From Beverwykella pulmonaria (taxonomy: Eukaryota; Ascomycota; Dothideomycetes; Pleosporales; Melanommataceae): 64,000 nucleotides of DNA. The stretch is from assembly GCA_001599595.1 (NCBI GenBank), contig BCHH01000004.1, positions 2,626,882-2,690,881 of the forward strand. The letters run 5' to 3'. Numbering within the stretch: the first letter of the stretch is position 1; each line of letters begins with the position of its first letter. The notes beneath the pieces were generated by a model. The model ran no database searches. It was not told the origin of the DNA and saw only the letters and a program-made list of their open reading frames with translations. The translations under genes were made by a program, and so were the position numbers. Below are positions 1 to 64,000 of this stretch, one piece after another.

Positions 1-680
1 TGCGCGTAGTAGGCGTAGATTGCGGGGCGGAAGAAGGACGCGGAGGGAGAGGCTGGCCATTGGTTGCGGGGCGTGGAAGTGGATGGGGTTATGGGGCGGG
101 CTTGTTCAGGGTCGGTTGCATCTTCGCCCATGAGGAAGCCTTCTTTGAGGTCTGGGGGCTGCGTTAATGGATATGTAATCCAATCCAATTGGTATGTACG
201 AGGGTTTATGTAAGTAGAAAGAAAAGGAAAGCAAACAAACGTACCACCTCTCGTCCTCGGATCCAGCCTCCCCTCCAAAAAGGCCTCATACCCCCTAAAC
301 TTGCTACTCTTCTTATTATGCGTCTCCATCTTGACCTCAGTCGGCAGCGCGAAAAACCTCTCTAACGCTGCAAAAGTACTATCCAGTACTTGCTCGTCCA
401 CACCATGATTTACTGCGTAAAAGAACCCGACATCGCGACACGCGGCGCCTACTTCTCTAGCTAATTCCTTGCGCTCGGAGAGGGAATCAGAGAAAAGTCG
501 TCGCATGTCAATGCGTGGAAGCGAGGTGAAGGTCGGCTTTGCAGAGGCGCCGGTGAGAATGCGGCGGCGTCCGGGGATGCCACCATCATGGTAGTGGACG
601 TATGCGTCTTGTTCTATTTTCGATTCTGCATTTAAAGATGATGATATTTTTGTCGTTGTCGTGGTAGTTGTAGTCGCCAT
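1..680 (-). CDS. 2-oxoglutarate/Fe(II)-dependent oxygenase, 3' end outside the window
   Basis: This encodes the N-terminal part of an isopenicillin-N-synthase-like dioxygenase. Exon 1 is 680-245 and exon 2 runs from 151 off the left edge. The intron at 152-244 has a GTACGT donor and a CCCAG acceptor in phase 1. The protein starts with a Thr-rich leader, then shows the DIOX_N pattern: LPRIDMRRLF, a block reading REVGAACRDVGFFYAVNHGV, and LDPRTRG followed by DLKEGFLMGED across the splice junction. That junction is typical of fungal family members. The iron-binding HxD...H residues would lie beyond position 1, so catalytic competence cannot be judged. The substrate is unknown, since these enzymes act in both primary and secondary metabolism. 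Confidence 0.85.
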   Translation of the reverse strand, partial: MATTTTTTTTKISSSLNAESKIEQDAYVHYHDGGIPGRRRILTGASAKPTFTSLPRIDMRRLFSDSLSERKELAREVGAACRDVGFFYAVNHGVDEQVLDSTFAALERFFALPTEVKMETHNKKSSKFRGYEAFLEGRLDPRTRGGTFVCFPFLSTYINPRTYQLDWITYPLTQPPDLKEGFLMGEDATDPEQARPITPSTSTPRNQWPASPSASFFRPAIYAYYA

Positions 681-2114
681 ATTTTTCAAAATATGAAAGT
701 AGTGACAATAGTTCACTGTGCAAAGCGAAGAGATCCTGTCGCGGATATGTATACTTACTCTGGTAAGACAACGTTAGGTAGGGTAGATAGTGGCGATGCA
801 AGTCACATCTAGCTCCCGCGAGTTCGATGCTTTTCGGGTGCTGGTAACGTCACAATCCCTCACTCCTCTCCTTCCAATCGGCCACCTATCAATTGCCATG
901 TATGGCATGGAATTGGGCTCATTCTGGCCCGAGAAGCCGTCTGGAAAGGCCAATGGTAGACAGACACGTTGATCTTTATCTGGGATTTGACTGGGAGGCG
1001 CGGTTGGAAGGATGAAGTCCACGGAGGACGGCGCTGCAGGGCGAGGCTTTGCCGCATTCGACCGCGGGGCTGTGGTGATGAGAGAACGAGCATCGGGCCG
1101 AGATGCTCCGTTGTGCATGTGGGAAGGCGGAATTGGAGCCGAAAAGAGATGTATACGAAGTCCCTCTCAGTGTGCACTAGCTTTTCTCTGTCCTATCTGG
1201 TTTTTGAGCAATCGTTCGACTAATGGAAATAGAGAAGAGAATTCCACGACATCAGGAACCTTGAAGACGCAGTTCGCATGTCAAAAACTCAAACAGACTG
1301 GAGCGCAAGTGCTCGAATGATCTGAATGAGCCCTTATCGATGTCTCCACCAGACAAACCTCAACCAACAGCTAGCAGCCTTAGATCCTTTGGACCTGCTA
1401 TCTCACCCCACCAAATCTCAGGAATTCAAGCTACAAATATCAGCCCACTGTGCTCAAAAAATGTCCCACATCATAGTTGTTTTCTTTTTAAGTAACCCTC
1501 AAGACTAAAGATCACATTGCTTTGTACATGCTTAAAAATCGGGATTCTATTAACTCTCTTCTACTAGAACTAGTAGCGAGGTTGGAGGAACCAGCCCCAC
1601 TACCCCGGATCAGCGTTGCCGCAGACGAGGCGCGGTTGGATCTGGGAGTGGGGATATGCTTATCTCTTGTTTTGACGCCTGTGGAACCAATGCCTTGGGG
1701 TTGGAACTGATAGGAGAAGTCCCCTCGGTGAGTGTAACGTCCTCTTATGAGACCAAGCCGGTCGTTTTAACTGAAACTGGTTCATTGTCTTGTTGGAAGC
1801 TGACGATATATGACAAGAAGAGATTCATGAAGCCCAACTTTAGTGGAGAACAGAGTAAATGTGTTCATTTGAGATAGGACAAACCAGGCCATTAGGAGCT
1901 ATCCGAATACTGCAGCCATACCGACCAATTACACCCCTCCAAAGGAGAACAAAGGAAATTTTTCAAAAGGCAACCCCAAACTCCGTGTCCCAAACCCAAG
2001 CAGAGATCACGTCACCATGCTCTGGGGATATCATGATTCAAGCTGACAGAAAGAAGAAAGAAGACCGTGAAACCATCCATAATCGCTCATGCAGCACAGA
2101 AGAGAGTCGCACAT
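681..2114. other. No supported gene
   Basis: This is about 1.4 kb between the oxygenase start and the end of the DUF3602 gene. Open frames here are short, overlap on both strands and have no recognisable domain. A minus-strand frame around 1850-1620 reads like coding sequence but contains an in-frame TAA and was not accepted. Confidence 0.5.
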
Positions 2115-2776
2115 CTACTTCTTGCCGAGCTTGTTCAAGAGTTCCTTACCCTTCTCCACGAGGCCCTTGGCATTCACGCCTTCGTGCTTGGTCTCCTCAC
2201 TCTTCCGCTCAGCATCGCTTGGTTTGGTGTAGTTTGCAGCTCCACCGCGGCCGTAGAAGTGAGGTGAATCTTCCTCGCGGTGAATGGGTGGTGTGTCGAC
2301 GTCTTGCGCAGCGCGAGCGATCTCGGGGTGGTTGGGGTCGTTGCGGGCCATGTTTCCGGTGCCCCCGCGTCCGGTGGTGTAGTGGTCGCTCTTAAGGGTT
2401 GGGGTGACGAGGTCGGTGGGCTGGATATGAGCATTGGGATCATCTTTACCAATGTTGCCTGTGAGTTGTTAGTAACGAGATTCGAATAGATAAGTGGAAA
2501 ATGCTTGGCGAGGCTTCTCTGAGTAACTGCTTCATGGCGACGCACCACAACCAGCAAAATAATCAATTCTAGCAGAAGATTTCCCTCCACTAAAATCTCT
2601 TGGATTTACCAAAGGGAACTATGCGCTGGATCCTGAAGTGTTCGCTCGGAGGAGGCAACAAGGTGTATGGACGCCTCGAAACTCTGTTGGAAGGACGAAG
2701 AATGGAAGAGCATATGCTTACCGGCACCACCGCGACCGTGAGAGGCAACACGTTCCTGGGAATCATGGGGCGACAT
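2115..2776 (-). CDS. DUF3602 protein with GRGG repeats
   Basis: This is a 132-residue protein of the fungal DUF3602 family (function unknown). Exon 1 is 2776-2722 and exon 2 is 2458-2115. The 263 nt intron (2459-2721) starts GTAAGC, ends CACAG and is phase 1. Splicing creates the GRGGAGNIG motif. Two more copies follow, GRGGTGNM and GRGGAANY, and then a charged Lys/Glu tail ending NKLGKK. The start is the ATG of MSPHDSQERV, which fits the first family motif. The intron is long for this window, so a small extra exon inside it is possible. A TATATAAA sequence lies about 140 bp upstream. Family members are small, probably disordered and often stress-associated, but no role can be shown from sequence. 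Confidence 0.85.
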
Positions 2777-2910
2777 GATGTTTGGATAGGAGTATTCTGA
2801 GAAGGAAGAAGATTGAAGAGGTCGAAGCTGGCCTTTGAAACTCAAGGAAGTGTAATGAAAAGCTGTATCAGAGACGTGTTCGTCAAGAGCTGGGTGCGGG
2901 CGGGGGTGTT

Positions 2911-2918
2911 TATATAGT
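2911..2918 (-). promoter_or_regulatory. TATA box of the DUF3602 gene
   Basis: The minus strand reads TATATAAA about 140 bp upstream of the ATG at 2776, in a GC-richer surround. This is a plausible core promoter element. The spacing allows a 5' UTR of about 100 nt. Confidence 0.4.
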
Positions 2919-2949
2919 AGTAGTGAGTGGTGAGCAGACTTGATTGACA

Positions 2950-3890
2950 AAGAGACCTAGACGATGACGCGACCAGAGACAAGGCAGCTCTTATATGCTC
3001 TCCTCTTGGCCCTCACCGCAATCAGCAAGCAGGCTACAGACAGCAGACCACTCGACTACGCTACAGGAGCTGGGGTAAAAAAAGAGGGATGTGCCACGAG
3101 CAAGCAATCCTTCTCTGAGCTCCAGGTGACCAGCAAAGGGCCATTTGCTCGTACGTGAGCATGCCTGCCCAGACGCGCCGACGGCCGCGAAAGACAGCGT
3201 CTTAGCAGCTAAAACGGCAGAAATTTTGTCGAACTATGGCCGCCGGGACGAACAGCGCTGCACGATTTGCGCCCTGGGCTGCTTTCGGAATTACTATTAG
3301 CTAATTTACCACGGTGACCGGGTCTTGGAATGCGCGAGGGGCAGGCAGCCAGAGAGCACACCATAGCTAGCTCATTATGCGGTTACTGGGTAATGTGCGT
3401 GTGTTGTTGCGTGCGGGCTTGCGAGACTTTTACTCGTTCTGACCTACATGTAAAGAGAGAAGGCGAGGCTTTTGGAGGGTGTTGGCGACGGAGAAGCAAA
3501 CACAAATGCGTAAGCGAGTGGCCGCCGCCTTAGCCAAGACTGATGACATGCAGGCCAGCACAGATTGGAACTAGGATGGTTCTAAAATTTCTTCTCAGAT
3601 TCATCGCTTCCACCAAGTACGCCATGCTATGAGTACAGACAGTATACACTACTATGCTACAAAATTGATCAAACAACCCAACGCCATGCCAATTATCAGT
3701 TGTCCTGCCGGAACTACCGTTGCATCCAAGATTGAGAAAATCGGACAAAGACAAAAGGCATAAGAGATACCCCGCCATCTTAAAAAACGCCATTTACGCA
3801 ATCCCATGCCGACCATGATATCCCATCATGTCCAATATCGTACAATCACATCCTGCCGAAGATGTGTAAATCCAAACCCAGCGCCAAAGT
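2950..3890. other. No supported gene
   Basis: This is upstream DNA of the DUF3602 gene followed by DNA downstream of the doubtful minus-strand locus at 4 kb. An 87-residue minus-strand frame at 3530-3793 has no family signature and is treated as chance. Confidence 0.45.
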
Positions 3891-4328
3891 TATGCATCGC
3901 TAATCGAATCGATCCGAGAGAAAGATACCGGAGTAAATCCAAGAGAGGATAGCAAAGAGCGCAACGTTCAAAAGAAGCCAAAACCCAGGAAAGAGCGCAC
4001 GTAGAGGGGTTGACCTTTATGTGCGAGACCGATTGTGGAATGCCAGGCGTGGTAGAATTGAAGGCACGATCGGCCCACCCAGGAGAACGATGATGGGTGA
4101 AAGCTGGAATGTATTAGCTTAAACGAAGGATGAAGATCTCATAAACAACGTACATGAGCACCGATGATAGTAGACGTCTTAACCTCCGTCACGCGATTGT
4201 TCATCACCAGCTCTGGATAGCAACATAGCTGAAGATGGTCCGGTTCTGCCGCCTGGGTTCGGTGCCCCACCATCGCGAGGTTGCGGGCCAGAGCGATAGA
4301 GTGAAGAAGTTGAGACGGAAACTCGCAT
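3830..4328 (-). CDS. Possible small intron-bearing gene (uncertain frame)
   Basis: The minus strand from 4328 reads MRVSVSTSSLYRSG and continues to AGDEQSRDG. This ends at a GTTAAG donor, and a good acceptor follows (GCTAATACATTCCAG, ending near 4095). Joined in phase 1, the next exon reads AFTHHRSPGWADRAFNS and stays open to about 3830. Another possible donor, GTACGT at about 4154, gives a different C-terminus, so exon borders are not settled. The peptide AGDEQSRDGG recurs at 5587-5631 with only third-position differences, which argues that this stretch is or was coding. I recognise no family. Confidence 0.3.
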
Positions 4329-4352
4329 ATTGAACAGGTGTGAGGTCTTTGA

Positions 4353-4388
4353 GTTGGTTGGTTGGTTGGTTGGTTGGTTGGTTGGTTG
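4353..4388. repeat. (GTTG)9 microsatellite
   Basis: Nine tandem GTTG units lie just upstream of the doubtful gene that starts at 4328 on the minus strand. They probably fall in its 5' UTR or promoter, reading CAAC on that strand. Confidence 0.9.
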
Positions 4389-4599
4389 TATTGATGGAAT
4401 TGATTATCGAGATTGAGAATTGTGGCTGCCGCCTGTGGTGTTGTGTATGAATGTAGAGACTGTCTCAACATGTCGTAAACTTGAGACTTATAACCACAAC
4501 GTAGAGGCCTGCAGCAGCCCTGGAGGCGCTACTGTCGAGAATGCCTTATGGTATGGCTTCAGCTCCATCAATTACAGGCTTCGCTTGCCTGAAAAAAGG

Positions 4600-5230
4600 C
4601 TCTGACGCAGAGCCGTCATGACGAACTTGTCAACCTTCAAAAGACGAAACCCGAAAGGGTAATACAGCTCCGCCACAACCAGAACGAGGCGGCCGCCTAT
4701 TGGTGGTCTTCAAGATCGTGCGCAAGGCGACAGTCAGGCTACGATATTCTATTGATCTTCTGGAAACTCTATGGACTGGGGGCGAGAGGTGTGACTCGAT
4801 CGTGGCCGCTCTAAACCATGGTGAAAACAGCCCACGGGTCACTCGGGGGGTCAAAGCCACAGGAGAAAATGGTAGAACACGAGCCAGGCACTCATTTGAG
4901 GCAACCGTGGAGCCTGGCATGGATTCAATTGAATTCAAGTGGTGAACGAAAGTTCGTTGCCTATGTGGACCAAGGCCGTCACGATTTGCACAGCCGCAGC
5001 GGCTGGGGGGGGGGGGCAAACTCCAAGGCTTTCCAGGCACCGACGGTGCTTTCGGCAGGTTCCGACAGATGATGATCATTTGTTGATAAGAGCGGCCACC
5101 GGTCCCTCACACTGCTGTTGAAATTGCTGCGTTGTGACTCTACGGCTCTTCACCGGTGGAAACACAGCCCGGAGAGCGCTTCAGGTGTTTTTGCGGTTGA
5201 AAATGCATGCTGCGCCTCTCCCGTCGGACC
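4600..5230. other. No supported gene; G12 tract
   Basis: Overlapping open frames on both strands have no recognisable content. A run of twelve G residues lies at about 5005-5016; such runs are prone to length errors in sequencing. Confidence 0.45.
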
Positions 5231-5631
5231 TTATCGATTGCGCACCCGAGCGCTAGCGTGAACCCGCATCTTCAGCCTTGTGTACGACCAGAGGGACCTC
5301 GGGGCGATAGAAAACGCAGAGAAATATTGGCCGTCGGGCTTGGGATGGGCCGGTGGTTGGAAGTTGTCGCCAGACGTCGGGTGCAGATGGAGGAGTGCCG
5401 GATTCCGAGACAGAACATATGAGGTGCGAGCTGAGGGGTTGCTGCGGGGAAAGTGGTTGCCGGCGCGGGCGGTCCTGGTTGAGCTCTCTGAAGAAGCAAG
5501 TTCCCCATTTAGTACGTCGGCCTCCCTATTCAGCATGTTAGACACAGATATCGCTTGCAGTTGCATTTAGGGTTCTACTTACGGCCCCCGTCCCGTGATT
5601 GCTCGTCGCCTGCTGCGTTTTTGGGGCTCAT
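5231..5631 (-). CDS. Possible small gene sharing the AGDEQSRDGG peptide
   Basis: The minus strand starts MSPKNAAGDEQSRDGG at 5631 and meets a GTAAGT donor in phase 1. Three acceptors are possible. The one after a TACTAAAT branch point and a pyrimidine tract (CTTGCTTCTTCAG) gives an exon reading QSSTRTARAGNHFPRSN, open to a stop at 5231, for roughly 100 residues. An earlier acceptor gives RRTKWGTCFFRELNQD instead. All three frames are open here, so the C-terminus is uncertain. The N-terminal peptide matches the 4.1-4.3 kb locus. I recognise no family. Confidence 0.3.
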
Positions 5632-6113
5632 GGTTGACTTGGACTGGTGCTAATCCGGAAATGGACTGGCGTTGATGGTCGGCAGGTGAAAGGACTCAAG
5701 GTTTTGATGGAGTGGCAGTGGCAGTGGCAGAGTGGAATTACTGGACTTGTGTGACAGCAATTCGATCAGGTCAGGTATGGTGAGTATGTGCTATGTACCC
5801 CGAAATCTTTGCACTTGCTGCTGTACTTATAGACATGGCCCAAGGACTCTTGAGCTCGCGCTTGTCCGCATCCCATGGTCCTCCATGGGGCAACGGCGAA
5901 GGCAAGAGGGCAACAGAAGGTACGTGGCCCTACGTATCTGAAGCACTGAGCAATGAGTGCTGCGAGTGAAGCTATCGCTGGGCCAAGGTCTCCACTGCGA
6001 ACGGTGACTCAATTCGGCCAGAGCAAGTAAGGACGCCGCAGCCATTCTTCCCTAATCCGCGCCCAATCAGGCCTCTTTTGCGGCCTGCCTCATTCTCGGA
6101 TGTCTCAAGCAGA

Positions 6114-7022
6114 ATGCCTCCAAATTCGTGTGCGGTGAGCCGGGGCCCAGAGAGAGCCCGGCTCTCCTTTCCTTTCTGGGCAGACCGCTTCACTTATTCA
6201 TTGGCCCCCAGAAGCGCGGCTGCTGCCCTCCAAGCATCAACCACACCTCACTGCTTCCTAGACGCTTTCTGGTTGCCTTGTTGGGTCTTTGTTGCCAGGG
6301 AGATTTCGCGTTTCAAGCCTGCTATGCGCTGGCTACGTAATTTCACATTCGGTCGCGTAGGGGGAAGCCACGCTGCATCCGCCGTGACCGCCAGTCGGGA
6401 TGCGATGCAGGAACACATATCATTCCCATCGAGCCACTGTTTTTCGACCACTTGGTGCGACCTCTCGCCCACGGTTTCAACCCCTTTCACAAGGCCGAAA
6501 ACATGGCCGTTTCTTTGGCATCAGCGCTGTACCGGCCACACTGCGCCTCTCACTCAACATTTTCGTAGCTGCGCCCCGACGCCCTCTTCGATCCCACCAT
6601 CACGGCATCACGGCCTTCAGACGAGGCAAAAACGTCCCTCTGCCGCCATCCTGAAAGCCCTGCGATTCGCCCATGGCACAGCCCGGCTTGTCCGCCGTGT
6701 CGTGCTCGGCTGGGAGCATCAGACCTTAGTTTTTGCGAAATATTTCTTTTCCAAGTGGCTTGTGAAGCCCCAGAGCTTCCACCATGATCGGCTTCTTTTC
6801 TTGTTATCAGTACACGCTGGAGGGGTGGCTTTCGATGGGAGCTCTGCTATACCTAATAGCCTGCTGATGATCTATCAGCAGGACGAACACGTCTGCATGC
6901 GCAATCAGCAGTCTCCCGTGTCTGAGGCCTATTCAGCTCCTCCTGAAGCTTCTGGGCTATCCGTTGCCCAAGAGCAGCCGTGGCGGCGTCCCACGACTTC
7001 GGTCGTGATAGCAGAGGTCTAG
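6114..7022 (+). CDS. Long open frame, hypothetical protein
   Basis: This is a 302-codon uninterrupted frame from the ATG of MPPNSCAVSRG; it remains open upstream to 6078. A frame this long is unlikely by chance at this base composition. However, the translation is rich in Ser, His, Trp and Cys, has no hydrophobic core pattern, domain or signal peptide, and has no convincing promoter. It could be a lineage-specific gene, decayed coding sequence or a chance frame. No function is proposed. Confidence 0.2.
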   Translation: MPPNSCAVSRGPERARLSFPFWADRFTYSLAPRSAAAALQASTTPHCFLDAFWLPCWVFVAREISRFKPAMRWLRNFTFGRVGGSHAASAVTASRDAMQEHISFPSSHCFSTTWCDLSPTVSTPFTRPKTWPFLWHQRCTGHTAPLTQHFRSCAPTPSSIPPSRHHGLQTRQKRPSAAILKALRFAHGTARLVRRVVLGWEHQTLVFAKYFFSKWLVKPQSFHHDRLLFLLSVHAGGVAFDGSSAIPNSLLMIYQQDEHVCMRNQQSPVSEAYSAPPEASGLSVAQEQPWRRPTTSVVIAEV

Positions 7023-7713
7023 AGTCGAGTGCAAGAACGTTACATTAAGGTTAACATCGCGGTTGGGACTTAAGTTTGCCTGCATCTCATGGTGCCTGCA
7101 GGCCCCGACTTCGGCACTACTGACAGGCATAAACAGGCTGGCGGGATGATTTACCAGTTATGCTCAGCATGCACGGAAGCTGGAAATGAGACAGACTGGA
7201 TGCGGCATTTCCTTTGATCTTTCGCAAATTGTGCAGACACGGCATCGCGAACATAAAGGTTTGATATCAGCTGGTTCTGGGAAAAACAACTCTAAATTCG
7301 GATCCTCCTGCGATGCTACCGGTACTACAGGGGTGCGAGTAATGCGGGGAATGACTATCCTTGCTTCGATTCTCATCAGAAGAACTAACAACACCATGCA
7401 TCAGGTAGCGTCGCATTGTGTTCAAGATCGATACAATTGCTTCTTGCGACCTTGAGTTCCCTGTCTTTCTTCTGCGATGGGTTTCTGGGATCTGCAGCCA
7501 CGATAATGAGTTTGCAGCTGCAGGCGTTGCCGAGCTATCATCCAACGGGCAATTCAAAGTGGTGTGTCCAATAACCTTTTCCCGGCATGTAACCCCTCAC
7601 GCCTCCTCGATCGCGTCCAGGCCGCTCCTTCAACCTGTATCTCTCTGAACAGACCTCCTGGTTCTGCATCTTGCGTCCTTGATCTTCCTGCCCCCAACAT
7701 CTACTCATCCACC
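7023..7713. other. Upstream region of the CFEM gene, no gene seen
   Basis: About 690 bp precedes the CFEM start. The open frames on both strands are short and unconvincing. Confidence 0.4.
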
Positions 7714-8382
7714 ATGCAATTCTCTACGGCTCTCGTCGTCGCTGCTTTGAGCTCCCTTGTTGCAGCACAGGGTTTGCTTGACCAAATCCCAGACTGCGCA
7801 GTAAGTGGTGAGGCGATGCCCCTGGACAACCAGCTAAGAACCAGCAGAAAAAATGCTTCGGCAGCGACTTTGGCGGTTGTTCTCAGCTGGACATCCATTG
7901 CATCTGTGCCAATTCCCAGCTCATCAACAACATCTCCTGCTGCGTTGCGCAGAACTGTAGCCCCGCGGACCAAGCTGGTCAGTCTCCTGTTTCTCACGTT
8001 AGCAAGCCCCGTTTAGTACGCGTGACTCACCAACCCAGCTACCATCGAGTTCGCATACAATCTTTGTCTGGCAAACAAAGTCACAGTTGCGACGACTGCG
8101 ACCTGCCCGTCGACCAGCGCGCCTCCCTCTACCGCTTCGAGTGCTAGCAGTGCGACCGGCACCGTGACCGGCGCCGTGAACGGCACTATGACCAGCACTG
8201 TGAACGGCACAGCCGTGGTGAGCGGCTCTACTACGCCGGCCGTGACCCGATTGACTGGGAGTGGGACTGTGACTCCGGCCGGGGCGACTACTAAAGGATC
8301 GACAGCCGCGGCGCCGGTTCATACTGCTGGGGCTGGAGTGGGTATGGGTCTCGCGATGGCTGGATTGCTTGTCGCGTTATAA
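7714..8382 (+). CDS. CFEM-domain protein, secreted and GPI-anchored
   Basis: This is a 186-residue cell-surface protein. Exons are 7714-7800, 7848-7977 and 8039-8382. The introns are 47 and 61 nt, in phases 0 and 1. Residues 1-18 form a signal peptide ending at AAQ. The CFEM domain follows from PDC at residue 28, with cysteines spaced as in the family. The Asp in LDIHCIC (D44) sits where characterised CFEM proteins place the axial haem-iron ligand. An additional Cys makes the pair ISCCV. A long Ser/Thr/Ala stretch then leads to a C-terminal hydrophobic tail, MGLAMAGLLVAL, expected for GPI addition. Family members work in haem or iron capture, wall structure or host interaction; which applies here is unknown. 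Confidence 0.92.
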
Positions 8383-8947
8383 AGAAGCCAACATCAAATG
8401 TTGAAGTACTTTGGGTACTAGACCATTGAAGGGGTGTTTGTATTCGCAGCAAGGGGGTGTAATGGCTCTATGTGGGTAATGGTCGTGGTTGTACATACAG
8501 AAGGGCTTGTTAAGACTAATTTGATCTCTTTGGTTTATCTCCGAATTAGTGTAATTGTCCTGCGAGTTCGCCTCGGAGGTAATCTGATAGTTTAGAGTTG
8601 CTGCTCAGAGCTTGTAGTTGTAACAGGGATTGCATGACCTGCATTGTATTCGCACTCTACCATAAATGTAAATTTGACCAGAACACAAATAGCCAAACGT
8701 CATAATCTTCACGCTGCAATTGACCGCATGAAATTGCGCCGAGAACATTCGCGGGCTGGTCTGCCTGTCCTAAATTGAAGATTTCGAAACATTGTTGCTC
8801 GCTTGCTTGAACCTTGAACCTGGACGCCAGTGTCTCCGTGGCCCCCGCAGCTTCGACATTTCTGCATCACAACCAACACACCTCCAGCATGGAGAATCGA
8901 CACTCAGAATAAGAAACAGCCCCACTATTTCCTTCCACGCCGCGAGG
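8383..8947. other. Intergenic, no gene seen
   Basis: This holds the 3' flank of the CFEM gene and the promoter and 5' UTR of the recyclin gene. No RNA gene or repeat was recognised. Confidence 0.4.
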
Positions 8948-11810
8948 ATGCAAACAAAATCGAACTTCAAGCGGGCGGTGCCGCCCTCCGCCCCGCCGTC
9001 CGTCATTGCCTCTTTGCGGTCCACCCAGCTTATGGAGAGCTCGAAGGCTATCCTACCTGCAGGTATGGCCGCTTGCATCAGTGTTCTGGAGGAATTACTA
9101 ACTCTCATAGAACTCATCGCTACAATCCTCGATTACCTGCCTATTTCCGACATGTTCAGTTTTGCCCGGACCTCGAAACGAATGCAGGAAATGGTCTACG
9201 ACGACACGCGATGGATACAGAGACTGAAGAGCATGGGATGCTGGAACGAGGTGGAAGCACGGCAAAGATTTGAAGAGGCAATGCGGAGAAAACTCGAAAG
9301 CCAGCGAGCCAAAGAGGCAGAAGCGATTTCGAGGACCGGTGTAGGGTTGAACGGCGTTAATGGAACAGCCAAGGGAGGTTACGAGGAGCAGAAGTTCAGC
9401 GTGACACTGTTCGATGCCGGGCTGGAAGAGGATATGCAGCGGCAGTCACTGGAACGGAAAGTTAGACCAAGGGCTACAACGCTGGATAAAGGGTTCGACG
9501 ATATGACTCTGTCGCCTGTGGGAGCCACGGCACCCTCACGAACGCCCGCTCAGGACCCTGACGCCGCCTTAAAGGTCTTGTCAAGAGTCCGATCCATCCG
9601 AGGAATGGCAAGACAAGAGTATGGACGGATATATGGCGCTCTCTCGCCATACTACTTTGATCTTGCGAGATCGAGGAGCCACACAGACCCAATCCTCTTT
9701 CGAACCTACCGAGACCCCGAACAACAGGCCCAAATGTTGTCGCAATTAAAAACTTTCGCAAAGAGCGATTTCGCGCAAGGATGGAACGAACGTGAGGAAA
9801 AGTTGGATACGATGATGGGCATCTTCGAGAACGCCGTGCTTCGAGAATTCGAGCAAGGAAACGAGTCAAAAGACTTCGATGGCCGCATGAAGAGATATGC
9901 CCACGTCCTAGTGACCTTGAATGGTGGTGCTGCTGGGGTTGACTCCTTCATTCACAACCACAAATTGATGCTAGAGAAGGAGAAGTTGGGCAATCCTACA
10001 GACTGCTTACGAGTTGCTGGACCCAGCCATATCTCCCTGAAACCTTCCCACAACTTCTTCGAGGGCCTTGCCATTGCCTTGAACCAAGAAGCGGCGGTTA
10101 TCGACCGTGTCTTCCCAACGACGATCGACGTGCTGCAGCCCTTTCTCGAGCGCGTCGGGGAAGACGTTATCTCAGAATACATCACTACATTGTTCGACGA
10201 AGCACACGAGGTTGGGATTGATGTGTATTTGAAGGCGGTCGCAGGTGTTTTCGAGCAAGCCCTTCAGCTCGCTATGTCTCTCAAGCCCACGAAAGGTTCA
10301 AATGCCAACTTTGAAGATGAGGCGTTCCGAATCATATCCCGTTGTTTTGAACCGCACATCGACCTGTACTTGCAAGAGGAGCTAGACTTCTTCAAAAAGC
10401 AATCGGCTGCCGAGGTAGAAGCGTGGGAGAAGCGCTTGTCAGAAGAGGAACAAACGACGGAAACTTTCTTCATGTCGAACGTCAACCGACAAGCCGCGAA
10501 GCGGGACTTTTTGACTTCCTTCAAAAAGGTAGTGATGATGCCTGTTAATGTCCTTCCCACGTTTGGAGGCGCCAGCTCAAGTAAGCCGACAACAGCCGTC
10601 TCTGGCGTGAATGCTGGAACTCTCGAGACCAATTCTAGGTCGAGCACGCCCATACCTGGTGAGCGTCCAGCTTCTCCGCGCCCAGAAGCCCCAACTTCCG
10701 AACTGGCCGCCAAAGCCGCCATTATGAACTCGCGTTTGGAGGGTATTCGATCTCTATTCAGTATTGAGGTGGCTTTGAACCTGAGTCACATGGCCAAAGC
10801 AAGCTTGGAGCGAGCTGCACGATTCGTGAGGCTTGGTGGCCAGTCTGGTGAAGAGGCAAAGGAGCAATGTGAAAACATATTTATGAGCCTTCTGCAGATT
10901 CTGGGTGGACGTCATATGAAACCAGGGTTTGACAAGGCTGTCAACCACTTGTCGGCATACAAACCACGGGAGGTAGCCGACCACAGCAAAGAAGGAGTGG
11001 CGCCGCTTGTGGCATTTCTCGAATTGGTCAATGTTGGAGATCTGATTCAGCAGATGGTAGATGTGTTTTACATCCAGGAACTAGTTGCCGCCAATCTTAC
11101 CGACCGAGACGACTTTGTGAGCCAGGCGCTGAAGGAAAAGAAACGATTTGAGCAGATGCTGGATGAGCGAGTTGCTGCAGGGCTGAACAAGGGCATCGAC
11201 GTGCTGATGGACGAGGTGGAATATCTTTGCGGTACCACGCAGACACCAACAGACTTCAATCCCATTGCAGGGCCCACCGGATTAGTCGAGATGTCGGACA
11301 TTGGGCCCAGCCACACAGCACTGAAGGTAATTGACATTGTGTCATCTCACACCAGCATGCTAGTTGGTAGCACGGACAAGAATGTGCTGGACGTCTTCAA
11401 CCAGGAAGTCGGGTTGCGCCTGTTCACTGCATTATGCAAACACCTGAAGCGACAAAGGATCAGCGTGGACGGCGCAATCAAGCTCATCAGGTACTTTTTA
11501 TCTTTCTACTGTAGAGGGTGATTCCGCTGACATGGGCAGCGACATGAACGCCTACAACACGTACATAGCCTCGCTTCGCAACAAGTCACTAACGCAGTAT
11601 TTCGCGGCTTTGCGGGAGCTCTCGCAAATCTACCTGATTGACCCAAATCATGCCAAGGAGATCGCAACCATCATTGCTGACTCAGATCGATATCATGGGA
11701 TTTTTAGGGCTGAAGAAGTGTACGAGTTTGCGGAGCGTAGGGCTGATTGGTACCAGATCAAGCCGCAGGTGGAGCGGCAGATGTATGGGGTCGGGTGTTT
11801 GGTGATGTGA
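8948..11810 (+). CDS. rcy1: Recyclin-1: F-box protein with Sec10-like domain
   Basis: This is a 921-residue protein of endocytic recycling and exocyst-linked trafficking. Exons are 8948-9062, 9111-11490 and 11540-11810. The first intron (48 nt) has a perfect TACTAAC branch point; it is a multiple of three without a stop, so the frame reads through it. Removing it gives the canonical F-box ILPAELIATILDYLPI near residues 36-51. The rest matches the long helical Sec10-like region of Rcy1/Pof6. The last exon carries the conserved end LTQYFAALRELSQIYLI to QMYGVGCLVM. The start at 8948 (MQTKSNFKR) is the first in-frame ATG before the F-box; the ATG at 9032 (MESSKAILPAE) is a shorter alternative. 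Confidence 0.93.
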
Positions 11811-12407
11811 CTATTGCGGCAGCCAGCCCAGTCCGGTAGCAAATTACTTAAATTATCTATATTATTTTCTGCAGGGAGCCAAGAGCAAGTGTGAACTGCT
11901 CATGTGGGAGGTGGCGGCGCGCCATGCAAGCAGTTCCCCAGCCTCCTCTTCTGCGGGAGCCGGATCGGAGGTGTATGTTCTGCAGCCAATCAGCACCCAG
12001 GCTCATCAAGCCGAGCGACTGACCTCTGGACTTCACCACACTTCCTGCACCCTTCAAGCCCGCGATACAGCAGACCCAGCTCGCTCATTTTGACTCTACT
12101 TCCTCCTCCTACAGCTCGCCGCTACCATAGAGTCTACAGACTCCCTCTCAAGCAGTCCCTTTGACCTGTTGCGGAGATACGAGCGGCTAACCCCCACTAC
12201 CGCACCAGCTCCACCGTTTTCGAGACCGTCTAGTAGTCCCGGCCGACTTGCTTCATTGTCTCTCGCGATCTGCGACCACCACGCGTTTGCGATTGACAAG
12301 TGAGACACTCACGCACCCACAAATATCCGCCGCTCTGACATTGTTTTCAGGACGCCTGTCTGAACGTTTAGATCGTCTGTCCTTCACTCGCAGTGGAGCT
12401 ACCCATC
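11811..12407. other. Intergenic, no gene seen
   Basis: This is the rcy1 3' flank and the promoter and 5' UTR of the SWIB gene, with a pyrimidine-rich leader before 12408. Confidence 0.4.
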
Positions 12408-13699
12408 ATGGCCTGTACGTCCTCCCATTTGATCACCCGAACCTCTCTGCGCTATTCTGACCAATTATTTTTCCAGCTCTCCCGCCCGATGTAGAGGCAT
12501 CGTACACCCTCATCATTGACAACATCCTCGCGGCGAGCGATCTGAACACCATCTCCGCTAAGCGCATACGGAAGGGCCTTCAAGAAGAGCTGGGCTATGA
12601 TATCTCAGGCCAGAAGGTGCGTCGCGCTATGCCTGAGCGCTCTGTGCTATTCATACTAATATTGGAGACCAGGAAGCGGTGACGAACCTCATCATGAAAC
12701 GCTTTGACAAGTTCAACGCCGACCCAGAAGCTACCGAAGCTATCCCGAGCGTCGAAGCGCCCATCACCAACGGCACCAAAGCGATCACCACCGCCGACAC
12801 CTCCCGGAACGGCAGCGAATCCGTGTCCAAGAAGCGCACGCCCGACGACGAGTCCGCGCTCTCGGAGCTGGAGCAGCCACCCCCCAAAAAGAAGCAGAAG
12901 AAGAAGAGCAAGACGGTCGAGGATGAGGATGCAGCTTTCGCTGCCAAACTGCAAGCTGAGGAGAATCTGAGGTCGCGGGCAAGGTCTACACGCGGTGGGA
13001 ACACGAAGAAACGCGCACCGCTTCAGAAGAAGAAGGAGAAAAAGAAGAAGAAGAGCGCGAATAAGGTCAAAGACGAGGATGATAGCGATATTGGATCGGG
13101 GAGCGGGGACGAGAAGAAGTCGCCCAAACGGACAGGAGGTTTCCACGTAGGTTCCCCAAAATATTATGTCCAAAGAGACACAGAAATTGACAACCTTGCA
13201 GAAGCCCATGAGTCTGTCACCAGCACTATCGGAGCTTTTGGGCGAGACTAGTGTATGTTTCCCTGCTATCCTTGCCTCGATCAAGCTCTCATTTAAGCTT
13301 CACATCCCATGTTCCCGCCTTCCAGTGAACATTTCGAGGGACAAGCGCACTCTCCTGGTTAGATGGAAAATTTATCAACTTGGGCCTACCACGTCCTATT
13401 GCATCTACGAGCAGGGCTTGTGCGCCGTGTCCCTGAAATGTTCGCTCGAAGTTGACAGCCCTAACTATCCATCTCCCACCAAATCATGAGTACATGCTAA
13501 CGAGTAGTAGCTTTCGCGGCCACAAACCGTCAAGAAAATCTGGGAATACGTCAAGGAGCGGGACTTACAAGATCCAGAAGATAAGCGTCAAATCCGGTGT
13601 GACGATGCCCTACGGGCCGTATTCAAGTCGGACCGCGTGCACATGTTCACTATGAACAAGATTCTCAGCCAGAACCTTTATGCCATGGACGAGGAGTAG
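12408..13699 (+). CDS. DEK_C and SWIB/MDM2 domain protein (Uaf30/Spp27-like)
   Basis: This is a 286-residue nuclear protein. Exons are 12408-12414, 12477-12616, 12673-13146, 13202-13252 and 13511-13699; every junction keeps frame. Exon 1 is only seven bases (ATGGCCT). The N-terminus, LPPDVEASYTLIIDNIL to EAVTNLIMKRF, is a DEK_C domain. A Lys-rich basic middle follows, with the nuclear-localisation-like block KKKEKKKKKS. Exons 4-5 encode the SWIB fold: KPMSLSPALSELLGETSLSR, then VKKIWEYVKERDLQDP and MFTMNKILSQNLY. This layout matches Uaf30 of the RNA polymerase I upstream activation factor and its paralogue Tri1. Which of the two it represents cannot be told. Confidence 0.93.
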
Positions 13700-14843
13700 G
13701 TCAGCTTGAAACACCACGCGCTCAGTAGAGCAGCACGGAGCTCCGGACTGTGTACTCTGGATTCCTGTTCGCGTACCAATCGATATATACTCAGCCAGAT
13801 TTCACGGCCTCTGCTTAGAACCGCACTTCATCAGACAGCACACATCGTTAGCATTGGCTTTATTCCCTTTCTCGTTCATCATCATCAATTCTTAACAGCA
13901 TGGCGATACACGGAGTTTCTCTTTTCTGGCGATATTTGGGTTACTCTTCTGCGTCGTAGGACACATTGTCTATTACGGCTGGCGCTCAAGGCATTTTTCC
14001 TGGAGCGGCATCATTTTGATTGCACTGCGTAATCGTAGTGAGCTTTTTCCTTATTCATTGCGGGTCGAAATGTTTGGCGCGTAGGCTCGGTGACGACGGG
14101 ATAAGGAGGAGGAAGAATCGCCCCGGTTGCTGCTGGTGGAGATTTAGGTTGGTGTTGCCGGCGGTAGCGGTGAGATTGGTGGCTTTGTACAATGTACGCG
14201 TACTATAGCTGAATGAAAATCAAACAAATGGACTAAATAAGCACCCTGCAGAAGTCGAAAATGTGCTTGTATCTCTCCAAGACCATGCTGCAATCAGCAG
14301 GGCAGCATAGTTTGATCAGAAGACAAGATAAGATGATGAAAAATCTGTTCGAATTTGCACTATCCTCTTACAGTATCTCTTTCGAGGGAACTATTCGTCA
14401 ACAGAGCTCTAAAAAGGAACTCTGCTAACGCCTATTCGCGCGATGAGAATTTGGAAATCTTGGTTGCTGTATGCCTAAGATGATGTGTCAAGGATTCATC
14501 GCGGATCTATATTGTGGTGTATAGGAGCATCACAGGTTGAAAACTGAAGTGTCGATATGTTGAATCGATCCTCACATCTCACGCCTATTCACCAGATCAG
14601 AAGGATTTCGATTCCGAACGCCAAGTTGTTCCCTGTTATTACATGTAGTGGTAGGCTAAATTAAGCATAAAAGTCTGTCTATTTGGTATAATAGCAGTCA
14701 CTCCGAAAGCGAATGGTGTCCGAGAGTGTGAGCAAGCCTGACCAGCCATGACTCCGATAGGTATTCCGTTACCCAATACCAAAACACCATCAGAGACCCG
14801 AAAGCATGCAACCTCCTCCCCTCCAACATCTCCCGTGAATCGT
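13700..14843. other. Intergenic, no gene seen
   Basis: About 1.1 kb lies between convergent genes. Only short open frames without recognisable content occur, so this is probably two 3' UTRs and spacer. Confidence 0.5.
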
Positions 14844-16288
14844 CTACAAGCCCTCAGGAAGCTGGAGCTGAAAACCCTCAAACTCATCATCGAGACCATC
14901 GCCACCCAATTGCCTGTTGAAATTGTTCATCCAGGCATCGACCTCCTCGTCATCTGGATCGTCCTGAAGAAGCAATAGCTGCATTTCGCGCTCAATGTCC
15001 TCAGCGGTCTGGAAAGGGTCATTTTCTTGAGAGGGGCCTACGAGTGTTGCGTTGGAGCTAGAGCGAGAGAATGCGCGCTTTGAGGCAGTAGAGGTAACAC
15101 TTGAGTTACGAATGTGGGTGGAGGAGGTGGCAGTGGGTTGATAAGTACTTGTGGAGTAGGGAGTGGGTTTTGTGAGGTTCGATAGTGGCTTGCGGGCGGA
15201 AGTACTAGTTGCTCGGCCTTGGGCATAGCCAATGGTGCTTTTAGATGCGGCTGTGGCTGCAGCGTGACGAGAAGCCGAGGGATCCATTAATGGCTTCGCT
15301 TGCTTCCTTGGGAGCAGGCTTACTGGAACTCGCGATTTGGTCATTGCAGTCGGTGCAGCATAGCTTGAATTCGGGGCTGGCGAGAGTGCGGCAGCTGCAG
15401 ACCTGGACTTCAGCGTAGAGGGACCAGCCACCTTCTTCTTGGGGGGAAGGCCTCCCTTAGGAGCAGCTTTCCTGGGTGGTTCGATTCCAAGACGCCTCCT
15501 TGCTTCGGCTTCATCCTTTGCCATTGTCTCTGCAAAGATCTTGTCAAATTCTTCGTCCCTCTTCTTCCTGTCCCTCGCAAGACCCTCCTCAAATTCACGC
15601 TCTTTACGAGTGCGGCCATCGTCCTCAATTGGGTTGATATACGCGGAGTAGATACCTCGGGTCATGTTCTTCCCTTCGAACATAGGGAACTTCCCACCGA
15701 AGGGCAAGTGCTCCGGCTCGTCCGGAAGCGGAACCTCCTTCGGAGGCATGTATTCGACGTCTGGCACATCATCTTCCTCCTCGGTTTGAAGCTCGGGCTG
15801 ATGAATTTTGACCTTTGGGCGGCGGAGACGTGGACTGATCTTCTGCGTCTTTGCAGATCCGGAGAGCGGTGCGGGTGTTTGGAAGGCTCTGGCTTTTGCA
15901 TTCGTGGTTTTCATGCCTAAGGGGGCGCGAGTGCGGGGACCTATTTATTTGGTGTTAGCATATCCTCTTGCCTTAACATACACAAAGGGAGCTTACCAGC
16001 AGGCGTAACGAAGGCATTGTCGTCCAGTTTCCCCCCCTTCTTCATAGTAATCAATAGATTTTCATTTGCTTTTCCGTCCATCTTCATGACAGACTTCCCA
16101 GCTTTGAAGACGGCATTTTCATCGTTCAGCGGGATCTTGAAGGGCGTTTTCGGGGCCTTGTTTCCCAGTGTTTTGGCGTTGAAGCCCTTGAGGCCGGTGT
16201 TGAGCAACTTTCCGGCAGCAGCAGCGTGCAGGCTGTGCGCCAGGTTCTCCTGATCGTTTGCGGCGAGGATATCCATGGCTGCTGTCAC
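14844..16288 (-). CDS. Conserved fungal protein, possibly securin
   Basis: This is a 462-residue protein. Exon 1 is 16288-15997 and exon 2 is 15940-14844, with a 56 nt intron (GTAAGC donor, GCTAACACC branch, AATAG acceptor). The N-terminus holds ANDQENLAH and NENL, which are KEN-like, then KAPKTPFKIPLNDEN. The splice joins into RTRAPLGMKTTNAKARAFQTPAP, which resembles the conserved block of Pezizomycotina securin-type proteins. A charged middle, a Ser/Ala-rich region and an acidic C-terminus (DDPDDEEVDAWMNNF) follow. Separase-inhibitor identity is only an inference from this layout; securins diverge strongly. An internal start, MDILAAND at 16276, is possible. The gene diverges from tropomyosin. 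Confidence 0.75.
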
Positions 16289-16600
16289 ATTGAGCGAGGT
16301 GTTGAGCGCGAGCGGTTGACGGCGACGAGGTCGACGATGCGTGTTTACGTCCGTTGCTAGGTCGATGGACGGAGGACGGAGCTTCGGCTCTTGCGCAGGC
16401 TTGGCGCTTACCCCTGTTCCCTTTAGTGGCCGTGCCCCATGCCCGCATTATCACCTGCAGACCTGACAACGGAGACGCCTCCTCAGACAAAACACCTCCT
16501 CCAGACCACAACACACTGCTCACCTGCAACCGCGCCTCCCTACACGACATCTGCTCTCTACGAACCCTACTACCCACCACAACCGCACGTGTCTGCAGCC

Positions 16601-17309
16601 ATGGAAGCAATCAGGAAGGTAAGATCCCAAACTACCCCACCATGGTCCTTTGTGCAGCACATCAAATCTGCCGGAGGGCTCACTCCGCATGAGAACGCTG
16701 GCCCTGGCTTCGGCCCATTTTGGCAGCCATTTCTGATATGAACATTAACCCCCAAGTGTAGAAGATGGACACGCTCCGCCTGGAGGCTGACGAAAGCGCC
16801 GCCAGAGCCGACGAACTCAAGACCACGGTGAAGAAGCTGGAGACGGAGACGACACAAAAGGAGCAGGAAATCACGTCTCTGACGCACAAGATCCAAGTCC
16901 TTGAGACCGATGTGGAAAAACTTGAAGCGTTAGTGAAGACCTACAAGGACGAGGCCGGCGCTGGCGCCCAGGCCGGCTCCCAAGTCGAGAGCATGCAGCG
17001 CAAGATCCAGGTGCTTGAGGAAGAGGCTGAGGAGTCTGACAGGACCATCCGCGAGCTCAACGAGAAGTAAGAGCCCCGTTGCTTCCATCCCTATGCCATA
17101 TATGTATCCCTATCATTGGCAAGACGACTGCTTACGCTCCTCACAGGCTCCGCCAAACCGACGTCAAATCCGGCCACTACGAACGCAAAGTCCAGGCCCT
17201 CGAGGCGTCCCGAGACCAGTGGGAAACCAAGTACGAGGATATGTCCAAGAAATACGAAGAAGCCAAGAAGGAGCTTGAAGCTTTCGCCGCGGAGATCGGT
17301 AACATCTGA
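16601..17309 (+). CDS. tpm1: Tropomyosin
   Basis: This is a 161-residue coiled-coil protein that binds along actin filaments and supports actin cables and cytokinesis. Exons are 16601-16618, 16762-17066 and 17147-17309. Exon 1 encodes only MEAIRK, and a 143 nt intron follows. Heptads run through the whole protein (MDTLRLEADESAARADELK to EAKKELEAFAAEIGNI). The length equals that of Cdc8 and yeast tropomyosins, and the MEAIRKKMDTLR start is typical. The gene is divergent from the securin-like gene, with about 310 bp between the starts. Confidence 0.95.
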
Positions 17310-17652
17310 TCACCTTGGTCGTCCTTTCTCTTTCGTGGTTGTTTACTGTGGTTAGGTGATTTCTGGCAGGGCATGGGACGAAACAGGGATTCTTGGTTTT
17401 TCTTCCTGTGACTGCTTAAGGTGGATGGGTGTGCGTTGCACACTCTAGATACAATTGGAGTGTGGCAATGCATTTTTGGTTGTTCGTCCCTTAGACTGAG
17501 TACTCCCTGCCTGGTGCGTGACGTGCCGCCGCCGTGTTCAAGGGGACCATGCAAATGCAATATTGCAATACCTTCCAATGTTCATAACCTGGGTATCTGT
17601 CCGTACATATATATGCCTCATGGCCTCCTCTATCTTCAGGCGAAATATCGAT
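17310..17652. other. Convergent 3' regions
   Basis: This is spacer between the ends of tropomyosin and rrp17; no gene seen. Confidence 0.4.
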
Positions 17653-18388
17653 TTACTTGCCTTTCCTCGCCTCCGCCGCTGCCCTATTCTTCGCGCCAAT
17701 CTTCATCCTCGCCGCTTTCCTATCCGCCGGACTCTCATACCTAAACTTCTTCTTCTTGACCGTCGGCCTCTTCGTCTTTGGTTTCTCAACCGTCCAAACC
17801 CTCTTCTTCTTCCTTTCCGCCTCCGCCTCCTCTTTCTTCTCCCCGCCCGCCTTTTCAAACCCCTCCTTCGATATGCCCACCGACTCGATGGTGACGGTTG
17901 TGTATTTTTCCTCGTCGATGTACTCCTCCTCGCGGTCGATTTCCTCGGGTACTACGGCGTCAGGAAAGCCTTCGAATTCCGATTCGGAGTCTTCACTCGC
18001 AGACCCAGCGTCGCTGAGCTCCCCGTTGGCGCGGCGGAGGAGCATGTTTACTTCGGAGACGTGACGCTCGAGGTCTTCTTTGCGCTGCTGTCTGATCTAT
18101 TCCCGTGATTTTGATCAGCACAATCCAATCCCCTTCACCTAACTCTCCACTTTGGATGGGTTCTCGTACCTCTCGTCTGAACTTCAATTTCTCCTCCTTC
18201 TCCTTCTTTGCGTTCTCCTCTTGTGCATGCTTCTTGCGCGCTTCCTTGCGCTTGTGGAAGCCCGTCAGGTATTCTTCACGTGCCGCTGGGTCGAAGGTTA
18301 TTTCCGCGAGGGCGGAGGAGCTGGTTTTTCGCTTTTTGGTGGGCGGGCCGAGGAGTTGAGGGCGCGGGCGAGGGCGAACATTGAACAT
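17653..18388 (-). CDS. rrp17: Ribosomal RNA-processing protein 17 (NOL12 family)
   Basis: This is a 220-residue nucleolar protein needed for 60S pre-rRNA 5' end processing. Exon 1 is 18388-18170 and exon 2 is 18096-17653, with a 73 nt intron in phase 0. The family core is clear: ITFDPAAREEYLTGFHKRKE, then a charged helix, then KFRREIRQQRKEDLERHV formed across the splice. An acidic middle is followed by a basic C-terminus with KKKKFRYESPADRKAARMKI, the conserved tail. The length is normal for fungal Rrp17. Confidence 0.93.
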
Positions 18389-18813
18389 AGTGGGGTAAGG
18401 AAGGATTTGGAGGGGTGGGAGCTTGACGCGTTCGGAGGTTGAGAAAAGTTCGAGATGCGGAGCGGAGGTCTGGAAATTTTGGCCGATGGATGGGGCTGGT
18501 GGGGTCGGGTGTGGCGTTGGGTTTTGGTTGCGCTAGAGAACGTCGGAATATTCATGGGTTCCGTGAACATGAACATTCAAAATTCGAGGTTGAATGGAAT
18601 GTAAAATATCAATATCAAATATCAAATTTGCAATGCGTGAAGGTTGTTAACGTTTAAAGCGAAGGACGAAATAATAACAGGGTAGCGTTTGGTTGGTATT
18701 GTTCCAATTGACAATATCTACAACTTAGAGAGAGCCATACTACGAAGGCTCCTTCGTACTCGCTGGGAATGCTGATGCATCGGCCATGTTAAAGTATCAT
18801 TCACAAACTCATT
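18389..18813. other. rrp17 promoter and cdc43 3' flank
   Basis: This is 425 bp with AT-rich stretches near 18600-18700; no gene seen. Confidence 0.4.
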
Positions 18814-20118
18814 CTAGCTGTTATTGCCAACAATCTCCTTCCTCCAAGGCAATGATTCTAGATGTTCTTTCGCACTGTTGCTCATACATAGCGCTGGATC
18901 AATATCCTTCAAGCCCGCTTCTCCAAAGACGGAGAGCACCGCTAGACCAAGATACGAATGATAGATGTCTGGAGGGTCCCCAGGAAGTTTGCCGAATCCA
19001 CCGACCATATGCTGTGTTCGGTCCAACAGCCATCGTCTTATGGGCTTGGTGTCGACGAGGTTCAGATGTCCTAGAAGCTTCAGTGGTGTAGAAACCCAAA
19101 ATGCGTAGCATGTATCTGCTATCTTGTTGCATCTGCCGTTCATGCCGACCCATTGCAGTTCAGCGTGTGACTTTGGTGCGGCCTGGAAAGATTGCTCGCC
19201 GGCCGTTGCAGGATAGCTCTTCAGCTTGACAAATGAGTGCGCATCCTGACATGCTGCTGCCGAGTCCGTTTCATCCCCGAGGGTATTCACATCGTCCTCG
19301 TGATCCAGCGTTAGCGTTTGCCGCGAGACCAACCAGTGCAGTGTCATAGGGAGGTTCGAGACGCCGCGTAGGCGACTGTCAGACGCTTGAGAAGCTGTTG
19401 GCGGCAACGGTAAGCGATCGACAAAATACAAAGCATTGATGGCGCAACAGGTGAATCCCGCATGCGCTTCGTAATATGGGTTTTCAGTAATACCACCGTC
19501 ATACGTCTCTGACTGTCGAACGCATTCAACGAAGCTGTCCACGTCTATGTCAGGTACGCCGTCGACTGGCCCTTCGGCATGGCCTCTGAGTATCCATCTG
19601 ATGCCGGTACTCATGTAGCCAAATCTTGAGTCATTGCCGCCCTCGACATGGCCGTTCTCTCCCACCGTCTCTCCGAAGCTCCCGTCGGGTCTTTGCACCT
19701 TGGTCAGCCAAAGAAGGATTGCCCTCCTGTTCACTCTTTCGAGATCATCCCCCAGGAGAACCAGGATGAGAAGCGCAAAATAGGTTCCTGCCATGTGGGA
19801 CGGATCCCATATTGCGTTGTCTGCATTCCTCAAGCTGCCAAAGTCGGTTCCTGGCGAGGGTCGGAAGCACCCGTCTGGGAGTTGGCAGTGGTAGACCCAC
19901 TCTATGTAGCCTTGGCGCTCTTCAGCTGACAGCGCTGCCTGCAAATCTCCGAGCAGATCAAGGGCAGAGAGAATGAAGAAAGCAAACGTCATGCGTTGGG
20001 AGTCATTGCCCGTGTAGTGATGGGGCAGGTATGTTTTCAGGCATCTCCGCCAGTAGTTGATGTGTTTGGCATAGTTGAGCGTGCTCTGGTCGCCGGCGAC
20101 TGAGAGCCCGGGGGCCAT
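18814..20118 (-). CDS. cdc43: Geranylgeranyltransferase type I beta subunit
   Basis: This is a 434-residue single-exon protein. With the alpha subunit it attaches geranylgeranyl to CaaL proteins such as Rho and Cdc42 GTPases. Prenyltransferase repeats are visible throughout, for example QLPDGCFRPSPGTDFG, VQRPDGSFGE and MVGGFGKLPGDPPDIYHSYL. The zinc ligands expected for the family are present: D335 and C337 in DTCYAFW and H387 in DIYHSY. The NGRCNK pattern before them and the KLPGDPPD loop fit type I rather than farnesyltransferase. An inserted low-complexity segment lies around residues 250-300. The neighbouring RhoGAP acts on likely substrates of this enzyme, which is probably coincidence. 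Confidence 0.93.
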   Translation of the reverse strand: MAPGLSVAGDQSTLNYAKHINYWRRCLKTYLPHHYTGNDSQRMTFAFFILSALDLLGDLQAALSAEERQGYIEWVYHCQLPDGCFRPSPGTDFGSLRNADNAIWDPSHMAGTYFALLILVLLGDDLERVNRRAILLWLTKVQRPDGSFGETVGENGHVEGGNDSRFGYMSTGIRWILRGHAEGPVDGVPDIDVDSFVECVRQSETYDGGITENPYYEAHAGFTCCAINALYFVDRLPLPPTASQASDSRLRGVSNLPMTLHWLVSRQTLTLDHEDDVNTLGDETDSAAACQDAHSFVKLKSYPATAGEQSFQAAPKSHAELQWVGMNGRCNKIADTCYAFWVSTPLKLLGHLNLVDTKPIRRWLLDRTQHMVGGFGKLPGDPPDIYHSYLGLAVLSVFGEAGLKDIDPALCMSNSAKEHLESLPWRKEIVGNNS

Positions 20119-20749
20119 TCCGTACTTTTGCCCGCGTGGCCGTGCCCTGCGTGTTGAGGAGCTGTCGGGTATTTATAGGTAAGACGCCAGCGGCATTACG
20201 GAAGCAAAGTGAGAAGAAGCCTAGGAACACAGAAGGGCGCTCGTCGCTGGCAAGCCCTGAAGCAGACCGGCGGCGCGAGGTGGGAGGGGGAAGGCCAGAG
20301 GTTGACCCGGGCGCGACTGGGTAACGGCGCCGGGCGCGAGCCAAGCATCGCTAGGCCAGCAGGGATGCGGTGACTTGTGGTTGTTCTTCAGCTGGCCGCA
20401 GTCTTGAAGGGAAAAAGGCTCTCCTGAACCCATCAGCACTTCTCCTATCCCGCCCTCGAACTCGGCCGGCACAGTCTGTCGCTTTCTGACCATCGCTCCT
20501 ACAACACACTGCCGCGCCTCGCCGCAATCACGCCCCCCCGACGTATCGCCCGAGTGACTGCCTGACCCGTTCAACAACCCGCATTATCGGGGCTGGACTC
20601 TCCGACCTGCTCCCCCAGACTTTCTCCACGTCTGCTACCACAACACGTCTTCCTGCCGCTGCCTGAACCTTCTCTGCCTGGCTCCAGATTTCCTTGTCTG
20701 CTTTTAGCGAGGCGTTTGCACGGATCATCAATACCTGGGCCATTTCGCA
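20119..20749. promoter_or_regulatory. Divergent promoter region cdc43 / rgd2
   Basis: This is 631 bp between two divergent starts. It is GC-rich on the cdc43 side and pyrimidine-rich before 20750. No single element was identified; open frames here are treated as chance. Confidence 0.4.
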
Positions 20750-23452
20750 ATGGCGTCGTCTTCGGGGTTTGCGGCGTCGTTCTGGTCGAGCGACTATGCC
20801 GGCGGTACGACCCCCGTCATGCGCGACTCTCCGCGTATCTATGCTGACTTTGGCAGGCTTGGGAGTGCTCTTTGGGAAGCTGCAGCAAGGCATCCAAGAA
20901 AACCAGCAGGTCCTCACAGTGGCTCGCATGCGAGCGGATGCGGAGGAAATCTATGGAAACAGTCTGGGCACCATCTCGCCTGCATCGGAGCGCATAATCG
21001 GAGGATTCTCTCGCGATGAGGGCGCAAGTGTGCGAAAGGTGAATCGAGACGTGCGTGCATGTACTGGAGTTGTGGCTCACAATCGCTAGGCATATGACGG
21101 CATCCGCGCTGAGATGGAGTCTGCGGCCCAGAACCACCGCAAGATCGCGAATAACATCAGGGAGCTGGTGACGAACCCTTTCGGCCGCTGGTGCGAAGCG
21201 CATGCGATCCGCGTCCAGAACTCTCAGGACGACCTCCAATCCCGAATCAAGCTCCACGACAGACAGGCTGAGGCAGTTCGCAAGTTCCGGTCCCAGTACT
21301 ACAACAAGTGTCGGCTGGTGGAAGATCTCGAGGAGGAAGATAAACTGGCTTTCCAGGATCCGCAAAGCGAAGCAGTCCAAAGCCCCAAGATGAGAGTGCC
21401 TACGATCAAGATGACCGAAGCAGAAGACGGCGCAGACGATCCAGTTGAACTGGGCGACGAGACATACCAGCCAGAGCAGATCAAGAAGATTCTGACCCAC
21501 GCGTTAGAAACCATCAAGCTTGGTGAGGTCAAGGTGCCGATTCTCGGCGTGTATCAGAATTGCTCGACGGGTGCCGATATTACCGAATACATCCAGAAGC
21601 ACTTGGGTGCTAGCAGTGTCAGCTATGCAGAGAGAATAGGCCAAGATATGATCACGAACGGCTGGCTACGTCTTGTTGGGAATGTCGGTAGCGCGTTTGC
21701 GAACAGCTCTCGGATGAACTATCAGTGGAAACCAAAGGTTTTCCAAATCACTGGCGTTCCGGAGAAAAAGAAGGGATTGGAACGCGCCTCAACCGCCATG
21801 TCCACCGATAGCTTTACGGTTGATTCACCTGTCGGCGCCGTGCAAGAGTATCTTTCAGGCTGGAATCCGCTCAACAACCCTTATCCCAATGAGACCCCCT
21901 CGGAAAGGCTTCGACGAGAGGCCCGCGAAGCCGATGAGCGTTACAAGCAATCTGTCAAGAAACTCGACTCGCTGCGATGCAACCTGGAAGAAGCCATGGT
22001 GGACCACCTGAAGTTCATGGAGCGATGCGAATTGGACAGACTGAGGGCAATCAAGGCTGTGATTCTGGACTTTTCCGGCGCCGTCAGCAACGTCATTCCC
22101 AGCTTACAGAGCACGGTCGACAAGATGATGCTGTTCCAGGAGACTGTGCAGCCACTGGGCGATCTAAGATACATGTTGGAAAATTACAGGACAGGGCCGT
22201 TCCTGCCCAAAGTTACGCCTTACGAGAATTACTACAATTCTGTCGATGGTCAGTTCGAAACTACGAGCCACGAATTCTTTTATATGTACTGACAGATTTA
22301 CAGAGCAAACCTTTGGCGTGGACCTGGAAGCAAGGGCCCGCTCAGACCGGAAGCGTGTACCTCTCATCGTCACCACAATTCTCATGTACTTGGATAATCA
22401 CTATCCAGACCTGGAGGGCGATGAAGCTCGCCGCAGCATCTGGCTTGTGGACGTTCCTCTAGCCCAAACCCACGCCTTGCGAGCTGCCATTGACACGGGA
22501 AAGACGTTTCCCCAAGAGGTTCTTGAGAAATACGATATACCCATTGTTGCTAGCGTTCTCAAACTCTATCTTCTTGAACTGCCTGGTATGTTCCCTCAAA
22601 CGCGGCACTGCCAACATGCACTGACAACTCCTAGACTCTCTTGTATCTTCCCATGTCTATGAGATCATAAAGACAATTTACAGTACAACCGCCACGGATG
22701 CGTCGGAAGAGACTCGTGTCTCTGTCATCCAGTCCACACTGGGACAACTCCGTCTCGCCAACATTGCCACTCTTGATGCCATCACAACTCACTTCACTCG
22801 TCTTATTGAGCTTACTTCCGCGGACGAGGCGTATGTCACAGCCCTTGCCAACACGCTCGCACCTTGCATTCTTCGGCCGCGTCAAGAATCAAGCTTGACA
22901 ATGAATGAGCGTTATAGCTTCCGTCTCATCCGCGACCTTTTCGCGCACAAGGACGCTATCTTCGGGGAACTGAAACGCGCCAGCACTCTGACTCACTCGT
23001 CATCTGGTGCGCAACGTCCTCGAGCCATTTCCACAGATGAGAGCAATCGACGCGCCAACTTTGAAGAACGCAGTCGTGCGCTTGCCGCGCAGCGTTCCCC
23101 TCGCGCTACCTCCCCCGGTCCCAATCCTCGCGGGTCTCATCGTCGTGACCGAAGTCAGACCAGATTCCCCGTGAACACTGCCTCTCCCACTGCTGAGCGC
23201 AGGAGCACTGCTGGATCCCGTAACTCTTTGGAAGTGCCTGGAAGTTTGGATGGCAGCCCAACTGCTGAAGGAAATGGCACAAACGGAAGTATCGATAGCA
23301 TACAGGAGCACCCAGCTCCTTCTAGCACTCGTGTGCCCTTACCCAGGAAGGTTGCCGGCGGTCTGGCTAGAGGAAACAGAGACTCAACCGGAAGCTTGCG
23401 GGGAGACGAGTCCAGAGGAGTTCAATTAGAAGACAAGCCCATGGACGATTAA
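20750..23452 (+). CDS. rgd2: F-BAR, DEP and RhoGAP domain protein (Rgd2/Rga8 type)
   Basis: This is an 831-residue Rho-family GTPase-activating protein of the cell cortex. Exons are 20750-20804, 20857-21038, 21090-22248, 22304-22585 and 22635-23452, all in frame. The order is F-BAR (LGVLFGKLQQGIQ to RRLREARE-like coiled coils), with a DEP domain inserted from about EVKVPILGVYQNCSTGADI to QWKPKVF, then RhoGAP from FGVDLEARARSDRKRVPLIV. A Ser/Arg-rich disordered tail ends the protein. Where most RhoGAPs have GIYR with the arginine finger, this one reads SIWLVDVP. I believe that is usual in fungal relatives, but catalysis needs checking. Nearly all introns show CTGAC branch points. Confidence 0.92.
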
Positions 23453-24104
23453 GATGTCGCTGGGTGAACTTGGCCTTCGATCCTGAGCATTTTGTGGTCA
23501 GGGATTTGTTCCTTCTTTAAGCAGCGGTCAAATGGTAATGGCGAATATGTGAGGATATAAACGGGAAAATTCTCAGGAAGCAAAGCTCTTAGGGCTACGA
23601 TTTTGGAGACGTTTTGAATAGGAGACTGATGATATGGCGGACGTCGTTGCAAGTGTAATATCACTGGTGTAGGGTCTTGCTTCTTTTGTTTTTTATTAAC
23701 TGGAAATGTGATCCATGAGCATACCTTATCTTCACTGTTCCTCCATATATGTGACGGTAACCAAGTTTCTTAACGTGAAGCCTAAGAAATCTGACAGGGC
23801 TAGGGGCGGAACGCCACCCCCGTCAGAACGGTCATGTTCCAAGGTGGCTGGGCCTCAACACCTGGACACCTCACGCTGTGCCTTGTTCTTTAACATATCA
23901 GGTACCGCTCGTTTCTCGCTAGCACGTCGTTGGCTTCGTCTCTCTCCCTTCGTGCGACCAGACGTCTTTTCATCATACATCACTTGCTTTTGGTCTCATC
24001 CAATCCATCATCGGATACCCCACACCCAATCCACACCCACTCCGCCCGCGAATCACGGCCGAACGAATCGTTAGCACCCAGACATCCCCCATTCGCGACG
24101 CGCA
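23453..24104. other. Intergenic, no gene seen
   Basis: This is the rgd2 3' flank and the promoter of the Arg-rich gene. It includes a pyrimidine-rich stretch around 23900-24060, probably its 5' UTR. Confidence 0.4.
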
Positions 24105-24731
24105 ATGTGTCTGTTCAAAGTCAAGCAGGAGGAAGATTTCATCGTCCCGTACCGAGTCCACCGTGCGCACTCTCCCGTTCGACAGCGCCGTTCGGTCCAC
24201 CGTGTATCACGAGAAGTGATTCGGGAATCCCGACCAGCCTCGTCGAGCTACATCCATCGCCCACCCTCTGCTACCTACGTTGCAGTCCCAGCTCCGGCCC
24301 CTCTCGCGATTCCTGCGCCGCAGCCCGTGCCAGTGTTCGTCCAACCGCCACCTCTTCCGCCGCCTCCTCCCGCGAGCCACATCTCGAGCCACCATGGCGG
24401 CGCACACTATGTCGAAGTCAGTCCTCGAAGCAGCGTGACGAGCCACAGCCCGAGTCGGAGCGACTATGTGGTGCACGAGCGCGAGTACCGGCGGGAGCGC
24501 AACTATTCACCGGATTCATCGCCTCGATATGAGACCTTTAGATATGTGGACTCTGCGCCGGAGCCAGAGCTGTACGAGCACTACGAGCGGCGAAGGAGCC
24601 GCAGCCGTGTGAGGGAGAGAAGCAGGAGCAGAGACTATGGATATGACCATGAGCCACGAGGCAGCTATCGTGAGACCAACACTCGCGTGGTAATCAACGA
24701 TGGGCGGCGGCGCAGGGAGTATGAAAGGTAG
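24105..24731 (+). CDS. Arg-rich hypothetical protein
   Basis: This is a 208-residue single-exon protein. It begins MCLFKVKQEEDFIVPYRVHR. A proline-rich middle with PPPLPPPPP follows, then an Arg/Ser/Tyr-rich C-terminus with many RRSRSRVRERSRSR-type repeats, ending RRRREYER. It has no signal peptide or membrane segment. The RS-like tail suggests RNA or SR-protein-kinase interactions, but this is inference from composition. The N-terminal MCLFKVKQEED block looks like a conserved start of a fungal family I cannot name. Confidence 0.75.
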   Translation: MCLFKVKQEEDFIVPYRVHRAHSPVRQRRSVHRVSREVIRESRPASSSYIHRPPSATYVAVPAPAPLAIPAPQPVPVFVQPPPLPPPPPASHISSHHGGAHYVEVSPRSSVTSHSPSRSDYVVHEREYRRERNYSPDSSPRYETFRYVDSAPEPELYEHYERRRSRSRVRERSRSRDYGYDHEPRGSYRETNTRVVINDGRRRREYER

Positions 24732-25360
24732 ATGATATCAAAAGGGAGATGGAGCGTGTTCATTTTTTGCTGTTCGCATGCATGTGCGACGGCGTTTATA
24801 TTTCTGCTTAGAAGCATTCTTTGATACTGTGGGGGAGTATTTTCTGGTCGGACGACTTGATGACGGTATTTCTGGATCCATATTTGGCTATTTTGGTGCT
24901 TGCCTTTCTGCTTGACGTATTGCGCTCTCAAAATAGAAGTATTTCAGCCCTTGACCTGTTGGTGCCTGGATCGCATCCTTTGATCGTCTGCGGGGCAACT
25001 CCCAGAATCCATTTTGGAGCTTGTGCCTTGAATATGACGTGAAAAGATGGAGATCGTAAGCATCTCAATAATGCAACGTGCAGAATCATTGTTCTATTTG
25101 CACAGCTACATACCTTTGTCGGCCATGTAGCTCACAAACCATTGCCGTGGGGCTGGACGCCCTTGGGCATGGGACTGTGAAACTTACGGCGATCAGCTTT
25201 TTGACGGCTCCGACGACAAGCTGAGTGACCACACACGCACGTGCTTACCAACTCCCACAACATTCTTCTGTCACCGAGTCTGCCTGTCGAACAAAATCGC
25301 AATCTCGGACATGCCTGAATCGCCTGCAACGCCCTGCCCTCGAATTGTCACGCCAAGACA
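24732..25360. other. Intergenic, no gene seen
   Basis: This is the 3' flank of the Arg-rich gene and the promoter of the phosphatase gene. A CACGTG hexamer lies near 25238. Confidence 0.4.
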
Positions 25361-28300
25361 ATGTCTATCCGTGTCCTAATCAAAGAATATCCTCACCGCG
25401 CGATTGCGCTCACGACTGCCTCACATGCCCTCGTTCTGCGCCATAGCACCACTTCGACGGACCAGAATGGCTCTCACAATGCTTCCCAGACTTCACTTGG
25501 AAGCAACGGATCGGCCACCGCAAGATGCATGGTGGAGTTCTCCACCGTGGAAGAGGTGGACCTGAGCGACTACAGAGCGCTCAATAGTGTTAATGCGCAT
25601 GGCACACTCGGCTTGATAACCGTAGACAGTAACATATTTTTGGTCGTCGTCAATGGGGCTTCCAAGGTTGCAACAGTGCGGCCTGGGGAGACAATTCAGC
25701 GGATACACTCTGTGGGATTCTGTGAGTCCTCGTTCGGAGAGAGTCTTAGCTATTGGGGCAGCTTGTTAATTTTTTCGTAGACTGCCTGAGTAGCTCAAAC
25801 TACGATTCCCTCCTCAACGACGAAGTAAACCCATACCCCACGGACACCATAGACGATGAAGGCTTTGAAATGGCCTTTGGGAAGGCCAAGGGCGAGTCAC
25901 CACTGGAGCACCCGTGTCTAGCATTGAAGAAGATTCTAAGTAGTGGCACGTTTTATTATAGCTCGGATTTCGACCTGACACGGCGGCTTCAGGAAAGGTA
26001 TGGCAGGCTTGAAGTTCAAATGTGGGGGACACGACTAATTTTCTCTCAAGATCTTCAGACGCTGCAACTGTGTCCCTAGACAGCCTCGATGATGGGTTTT
26101 TGTGGAACTCTTATATGATCCAGCCATTGGTTGACTTCAGATCTCGCCTAGCTCCACGCCAGAAAGATGCACTGGATGCGTCCGGAATTCTCACGTCTGC
26201 GATTCGGGGCTTTGCGCTCACTATTACGATTCCCTCCTCTTCGGCGCCTATCCGAACACCGCGAACCGGCCTACCATCTTCGATGACCCTGATATCTCGA
26301 CTGTCTTGCAGAAGAGCTGGAACTAGGTTCAACGCGCGTGGTATAGACGATGATGGAAATGTGGCCAACTTTGTGGAATCGGAAACGATATACTGGGCAC
26401 CATCCGGAGTCTGCTTCTCATACGCCCAAGTACGAGGCAGTGTACCTATTTTCTGGGAACAGCAGACAGGACTTCTGCCCGGTCAACAGAAAATTACCAT
26501 CACAAGGTCGCCCGAAGCGACTCAGCCTGCATTTGACAAGCACTTCGAAAATCTCGAATTGAGTTACGGAGCCATTCACGTCGTCAACCTCCTTAGCAAC
26601 GAAAAGAGTAACGAGATAGAATTGACCGACCGATATCGACGCCACATTAAGAGTAGCCCGTTGAACTTTGGCAATGGAAAAGGGTCCACCGAGCACGAGC
26701 TCATAAAACTCACCGAATTCGATTTCCATGCTGAGACACGAGGACCTGGCGGCTACGAAATGGCTAGCATGATTTCCCAGTGGATCCAACACTCCGCGGA
26801 CAGTTTCGCATACTATCTTTCCGAGGAAGTAGAGGAGCTTATACGAGCGAATGGCCAGAAACACATCATTAGACGCCCGACAGCAATATTACAGCAGGAA
26901 GGTGTTTTCAGGACGAATTGTCTGGATTGCTTAGATCGGACCAACCTCGTGCAGACTATTGTTAGTAAGATGGCATTGGAGATATTCCTACGCCACAAGG
27001 GATTGACTGCCAGTGCCGACTTCTGGATGAGACACTCAAGCATGTGGGCAGATAACGGCGATGCCCTCTCTCGCATATATGCCGGAACAGGAGCTTTAAA
27101 ATCTTCTTTCACGCGTCACGGAAAGATGTCCCTTGCAGGAGCTCTAGCAGACGCCCGCAAAAGTGCAACACGGATGTACATCAACAATTTTGCAGACAAA
27201 GGACGACAAAATACGATTGACATGCTGCTGGGACGATTAATGGGACAAACTCCAGTCCACCTCTACGATCCGATCAACGACTACGTTGTAGCGGAGCTGA
27301 ACAAACGAGCAGTCGAGTTCTCTGGAAGCGAGGTGATTCACATACTCGCTGGGACATTCAACTTGAACGGAAAAACACACGGTATCAACGAGGACCTATC
27401 TCCTTGGTTATGTCCGGACGTTGACCCTTCTCAACAATGTCCTGAGGTTGTTGCTGTTGGATTTCAGGAGATTGTCGACCTTAGCCCTCAGCAGATTATG
27501 TCCACAGATCCAGCGAGAAGACAGGCTTGGGAGGCTTCCGTCAGGAAATGCTTGAATGAGAATGCAGCAAAGCACGGAAAAGAAGAGTATGTTCTGCTCA
27601 GGGGTGGTCAGCTTGTTGGCGCCTCCTTGTCTGTTTTCGTCCGAGCAAATTGCTTAAAGTCCATTAAAAACGTGGAGGGCAGCTTGAAAAAGGCAAGCAA
27701 TGACCAAGATTCGAACCCTGATGCCTTTGCTGACATGTAATGTAGACAGGAATGTCCGGCATGGCCGGAAACAAGGGCGCAGTGGCCATTCGAATGGAGT
27801 ACAACAATACTTCTATGGTCTTTGTCACAGCCCATCTTGCAGCCGGCTTTGCAAATTACGAAGAGCGGAATCGCGATTACAAAACCATTAGCCACGGCTT
27901 GCGGTTTCAAAGGAACAGATCAATTGAGGACCATGATACAGTCATCTGGCTAGGAGACTTCAATTATCGTATAGGACTCAGCAACGACAAGGTACAACGG
28001 TTATGCCATGTTGGTGACCTTGAAACTTTGTATGAGAACGATCAGGTATGCCACTACTCGTCCAAGCTCTCGAATGGTGATGCTAACATGGCCAGCTCAA
28101 TCTTCAAATGGTCGCTGGATTGACATTTCCCTATTACTCCGAAGCTCGAATCACCTTCCTTCCAACCTACAAATTTGACATTGGAACTGATATCTATGAC
28201 ACGTCCGAAAAGGCTCGTATCCCAGCTTGGTGCGACCGGATCTTACGAAAAGGAGACAATATCCGCCAAATCAATTACGATTCTGCACCCCTCAAATTCT

Positions 28301-29401
28301 CCGATCACCGCCCTGTCTATGCAACATTTCAATGCCTAATCAGCAAGATAGACGAGAAGAAGAAAGAACAATTAAGCCAAGAAATGTACCGCCAACGCCG
28401 CGCTATAGTGGGGGACACTAGAGCAGCAGGCGCAATGGAAGACACCGACGACGAAGACCTGATCGGATATGATTCCATCGAGCCCGGTCTCCCACCTGCA
28501 AGTTCTGATCGTCGAAAATGGTGGCTTGACAATGGTATTTTCCTCTCTTTCCCTCTCGTTGCATGCATGTTGATATTTGGAAGGTCTCCCCGCGCGCTCG
28601 CGAATGCAACCCCCGTCAAATGATCACTTCCCGAACCCAAACAGACCCAGCAACCCCTTCACACCGAGCCCCGAACCAGACTGGGTCGAAGTTAAGAGAA
28701 TGGGGAGTGGAGCCGGCACTGGGCGTCCGGAACCACCGCCTGCTCGCGGCACGACAAGAGTGCAAACGATCGATTTCAACCGCAGCACGTCCAGCCTACC
28801 CAACTCATCCACAAACTTAACCCAGGGCACCAACAAGCAAACGACTCGAAAACTCGCCGCACCTCCTTTCCTTAACAATGGCCCTAAGGATTCGAATATA
28901 CCCAATACAGACGGCTCCCACGACACAAGAACCTCAGAGCTAATACGCACAACCTCCAACACATCAACTCACTCCCTTCCCACGATCCCCCGCCGCGAAC
29001 TTGCTCCCCCGCCCACGTTTTCGCACCTCCGTGACATACCGCGGAAACCCGCACCGCCCGTCCCAACTAAGAAAGCCTCTCTCCTGTCTACAAAACTCAA
29101 TCCTTCATCCACGCCATCCCCTCCTCAGCAATATATGGACAATCACAACGAGTCCACAAGGCAACAACCACAGCCCCCGCCTCCGAGACGCTCGATGGCG
29201 ATACGAGATAAGCCAAGTAGTGGGGGTGTGAGCTTAATCGATGCGGATACGGAGAAGCCGCCACTGCCACCGAGGACTGGGACAGGATTGAGTGCTGGGA
29301 GTATAAACGGAAACGGAGGGAGGGGACAGAGCCTGCTAGATGATGAGCCTGAGGATATGGAGGCATTGAGGGGATGGGAGGTGCTTAAGCCTGTGAGGTA
29401 G
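25361..29401 (+). CDS. Synaptojanin-like inositol polyphosphate 5-phosphatase (Sac1 + 5-Ptase)
   Basis: This is a 1258-residue phosphoinositide phosphatase of endocytosis and actin regulation (Inp51/52/53 family). Exons are 25361-25721, 25781-25997, 26051-27692, 27746-28045, 28096-28534 and 28584-29401; all phases agree. The Sac domain carries the intact catalytic motif RTNCLDCLDRTN. The 5-phosphatase domain follows, with GTFNLNG, TGMSGMAGNKGA, WLGDFNYRI, PAWCDRIL and SDHRPV all present. The two activities would remove 3-, 4- and 5-phosphates from phosphoinositides. The tail is Pro-rich with PPPRR and PPLPPR stretches, likely SH3 ligands. The intron at 27693-27745 uses a GC donor. The Inp52/53 type is favoured because the Sac active site is intact. 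Confidence 0.95.
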
Positions 29402-29940
29402 CTGGGCTAGGTGTAGTAGATTCTAGGCTGGACTAGTTTTAGTCTACTCGGACTTATAGATGGAAATACGGCTTGGTCGATATGGCAACTATTGCAACGT
29501 TAGCGCGGAGTTCTGGTGACTCAGCTGAGTGATACTGATGATGGATAAATCGCTGTGAGCGGTTTGGAGTTCGTTTCATTGAGGTACCGCCCTGCATTCT
29601 ATGAGCAAAGGCATAGGCTAAGGGGTTCTGGAACGGAAAAGGGTGTTCACGGCTAATTATGAAAACGGAAAAGGAAATGAGAGGTCCACGGAAAACAATA
29701 CGAAGGGCGGTGGAATTGGGGATTGAGTTGAGGTAGATCTAGGTCAGAATTCTTGGTCGGACGATCCAGAACTGCGTTCTCGGATACCTGACCGTGTGAA
29801 GCCACTTGAATTGGTCTATCTATTCATTGCTTGATAACAGTCTCCTGCATGCAAAGAGCTCGTCGTCAAGACGCCAGAAGGCACGATATCTTCCCACCAT
29901 TTCCCCGGGCTAAATATTCATTGATACAAAGAACCAGAGT
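29402..29940. other. Convergent 3' regions
   Basis: About 540 bp lies between the ends of the phosphatase and eIF3b genes; no gene seen. Confidence 0.4.
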
Positions 29941-32274
29941 CTACCCGATAACCTCCTCAGTCTCCTCAATAATTTCCTCCACAATTTCTTCAATCTCCTC
30001 GGCATCCTCGTCGTCTTCCTCGCCTTCCCTCACTATGCGTCCCCCATTCAACTCAATGATCGCGCCCTCTTCCTTGAGCATCTCAACCATGCTCTCGCGC
30101 CACGCGAGCCACTCCTGCAGCAGCCTCCTCCTCGATTCGACAACTTGTTTGTTAGCTGTGTTCTTCTTGGCCAGATCTTGCTCGTCGAAGACTTTGGAGT
30201 AGTTCCGTAGGTTCTTGCGGATTTCGGATTGTTCTTCTTTGGAGAGAAGGGTGGGCGGGCGAGGCCGCCAGAGGAGCTGCTTGAAGCCGTCGATGTGTTC
30301 CTCGCGGAGGAGTTGGCCTTTGAAGTCGTACATGTGGTAGCCGTTTTCCATCTGAAAGGTTGTTAGTAAAGACTTCAAATCACACTTTTTTTTTTAATTT
30401 AGAGACTTACGCGATGTCTAAACGCACTGGCAACGGTAGCCACATATCGGCCTGTCGGGTCCCACTCGATATCCGTGACACCATAATGCTCAACCGTGTT
30501 CATGAGCTGTAGGTTGGCGTTCAGCTCCTTCTCCTTGTCATCCTTATCATCCTTTGGCTTGTCGAAGCTGAGATCCCAGAAATCAAGATCAAATGATTGT
30601 TGAGATTGCAGGGTTGCAACAATGACGAATCGACCCTTGGGAGACCAGTAGATGGCGTTGCTGTTCTTCTTCTCGACTGTGCGGACATGCTTGAAGTTGC
30701 CCACAGCTCCTCCTTTGATCTTCTCGGTGGCAAAGAAGGAAACACTGGTCTTCGGGGGAACGGCGGTTTGAGCTAGGACTTCGCCGGTGGTGATCAGGAC
30801 GAAGCGATTGCCTTTGGGTTCCCAGGCGAAGTTGATGACAGTGTCTTTGATGGAATCGACGACCTCGACAGGTACACCTTTCTCCCGAACACGGAAGATT
30901 TCTAGATTCGTAGCCATGGACTTCTTTGACTTGGAGTGTCGATCGACCTTGACACAAACGTATGCAGCTTCAGACTGCCAGTGCAACTTGGCGTCGGAGA
31001 CGTTGAAGAGGTTACGGGTACGGACAATTTCCTTGGTTGGGATAGCCATCAGACCGACCTTAGCAGGGTTGCTTCCGAGTTCAGGGGTCCAGTAGCAGAG
31101 AAGTTGCTCGTAAGTTTTAATGCCATCTCGCTTCGGTGTCGCAGGTGCCCATTCAAAGTCCATGACGCCCTCAATCTTGATAGATGTTTTATCGAGCAAG
31201 TTCATCCTTGGTAGCTCATAGATGGAAATGGATTGGCCCTGTGTCATACGAGCAACATACTTGTCGTCTGAGGACCATTTGAAAGTCGGCCATTGCATCT
31301 TCTTCTTAACTGGGTTGCCTTCTTCGTCAACTGTGCTGGGAACGTCGATGGTGGTGAAGGAGCGTAGAGGCTTGCCAGTTGCTACGTCCCAGATGATGTA
31401 GTTCTTGCCGTCTTCTTCCAGCGAAAGCGATGGAACAGGATGGTTCTCGTCAACCTGGAGAGGCCGGTGTGACCATGTTGTAACGTACTTCTCGCTGGGA
31501 GAGAAATCCACGAGGTTAACACCCGGATGTGAGAATCGCTTTTGTCTGCTCCATGCCTTGCCCCCCCACAGCTGTACACCTTGCGCGTGTAATGAAGTGA
31601 GGAACGTCCCCTGTGGCGACCACTGCACGAAGGACTCGGTCCAGTTCTCACGGTCAACGACCTGATCTGGCGCCTCTTCCTTGTCGTTCCAAAACACGCC
31701 GACCTTGTCGCTGCGGAACATGACCATTTGATCCCGCCCATCGGGATCTCCAAGCCATGATCGTAGATGCTCCTTTTGCTCGAAGGGCGCTTGGGTGGGG
31801 GGCGTATACTCCTCGTCGATGCGGCCTTCGCGTCCGTAGCGGTCGATGTCTGTGAGCTTGTTGACGGCCATAGTGTGTTTCTTATCGAGCGGGGTGCCAT
31901 TGAGCTGCTTGACGGCCTGGATGGCCTCGCTGGGCGCATTGTATTCCACAAACGCATATCTACCACAACCGTCAGTAAATTTTCGACACAATCCGAAATC
32001 TTGGCACAAACCCCTCAGTCTTGCCGTTGTCTCCTAGCGGCATGAACACGCCATCTTCCTTGACCTTACCCACTGTGTTCAGTTTCCGCAGCACGAATTT
32101 TATCAGCTTCGCCTTGTTGTCGTCGGGCACCACGGGCAGGCCGTCGACCACCACGAAGGCGTCGAGACCCTCATCTAGACGCACTTGATATTGTTCTTCG
32201 ATATCGGTAAAGTCGATTTGAGATTCGTCAAATTCCTCGTCGTCGCTGGGGAGGTTCTCGTATGAAGGCGACAT
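29941..32274 (-). CDS. prt1: Translation initiation factor eIF3 subunit b
   Basis: This is a 740-residue scaffold subunit of eIF3, which binds the 40S ribosome. Exons are 32274-32012, 31959-30411 and 30351-29941. The first intron has a GTTTGT donor and restores the [14 protein letters not shown], then [19 protein letters not shown]40-type blades follow, for example [36 protein letters not shown] and [13 protein letters not shown]. The third exon has [20 protein letters not shown] and the [12 protein letters not shown] helix, then an acidic end. The start at [15 protein letters not shown] matches the family; a longer in-frame start at 32331 is less likely. Confidence 0.97.
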
Positions 32275-33053
32275 TGTGCTGGCTGTGCTGTGTTGATGAA
32301 GCGGGGTGGGGTTTCGCGATAATAAATCCAAGTTCGAAATTCAAAGTGCCGCCAAACTAGCGGCACGATCACGTGCCGGTGTCATCACCACGACCCAGGG
32401 CTGCGCCCCGCCGTCGAGTTAACGAAGATGCAGTCACAGTGTTCATAGCTTGAGTCATAGTCGCAAATGTTTGTAGAGTCAGTTATTCAGGAATGAGTCA
32501 CTTTATTTACGTGGGTTGGCACCAGCAATCGGATTGACCACATCTAACATTCATCCAGGATAGGTGCCACTCATAAGACGACCCATCTCTGCCATTACTC
32601 ATTACAGATTATCATACTCCATCCATGATCCGAATAAGAGCACACAAAGCCACTCGCTCTAGAGCAAAGGAAAGGAGTCATAAAAGTCCTGTCAGCCCGG
32701 CTTAGAAAATTGAGCCCGAACGCAGACAAGAACCAGTCAAACAGACAGTTGTCTCAACGCTCTCAAAGAAATGCCGAAGAACCCGCTAGACCCATGCCGA
32801 TGCCTTCGTCGTCGTCGTCGTCATCATCATCATCCATCAGTCCATCAGTCTATCAATCATGCCCTTGGATCCAGTATCCAAGGCAGCAAGCGCTCGGTCC
32901 AAAGTCGTCCAGAACGTTGAGAAACTGTCATACATCTCCAGCACGACGCCAATAGCTAAGCCCTTGCTAGCTTGCCGATTTCCACAAAACTCCACAGGCT
33001 GCCCAAGGTAAATATGAACTAGAAAGACCAAAGGTGTGCAGCGAAGGCTAATA
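32275..33053. other. eIF3b promoter and ArfGAP 3' flank
   Basis: About 780 bp without a gene. It contains a (TCG)n(TCA)n microsatellite near 32809-32836 and a CACGTG hexamer at about 32371. Confidence 0.4.
32809..32836. repeat. (TCG)n(TCA)n trinucleotide repeat
   Basis: Several tandem TCG units run directly into TCA units. The repeat lies in the 3' flank of the ArfGAP gene and outside any supported coding exon. Confidence 0.8.
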
Positions 33054-36000
33054 CTACAGGCCTCGCCTACCTTCAGTGGCGTTATCGGCGAAATTCTTGA
33101 CCAACCTTCCACTTGCGCTCACTCGCTTCTGCAGCCTTGACTCACGCTCGCGCGCTCTCTCACTAGGAGTGCTTCCATTGCCGGCCATGATGGAAGGCAA
33201 GGCAGTGAGAGTGTCGCCGCTTGAATTTGGCTGGCCACCGGCGATGCCTGACGGCCTCTTGCCTGACCGCTGCTCAGCCTTGTGATCAAGATACATGCGG
33301 GCTGATGAGCTGAGTGGAATGGGCGCTGGCATGGTAGGAAGATCGGCGCCGTTCTGCAGGAGGAACTCTGCGATGGCAAAGGGCTTCCGCGATTGCTGAG
33401 GCGTAGTTGGCCTAGCACTAGGATTTGGAGAACTCACGGGAGAAGCGGATGCGGAGGGGGATGCAGGATCAGCTGCAGCAAGAGCCAAGAACACCGAGTG
33501 CGTTCCGCGTGATCGGTCCTTCGAATTCGGATCCGCCCGTAAGGCAAGAGCATATAGTACATTTTGGATGTCGTTCTTCTTGATAGAGGCAAGAAGAGTC
33601 TCCTCAGGAGTCGAGTAGTGTGAGAGAGTAGGTGATATGGGAGCGACAAAAGCACGATCGGCGTACTTCAATGTAATGAACTGGAGCCGCTGCTCTCGTG
33701 TCGATGTAGGGGTTGGCTTCACCATCCTGTCCGGTCTGGATTCCCATATCATATTGCTGATACGATTGCCGACTTTGAGAAGTATCTCAATGATGTCCGG
33801 GGTGAACGAGTTGATGTCGAGCGTAAGAGACCGTACTTTCGAAATGTGTGTTCCGAGAGACCGATGAATGCCGCTGCATTCAATGCAGATGACGATCCCC
33901 AAATTGATCGACACCCAATCAACCTTGCTCTCAGACCCACAATCGGCGCAATACTTGTTACCGGCATCAGCATCACGCACGAGCTGAAGTAACTTCCCAT
34001 CATCCCCAGTACTCTCATCGCGCCGGTAGGCAGGCCGCTCGCCGACAGTAGCATGTCGGGCGGGAGTCTTGGAGCTATAGGGATTGTTGCGGTGACCTGA
34101 GAGCGACGAGCTCTTTCCAGTGAGAACAGATGCAATATCACGCCGAGTAGATCCAGGCAACGAGTCGGTTGACACGCGGTCATTCTTCCCTGTAGCTTCG
34201 ACAGCACTCTGGAGAGCATTGTTGACCGCAGCAATCCATGTCTTCATATCCTCTTCAGAAGTCGCTTGGTAGACTCGAGTGAACTGAGGTGTGATGACCT
34301 CGAAACAGAACCGTCGTTCTGCGTTGCGAGCCTCTCGGACAGATGCCATTCGAAGATCAATGGGATCCATATGCAAGTCAAGTTTCTGCTTCCAATTCGT
34401 ATATTCAGAGAGCTTGCCTTGATCGAGGACAATCCAGAATCTGAAAGTGGTTAGCAGTGCAGAGATAAGATACGAGTGGTGACTTACTTGTGCCATGCCT
34501 GTTTGTTCAGGCCTTTGGGATCGACATGGCTTCCTGGTCTACTAAGCGCCCACAAAAGACCTTCTTTCCGGAACGTGCCTGAGCCAGGCTCAAGACCTGT
34601 ACCCAAGCTGTGGTCCTTCTCTTCTAGGTCCCGGATCCCTTTGAACTTGTTTGGTTGGGGGCTTCCCACCGACAACGATGGCTGAGAGGCCTCTGGGCTT
34701 TGTGGAGACGCTACTGGTGGAACACTTGACGTTGGGGCCGCTGGTGGAGGACTGACGGTACTCTGGAAAGGCGGTGCAATGCTAGCCTTTCGATTTGGAA
34801 GTGGCTCCACGTCTGAGGTAGTTGTGATCCGCGGTACGCTTCCGGTAGAAGGGGTTATCGGAATGGTTTGGGGTGGCGGGGGCTCATCGAAGGGTTTCTT
34901 GCTCTTCTCTAGAGCCCGCCTCTTCTCCTCTCTCTCCGTCCTCTGCAGCTGAAACTCCTTGTCCACTTCCTTCACTTCAAAGCTCAGCGCCTCGAGTTGC
35001 GGGATCATTGTTTCAATCTTCTTGGCCACATCGAGGTAGTTCTTTGCCTGGGCATCGGCGTATCGAGTAAGATGTGACAACACCTCTTGGTCTTTTCGTC
35101 CGCCGTGGAGATCCTGCATAAAGGAGGAATAGTCAAACCGCTTGAGCTCAAAGTTTCGGCGCTTCGTCTGGTATTTCGAATCGGTCTCGGCACGCTTCTT
35201 CTCCTTGAGGGAATCTTGTCTCTGGCCAAGATACCTGCCGACGTATTGATAGTATTCTTTACTCTCCTCCTCAAAATCCTTCCTCTTCGTCTCGGCCTGT
35301 TTGATGTCGATATTATACAGTTTATAGATGGGATCAATGATAAGTTTCTGGATATTCGTGGTGTTCGACCGCTCGTATGACAGGATTTCTTTAGCGATCT
35401 TATCGAAGTAGTGATCAATAGCAGGTTGCACTGCGTTGGCATTCGAGGAGGACGCTTCCCGTAGTGCATCCATGAGGTCGGAAACTGCGTTGTTACATTG
35501 CACCTGCGCTTCGAGTGCCGCCTCAGCTCGCTTGAGAACTTTCTTCCACCTGGAGCGCATGTTGCCTGTCTTTTGCTCGAGAGACTTCATGGTGGCTCGG
35601 AACAATGGACCATCGTCGGTCTGGCTCAGATCTTCTCCCGGGCGAGAGCAGACGTCGACTTTAACAGTATTGCTGGTCAATGTCGTAGCTTGGCTCGGGA
35701 CCAACGCAAGCCCATACTCAGGCATCGATTCGAGAGTCGGTGACTTTGGTGGTAGAGTATCATTGGTATCTTTCCAGATGTCGTTGTCCGAGTCACTGAC
35801 ACGTGATTCGATAGACTGTGTGGAGGGGACCCTAAGTCGCGGAGGAACACCAAGCTCCAACCGTGGTGAAGGTAACTTTGGACTCTGAAGGAGACGGGAA
35901 GTATCTACCTAGGTTAGCGGCGGAGTCTTACATGAGTAGGTGCTTACGTACTTTGAACCCAGAAAGCAAAGCTCGCCAATGTCTCCAACTTGTGCGCTCG

Positions 36001-36773
36001 CTGGTCATATTCGACGAACTTCATTCTGTCAGTAGTTGATCAAGGAAGGGGAAACGGAGCACCGACACTGCAGCTTGTGCGCCAACCTCCGCCTCGATCC
36101 TCATTAGACTTTGGCGGGGCCCATTTCCAAGACCACTGAAACTGGACTGAGGGGCTTCCACCTGTCGAGTAATCCCCAACAAGTTCGACTAACGGATTCT
36201 TGTGGAGGTTCGGGTTGGCATGAAACTCCCTCGTCACCAGATTGTCCAACTCCTTCGAACTTGACGCAAACACAAACGTCAATCCGTTGATGACCGAGTC
36301 CACCAGGCCGTTTGGAACGATAGTCGAGGCATTATTGACGTTGTATATGCTCTGCGCCGCCTGAGTTTGCCGAATGATAAAGGTGAAATTGAAGGTAAGT
36401 TCTTCGTCGTTGGTTAAGCGGATGAGGAAGGATGGCGGTCCGGCCGAGGAGACGCATTCGGGATCCTACAAACACCGTTTAGCATTGGCCCTTCTCCCAC
36501 AGCTTGAAACAAACCTGAATATATTCAACGACACTATCGTCTCCTATGTCTCTCTTTGCGTTGTATCTCGTGGAAGGGAAGGCATTCGGCGAGATGTTTA
36601 GGAGGGTACGGCCGCGGCTGTTCGTGATCGAGAGGGCGCCAACGGAGACTGCAGTTGGTCAGTGACTAAATCCTACAGAAGCAAAAAAATTCGGATAGGA
36701 GTTGCGTACATCTTGCCTGGTCCCGCAGATACAAGGCGTCTCCGTCGCCGGGTTTACTACTGACGGCCCCCAT
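33054..36773 (-). CDS. BAR-PH-ArfGAP protein (ACAP/Csx2-like), N-myristoylation signal
   Basis: This is a 1155-residue Arf GTPase-activating protein. Six exons: 36773-36710, 36648-36515, 36465-36067, 36018-35952, 35904-34488 and 34440-33054; the sum keeps frame. The start MGAVSSKPGDGD fits an N-myristoylation signal. A fungal-specific N-terminal region follows, then a BAR domain (TMKSLEQKTGNMRSRWKKVL to SFEVKEVDKEF) and a PH domain (RKEGLLWALSRPG to FWIVLDQGKLSEYTNWK). The ArfGAP zinc finger has C858, C861, C879 and C882, with the catalytic arginine R887 in GIHRSLG. The C-terminus has ankyrin-like sequence. The donor of exon 3 (GTCGGT) is the weakest junction, but it gives CSFVEYDQRAHK, which fits relatives. 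Likely role: membrane-curvature-linked Arf control in trafficking. Confidence 0.92.
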
Positions 36774-38289
36774 GCCAAAGGATGGCTAGCTGCGATAGCC
36801 AGAGTGACAAAGCAGCGGAAAGGTGTCTCGAGGTTGCTCAAGTCGCGGGCGTGGACGTAGACGTGGACGTAGGCAGGCGCAAGAGCATGCCTGTTCCAAA
36901 AAGGAGCACGTCGAGGATTTGGCGCGGGATTCACTCAGACTCCAGGATTGGTGGGTGGGTAATTAATATGGTGCCCTGGGCGCAGAAGTGGAATCGAGGG
37001 ACGATGGCGGGGAGCAGCGCTATTGTTAGAAGCGCGCGCGGGGACGACGGCTGCTTGAATGCGGGAATAAAGCTTGACAGAATAACACTGGGAGGGAGAC
37101 GGCGAGCGTCGGGCGTGGAGTGAAGTGTCGTGGAGACGAATGGGAGGCGAGGTTGTTAAGTTCCGTGGGATGCTGTCGAGGGGATGCTTTGTGGTTGTCG
37201 ATCCCAGTCAGAGCACAGTTAGTGACAGGGCACCAGGACGGCACCAGGACGCGGCGGCGAGCAGGCCACGAGCAACCTCGCACGCGGGCAGACGGGTACA
37301 CGCTGTGCGCCACTTTTCTCCTTCTTCTACCTCCTCTAATACAAGCAGAGTGTGCTGAGACTGGGGGCGCCGTAGGGCTACGCGTGGTCTGTCGGGGCAT
37401 GCAGCCAGGAACGGTGCGACACGCATGCAAGACAGGGCCGTTTGTGAGGTCGTTCTTCCACTTCCGTCATCCTCCAGGGCTCCCGCAGGCAGAAGCATTT
37501 GCATGCATGCGTGTGATGGCGACCCACGCTTCTATTCTTACACTTGCACTATTGGTGAATGTCATCGAACACGGACACGCGGTTCAGCGTGATCGTCTAG
37601 GCAGCCTCGATACAGCATCGTGAGAAACATGTGCTCTCCGCCACTTTCAGGCACGCTGCACAGAGAACAGGTAATTCCGTAGCAGTTGGGAACAGCTTCA
37701 CCTAAAAGGATGAGGGCAGAGTGCTGAAATATCTATCTGCCTATGTATCTAAGTAAATGGGTAGTATCCCCATACTCCGTACTTCATGCACCGACTCACA
37801 CCTCAACCTACCACCTGGGTATCGATTGATTTCCTATCACGTGATGAACTTGCTAGCACTGTTTAGGTTGGGGTCTATCACGTGATGAAAAGTCAAGCGA
37901 CACCCTGGTGGTGTACAGTACAGTACAGCCACTAGCGAAATCGGCTTCCACCCATGCGCATTCCAGCGTTGCTGTCACTTGCCGATGTGCTACACCCTAC
38001 CTAGTTAGACCCCTCAGCATTTAGAACACAGCTGCAGCTCATCGAACTGAGTTAGCGTCTATACTGTTCAATACAATACAAGCAAGCTAAGTTAACTAAG
38101 TCCCGCTGCACCTTTCAACAGAAGTGACCCCATCACTCTATTTCTGATCGTACGGAGACGCAATTTCAAAGCCTTTGCATTTCTAATTTTAGCCGAGTAT
38201 TTACACTTTGCTGGAGTCCGGCTTACCGCTGTCGTAGACCCCAGAGAAAGAATAGTATGGGCTCCTTCCGAAACCTTACCCATCCACCC
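36774..38289. other. Intergenic, no gene seen
   Basis: About 1.5 kb upstream of the ArfGAP start. Open frames near 36782-37623 overlap on both strands and look like chance. A pair of CACGTG palindromes lies near 37840-37885. The base composition turns AT-richer towards 38 kb. Confidence 0.45.
37835..37889. promoter_or_regulatory. Pair of TATCACGTGATGAA elements
   Basis: The 14-mer TATCACGTGATGAA occurs at about 37835-37848 and again about 41 bp later. It contains the palindrome ATCACGTGAT, a bHLH (E-box, Cbf1-like) type of site. No nearby gene start is obvious, so the target is unknown. Confidence 0.35.
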
Positions 38290-38526
38290 GAAAGCCTCAA
38301 GCCAGTGAGGGGGATGCTCTTCTAGGAAGTTATGCCATAGAACAGTTCTTTGCTGAGCTCAAAGCATGTTATAGATGGAACGAGAATGAGTATATAGAGC
38401 ATCCTGCGCAAAGGTTTTGACAAGTTCTTAGAATGGTGCGCTTATTAGTTGGAGCAAGGGTCCTCAGTGCTGAAGGGCACTTCCGAATTGCGAGAGTTAC
38501 TGTCGAAGGTGCAGGCATCTAACGCT
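38290..38526 (+). mobile_element. Tc1/mariner-type DDE transposase relic
   Basis: Three frames read in turn resemble the C-terminal end of fungal Tc1/mariner transposases. These are AIEQFFAELKACYRWNENEY, then GFDKFLEWCAY, then VGARVLSAEGHFRIARVTVE. The expected family order is an IEEFF-ELK block, a GFD-FL-WC block and a SAEGHFRHAG block, which matches. At least two frameshifts and several stop codons separate them, so the element is dead. The rest of the transposase and the terminal repeats were not recognised. Confidence 0.65.
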
Positions 38527-38760
38527 TTCTAAATTCCGTCCCTACATTCTTAATATTGCGATGACGAGGACTTATTGCAGTGCAACTTCAAATAATACAA
38601 CGTACCTAGAGTCAACAGAGCCGAGCATATACCTAATCACTTAGCGCCCAACATCACTCACAAAGCGCCGAGCTCTACATCGTTCTAACATATTGGTGAC
38701 CCATTACTAGTCCACATGCAAGTGTTACTCGTAATATAGTCTTCTCTCAAATTCCAGCTC

Positions 38761-39763
38761 TTACGGTTTCCAGCGAACATCGCCACGGCCACCTCCATCT
38801 GGCCCACCTGGACGTAAGGCCTTGAAGTCTACGTTTTGGATGACTCCGGCAACTGCAATACTCCAGCTGTCAGCACTAACATCCGAGATGTCCTGGTTAA
38901 TCCTCGACTCTTCTCCGGAAGTATTGATGAATCCGGCGAGAGCTGAACTGTTGTTCGTTGCTTTGACACCTTTGATCTTCTGTCCCGTGCGCTCATAGAC
39001 CGTTTTAGAGAGAGCTTCCTCACACATCTCCTTAAAGGCGTTGTTAGCGGCTCGCTGTCTCCCAAGCTCTTGGAGGAGCTCCTGTCTGCTCTGTTCCGAC
39101 TCCCTGCTCTGCTGCGGCGCATAGCTTAACTCACTGCCTTTGCTCACCGTAAGTTGCTGCATGTTGCTTTCTATCTCTGCGGTCTCAGTGTCAGCTCGAG
39201 CGATCTGCTGCCGAACAACGACCTCGTTCTGTTGAAGCATCATATCCTTCATCTCTTGCATCAGATTCTCTTGGCGGGATGTTGTAAGGCTGCGATATGT
39301 CAGGGAAATTGACGCAGGTTTGTAGGAGAGAAGATAGGTACATCGTCGCCGTAGAGAGTGCCACGCTAAGAGTGCCTTTGCAGTCGCTGAGCTGCCCCCT
39401 GAATGTCCTAATTCGTTCTAACCCAAACAATCCAATCTTCCATCTGTCCATCCAGAATATCTTGTCATCTGTGGAACGCTCCATCCAATGCTCCACTTGC
39501 GATTGAAACGCCCTGCATGCTCTATCACAATTTTCGACAGCGTGATTAATCTGGTTACTTAGAACAATTTGTGAGGGACCGTCTTGCAATGCTTTTTTCA
39601 AATTTTGCAGAACAGGCTGGACTGCCTGAAGGTCGGCACTGATGCCTCTGACAGTGTCGGGGGCCTCTTTGATATTGTCGATGGTTTTGGCGAGGAACTG
39701 GACGCTCTGAAGAGCGGCCGTGGTGATGCCTGCAATGGAGGCAGTAATGCTGAGAGGGTCCAT
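38761..39763 (-). CDS. HeLo-like (Helo_like_N/PigL_N) protein with two C-terminal amyloid-like pseudo-repeats
   Basis: This is a 316-residue candidate cell-death effector. Exon 1 is 39763-39342 and exon 2 is 39289-38761, with a 52 nt intron in phase 2. The start MDPLSITASIAGITTAALQS is typical of the fungal helical Helo_like_N domain, which in NLR systems can act as a membrane-targeting effector. A helical, Gln/Glu-rich linker follows. The C-terminus has two 17-residue pseudo-repeats, residues 246-262 (IKGVKATNNSSALAGFI) and 275-291 (ISDVSADSWSIAVAGVI), then a Gly-rich end. The same motif begins the NLR encoded divergently 284 bp away. There is no NTPase domain, so this is a stand-alone effector rather than an NLR fragment. 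Family and repeats are seen; function is inferred. Confidence 0.8.
38839..38976 (-). other. Two HRAM-like amyloid motif pseudo-repeats in the HeLo-like protein
   Basis: Codons 246-262 (38976-38926) and 275-291 (38889-38839) align without gaps as I..V.A[TD]..S.A.AG.I. The repeats start 29 residues apart. Two spaced, Asn/Ser/Gly-rich pseudo-repeats at the effector C-terminus is the layout of the HET-s prion-forming region. Amyloid ability is inferred, not shown. Confidence 0.55.
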
Positions 39764-40047
39764 TAAGGGTGGAAGAATACTTCAAAGAGCGTTGGTGAAT
39801 AGTTCGTTAACCCAAGTGAAGGAAAGCTGGCTATTAAGGAAGGCAACAAACTCGTATTTTGGGGGTCGCAACCAATCATCGCTTTAATTAGCGGAGGCGT
39901 AGCTGAGTGTTCGCGCATGTTATAATTAACGCTATTGCTTCAGCCTGACGAAACATTCGCGCATCTATCATACCGGTAACCCTCATACAGATCAAACGCG
40001 TTGCAATGAGATTCTGTCGCTGAGCATTCCATCGCAATAGTTCCGCG
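39764..40047. promoter_or_regulatory. Shared divergent promoter of the HeLo-like and NLR genes
   Basis: Only 284 bp separates the two proposed start codons. TATAATTA at 39921-39928 reads towards the NLR. The 9-mer TTCGCGCAT occurs twice, 46 bp apart (39910 and 39956). A common control region would co-express sensor and effector. Confidence 0.45.
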
Positions 40048-43000
40048 ATGGTCAGTGGCTCTTTGCCCCACCATCTTGTTATCAACAACACGTCCGCAAC
40101 AGAGGGTGGCCAAAGCTTTGCCGGCATCAATCTTGGAACTATAACGTATGCCAAGGACGATAGCTCTAGTAAGCATCGTCGCTGCAGAGCCTCTTCAAAG
40201 ACATGTAATTGACAGACGGTTAGACTTAAACGATGTGCTCAGGAGCTTGCCCACAGCTGCAGATGCGCAGTTCAGCGCGTACCAGCGACAACACGACCCG
40301 ACCTGCTTGCCCGACACACGCGTGGACCTCCTCCAAGAGATACACGACTGGGCCGATAGCGAAGACTCACCAAGCATCTTCTGGCTAAGCGGTATGGCTG
40401 GCACCGGCAAATCTACTATAGCGCAAACAGTGGCCACGGAGTACCACGCGAAGGGTCGACTTGCGGCGAGCTTCTTCTTCTCACGAGCGGGCGGAGACGT
40501 CAGCCACGCCGGGAAGTTCATTACAAGTGTTGCATTTCAATTGGCAAACACCATACCAGGCTTGAAGCGCAAGGTTTGCGATGCTATATTGAAGCGCATT
40601 GACATTGCAAGCCAGTCTCTTGATGATCAGTGGCAAGAGCTTGTTCTCGGTCCCCTGTCAAGTCTCAAGGACGAAGAATGCCGATCGAAATATGTCCTTG
40701 TTGTTGACGCGCTAGATGAGTGTGACGATCAGAACAATGTCCAAATCATTCTGCAACGCTTAGCTGAAGTTCAGTTACTGCAAGGTATCTGGTTACGAGT
40801 GTTTTTGACGAGCAGGCCTGAGGTTCCTATCCAGTACGGGTTTACTCAAGTACGAAGAGACCAACACCGAGACTTTGTGCTTCATGATATTGAGCCCTCG
40901 ATCATAGAGCACGACATTTCGGTGTTCTTGAGATACAGGCTTGGACTCATCGGACAGATGTGTCGGCTCAAGGCTGGATGGCCAGAAGAAATAGCTATTT
41001 CACGCCTAGTCAAGAATTCAGGTGGCCTGTTCATTTGGGCCGCAACAGCCTGTCGATTTATTGAAGAAGGCAACCAGCTTGCAGAAACGCGACTATCTTT
41101 GCTTCTTCAAAAAGACAACGGTATGCTTCCCCCAGAGCGCAAGCTTGATGAGATATATACCACTGTCCTCACCAACTCCGCCCAAGGAGAGTACAACGAA
41201 AAGGAAAGTCGGATGTTGCACGACCTATTCCGCCAAGTTGTTGGACCCGTTGTCACGCTACAAGATCCGCTGTCAGTAGCCAGTCTTGCGGAGCTGTTGG
41301 GGAAGGATGTTGCAACTTTGAAAAGGACCTTGGCCAACTTACATTCGGTTCTCGATGTGCCAGAAACCAAGTCGAATACCGTACGGCTGCTCCACCCATC
41401 ATTCCGCGACTTCCTTCTCAATCCGAGTAGATGCGCGAATCCCCAGTTTCACATTGATGAGCGTCTGGTCCATTGCGACATGTACAAGCACTGTCTCCAA
41501 GTAATGTCGAAGCACCTACGGCGCGATATCTGCAACCTCCAACATCCAGGAGTTCGTATAGCCGACTTGAGCACAACCGAAGTGAACAGACACATTCAAC
41601 CTCATGTCCAGTACGCATGCCGGTTCTGGGTGTACCATTGTAGAAGAAGCGACATAGACACAAGCAGTTGCTCTTTTATTAAAGTGTTCTTCCAAAAGCA
41701 TTTTCTTTACTGGATTGAATCGCTTGCATTGCTTGGTCGTGTCTCTGATGCGGTTCATATGGTTCATACGCTGGATTCGATGTTTTCAGTAAGAAATCCT
41801 TAATCTCGAGGAACAATGAGTGTAACTGACCTGCAAGAACAAGCAATCAAAGCCTCGTGACACGATCAAATCAACTTTACTGTCGCGCCTAAACCTTGAA
41901 AACAGGATTATTTCAGCAACTACTAAGGAAGCAGATCGTTCAAGTTTACAAGCTATAGTTCATGATGCAACACGTTTTGTCCTAGCTTTTCGACCGGTGC
42001 TTGAAGAGGCACCGCTTCAAGTGTACTACGCTGGTCTGGTATTCAGTCCAAACGTGAGCATTATCAAGAAGACCTTCTTAAACGAAATTCCAGCTTGGCT
42101 CCCATGCAGGCCTGAGGTGTCAGAAAACTGGAGCTCTTGTTTGCAGACGCTCAAAGGCCATTCGGGCCCGGTCAACGCCGTGGCCTTCTCACCGGACGGC
42201 AAGACGCTGGCGTCGGCATCGAGGGACAAGACGGTCAAGCTGTGGGATGCTGGCTCGGGGAAGGCGCGGCAGACGCTCAAGGGCCATTCGGGCTTGGTCT
42301 ACGCCGTGGCCTTCTCGCCGGACGGCAAGACGCTGGCGTCGGNNNNNNNNNNNNNNNNNNNNNNNNNNNNNNNNNNNNNNNNNNNNNNNNNNNNNNNNNN
42401 NNNNNNNNNNNNNNNNNNNNNNNNNNNNNNNNNNNNNNNNNNNNNNNNNNNNNNNNNNNNNNNNNNNNNNNNNNNNNNNNNNNNNNNNNNNNNNNNNNNN
42501 NNNNNNNNNNNNNNNNNNNNNNNNNNNNNNNNNNNNNNNNNNNNNNNNNNNNNNNNNNNNNNNNNNNNNNNNNNNNNNNNNNNNNNNNNNNNNNNNNNNN
42601 NNNNNNNNNNNNNNNNNNNNNNNNNNNNNNNNNNNNNNNNNNNNNNNNNNNNNNNNNNNNNNNNNNNNNNNNNNNNNNNNNNNNNNNNNNNNNNNNNNNN
42701 NNNNNNNNNNNNNNNNNNNNNNNNNNNNNNNNNNNNNNNNNNNNNNNNNNNNNNNNNNNNNNNNNNNNNNNNNNNNNNNNNNNNNNNNNNNNNNNNNNNN
42801 NNNNNNNNNNNNNNNNNNNNNNNNNNNNNNNNNNNNNNNNNNNNNNNNNNNNNNNNNNNNNNNNNNNNNNNNNNNNNNNNNNNNNNNNNNNNNNNNNNNN
42901 NNNNNNNNNNNNNNNNNNNNNNNNNNNNNNNNNNNNNNNNNNNNNCGCCGTGGCCTTCTCGCCGGACGGCAAGACGCTGGCGTCTTCATCGTGGGACAAG

Positions 43001-43333
43001 ACGGTCAAGCTGTGGGATGCTGGCTCGGGGACGGCGCTACAGACGCTTAGCGTCGACTTCGTTGTACGAAGTCTCTCGTTCTCTGACGCAGGATCCTGTC
43101 TCTGGACCGACAAAGGGGTACTACTTACCACGAAGCTTCCGAACCGTGCAGCCCTTCCTCAACCGGCTTCTCCGCCACTGATATCTGTTGAGGAAGATTG
43201 GATTTGTCGTAACGGTGAAAGAATTCTTTGGCTCCCTTCCGAGTACCGCCCTCAATTTGTCTCTGTTCACAATAGTGGTGTTGGATTTGGGTACTCTTCT
43301 GGCCGAGTGTGGGTCACAAACTTTGTGTTCTGA
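40048..43333 (+). CDS. NACHT-WD40 NLR (HET-E/NWD2-like) with N-terminal amyloid-like motif, interrupted by an assembly gap
   Basis: This is a STAND-type receptor. Exon 1 is 40048-40145, exon 2 40216-41788 and exon 3 starts at 41838, enters the gap at 42343 and resumes from 42946 to the stop at 43333. Exon 1 encodes [11 protein letters not shown] and the motif [17 protein letters not shown] (residues 12-28). The join leads into the usual pre-NACHT block, [18 protein letters not shown]. Walker A is GMAGTGKST (residues 92-100) and Walker B lies in [10 protein letters not shown]. The linker after [21 protein letters not shown], is family-typical. WD40 repeats of 42 residues follow, with variable positions GPVN/GLVY, ASRD/SSWD and GKAR/GTAL. 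The frame differs across the gap only because the N count is not exact. Without exon 1, a start at 40148 would lose the motif. Confidence 0.88.
40081..40131 (+). other. HRAM-like motif at the NLR N-terminus
   Basis: Codons 12-28 of the NLR encode [17 protein letters not shown]. It matches the two effector repeats at Ile-1, Ala-6, Ala-14 and Gly-15, and has similar residues at positions 4, 7, 10, 12 and 16. Its place just before the NACHT lead-in is where NWD2 carries its amyloid motif. Confidence 0.5.
42144..43060 (+). repeat. 126 bp tandem WD40 repeats
   Basis: Units begin at CAGACGCTC (42144, 42270) exactly 126 bp apart, and the last unit follows the gap. The flanking units are nearly identical in DNA. 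Differences sit mainly in codons that change amino acids on the predicted WD40 face, with a few silent changes. The true number of units is hidden by the gap. Confidence 0.9.
42343..42945. other. Assembly gap (603 N)
   Basis: The gap falls inside the WD40 repeat array. The same codon (GCC of AVAFSPDG) is 644 bp apart across the gap, which is five repeats plus 14 bp. The stated gap length therefore cannot be exact if the unit is 126 bp. Confidence 0.99.
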
Positions 43334-44065
43334 TGTTTCTTAACCTCCTCCCCGCCCACCACCTGTTATGATAATGTCACTTTATACTCTTAGCAGAAGT
43401 AGCGAAAGTTGACAAATCATAAAATGTAGGGGCTTTTGAAGCAGTCTCTAAAATACTTTATTAACAGTAAAGTGGCGAATAGGATGTAAATGATTAGCAT
43501 TAGAAATATTTATATAGTCTAGCCGTATATGTAGTAGCTCCTCTGTAAGAGGCTACAGACCTCAGGACTACTCGGTTGGTGAACCTCGGAACCTTAGGTC
43601 GGGGTGACTAAGCACATTTCACGTATATTGCTGAGGTTCCGAACCTCTGAGACTCTTCATCAAATTCATAAGTATTCTTCTGGCACTATATTGGCTCCTC
43701 GAGCATCCAGCGCCTTACATCTTCCGTCATTTATCACCACACTATCCAATTTTATGGCGATAACAAGTAGAGTATACAAAACCTTGAAATATGATTGTTC
43801 TATACAAAGTTATGTGGCTTTGGCGATTTCGGTGACGTGTTTATTTCCCGGTTTCCTTAGCGTAGTAGAGCCGCTTGGCTGGTGCTACGACCGTTAAATA
43901 CCAAATGTCGTGCCGCGCCGAAAAGCAGTCAATCGCCCAACTGGCCCCGGCCGAGCCGACATCCCTTGGCGATCTCGGAGTCGGAGATCTCGGTCACATT
44001 TTTATACCCCAGCATTCCGCATCCACGCCTGCATCCAAGCTCCCCAAACACCCAATTCACATAAC
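43334..44065. other. Intergenic, AT-richer, no gene seen
   Basis: About 730 bp between the NLR and atp11. A short inverted repeat (TCGGAACC near 43587 and GGTTCCGA near 43633) could form a hairpin. No open frame is convincing. Confidence 0.4.
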
Positions 44066-45094
44066 ATGGCCACCCACCGCCTCCCCACAATACGGTACCT
44101 CTTGCGGCAACCCCTCTCCAACCCCCGCAACACCCAGCGCCGCTGGGCCCAAGTGCAAGACGTGCGCTTCCTAGCTACGCACGACGGCGCGCAGGAACGC
44201 ATCCTCGCCAAGTACAAGCACAAGCTAGAGACGAAAGCAAAAGAGCATGGATTGAAAGATGTTTCGGAACTCAAAGAAGCGTACAAGGACCGGATAGAAC
44301 GGCTGCGGAAAGAAGCTGCTGTCCCTGGAGCTACGGCACCACTGACCTCCCCGTCGAGTCCTCCGTATTCATCCTCGTCAACTTCTTCAAGTACTTTGAC
44401 TTCGACATCGCCATGGCCATCCCCGCCCTCACCACCAACGCCCCAACCCTCCTCCATACCAACAACAAGCTCCCACACCCCTCCACCCCCCGGCGTCAAG
44501 ACCCTACACTCCTTCCTCGACGTCCCCAAAGTCTCCGCCCTCCCACAAAAAGAAGTAGAAACTCTCTGGCGCCTGCGACACGCCTCGAACCCGCAATCCC
44601 TGCACTTCACCCTTCCCACACCCACATTCGCCTCGCTCCTACGAAACGCAAAGAAGCACCCAGCCTTCGTGCTCCCCCTTCCGCGACAAGTCCCCGTCTC
44701 CACCGACTCCGAATCAAAATCCGAGCCAAAGACCGCCCAAGCCGCCGAACTACACTACCTTCAGTTCTCATCCCCGCACCCCCACACCACAACTCTCTTA
44801 TTCACGACCCTCGCCGAGTTTAAACTCCGAGGCGAATACGCTTCCCCCCACACAACGATAACCTTCCACTCCGAGCTTGCCGATTCCCACGGGCTCGTCC
44901 TTGGCCAAGGCACCGTCATGGAGAACCGAGGCGTCAGTGTAGACGAGGCGCGGTGGCTGGTCATGTGCATGCAGAAGTTCTACGTAGTGAGCGAGGAAGG
45001 GAAGGGCAGGGGAGAGCTGCTGGAGATGTTTACACGGGGTGATGGCGGGTTCAAGGTCGAGAGGCTACTAGAGGAGGCGGAGAAGATAGTCTAG
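44066..45094 (+). CDS. atp11: Mitochondrial F1-ATP synthase assembly factor Atp11
   Basis: This is a 342-residue single-exon protein of the mitochondrial matrix. Atp11 binds free F1 beta subunits and prevents their aggregation until F1 is built. The N-terminus, MATHRLPTIRYLLRQPL, is a basic, Leu-rich presequence. The family core is VKTLHSFLDVPKVSALPQKEVETLWRLRHA, followed by the conserved LPLPRQ and LAEFKLRGEYASPHTTITFHSEL. A Ser/Pro/Thr-rich insert of about 50 residues lies between the N-terminal coiled region and the core. The start at 44066 is preferred over the longer open frame because it gives the presequence. Confidence 0.93.
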   Translation: MATHRLPTIRYLLRQPLSNPRNTQRRWAQVQDVRFLATHDGAQERILAKYKHKLETKAKEHGLKDVSELKEAYKDRIERLRKEAAVPGATAPLTSPSSPPYSSSSTSSSTLTSTSPWPSPPSPPTPQPSSIPTTSSHTPPPPGVKTLHSFLDVPKVSALPQKEVETLWRLRHASNPQSLHFTLPTPTFASLLRNAKKHPAFVLPLPRQVPVSTDSESKSEPKTAQAAELHYLQFSSPHPHTTTLLFTTLAEFKLRGEYASPHTTITFHSELADSHGLVLGQGTVMENRGVSVDEARWLVMCMQKFYVVSEEGKGRGELLEMFTRGDGGFKVERLLEEAEKIV

Positions 45095-45590
45095 AGATGG
45101 TTTGTAAAGTGTATTATTGTGTAACGAGTTATATTAGATACCTGTACCAAATAACCAACTCCATCTAGATTCCCATGGCACACCCTGGAATATACGTATT
45201 TCCATAGCTGCGCCTGGACGATGCAGTGTCACAACGTAGACTTGGATTGTTCTTCTTATCCTTGAAATTTGTGCTGGGCCAGAAGTTCAGAGTGTTGGCG
45301 GTGACAGAGCAGTCTTACCCAACCACGCTAAGCCGAGCGTATGTGTGAACCATGAAACGAGAACAGAGGGGAAATTGAGCGAGCCTTGAAGGTAGGGCGC
45401 GTCCAATGCTACTGTTGATATCTAACATCTATCAAAAGAATGCAGCTGCTATAGGTATGCTATACAAACTGCGAAGTCCCTCTGTCTGGGATGCTCTATT
45501 TAATGATGTTCCGTACTCGCTTCAGTAAATCAACAGCACACAGCTGCACCAACACTTCAAGACCATGCCAAAACCCGTTGAGAGTACATC
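45095..45590. other. Convergent 3' regions
   Basis: About 500 bp between atp11 and the dehydrogenase gene; no gene seen. Confidence 0.4.
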
Positions 45591-45670
45591 CTAGCACCAC
45601 CTCAAACTTTCGATCGGCTGTCAACTTGCTTTTGAAAGTGCTATTTCAGAGTCAACACTCCTCATTTCAA

Positions 45671-46879
45671 TTACACCCCACACTCACTTACCTGGCAAGT
45701 GATCTGCAGCGCATCTGGCAAGCTTACACGCGGCTCATAACCGAGGATCCTCCTTGCCTTCATGATACTCACATATCTCACGGCCGTTGCATCCCAGACA
45801 ATGCCTCTACTCAGCGTAGCTTGCGATCCCGTTGCCCAACTCACCCATTCAGCGCCCCAACCCATCCACCATGCCACCGCCTTCGGAATTTTGACCTGAA
45901 ACGACGGCAGATGGCCGAACTCTTTCCAGACTGCAATGCAGAAGTCGCGGGCTGTGGTTGGCTCCCCATTTGTGATAAAGAAGGCTTCGCCTGCTGCTGT
46001 GCCCGAGTTGAGTAGATTGCGGACGGCGAGAACATGCGCATCTGCGACGTTCGAAACGTAAACAAAGTCGCAGAGATTCTTACCATCACCAATGATGAAG
46101 GGAGTTTCTCCTTGCTCGATACACCGATGCAGAATCGGCATAGTCGCTGGATCGTTGGGCCCAAAGATGGGAGCTGAACGAAGGGAGCAAGTAGCAAATT
46201 CTGGGGTATTTGCGGCGAGCACGATATTCTCTGCTGCAGTCTAGCGAGATGTGAGAATTTAAACAGATGTTGGGGAGTACACACAGGGGAACGAAAAGAT
46301 GAGAGCGGATCAGAAGAGCATACACAAAAGGACGAAGGCCAACTAAGGACTTCGAAGCCTAGGAAACCACAACGACAAGAGAAAAAAACAACCCAAACGA
46401 AACCATCATACCTTACTCTGTCCATACGTCGTCGTCGCCCTCCCCGTTGGCCACCCCTCATCCGCATTCTTAAACTCCGCCCCCAACTCATCCAACAACA
46501 CTGTGACCGAGCTCGTGAATACCAACGCCCTGGCCCCACATCTTCTCGCCGCCTCCACCACATTCTTCGTCCCCGTCACATTAATTTCAAACACCGTCTC
46601 CCGTCCCTTCTTCCTATACCTCGCGTCGCCGAGTTGATAAACACCAACCGTGTGGATTACAACTGCGGGTTTAGCCTCATTGAACACTTTCTGGAGTTCT
46701 TCTGGCTGAAGGACGCTGGCACGGACATAGCGGACATCAGAGAAGGAGGAGGTTCCTAGGGAGGGAGGGTTGATGTCGACGGCGGTGACGGAATAAAGAT
46801 TGGTTGAGACGAGCGCGGAGACAATTGCTGAGCCGAGGAAGCCGGTTCCACCGGTTATGAGGATGTTCTGGGGGGCCAT
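45671..46879 (-). CDS. 3-beta-hydroxysteroid dehydrogenase / Erg26-like short-chain dehydrogenase
   Basis: This is a 345-residue NAD(P)-dependent enzyme. Exon 1 is 46879-46412 and exon 2 is 46240-45671. The 171 nt intron starts GTATGA and ends GCTAG in phase 0, giving YGQSKTAAENIVL. The nucleotide-binding motif is TGGTGFLGSA, and the catalytic Tyr and Lys are in TYGQSK after FTSSV. The GPNDP and GDGKNLCDFVYVSNVADAH blocks are typical of the 3-beta-HSD family that includes the sterol decarboxylase Erg26. Whether this is Erg26 itself is uncertain. A strong GTAAGT donor sits just before the stop; splicing from 45692 to 45617 would end the protein ITCQPIESLRWC at 45591 instead. Confidence 0.88.
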
Positions 46880-47631
46880 GATGTGTCTGTACTTAAAAGA
46901 AAGATATAGATGAATGGATCACGCAAGGAGATAACCGAAAAGAGGTATATTGATGGGAAGGACACGCAATGAGATGATGGGGACCGATTGCACTGGAGAT
47001 GTGCTGTGCTCATAGCCGCCGGGCTTTAACGATGATGGGCACTTTATATTGCACGAGATGATAACCAAGCAATTAAACTATTTGTAAACCAACAAAGCGA
47101 AGAGCTCTCAGGTGTTGAGAGTGTACGAAGAAACGAAGAGGAGACCATGGCGCAGCAAAGGATGGATGATGTTGGAATTTTCCTCATTCAGACTAGCACC
47201 ATCTATCATGATACGAGGATAATGTTTGACATAGTTGAGGTTTATAGAACTATTACCATATGCAGTAGCGCGTGGATCGGTTCATGAATTGTTCTGCTTG
47301 AATGTACCCAATAAAAATTGAAAAATAAAGACGCATTTCCTATCTCTCCTTGCGAAACATCAAAATGCATACGCATTCAGCCAATCAGAGCGCATTGTAG
47401 AAATTTGATCAGACACACTCTTGCACGAGCTGCCACCAACAACATTTTCCTATTATCAATCAAGGCAACAAAACCCCGACAGCTCCAAGAACCACCGCTG
47501 TATCTAGGACTAGGCCACTACTTTACCACATCGATTTACCTCCGATCTCACTAATCCACAACGACTTATACAGTACACCAACTGCACCCTACTCGAGTAC
47601 GACCCTAACAGAGTCGCTCGCGACTTTAGCA
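46880..47631. promoter_or_regulatory. Divergent promoter region dehydrogenase / NAT9
   Basis: About 750 bp between two divergent starts. A CCAATCA box at 47381-47387 faces the NAT9 gene. No further element is certain. Confidence 0.4.
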
Positions 47632-48650
47632 ATGAAGTTAAACGAACACACCGGTCCATATTCTCTCCATCCCACCTCTCAAACCTGACTAACATCGCTC
47701 CAGCCCTGCTAAACCCCCGAGTCCTACTCGTCCCCTACTCCCCTCATCATGTGCCCACCTATCACGAATGGATGCAAGACGAGGTACTAGCGTTCTCTCT
47801 CCCTCAACAGCCTTTTCTCTCAGCTCCTCCTCTTTTTCTTACCGCCTGCTGTTTTGCGTACCCCTCTCCCTTTTTCTCTTAGCACCGTCTGACACTCGTC
47901 CGCGCGAAGGTCCTTCAAAAAGCCACCGCCTCGGAACCTCTCACTCTGGACGAAGAACATGCGATGCAGCAATCCTGGCGTGAGGATGCGGATAAATTGA
48001 CCTTTATATGCTGCACCCCACCCTCTTCATCTCTGTTTCCATCTCCCGATCCCATCACACCCACATCCACATCCGCCAATCTACACGATGCTAAAGAAAC
48101 AACAATCAATTCCAAGGACCTAAAAGTAGTCGAGGCCGGGAAATATGACGGCCCCAATTCCATGATCGGGGATGTGAATCTATTCCTACTCCCCGATCTG
48201 GACGACCTCGACGACCTCGACGACCCCTACGGCCCCAACGAAAAACATCAACGTTCCCAGGCCCCGACCTCCCCGTCCACCGCACAAGCCTTACTCGGCG
48301 AAGTCGAAATCATGATCGCCCATCCTACTTATCAAAACCAGGGCCTCGGGACCGAAATCCTTCTCACATTCCTCTGGTACATCAACATCTCTCTCCCTTC
48401 CATCTTATCCGAATACCACAGTCACCACCACAACAGCAAAACTAATAGTTATATAAAGCATCTGCGTGTCAAGATCTCAGCGGACAATACCCGGAGTATC
48501 AAGCTCTTTGAACGAGTAGGCTTCAAGAAGGTGGCGGAAGAGCCGAACTACTTTGGGGAACTGGAATTGCGATGGCATGTCTCATCGGCGGCATTGGAAG
48601 AGATTGAGGCGAAAATGGATGTGGCTCCTCTCATTGTAGCATATAGGTGA
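47632..48650 (+). CDS. N-acetyltransferase 9-like GNAT protein
   Basis: This is a 289-residue GNAT acetyltransferase. Exons are 47632-47653, 47704-47783 and 47883-48650, all in frame. The start MKLNEHTALLNPRVLLVPYSPHHVPTYHEWM is the NAT9 signature. It is followed by TASEPLTLDEEHAMQQSW and DKLTFI. The acetyl-CoA-binding segment is HPTYQNQGLGTEI, and the end has RSIKLFERVGFKKV. A lineage-specific insert with a DLDDLDDLDD stretch interrupts the middle. In animals NAT9 is linked to microtubules; the fungal substrate is unknown. Confidence 0.92.
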
Positions 48651-48884
48651 TGAACAAGGTCGAAAAGAGGGTAGAAGTATGATTTAACATACTATCTATG
48701 TAAATGGAGGCGAACATGGATACCGTTCTTCAAGTCACAGCTTAGAGGCAGTCATAATTAGAGGTAGAAGTTATGATTTAACTACTGAACTATCATATTA
48801 TTGTACATAATAAGCTAGTCCTTTTTATCGTGCCTAGCCATCGATCGAGCACTAGAAGTGCAAGACATGAATATGACGATTGTT

Positions 48885-50166
48885 CTATAGTTTTTGGTAC
48901 TCGAGCTTGCCCTCCAACTTCTTAGACTCGGCCATCTTGCGCACGGCCTTGTTGAAGTCGTCCTGGTTAATCGAGTCCCTGTAGTCTTTGATAGCGAAGA
49001 GGCCACTACTTTACATTAGTTTTAATCAATAATAGCAGTTGGGGTAAACTTACGCTTCCGTAACAATGTTCCGCAAATCAGCACCATTAAACTGATCGCT
49101 CATCTTGACAATACTCTCAAAATCAATCTCACCATCCGTCTGCACACCCTGGGCATGAATTTTGAGAATCTCCAGGCGCCCGACTTCGTTCGGAAGAGGG
49201 ATCTCGATCTTCCGGTCCAAACGTCCAGCTCGGAGGAGCGCTGGGTCGAGGGTGTCAGGTCGATTTGTAGCCATGATGATCTTGGTTTGTCCGAGGTAGT
49301 CGAAGCCGTCCAGCTGGTTGAGCAACTCCATGAGTGTTCGCTGAATTTCACGATCTGCGGATGTGCCCTCCGAGAATCGGCGTCCACCGATAGCGTCGAT
49401 TTCGTCCATGAAGATGATGCAGGGCTCGTGCTCCTTTGCGTAGCCAAACATTTCTCGGATGAGACGCGCTGACTCTCCGATGTACTTGTCGACGATGGCT
49501 GACGACACAACCTTCAGGAAGTTTGTCTCTAGACTGCTCGCTACAGCCCGCGCCAGTAGCGTCTTTCCGGTTCCTGGGGGTCCGTAGAGCAGGACACCTT
49601 TCGGGGGCTTGATGCCGACTCGGAGGAAGAGTTCGGGGTTCTTGAGCGGCAGCTCAATCACTTCTCGCAACTCTCGAATCTGCTCATTCAGACCACCGAT
49701 GCCGCCGAAGCTGACTTGTCCTGGGTCCTCTAGAGACATGTTGTACACGAGGGGATCGACTTCGCGAGGTAACATTCGCATTATGGTGAGGGTGGTCATG
49801 TCGAGCGCAACGCGGGTTCCTTGCTTCAGCCTTTCTTTGTCGACCTTGGACCGGCAGCCCACGACGTAACGTGGTCCTGAGGAGGCTTTGACGATAACTA
49901 CATTTCATCAGTAGGTGTGCTGGAATAACTTCATGTTGCGCAATCTTACATCTCTCCTCGTCTAGCTGCTTGAGTACCTCTCCTATTATCTGGCCCACGC
50001 TCTGCAGCGCCTTGATGTTGTCCTCGGATACATCGAAGTCATGTTGGAGGCCCTTGATCTCTAACCGGAGCGCCTTCAGCTTTGCCTCCCATTCCCTCGA
50101 TTCCAACAGCTTCGCCTTGTACTGCTCGAGGGAGTTCTCGCGGTCTGGATCACTGCTGCCACTCAT
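48885..50166 (-). CDS. rpt4: 26S proteasome regulatory ATPase Rpt4
   Basis: This is a 393-residue AAA ATPase of the proteasome base ring that unfolds substrates. Exons are 50166-49950, 49897-49054 and 49005-48885, all in frame. An N-terminal coiled coil ([20 protein letters not shown]) is followed by the OB region, [18 protein letters not shown]. Walker A is GPPGTGKT, Walker B is IIFMDEID, and the arginine fingers lie in [18 protein letters not shown]. The C-terminus is [18 protein letters not shown]. The length and the [18 protein letters not shown] block fit Rpt4 rather than other Rpt subunits. Confidence 0.97.
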
Positions 50167-50587
50167 GTTGGGAGATGTGAGGTGGTTGTTGGTTTGTGTT
50201 CGGAATTCCCGAAAGGCGAGCGACAGGCGGCGATGATACGTAAACAGTGGAGTCCCCGGGGGTGAAGCTGCAGATGGACGTGGAGTCCCGACTTTGGAGA
50301 TAATATGATGCGGTTGAGGGAAGGGCGAAAGGAGGATAAAGCGGAGAGAGAGCTGCTCGAAGTGATTGCAGTCGTTAATGGGGAAGCTTCTCGTTCACTT
50401 TCGCGGACGTGAAGCTATGGCTTGGCAGGGCACGGTCCACACACCGGATCAATGTAACTCCTGCGGCCTGCACTAAATCCTAAAGCGGTAAAGCGGTAAC
50501 CCATCGGCATCAGAAAGTTTCATCGCCGACAATTTTTCTGAGCTTGCAAGAAAGGTGCCAGCGCTGCTTCATCCGCCGCGTACAACA
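50167..50587. promoter_or_regulatory. Divergent promoter region rpt4 / rrp9
   Basis: This is 421 bp between two housekeeping starts. A doubled AAAGCGGTAA sequence lies near 50480-50500. No canonical proteasome (PACE) element was seen. Confidence 0.35.
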
Positions 50588-52426
50588 ATGTCCTCCTTCT
50601 TCACGACCCCAGCCTCGCAAAGGAAACGGAAAAGAGCAGAAGGCCCTTCAACCGTCTCAAAAAAACGAAATGTGACCTCCTCCGCCTCCCGATCCGCGAA
50701 AGCGCCCCGCCAAAAAGAACGAGAAGAGTCGATTTCGGGGAGTGAGAGCTCAGACGAGGAGGGAAGTGATGTGTTTCCAGAAGATCAGGAGAGTTCAAGC
50801 AGTTCAGATGATGAGGGCGAAACAGCAGCCGAGAAGCGATTGAGGCTTGCGGAACGATACCTCGACAGCATACGAGTCGAAGTCGAGGACGATGGTGGCT
50901 TCGATGCTGCGGAAATAGATCGGGATCTAATATCTGAAAGACTAAAAGAGGACGTGGCAGAGACAAAGGGCAGGATCTATCGGAAAATAGCAGATGATCT
51001 GGATCTGGAAAATGCATCTCACGTATTCGGAAAATCTGGACTGCAGCGCGCAATCACAGGATGTGCAGTACGGTTACCATACGCATGGACAATCAGCAAG
51101 GACTTAGTGATTGAGAAGTGGGAACTCGCAGACCCAGAGACATACAACACCCAACACTCCAACCAACTCACAAACGTCTTCCTCCGACGGACGCCCAAAC
51201 GACTCTTCTGGCGCAAAGGAAACAAGAACAAGGCAAAAGACCGCGAATACCTCGGCCACACTGGTCCTATCCTCTCCATTGCCGTCTCCGACTCGGGCAA
51301 ATTCCTAGCCACAGGCGACGCAACCGCGCGCCTCATAATTTGGGATGCGGATACCCTCACACCCCGCCGGATGTTTACACAACACCGCGACGCCATAACA
51401 TCTCTCGCATTCAGAAGAGGCACAGAGCAACTCTACTCCGCCTCTGCTGACCGCTCAGTAAAGATCTGGAGCGCCTCTGAACTCGCCTACATCGACACTT
51501 TACTCGGACACCAAGACAGCCTCGTTGGAATAGCAGGTGGCCTCGACGGCACGCAGGAGACATGTATCAGCGTCGGCGGGCGGGACCGCACGGCGATCAT
51601 GTGGAAAGTGGTTGAAGAAACTATGCTCAAGTTCAACGGTGGCGGAACCGCGAAACAAAAGAGCATGGACAAGTTACGAAAAGGTCGTTTTGGTGACAAA
51701 CTTCACAAGAACGGCGACACTGCCGAAACCAATGGCACTTACGAGGAAAATGATGATCCGCCGATTGCATACGCAGAAGGCTCCATGGACTGCGTCGCAC
51801 ACCTCGACGCAAACCTCTTCGTCACGGGCTCCGACAACGGCGGTCTCTCGCTTTGGTCTGTCACACGCAAAAAGCCCGTCTTCACCGTGCCTCTTACACA
51901 CGGCCGCGACCCACCTCTCCCCCCTGAAGAAATGTCCGCCAACACGGACGCCGCAAAGACCGGTATCAAGCCGGGGCCGAGGTTAGCGAGGTATATTACT
52001 GCGATAGCAACGGTACCGTTCGCGGATCTGATTTTGACGGCGAGCTGGGATGGCTGGATCAGGGCGTGGCGGATTGGGCCGGAAAAGAGGACGATTGTGG
52101 AGATGGGGAAGGTGGGGAGAGTGCCGGTTGATGATGAAGAGGAGAGAGGGAAGCTTGCCAATGGGGATGGAGATATGGCTCATGGTGCGAAAAAGGGGGC
52201 TCAGGATGGGATCATCATCCGGGGCATCGTGAACGGGCTATCTGTCTGCGAGCGAGGAGACAGAGGAAAAAATGGCCTTTGCATTGTAGCCGCTGTCGGA
52301 AAAGAGCCCAGGCTCGGTCGGTGGATGGGAGGACAAGGCCGCAACGGTATCTATATTTTTGAGGTACCGAGGAAGATAGTCGCCAAGGCCTCAGAAGACG
52401 AAGAGGATCCAGAGGCGGAAGAGTGA
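50588..52426 (+). CDS. rrp9: U3 snoRNP protein Rrp9 (WD40)
   Basis: This is a 612-residue single-exon nucleolar protein of the U3 snoRNP, needed for 18S rRNA processing. The N-terminus is basic with KRKRAEGPSTVSKKR, then has an acidic Ser/Glu/Asp stretch. The conserved segment EKRLRLAERYLDSIRVEVED and KGRIYRKIADDL precede the WD40 propeller. Blades are readable, for example HTGPILSIAVSDSGKFLATGD and HRDAITSLAFRRGTEQLYSAS. The start MSSFFTTPASQRKRKR at 50588 is preferred over an upstream in-frame ATG at 50555. Confidence 0.95.
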   Translation: MSSFFTTPASQRKRKRAEGPSTVSKKRNVTSSASRSAKAPRQKEREESISGSESSDEEGSDVFPEDQESSSSSDDEGETAAEKRLRLAERYLDSIRVEVEDDGGFDAAEIDRDLISERLKEDVAETKGRIYRKIADDLDLENASHVFGKSGLQRAITGCAVRLPYAWTISKDLVIEKWELADPETYNTQHSNQLTNVFLRRTPKRLFWRKGNKNKAKDREYLGHTGPILSIAVSDSGKFLATGDATARLIIWDADTLTPRRMFTQHRDAITSLAFRRGTEQLYSASADRSVKIWSASELAYIDTLLGHQDSLVGIAGGLDGTQETCISVGGRDRTAIMWKVVEETMLKFNGGGTAKQKSMDKLRKGRFGDKLHKNGDTAETNGTYEENDDPPIAYAEGSMDCVAHLDANLFVTGSDNGGLSLWSVTRKKPVFTVPLTHGRDPPLPPEEMSANTDAAKTGIKPGPRLARYITAIATVPFADLILTASWDGWIRAWRIGPEKRTIVEMGKVGRVPVDDEEERGKLANGDGDMAHGAKKGAQDGIIIRGIVNGLSVCERGDRGKNGLCIVAAVGKEPRLGRWMGGQGRNGIYIFEVPRKIVAKASEDEEDPEAEE

Positions 52427-52535
52427 GCTCTTCCTTCTCATCAATCAAAACTTGTTTATATACCATCAAAATGTCGAATTTAGCGAATTGCACCTGTGGA
52501 ACTTTTCCGTCTAGGAGATTGTGACTTGCGTACTT

Positions 52536-53400
52536 TCAAGTGGTCTTTCGTACCGCGCTATATCGGTTGTTCAGTGCATTTGGCCCAGTAGTAGGCTGGA
52601 GAATATTGCTTCTTAGGAGCTGTGCTCCCATTAGAGTTGGTGTCTCGTTAATAAGGCCGAACAAGCAATCTCTTGACTTTTGGTTTTGGAGATTCTGGAT
52701 AAGTTCAAGCGAATAGATCGTGGAGACATCAATCATCATTAACCCTTCGGATGTTTCGTACCTGAATCTTAGGGAGCGAAAAGGAAATGTCTTTCCCAAA
52801 TCAACGTCAATGTATTTGATGATCTGGACGATTCTGAGTGACATAAAGACAGACAAGGTATAAACCACGTCCAGCAGCGATGCTGCAAACAGCGTAGTAG
52901 TTTCCGGATACTGAAACTTGAATCGCATCTACATCTACATCTTCAGAAAACGCAAGTGACTGGATGTACTCGATACCTTTTGACTCGGCCCAGTACCGGC
53001 GATCGAGTGAGGTGAGCTTACTATCAATGACTTCAAGATTATCCTCAATGATGGAGAAAAGTTTGGATTTGGGGCTTGCACCAGTTGACACAATGAGGAT
53101 CTCAGATGGCCCGTAGACCCTCAGTTTGTGAACAGTTTTGACGTAAGTTTGACTGTCGCAAATTTGACAAAGCACGGCTTCTCCAGTGTCGAGATTGACG
53201 AACGCAAGACTGACCGTTGGAGAAATGCTGCGAGACTCGGTGAGGGCGCATACGACTTGTTGGGCTTCGACTCTGGCAATGGTAGATGTCCCAGTCCTTG
53301 GACGAGATGTTGTTGCTGTGTACTCTCCGTAAGGGTAAGACAAATATGAGGTGGATGCTGAGGTGCTGTAGGAAGTCGAAGGACGAACCCTCTGAGACAT
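52536..53400 (-). pseudogene. msh4: Truncated MSH4 (meiotic MutS homologue)
   Basis: The first part, from MSQRVRPSTSYSTSASTSYL at 53400, is clearly the MSH4 N-terminus: ISPTVSLAFVNLDTGEAVLC, ASPKSKLFSIIEDNLE and VSVSGNYYAVCSIAA. The continuation, IIKYIDVDLGKTFPF to QLLRSNILQPTTGPNALNNRY, is in another frame, and no GT-AG junction joins the two in frame. The reading then stops at 52536, next to rrp9. The lever and ATPase domains, more than half of a normal MSH4, are missing. A frameshift plus C-terminal loss points to a pseudogene. A sequencing error could explain the shift, but not the missing half. Confidence 0.65.
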
Positions 53401-53733
53401 GCTAATCAGTGTAGCTGCCAAGTCAGTGTGTGATCGAGCGAGGTTGCATTCTTCAATTTTTGTGAGAAATGAAGCGTGATGAATGAGTGATGAGAAAGCC
53501 CTTGAGGCGAAAGATGGTGGCACGTGTAGAGGGCCCGCGATGGTCAGAGCTTCGCGACCCCTGCTAGCGCACCACTTTCCTATCGATAAACATTTTTGTG
53601 CAGAAAAAGTTCCAGGCCTGCCACTCCACTTAACAACTCTGCACCTCGCACGCCTTGTACACCCGCATACAACTCTTCGAGATTCGTGTTTGGGAACGCT
53701 GATCATCACGAAAAGTAGGGCGCATCCTTCCCT
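53401..53733. promoter_or_regulatory. Region between msh4 relic and rsa4
   Basis: About 330 bp between divergent starts; it should contain the rsa4 promoter. No element is certain. Confidence 0.35.
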
Positions 53734-55269
53734 ATGGCGACCCAGTATCCACCCCCCTCGAAACGCCAGAAACGCGAGCGGGGAGAGATTGCACGTCAGC
53801 AGCAAGACATCGACACCACGATTCCAGATGGCACCGTACGTGTCCGCTTCGTCGATCAGGCCACGGGAGAAAGCGGCAATCTTCCCGTCCTCACGGTCCC
53901 ACTTTCGCAAGCGTCGACGAAGAACCTCGAAATTCTTCTCAACGAACTGAAAGAGCAAGGGGATGATCGGATACCCTATCGGTTTTTCCCAGAAGGGGGC
54001 ACGGAAGCTTTGGGCGACAAGGAAGATCTATACAACTCATTGGTTAAACCGGGGAAGGTGTCGGCGGAAAGCGAAATCACTTTGCAGTACGCTCCACAGG
54101 CAGTGTTCAGAGTGAAGGCAGTCTCAAGATGTGCGTCGGCCATATCAGGACATGGGGACAACATACTTGCTGTCCAATTTTCGCCTGCGAACTCGAGCAG
54201 AATGGCGAGTGGGAGCGGAGACAAGACGGTGAGGATATGGGATTGTGATACAGGAACGCCGGTGCACACATTGAAGGGCCACACGCGATGGGTGCTCGCT
54301 GTCAGCTACTCGCCGGACGGATCTCTCTTGGCTTCAGGTGGTTACGACAACGAAGTGCGCATATGGGACCCTAACACAGGAAAACAAATTGGAGGCCCCT
54401 TGAAGGGCCATACCAACTTCATCACGTCGCTTTCCTGGGAGCCATATCATCTACAAGAGCCCAATCGCCCTCGAGTAGCATCGTCTTCGAAAGATGGCAC
54501 GGTGCGAATTTGGGATGCTATCGGCGGAAAGATCGACTCTGCACTTACGGGCCACAAAGGCAGCGTGACTTGCGTAAAATGGGGAGGGGCCGGACTCATG
54601 TACACATCTTCACACGACAAGACCATAAAGGTTTGGAATGCATCGACGGGCGCCCTCCAACACACGCTCTCTGGACACGCACATTGGGTGAACCATCTGG
54701 CTCTCTCCACTGACTTCGTTCTGCGGACATCATACCACGACCACACACGTAATGTTCCTCCCACCCTGGAAGAAAAGATCGCGAAAGCCAAATCTCGCTT
54801 CGAAAAAGCTGCAACTGTCAATGGAGAGGTCGTCGAACGTCTGGCCACTGCATCCGAGGATTGCACCATTTTCCTCTGGACTCCGCTTTCCACCCCAAAA
54901 CCAGTGACCCGTATGACCGGTCATCAAAAGCAAATCAACCAAGTATGTTTCTCGCCCGACGGTATGCTTCTCGCTTCCACGGCTTGGGACAACCACGTCA
55001 AGATTTGGTCCGCGCGCGATGGCAAGTTCCTCTTCACACTGAGGGCACACGTCGGACCCGTGTACATGGCGAGCTTCTCCGCGGATAGCAGGTTACTGGC
55101 GAGCTGTAGTAAGGACACTACGTTGAAGGTGTGGGATATGCGAACTGGCAAGTTGAAGGAGGATCTGCCGGGGCATAAGGACCAGGTGTTTGCGTTGGAT
55201 TGGAGTCCGGATGGAGAGAGGGTCGGAAGCGGAGGTGCGGATAAACAGATTAGGATCTGGAGACATTGA
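53734..55269 (+). CDS. rsa4: Ribosome assembly protein Rsa4 (Notchless/NLE)
   Basis: This is a 511-residue single-exon WD40 protein. It sits on pre-60S particles and is pulled by the Rea1 ATPase during nuclear export maturation. The N-terminal NLE domain is visible: TVRVRFVDQATGESGNLPVLTVP, ASTKNLEILLNELK, PYRFF and QAVFRVKAVSRC. Eight WD blades follow, such as GHGDNILAVQFSPANSSRMAS, GHTRWVLAVSYSPDG and GHKDQVFALDWSPDGERVGS. The end IRIWRH matches the family. The MIDAS-binding Glu of the NLE domain should be confirmed by alignment. Confidence 0.96.
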   Translation: MATQYPPPSKRQKRERGEIARQQQDIDTTIPDGTVRVRFVDQATGESGNLPVLTVPLSQASTKNLEILLNELKEQGDDRIPYRFFPEGGTEALGDKEDLYNSLVKPGKVSAESEITLQYAPQAVFRVKAVSRCASAISGHGDNILAVQFSPANSSRMASGSGDKTVRIWDCDTGTPVHTLKGHTRWVLAVSYSPDGSLLASGGYDNEVRIWDPNTGKQIGGPLKGHTNFITSLSWEPYHLQEPNRPRVASSSKDGTVRIWDAIGGKIDSALTGHKGSVTCVKWGGAGLMYTSSHDKTIKVWNASTGALQHTLSGHAHWVNHLALSTDFVLRTSYHDHTRNVPPTLEEKIAKAKSRFEKAATVNGEVVERLATASEDCTIFLWTPLSTPKPVTRMTGHQKQINQVCFSPDGMLLASTAWDNHVKIWSARDGKFLFTLRAHVGPVYMASFSADSRLLASCSKDTTLKVWDMRTGKLKEDLPGHKDQVFALDWSPDGERVGSGGADKQIRIWRH

Positions 55270-56817
55270 TAGGGCATGGAAGAGGAGCAGTGACTGCTGC
55301 AAGGGCGATAAAAAGAAAAGGGGGCGCTAGATACCAAAACATCAATCAACGACCTCGGTCTTCTTCGACATGAATGACGTAGCCTGAACAAAAAGAACAA
55401 TCGAAGAGTTGGTGTAGATTTGTCGAGACATCTAAAGAATGGGCTACCGGTACACTATGCCCGACACATCGGACATTGTCATATTAAAATACCGATAATA
55501 TGATGATGATTGTTTGTGGACGACAGTAGTGAGGTGAGGTGAGGTTGGAGATGGTTTGTCGAAACAGAGCCAGTGCGCTTTGCCAATGCGGGCCCCAGAC
55601 TTGGCTCAAAGCTTGGTGGTGATCATGGGAGAAATCCAGTCATCCCTCATCAAATGTCGAATTGATTGAGGCAGTTCGAACGGCATTGCGGTATTTAGAG
55701 AGCACGAGCGCAGGCATGAGGCATTTCTTAAGGGCTCATTTTGATAGCCTGTGCACCCACGGCAATGCAGCGGCTTTTGGTCATGAGAGATAAGCCTTTG
55801 TGATGAACAGGTCAGCCGTCTAGCAGGGGTTGTGGGTGGAGCCGAACGTTGACGGCCACACCTCGGGCTGCGTATCACGTTGTGTAGGAAAGCAGCGCGA
55901 TGCGGCATTGGGGGTGTCGACAGCTGGCTTGCAACAGCCATCATCAACTGGTCGTGTGCGGCCTTGCTTGGGGTCATTCCATGCATCGTGGGCAAGCTTC
56001 TGAGCACGAAGACGATGACATTTACCGCGATCGGCTTGCAAATTCATCATTCCTTCTGCGTCCCCGCTTTCGCATGATTGGCTAGCTGCAGGTGCTGCCG
56101 GTGCTGCTAGTGCTCGAGCTCCCCCAGCCATCAACAGCAGGCTCCTCTCGAGCCTCTCCGACCTTCCACCTCTTCACTGCGACTCCTCCACCTCTCCACT
56201 CTACCAACCCAGCTCCAATTGCTTCTCCAAAGCTTCACGCTGTAAGTGTGTGTGTTTCCTCTATCCTGCACATATCAATTGGCCCTTGGAGCTCTAGCCG
56301 GATCTCCCGCGCGTGCCGTGCGGCCAAACCAGAACCGTCCGCAATCTTGAGGCATTTTGTTTCGCAGAATTTTCTGCGATTCGAAACCTTTAAAGGCGCT
56401 CCGTCGCCCTTGGACTCTTCCAATACCTTCTTTCGATGACCCGCCTCGCTTTCCCATCGAGCCCACTCCCGTCCCATCGTTCGCGACGCTCCGCAGACCA
56501 GTTGCGCTGACGAGCTTTGTCTACTCTCCACAGCTCTCGCAAGCTTCAAACCGACGATTACTCGTTTCAATACCCGAGAGGACCGATTCGAGTCGCAAAT
56601 GTATGCACTGTCTTGTTATCCGAAGCCATTGGGCGCGTGATGGTCGAAAATCGCATCGTCGCATCGTCGAAGAGCTCCGCGCCGACCTTTGTTTACCTAT
56701 TTCCATACTTCCATCTTTTTAGTGGAACTCTTTCGTGTTTCAGCTTGTCGCAAAGGTTGAATGGGGATTTTCCAAAGTACCCTACTGACTCAAATACAGA
56801 AACAGATAACCGACATA
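55270..56817. other. Long upstream region, no gene seen
   Basis: About 1.5 kb between rsa4 and the small membrane protein gene. Many short open frames lie on both strands. The part after about 56100 is rich in CT tracts and may be a long 5' UTR, perhaps with introns. Confidence 0.4.
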
Positions 56818-57068
56818 ATGGCCGCTATTGACAAGTCCCTCATCGCGCGCAGCGAGCTCGCCGTCCACCAGCTCATGAAGAGGAAGAACTGGGCTGCCCG
56901 GGAACCCGGTGTCATCCTCGTGTTCTGCATTGTCGGCGCCATTGCCCTGCTTCTGATTGGTCTCTTCATCCAGAAGAAGGTAAGAACACCACAGTCGAGC
57001 TCTCTTCTGGACGTGTGATGTATCTAACCCGTTACTAGCTTGCTGCCCGCAGGGCTGCCCGGCAATAG
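56818..57068 (+). CDS. 63-residue single-pass membrane protein
   Basis: Exon 1 is 56818-56979 and exon 2 is 57039-57068. The 59 nt intron has a GTAAGA donor and ends TTACTAG. The protein reads MAAIDKSLIARSELAVHQLMK, then a basic stretch and a hydrophobic helix GVILVFCIVGAIALLLIGLFI (about residues 29-49). It ends with a basic tail, QKKLAARRAARQ. There is no signal peptide cleavage site, so it is probably a tail- or signal-anchored protein. Such small membrane proteins are often missed by annotation. I recognise no family. Conserved-looking intron signals and the clear helix support a real gene. Confidence 0.75.
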
Positions 57069-58090
57069 AGATACCCCGTGTCGAGAACTGAAGATGGAGG
57101 AGAGTGGAGGCGGTTGCTGTAAATGACTGGACATCGGAAACGATGCTGGAATCTGCGAACGAGATCTAGTGGGTCAAGGTCGTCTCCGGGCGAGGTTGAT
57201 TTTGGTGCCTGTATTTCCCCCCGATGTGTATATTGCTCCTTTACCTTCACACCGTCTTAGCTTGGGAGCTTCCTTCGGAGGATCGGACGACTCAGACACG
57301 GAGAGTCCGTGGTAATAATAGATAGAGGAATGCCTACAATGCGAAACGGTCAATTACAGCTCTGATTGCCTCGGCCTCTGCAAAGAGCCTCATAGTGCGC
57401 CTTGTTACTCTACATGGACTAGCTAATTGATCCGCTCTCGCGCTAACCGACTGTTGACATCATAGTAAATCTGAAGCCTCGTTCTCCGCAAGTATCTGTC
57501 ATCCTGCACGTCGGACATTATTTATCATCTAACCGCGTTTTGTGTATTACCAATAAAGTCCCCTTCAGTTCACATGCTCCGCTCTTGTGTGAGACTGAGC
57601 TAGTCAAATAAAGCAAGGTGGTACGATCTCCTTCCCCACCTTCCATCATTCCGCCGCCAAACTATCACTGCATCAGCTGCAGAATCGAGTGACTAAGAGC
57701 CCCATGTCAAATATCTAACCGTAGAACTATGCGAAGCGTATCAAGAAAAATTTACTATCTACAATAGTCGCATCAATCACTTGGTCATTAGCAAAGATGT
57801 CACGATCGCAGACTGGCTCAGAGAGTCGTTTGAAACAGGATATAAAGGATTGGGACGCGCTTATGTGACACACATGGAGATTGTATGTGCAGCAAGTCTC
57901 TTCTTGATCAAGCCAAACACTCTCTTCTTGACTGCTAGACTGATATTTTGCAGCCCACATTCGAGCTAAGCTAACAAGTCAGCTCGGTGCCTTGGTTATT
58001 GCGGTGATTGAAGTGCCATAGAATGCGTCAAATGATGCCATCTCAAGAATCCCCTTGCTAACTATGGTTCTACACCATTTCGGTCTGGGC
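57069..58090. other. No intact gene; decayed sequence
   Basis: Short broken frames, mostly AT-richer than the housekeeping blocks. A 62-codon plus-strand frame at 57781-57969 has no recognisable family. Confidence 0.4.
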
Positions 58091-58475
58091 GGTACCCATA
58101 AACACATTGCCACCCCTCGCAAGCCCTGCGACGTTCTCAAACTCAAATGAGATCGAAGTGGAGGCGGAAACATTCTTTGAAAAGCTCAAATCCCCTTTCC
58201 ACCGACATAGACACGAATACGCCGAACTACTAACGCCTCTCTCCTTCCGCTTGATCAAGATAGAGAAGGCATGGTTGTATGTCATCTGCGAGATGCAAAC
58301 GTTTCCATCTCAATAATCCGCCCCAATTCCAAGCTCTTAGCTACTGCTAGGGCAAAGTCCGCAAATATCACTCAACTTGAAACGATGACTAGAGAGGTTG
58401 CATAAGTATTACAGCAAGTGGGCTGCCGACAGTTGGGTCTGGATCGATCAGATCTGCATCTAATGGACCAATCCT
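58090..58475 (+). pseudogene. Relic of a HET-type gene
   Basis: The plus strand at 58107-58316 reads FFEKLKSPFHRHRHEYAELL in one frame. About 100 bp later another frame reads SKWAADSWVWIDQICI and then a stop. WVWIDQICI is the WIDxxCI motif of HET domains. The pieces are separated by stops and frameshifts. Confidence 0.45.
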
Positions 58476-58481
58476 GGAGCT

Positions 58482-58870
58482 GGTGCCGCAGAAAACTGAG
58501 GGTTAAGCCTCGATCTTTCGCCGAGGTCGGTCCAATCTGCATTTAATGACACAGCCAGTGTAAGCTAAGCCTAATCAGAATGGATTAACTTGACCAGGGC
58601 ATTGAGATTAAAGAGATGCGCGCTGCCCTAAAGTTGTCTCGTTTGCTCCTTAATCTCACGGAAAAGGCAAAAAGGGATATGTATCTTTTGAAATATTCTG
58701 CGTGGAAAGGGTTAAGGAATTGGCCTGATAAAACCGGAGATTGAAAAGCAATGAACTGATGCTTAAAGAATGGGACTTATAAGGCATTGATTTTGCTGAG
58801 TCAACTAATGTAACGGTCCGAGAACGGGTGCCGCTGAAAGCCGAGGGTTGAACCTCGAGTTTTGACCAAG
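58482..58870. repeat. Diverged 41 bp direct repeat pair
   Basis: A segment starting GGTGCCGC at about 58482 recurs at about 58827 with roughly 80% identity. Several of the differences are C/T or G/A. A second short pair, ATCTGCATCTAATG and ATCTGCATTTAATG, lies near 58452 and 58537. This may be a remnant of a degraded repeat. Confidence 0.5.
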
Positions 58871-58955
58871 TGCACTATTTATTGGTCATATTCCGAGAGA
58901 GTACCATCTCACAGCCCACCTATGCTGGGATATCTTTGCATGATCCATTCTCGAA

Positions 58956-60967
58956 ATGGCCGAAAGATGCGAATGCTGCCGGAATTTAGATTCGAATGCG
59001 ATAGTTTATAGCTCCGAGTGGACAACTGGCCGTGTCTTTCAAGACTACTCCATACACGCTAACGACGTCGTCAGAAAAAGCGGGGATTGTTCCATTTGTT
59101 CATTCATTCTGGACGTCCTGGATCTCTTCCTTCCCAACTGGCGGTCGAAGCGCGAGAATCTTCATTTACATGTACTTGCACCAGACAACCGACCTTTCGA
59201 AATTTGTGTCAATGAAGTTCCAGAAGACCCCAACGCCCTACTTCGAGAGCTCGTTAATGTCCAATTTTCAAATGCAAATAGTACGCCCATTCGAGTTACT
59301 CTTCAGCATGTATATTTAACTGATATAGTTATGCAGAAGCCTCCATTCCGGAACTTCCCAATTTGGGAACGAGCCGCATCCTGGAACAGAATTCAGGTGA
59401 CGCGAAGTGCATACAGTTCATCCGAGACCGCATATCCCAATGTACTTCGAAGCATCAGTTTTCTCATCTTCCGGTTGAAACATCGCTTCCGAAGCGAGTA
59501 ATTGATTTAGGGCGTGACAACGACAGCCTCCGCCTGCATGATACTGAAAATAGCGAGGGCTTCTATGCCGCTCTCAGTTACTGTTGGGGACCTGCCGCTG
59601 CTCTGATCAAATCGACCTCAGCCACGTTAGATGTCTTCAAGAGACGAATTCCGTGGTGTCAGCTCCCCAAAACACTCCAGGATGCTATAAATATTACACG
59701 TATGCTTCAGCTAAGATACATCTGGATTGACTGCCTTTGCATCATACAAGACTCACGCAAAGATTGGGAAACGGAGGCGGGGAAAATGGGTAGCTATTAC
59801 AAGAATGCTTTCATCACCATCGCCGCCTCGTCATCAAAGACGGCGCAGAGCGGCATATTTAGAGAGCGAACCGCAGTTTCTGAACCCAAAGCAATGGAAT
59901 TTACTAGCAAAAGCGGGCTGGACTACCCCATCGTAGCCCAAGTAAGACCTACAAGGCAGTGGCCTTCGCTAGTTCACGACCTGGGACCATTAACGGATCG
60001 TGGTTGGACCTTCCAGGAGCATGCCCTCTCACAGCGGATGATACATTTTTTGGAAGCTGAAATCATTTGGGAATGTTCCTCAGAGATGATATCAGAAGAT
60101 GGGCATCAGATCCAAAATGATACGTACAGTCTAATCCGGGAATTTAGCCACTCCAAAGCCTCTCCTGAGGATGCATGGAGGTCCTGCGTTCGAGCATACT
60201 CTGATCGCGCGCTAACAAACCTCGGCGACAAGTTGCCGGCCATATCAGGTATTGCATCGCATCTCCAAGAACAAAATGGGTACAACTACATCGCAGGAAT
60301 GTGGAGGGAAACCCTTGCAGCTGACATAGTATGGACTAGTTGGGGATGGGTGGATCTCGACAATCCTCCACGAATGCTACAGGCACCCTCATGGTCGTGG
60401 GCTTCTATTCATGGCGGGATTGCTTTTGCAATGGAGACAATCAACCAAGTCACGACTCCCATTACGACTTATTGCAGTATATTAGGGTTTCAAGGCGATC
60501 TCCCAAAAACAAACCCTTTCGGTGAGGTACGATCTGGCATTCTTGAGGTTTTGGGACCATTGCAAGAAGCAGAGCTTGAATACGCCGGGGAGCTCAATGA
60601 TTTTGGAACACCGGAATTCCGCCTCACGGCAATAGATCAAAGCCAACACTTAACCTTCTTCGCTGACACCTCTCTCGCGCAAATGGATTCCCGAGATCGA
60701 AATGGCTTTGCTATTAAAGTTATTAGTAGGAAAATGGCGTCGATTATGCCATTCCGTGGTAAAGTCTGGTGCTTGTGGTGCTTTACAGCTGAACAGGAAG
60801 CGTCAGACACCCAAGACTGGTTTGGTGTAGAGCCGATGCAGCTGCATGGCATAGTGCTTGGGAAAAGCCCCGAAAACCCCGAACTTTACAGACGTGTTGG
60901 TTCAGTCTCTACGTCGGGGCGCACCGTGCCATCTACAGTACCAGTCGAGACAGTTCGGATTGAATAA
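58956..60967 (+). CDS. Heterokaryon incompatibility (HET) domain protein
   Basis: This is a 651-residue protein. Exon 1 is 58956-59280 and exon 2 is 59337-60967. The 56 nt intron has a GTACGC donor, an AACTGAT branch and a GCAG acceptor in phase 1. An acceptor 8 nt earlier would change the frame. The N-terminus is Cys-rich (MAERCECCRNL, GDCSICSFILDVL). The HET domain is clear: FYAALSYCWGPAAALIKST, then LRYIWIDCLCIIQDS and GWTFQEHALSQRMIHF. The C-terminal half contains APSWSWASIHGGIAF and ends without the usual glycine/valine-rich tail. HET proteins trigger cell death after non-self recognition; the partner is unknown. Relics of similar genes lie on both sides. Confidence 0.92.
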
Positions 60968-61651
60968 GAAGCCTAAGTTGTCTGGCTTTAACTGATATAA
61001 CGTTGCATCCATCCAGTTTGAGATAATCTACGCCTCAAGATGAGAATTTTTGCGTATTCAGTGATTCGTAACCTTTTGAACTTGGTGTTTGCCGCAATCA
61101 CGTTTCCGCTGTTTTTGTAGCTGCCGGAATGGAAACCCTTTGATTTGACGTAGCTGGCGATCCAAGGATTGCCATTTGAAAAAGGGGTGTATTCCACTTG
61201 GGAGTTCCATTGGAGACTCTGGAGTATTGCATCCGGCAATCATCAATATTCATACGGTTGTATCCTGTCGCGAGAAGACCCTTTGATTCTATGGCACCTA
61301 CACTCGTCGCTTATAGAGACATGTTTAATGCTCACCTCAAAGCAAACAGACGCACGGCAAGAACTAAAGATACACTTTCGTTACTTCTTGCTCTCAACGT
61401 CGCCCCGAACGCCAGAACTGGACCCAATCGATGCTATGCACAGCCTTCGTACAGCGCTGAAAACTAGCCTAAGTGTTTCCAAACTGACTCCTTCGATAAC
61501 GCTGCCAGTCTCTGCATGACTAACACATCCATCCTTTTCCCGGTACCACTCATCGACATCTCTATCTTGCTCTCCCCGCTATAACCGTACCGACCCCCGA
61601 CCCAGACCAGCCAGATCCTGCTCCCTACACATTAGGACTGGCGCCTCTGGT
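60968..61651. other. No intact gene seen
   Basis: About 680 bp between the HET gene and a HET C-terminal relic. It may hold further decayed HET sequence, but I cannot recognise it. Confidence 0.4.
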
Positions 61652-61843
61652 ATGATGTCGGGAGAAGTTGTTACCGTGCTCTTTGATGGGAAGGTTCCAT
61701 CCATCCTCCAGCACTCGACTGCCGACCAATGGGCATTGGTCGGCGAATGCTATGTGGAGGGTTTCATGCAAGGAGAAGACCTTGTGTTTAGAGGCGAGAC
61801 TTCAGACGCTGGATTGGAGACTGAATGGTTCGATCTGGTCTAA
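61652..61843 (+). pseudogene. C-terminal fragment of a HET-type gene
   Basis: The frame reads SGEVVTVLFDGKVPSILQ, then WALVGECYVEGFMQGEDLVF. This matches the conserved end of many HET proteins, where a block like LVGECYVHGIMDGEA occurs. No HET domain in frame precedes it, so it is an orphan tail. It ends at 61843 and overlaps the stop of the opposite-strand phosphatase gene by four bases. Confidence 0.6.
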
Positions 61844-62973
61844 TCGATTGTGGGGAGAGACTCCAACCTCTCGGCCCATTGCCTGACCTCAACGAAGTCC
61901 TTTGCCCACACAATGGCCCGTTCGTCGATATCTTCCCAATTTTGTATATGCGGGCAGCGGATACCCAATCTTCTGAGTGAATCCTCCAATATCTTCTGAG
62001 ACGACGTCATTGGATCATCGCGGATGCATATCCCCAAATCGGCATCTACAAGGCATTCGAAATCCGTCCAGCTATCGCCGATGTAAAAGACGGAAATTGG
62101 CTTCATCCTCTTATCCTTGGATATCCGAAGATCCTCCAAGAAGAATGTCTTATCGCGGCTCGAGATGCACTTGCGGTGTCCTTCTACACATATTTTCCCA
62201 GTAGACTGGCCTCCGTTCTCCAAGCCTGCCAATTCGTTTGCAAAGATGCTTATGGTCATTGGTAGCTCAGCAGGTATTGTCGACTGGGGCGGTAGCGGTT
62301 TTGTATTATCTGGCGAAACCGGCCAACCCACACTCGGAAGCGGCCTGTTAAAGTCAGAGCGTGCTGCTTCTAGACACCCAGCTATGAAGGCCTTGCTCCA
62401 ATTTACGCTGAGAATGCTCACGCTTTCAGAAAGGATTTCTTTATGATTGTTGCGCATAAGGACGGAATGGAGGAAATCGTTGACGCCGGCTCGCATCTGG
62501 ATCTGACCGTTCTCCACTGCTTGAGCTGCTCCAGAGCGCAGTTGTGCAAGTGTAAGACCTGCAAATATCCTCGACGCTGAGACTCGGTCTATACTCCTCT
62601 GCTCCACTGCTTCGAGATCTTTTAGAAGTTTTCGTTCCGCTTCTATGGTGGATGGAAGGCCGGTTAAGGTGTGTTTTTTGAGAGCAGCCGAGTAGTCGAT
62701 GAGATATGCTTGCGTGGCGTTGTGCCATGCTGAAGAGATGGGGTTATTTGGGTGGGCTTCGACAGCTATGTTGACTAGAGAGTCGAGGGTGTCACGCTGA
62801 GTTATTGTGCCGTCGAAGTCGAGGATCCAGGTTATGGGACGGTCTTGTATGAAGATTGGTTTGGGCATAATAAGGGTAGATGCGTAGCGAACTGAGAGGT
62901 GAGATTGAATTGAGAAGAATGTACACAGCGGTTGGAAGACGATTCTTGACATTGAGAATGATGAAATCGGCAA
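61840..62973 (-). CDS. HAD-superfamily phosphatase
   Basis: This is a 377-residue single-exon protein. HAD motif I is ILDFDGTITQRDTLD, with the nucleophile and acid/base Asp pair. Motif IV is YIGDSWTDFECLVDADLGI. A helical cap lies between motifs I and II. The layout resembles fungal phosphoserine-phosphatase/MtnX-type enzymes, but the substrate is unknown. The N-terminal 35 residues (SHLSVRYASTL) could be a mitochondrial presequence. A start at MPKPIFIQDRPITW (62868) would remove it and leave 342 residues. Confidence 0.85.
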   Translation of the reverse strand: MPISSFSMSRIVFQPLCTFFSIQSHLSVRYASTLIMPKPIFIQDRPITWILDFDGTITQRDTLDSLVNIAVEAHPNNPISSAWHNATQAYLIDYSAALKKHTLTGLPSTIEAERKLLKDLEAVEQRSIDRVSASRIFAGLTLAQLRSGAAQAVENGQIQMRAGVNDFLHSVLMRNNHKEILSESVSILSVNWSKAFIAGCLEAARSDFNRPLPSVGWPVSPDNTKPLPPQSTIPAELPMTISIFANELAGLENGGQSTGKICVEGHRKCISSRDKTFFLEDLRISKDKRMKPISVFYIGDSWTDFECLVDADLGICIRDDPMTSSQKILEDSLRRLGIRCPHIQNWEDIDERAIVWAKDFVEVRQWAERLESLPTID

Positions 62974-63333
62974 GTTAAGTGTTCGACTGATGCAGGGCTT
63001 TCAGTTCACGCTTAGCCCCATATCGGTCAAATCCTGTCCTTTTGTTAGGGATTGAGAGGGATGACTTCTCTCTAGACTGAGTAGGAGAATGCTATAGTCA
63101 ATTCGTTATTCCCGTAATTGCATCGTGAATTCAAGGCTGGTGTTTGAGGCGCCGCACAGGAAAGCCGATCTGCTCCGAATCTTGAGCACAGACCACTTGC
63201 TTTGTCGACAATCACGCCTCACCTTATTGGTCGGTTCTTGGCCACCCATCCGAGGCAATTCCATGACAAGCACACTTGCACTCACATCACCATCTTTCAA
63301 CACACCCACACGACCACGACGCCCACACTCACA
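62974..63333. promoter_or_regulatory. Divergent promoter region phosphatase / sdh2
   Basis: About 360 bp between divergent starts. The part before 63334 is rich in CACA, as in many fungal 5' UTRs. Confidence 0.35.
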
Positions 63334-64000
63334 ATGGCAGCGACACGCACTCTCGCTCGTCTGGCCACCCGGCGGCTAGGTACGCACCCTTTCCTTCATG
63401 CCAGCACCCGCAATTGGAGCTCTCGACTGACCTTATTCGCCCCGCAGCCGTACGACCCGCCGTCTTCACACGCAGCTTCGCCTCTGTAACCGACGCGAGC
63501 AAAACCTCCACAATCAAGGAGCCCGAGCCCGGAAAAGATGCCAAAATCAAGACCTTCCAAATCTACCGCTGGAATCCCGATGAGCCGTCGTCCAAGCCGA
63601 GAATGCAGTCTTATACCCTCGATTTGAACAAGACGGGTCCGATGATGTTGGATGCGCTGATTCGGATTAAGAACGAGATTGATCCTACGTTGACGTTTCG
63701 TCGGAGTTGTCGCGAGGGAATTTGTGGGAGTTGTGCTATGAATATCGATGGCGTGAATACGTTGGCTTGCCTTTGTACGTGGTTCAATTGCACACTGGGG
63801 GTGGGATGTCTGGGCTAACGGAGATACAGGCCGTATCCCCACGGAGACGACAAAGGAATCACGCATCTACCCGCTCCCGCACATGTACGTGGTCAAAGAC
63901 CTCGTGCCCGATATGACGCTCTTCTACAAGCAATACCGCTCGGTCAAACCCTACCTACAGCGCGACACGCCCTCTCCCGACGTAAGCACTTCATCCTCCT
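63334..64000 (+). CDS. sdh2: Succinate dehydrogenase iron-sulphur subunit, 3' end outside the window
   Basis: This is complex II subunit B of the mitochondrial inner membrane. Exons are 63334-63379, 63448-63774 and 63830-63981; a GTAAGC donor follows at 63982 and the gene continues past the edge. The presequence begins [15 protein letters not shown] and continues after the splice [28 protein letters not shown] starts the ferredoxin-like domain. The [2Fe-2S] ligands are in [15 protein letters not shown] and the following LAC. The region [21 protein letters not shown] is strongly conserved. The [4Fe-4S] and [3Fe-4S] motifs lie outside the window. Confidence 0.96.

What the first reader, a model, noticed from the sequence alone, without database searches (positions are those of the whole stretch)
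38761..43333. Candidate amyloid-linked NLR/HeLo-like effector pair, divergently transcribed
The HeLo-like gene (minus) and the NACHT-WD40 gene (plus) start 284 bp apart. Placing the NLR start at 40048 with a 70 nt intron reveals [17 protein letters not shown] just before the NACHT lead-in. This aligns without gaps to two repeats at the effector C-terminus, sharing Ile, Ala, Ala-Gly and small polar residues. HET-S/NWD2 in Podospora uses the same plan: one motif in the NLR, two in the effector, adjacent genes. Here the effector domain is Helo_like_N, as in HELLP-type systems, so the combination may be a new motif class. Gene structures and alignment are seen; amyloid templating and cell death are inferred.
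Basis: partly seen in the sequence, partly recalled or inferred. Interest (0 to 1): 0.9.

Follow-up and report, generated by a model that had tools for sequence, protein, structure and literature searches.

The report
Likely fungal amyloid death-signalling gene pair
Two neighbouring fungal genes probably form a cell-death alarm in which a sensor protein switches on a killer protein by passing it an amyloid shape; the design is a known one, but sensors of this group seem to have exchanged the trigger segment while the killer stayed much the same.

Summary
A HeLo-like effector gene (minus strand, 316 aa) and a NACHT-WD40 NLR gene (plus strand) are divergent, 284 bp apart, with two repeats at the effector C-terminus and one related segment at the NLR N-terminus. 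The same genome holds a second copy of the pair and a third whose effector is decayed; they correct the NLR intron to 40169-40223. 'New motif class' is not supported for the effector: both repeats fit the published HET-s-related amyloid motif (HRAM: Q3, hydrophobic 5/8/10/16/18, G19, 8-residue loop), most like HRAM2, and align with Podospora HELLF, whose prion domain is solved (6eka). AlphaFold2 gives both repeats the same strand pattern. The NLR segment (r0) is a divergent HRAM, linked to the effector repeats mainly through a second, canonical r0 type in sister NLRs; the window's r0 alone is not significant. The new part: closely related NLRs with closely related effectors carry either r0 type, interleaved on the NACHT tree, suggesting exchange of the trigger exon. 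Amyloid formation, templating and killing are inferred from the family. New variant of a known kind.

The parts
39342..39763 (-). Effector exon 1: HeLo-like (PF17111) domain
   Evidence: gene model; PF17111 1.3e-28; paralogue on C9 with an intron at the same codon
39290..39341 (-). Effector intron, 52 nt, GT...AG
   Evidence: C9 copy 54 nt at the same codon; homologous proteins read through the same junction
38761..39289 (-). Effector exon 2: rest of the helical part, C-terminal motif region, stop
38926..38988 (-). r1, first 21-residue HRAM-like repeat (aa 242-262)
   Evidence: profile match starting at 38988, score 53.3 (the profile includes this family)
38839..38901 (-). r2, second 21-residue HRAM-like repeat (aa 271-291)
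   Evidence: profile match starting at 38901, score 50.7
39764..40047 (.). 284-bp divergent intergenic region (shared promoter region, inferred)
40048..40168 (+). NLR exon 1, 40 residues, carries r0
   Evidence: 86% and 80% identical over 35 codons in the two paralogues, dN/dS 0.08 and 0.13
40069..40131 (+). r0, divergent HRAM-like motif (NLR residues 8-28)
40169..40223 (+).
   Evidence: same splice phase in C9 (53 nt) and C10 (57 nt) copies
40224..41788 (+). NLR exon 2: NPHP3_N (PF24883 1.2e-31) and NACHT (PF05729 1.4e-9)
41789..41837 (+). NLR intron 2, 49 nt (inferred)
41838..43333 (+). NLR exon 3: WD40 repeats, interrupted by 603 N at 42343-42945, then C-terminal tail

Best explanation
The locus is a two-gene amyloid signalling module of the HET-S/NWD2 and HELLF kind. 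The NLR senses something through its WD40 repeats and oligomerises through NACHT. Its N-terminal r0 segments then stack into a beta-solenoid seed that templates the two C-terminal repeats of the HeLo-like effector; this releases the helical HeLo-like domain, which attacks membranes and kills the cell. Shown here (sequence): gene pair, motif positions, purifying selection on the motifs, recurrence of the pair, predicted strand pattern of the repeats. Inferred from the family: amyloid folding, templating, cell death, WD40 ligand sensing. The effector repeats belong to the HRAM superfamily, most likely HRAM2; the r0 is a divergent HRAM.
For: (1) Effector r1/r2 fit the HRAM rules printed in PMC4518210: Q3 in 69 of 73 r1 and 72 of 74 r2, G19 in 72 of 73 and 72 of 74; hydrophobic (Ala counted) at 5/8/10/16/18 in 92% and 98% of cells, against at most 58% for r1 in 16 other registers, and for r2 87% at +8 and at most 67% elsewhere; opposite charges at position 4 in 61 of 69 distinct pairs, same sign in 0; loop of 8 (6-18 in print for 154 of 155). 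(2) The two G19 are 2 of only 4 invariant columns in 47 effectors, 6 of them of the HELLF group. (3) HELLF, a distant homologue, has its prion domain solved, 6eka. (4) AlphaFold2 gives both repeats the same strand pattern. (5) The canonical r0 type (r0-B) matches the effector-trained profile: 13 of 14 rows at 0 of 200 shuffles, P0173 at 2; profile links r0-A/r0-B 94%, r0-B/r1 87%, r0-B/r2 92%, 0 of 200 column shuffles each. (6) Pair in two copies in this genome plus one with a decayed effector, and 11 pairs of equal contig length elsewhere, 4 of them on contigs of 10,055 bases or less. (7) dN/dS of exon 1: 0.08 (window/C9), 0.13 (window/C10), 0.25 (C9/C10); r1-r2 0.09.
Against: The window r0 lacks three HRAM features: position 3 is L, 8 is T, 16 is S. 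Direct profile comparison r0-A/r1 is 9.6% and r0-A/r2 2.8% (1 and 4 of 200 column shuffles as good). Only 4 of 19 rows labelled r0-A reach 0 of 200 shuffles with the effector profile, and an N-terminus without an evident r0 (P0137) does so too. Pfam's HET-s prion-domain model (PF11558) does not match, though it does not match HELLF either. HRAM's usual K/R at 15 is rare here: 1 of 73 and 2 of 74. Foldseek finds no solved relative of the predicted C-terminal model. 3 of 11 paired NLRs have no r0 as annotated; in Eremomyces an r0-A NLR (P0109) lies on a contig of another length than the effector P0017. The full-length model's best structural matches lie in the range usual for unrelated helical bundles.
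Confidence: 0.8

Rival explanations
1. One reading: a new class of amyloid signalling motif, distinct from HRAM, PP and sigma, on both sides.
For: No Pfam prion-domain match; the r0 exon has its own strongly conserved wording in 16 of the 120 NLRs seen (read by eye), with L/T/S where HRAM has Q/hydrophobic/hydrophobic; no paper in the library holds any of six motif strings, one of them a hypothetical variant.
Against: The effector repeats fit HRAM and align ungapped with HELLF (by eye). A. fumigatus and Cadophora, which have members here, are listed with HRAM2 only in the 2015 table; Aaosphaeria arxii with one HRAM2 and one HRAM5.
Confidence: 0.1
2. The NLR exon-1 segment is a conserved N-terminal element with another job (assembly, localisation), and the similarity to the effector repeats is chance; the neighbours are linked for another reason.
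For: Window r0 alone is not significant with the family profile (31 of 200); direct profile scores with r1/r2 are weak.
Against: Four relatives of the same exon do match the effector profile (P0116, P0113, P0112, P0122: 0 of 200 each), and in 17 of 19 labelled rows the best place in the scanned part is the same register; r0-A/r0-B link 94% with 0 of 200 column shuffles as good; the segment alternates with a canonical r0 in otherwise closely related NLRs.
Confidence: 0.15
3. Apparent r0 exchange is a gene-prediction artefact: each NLR has both r0 exons, or predictors pick different first exons.
For: The foreign NLRs are seen as predicted proteins only; some lack any r0 (P0127, P0228, P0180).
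Against: In the window, L006 and L007, where the DNA is in hand, the effector-trained profile, which finds r0-B, finds nothing near the score of true motifs beside the pair (best other score 11.4, at window 7469, far from the pair; an exon split by an intron could be missed); P0117 and P0119 differ in the WD40 part too, so they are distinct genes.
Confidence: 0.25

Closest known systems
HELLF and its NLR FNT1, Podospora anserina (HRAM5 in PMC7889193, passages read)
   Same: HeLo-like domain (PF17111) plus two C-terminal HRAM repeats; gene next to an NLR gene; sequence homologue; r1 aligns without gaps including Q3 and G19 (by eye)
   Different: 25% identity (P0102); HELLF has Q at position 18 where this family has A/T/V; its NLR r0 was not seen here
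HRAM2 subfamily (PMC4518210)
   Same: Q at position 3, no Q at 16/18, two repeats, HeLo-like effectors; species overlap (A. fumigatus, Cadophora, Aaosphaeria arxii)
   Different: logo and alignment of HRAM2 are in figures/supplement not seen; the window's r0 lacks Q3
NLR40 motif of PMC9815663 (HRAM-related, 24 NLRs, no effector neighbours in its Table 1)
   Same: an HRAM-like motif known on the NLR side only; r0-A could be this motif
   Different: its logo is a figure not seen, so identity is unknown; here the neighbour effector is seen
HET-S/NWD2, Podospora anserina (HRAM1)
   Same: divided plan: r0 on the NLR, r1 and r2 on the effector, adjacent genes
   Different: HeLo instead of HeLo-like; N instead of Q at position 3; no PF11558 match
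HELLP/PNT1 (PP motif), Chaetomium globosum
   Same: HeLo-like effector controlled by an NLR by amyloid signalling (passages)
   Different: PP motif has a G-hydrophobic-Q-hydrophobic-G core, absent here; a PP-like pair exists elsewhere in this genome (L012)

Membership tests
HRAM (HET-s-related amyloid motif) effector | two repeats of about 21 aa with a loop of 6-18 at the C-terminus of a HeLo/HeLo-like/SesA protein | tested here: met
   r1 242-262, r2 271-291, loop 8; PF17111 and SesA matches
HRAM (HET-s-related amyloid motif) effector | hydrophobic at 5, 8, 10, 16, 18 and G at 19 in both repeats | tested here: met
   (Ala counted as hydrophobic); G19 invariant in 47 sequences
HRAM (HET-s-related amyloid motif) effector | opposite charges at facing positions of r1 and r2 | tested here: met
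   position 4: 61 of 69 opposite, 0 same sign; position 13: 27 of 69 opposite, 0 same sign
HRAM (HET-s-related amyloid motif) effector | preference for K/R at position 15 | tested here: not met
   1 of 73 r1 and 2 of 74 r2; a preference in print, not a requirement
HRAM2 subclass | Q at position 3, no Q at 16 or 18 | tested here: met
HRAM2 subclass | clusters with the published HRAM2 sequences | not testable with these tools
   file S1 not available; only species overlap in Table 1
HRAM r0 on the partner NLR | single copy at the N-terminus with hydrophobic 5, 8, 10, 16, 18 and G19 | tested here: inconclusive
   window r0 meets 5, 10, 18, 19 but has T8, S16, L3; 4 relatives of the same exon match the effector profile at 0 of 200 shuffles, the window at 31 of 200
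HET-s prion-forming domain PF11558 | match to the Pfam model | tested here: not met
   HELLF also has no match, and 38 of 155 HRAM proteins matched in PMC4518210
HRAM amyloid beta-solenoid | two-rung beta-solenoid fold | tested here: inconclusive
   AlphaFold2 gives the same strands in both repeats; Foldseek finds no solved relative
HRAM signalling pair | amyloid templating and cell death | not testable with these tools
   needs experiment
HELLP-type (PP motif) | G-h-Q-h-G / NxGxQxGxN core in NLR and effector | tested here: not met
   absent from r0, r1, r2 by reading

The most novel reading that the evidence does not exclude
The amyloid trigger is an exchangeable exon: NLRs of this group swap the r0-bearing N-terminal exon (divergent 'PHHL...[12 protein letters not shown]' type versus canonical 'TQLISGV...AGTV' type) by recombination while the partner effector keeps nearly the same r1/r2, so one effector can be fired by two r0 types that share few residues. 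This would mean that r0 compatibility is far looser than motif classes suggest, or that swapping re-tunes the threshold of the switch.
Probability: 0.45. Interest if true: 0.7.

Novelty: new variant of a known kind. Interest (0 to 1): 0.52.

Why it matters
Which side chains let one amyloid template another is an open question in amyloid signalling (HELLF/HET-s cross-seeding work, PMC7889193, passages). Testing the two r0 types against one effector would show directly how much sequence likeness templating needs.
Full report
What is there. The effector gene runs on the minus strand from 39763 to 38761, with a 52-nt intron at 39341-39290, and encodes 316 residues. Its N-terminal part matches PF17111, the HeLo-like family of the fungal NLR literature (1.3e-28), and SesA (2.6e-6). 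The NLR gene starts at 40048 on the plus strand, 284 bp away, and carries NPHP3_N/NACHT domains and WD40 repeats; 603 N at 42343-42945 interrupt the WD40 part.

Correction of the gene model. The genome in which the window lies holds two more copies of the pair. On C9 effector (302 aa) and NLR (open over exons 1 and 2, the part examined) are divergent, 1.5 kb apart. On C10 the NLR is likewise open over exons 1 and 2, but the effector is a remnant: only the part matching residues 4-141 is found, with stops, and no r1/r2 segment. The window intron is therefore 40169-40223. Exon 1 is better conserved than the rest of the compared stretch: 86% and 80% identical to C9 and C10 over 35 codons, against 66% and 50% over 523 codons; dN/dS is 0.08 and 0.13, and 0.25 between C9 and C10, against 0.17 for the rest (window/C9; not computable for C10). 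A search of the genome with exon 1 gave these three places only.

The effector repeats are HRAM. The published HRAM pattern (PMC4518210; Results, one Discussion section, figure legends and tables read) asks for two repeats of about 21 residues, a loop of 6-18, hydrophobic residues at 5, 8, 10, 16, 18 and G at 19. The window has r1 at 242-262 and r2 at 271-291 with a loop of 8. In the aligned family (97 rows; 73 with complete r1, 74 with complete r2) Q3 stands in 69 of 73 and 72 of 74, and G19 in 72 of 73 and 72 of 74. The hydrophobic pattern, Ala counted, is met in 92% and 98% of cells in this register (71 rows); r1 reaches at most 58% in other registers, r2 87% at +8 and at most 67% elsewhere. 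Facing charges at position 4 are opposite in 61 of 69 distinct pairs and never alike. The usual K/R at 15 is rare (1 of 73, 2 of 74). With Q3 and no Q at 16 or 18 this reads as HRAM2; A. fumigatus and Cadophora, listed in the 2015 table with HRAM2 only, and Aaosphaeria arxii, listed with one HRAM2 and one HRAM5, all have members of this family. The HRAM2 alignment itself was not seen.

Known relatives. The homologue search (108 proteins) reaches Podospora HELLF (P0102, PODANS_3_9900; the gene number is given as hellf in PMC9815663) at 25% identity. HELLF is a HeLo-like protein next to an NLR gene whose C-terminal domain propagates as a prion (PMC7889193, passages); that domain is solved as 6eka. 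HELLF aligns without gaps to r1 by eye. In 47 aligned effectors, 6 of them of the HELLF group, the two G19 are 2 of 4 invariant columns and the two Q3 are nearly invariant. Like this family, HELLF has no match to PF11558, so that negative says little. Class names differ between papers: the 2015 table gives Podospora one HRAM4 protein besides HET-s, later papers call HELLF, or a P. anserina example, HRAM5.

Predicted structure. AlphaFold2 on a close homologue (P0001) with 47 sequences gives helices to 242, then strands 245-251, 256-262, 274-280, 285-291 in blocks of pLDDT 72-86. The window's own 78-residue C-terminus (mean pLDDT 72.1, pTM 0.55) gives strands at positions 3-6, 9-10 and 15-21 of both repeats. 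That resembles the strand and arch grammar described for HET-s rungs. Foldseek links neither model to a solved structure at E<=0.001, so the fold is a prediction only.

The NLR segment. A profile trained only on effector r1/r2 was run over 122 of 123 NLR N-termini with 200 shuffles each. It finds two kinds of r0. Of 14 rows of the canonical kind (r0-B, for instance P0117, P0118, P0120, P0131, P0134, P0151, P0181) 13 are at 0 of 200 and P0173 at 2. The window's kind (r0-A, 19 rows) scores lower: P0116, P0113, P0112 and P0122 are at 0 of 200, P0149 and P0171 at 1, P0115 at 2, P0164 at 3, P0123 at 6, C10 at 14, C9 at 15, P0110 at 16, P0114 at 17, P0109 at 20, P0111 at 22, the window at 31. In 17 of the 19 the best place in the scanned part is the same register (16 printed; P0126 by its score); in P0128 it was the second best by a small margin, and in P0203 it was not. 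Outside both kinds P0119 (a third N-terminus) and P0137 (no evident r0) are also at 0 of 200. Profile-profile comparison gives r0-A/r0-B 94%, r0-B/r1 87%, r0-B/r2 92%, each with 0 of 200 column shuffles as good; r0-A/r1 is 9.6% (1 of 200) and r0-A/r2 2.8% (4 of 200) (18 r0-A, 9 r0-B and 66 effector rows). So r0-A is best seen as a diverged HRAM, reached through r0-B.

Pairing elsewhere. Eleven effectors and NLRs were matched by eye through equal contig length. Four pairs sit on contigs of 10,055 bases or less; in Cadophora gregata the locus tags are consecutive (ONS95_014768 and ONS95_014767); for the other six only the contig length is shared, adjacency is not shown. Of the 11 NLRs 4 have r0-A (P0112, P0113, P0114, P0122), 4 have r0-B or a near form (P0120, P0151, P0181, P0168) and 3 have none as annotated (P0127, P0228, P0180). 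In Eremomyces an r0-A NLR (P0109) is on a contig of another length than the effector P0017.

Exchange of r0. On a tree of 43 chosen NACHT domains the r0 types, labelled by eye, are interleaved: r0-A needs 12 changes, at least 10 forced by well supported branches, against a shuffled mean of 14.3 (73 of 500 as low); r0-B needs 9, at least 7 forced (15 of 500 as low). All three labels together need 16 against 19.5 (3 of 200 as low), so there is some clustering. In one fully supported group (P0120, P0112, P0118, P0117, P0119) three different N-termini occur. P0112 (r0-A) and P0120 (r0-B) agree at 446 of 505 later positions but at 9 of 35 in the N-terminal segment, and their paired effectors P0001 and P0002 agree at 288 of 316, with r1 identical and r2 18 of 21.

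Mechanism. By analogy with HET-S/NWD2 and HELLF: WD40 sensing, NACHT oligomerisation, r0 stacking into a seed, templating of r1/r2, and membrane attack by the HeLo-like domain. Only the sequence anatomy is shown here.

Verdict. A real, conserved pair of the amyloid-signalling type; the effector motif is not a new class. The divergent r0 and its apparent exchange are the parts worth following.

Noticed in passing
L012:994-1374 (-) and L012:1495-2382 (+) (same genome, C10 near 1,027 kb): A second HeLo-like effector (PF17111 1.3e-20) ends in VTFGNNNTGFQAGIINGGV and lies divergent to an NLR-like ORF whose start reads IAFGDRNCGFQAGIINGHV: a shared motif with the G-h-Q-h-G look of the PP class.
   Followed up: partly
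L007:3017-3394 and 3686 onward (C10 copy): Third copy of the pair: NLR with an open r0 exon, effector decayed to a first-exon remnant without r1/r2: possibly an orphan receptor that could act on the effectors of the other copies.
   Followed up: partly
window 42343-42945: 603 N inside the WD40 array; the reading frames on either side do not agree with a 603-base spacing, so the gap length is probably approximate.
   Followed up: no
whole genome G000: 25 PF17111 stretches at E<=0.001, 21 over the cut-off (exons count separately): many HeLo-like genes, whose C-termini were not surveyed for amyloid motifs.
   Followed up: no
   Followed up: partly
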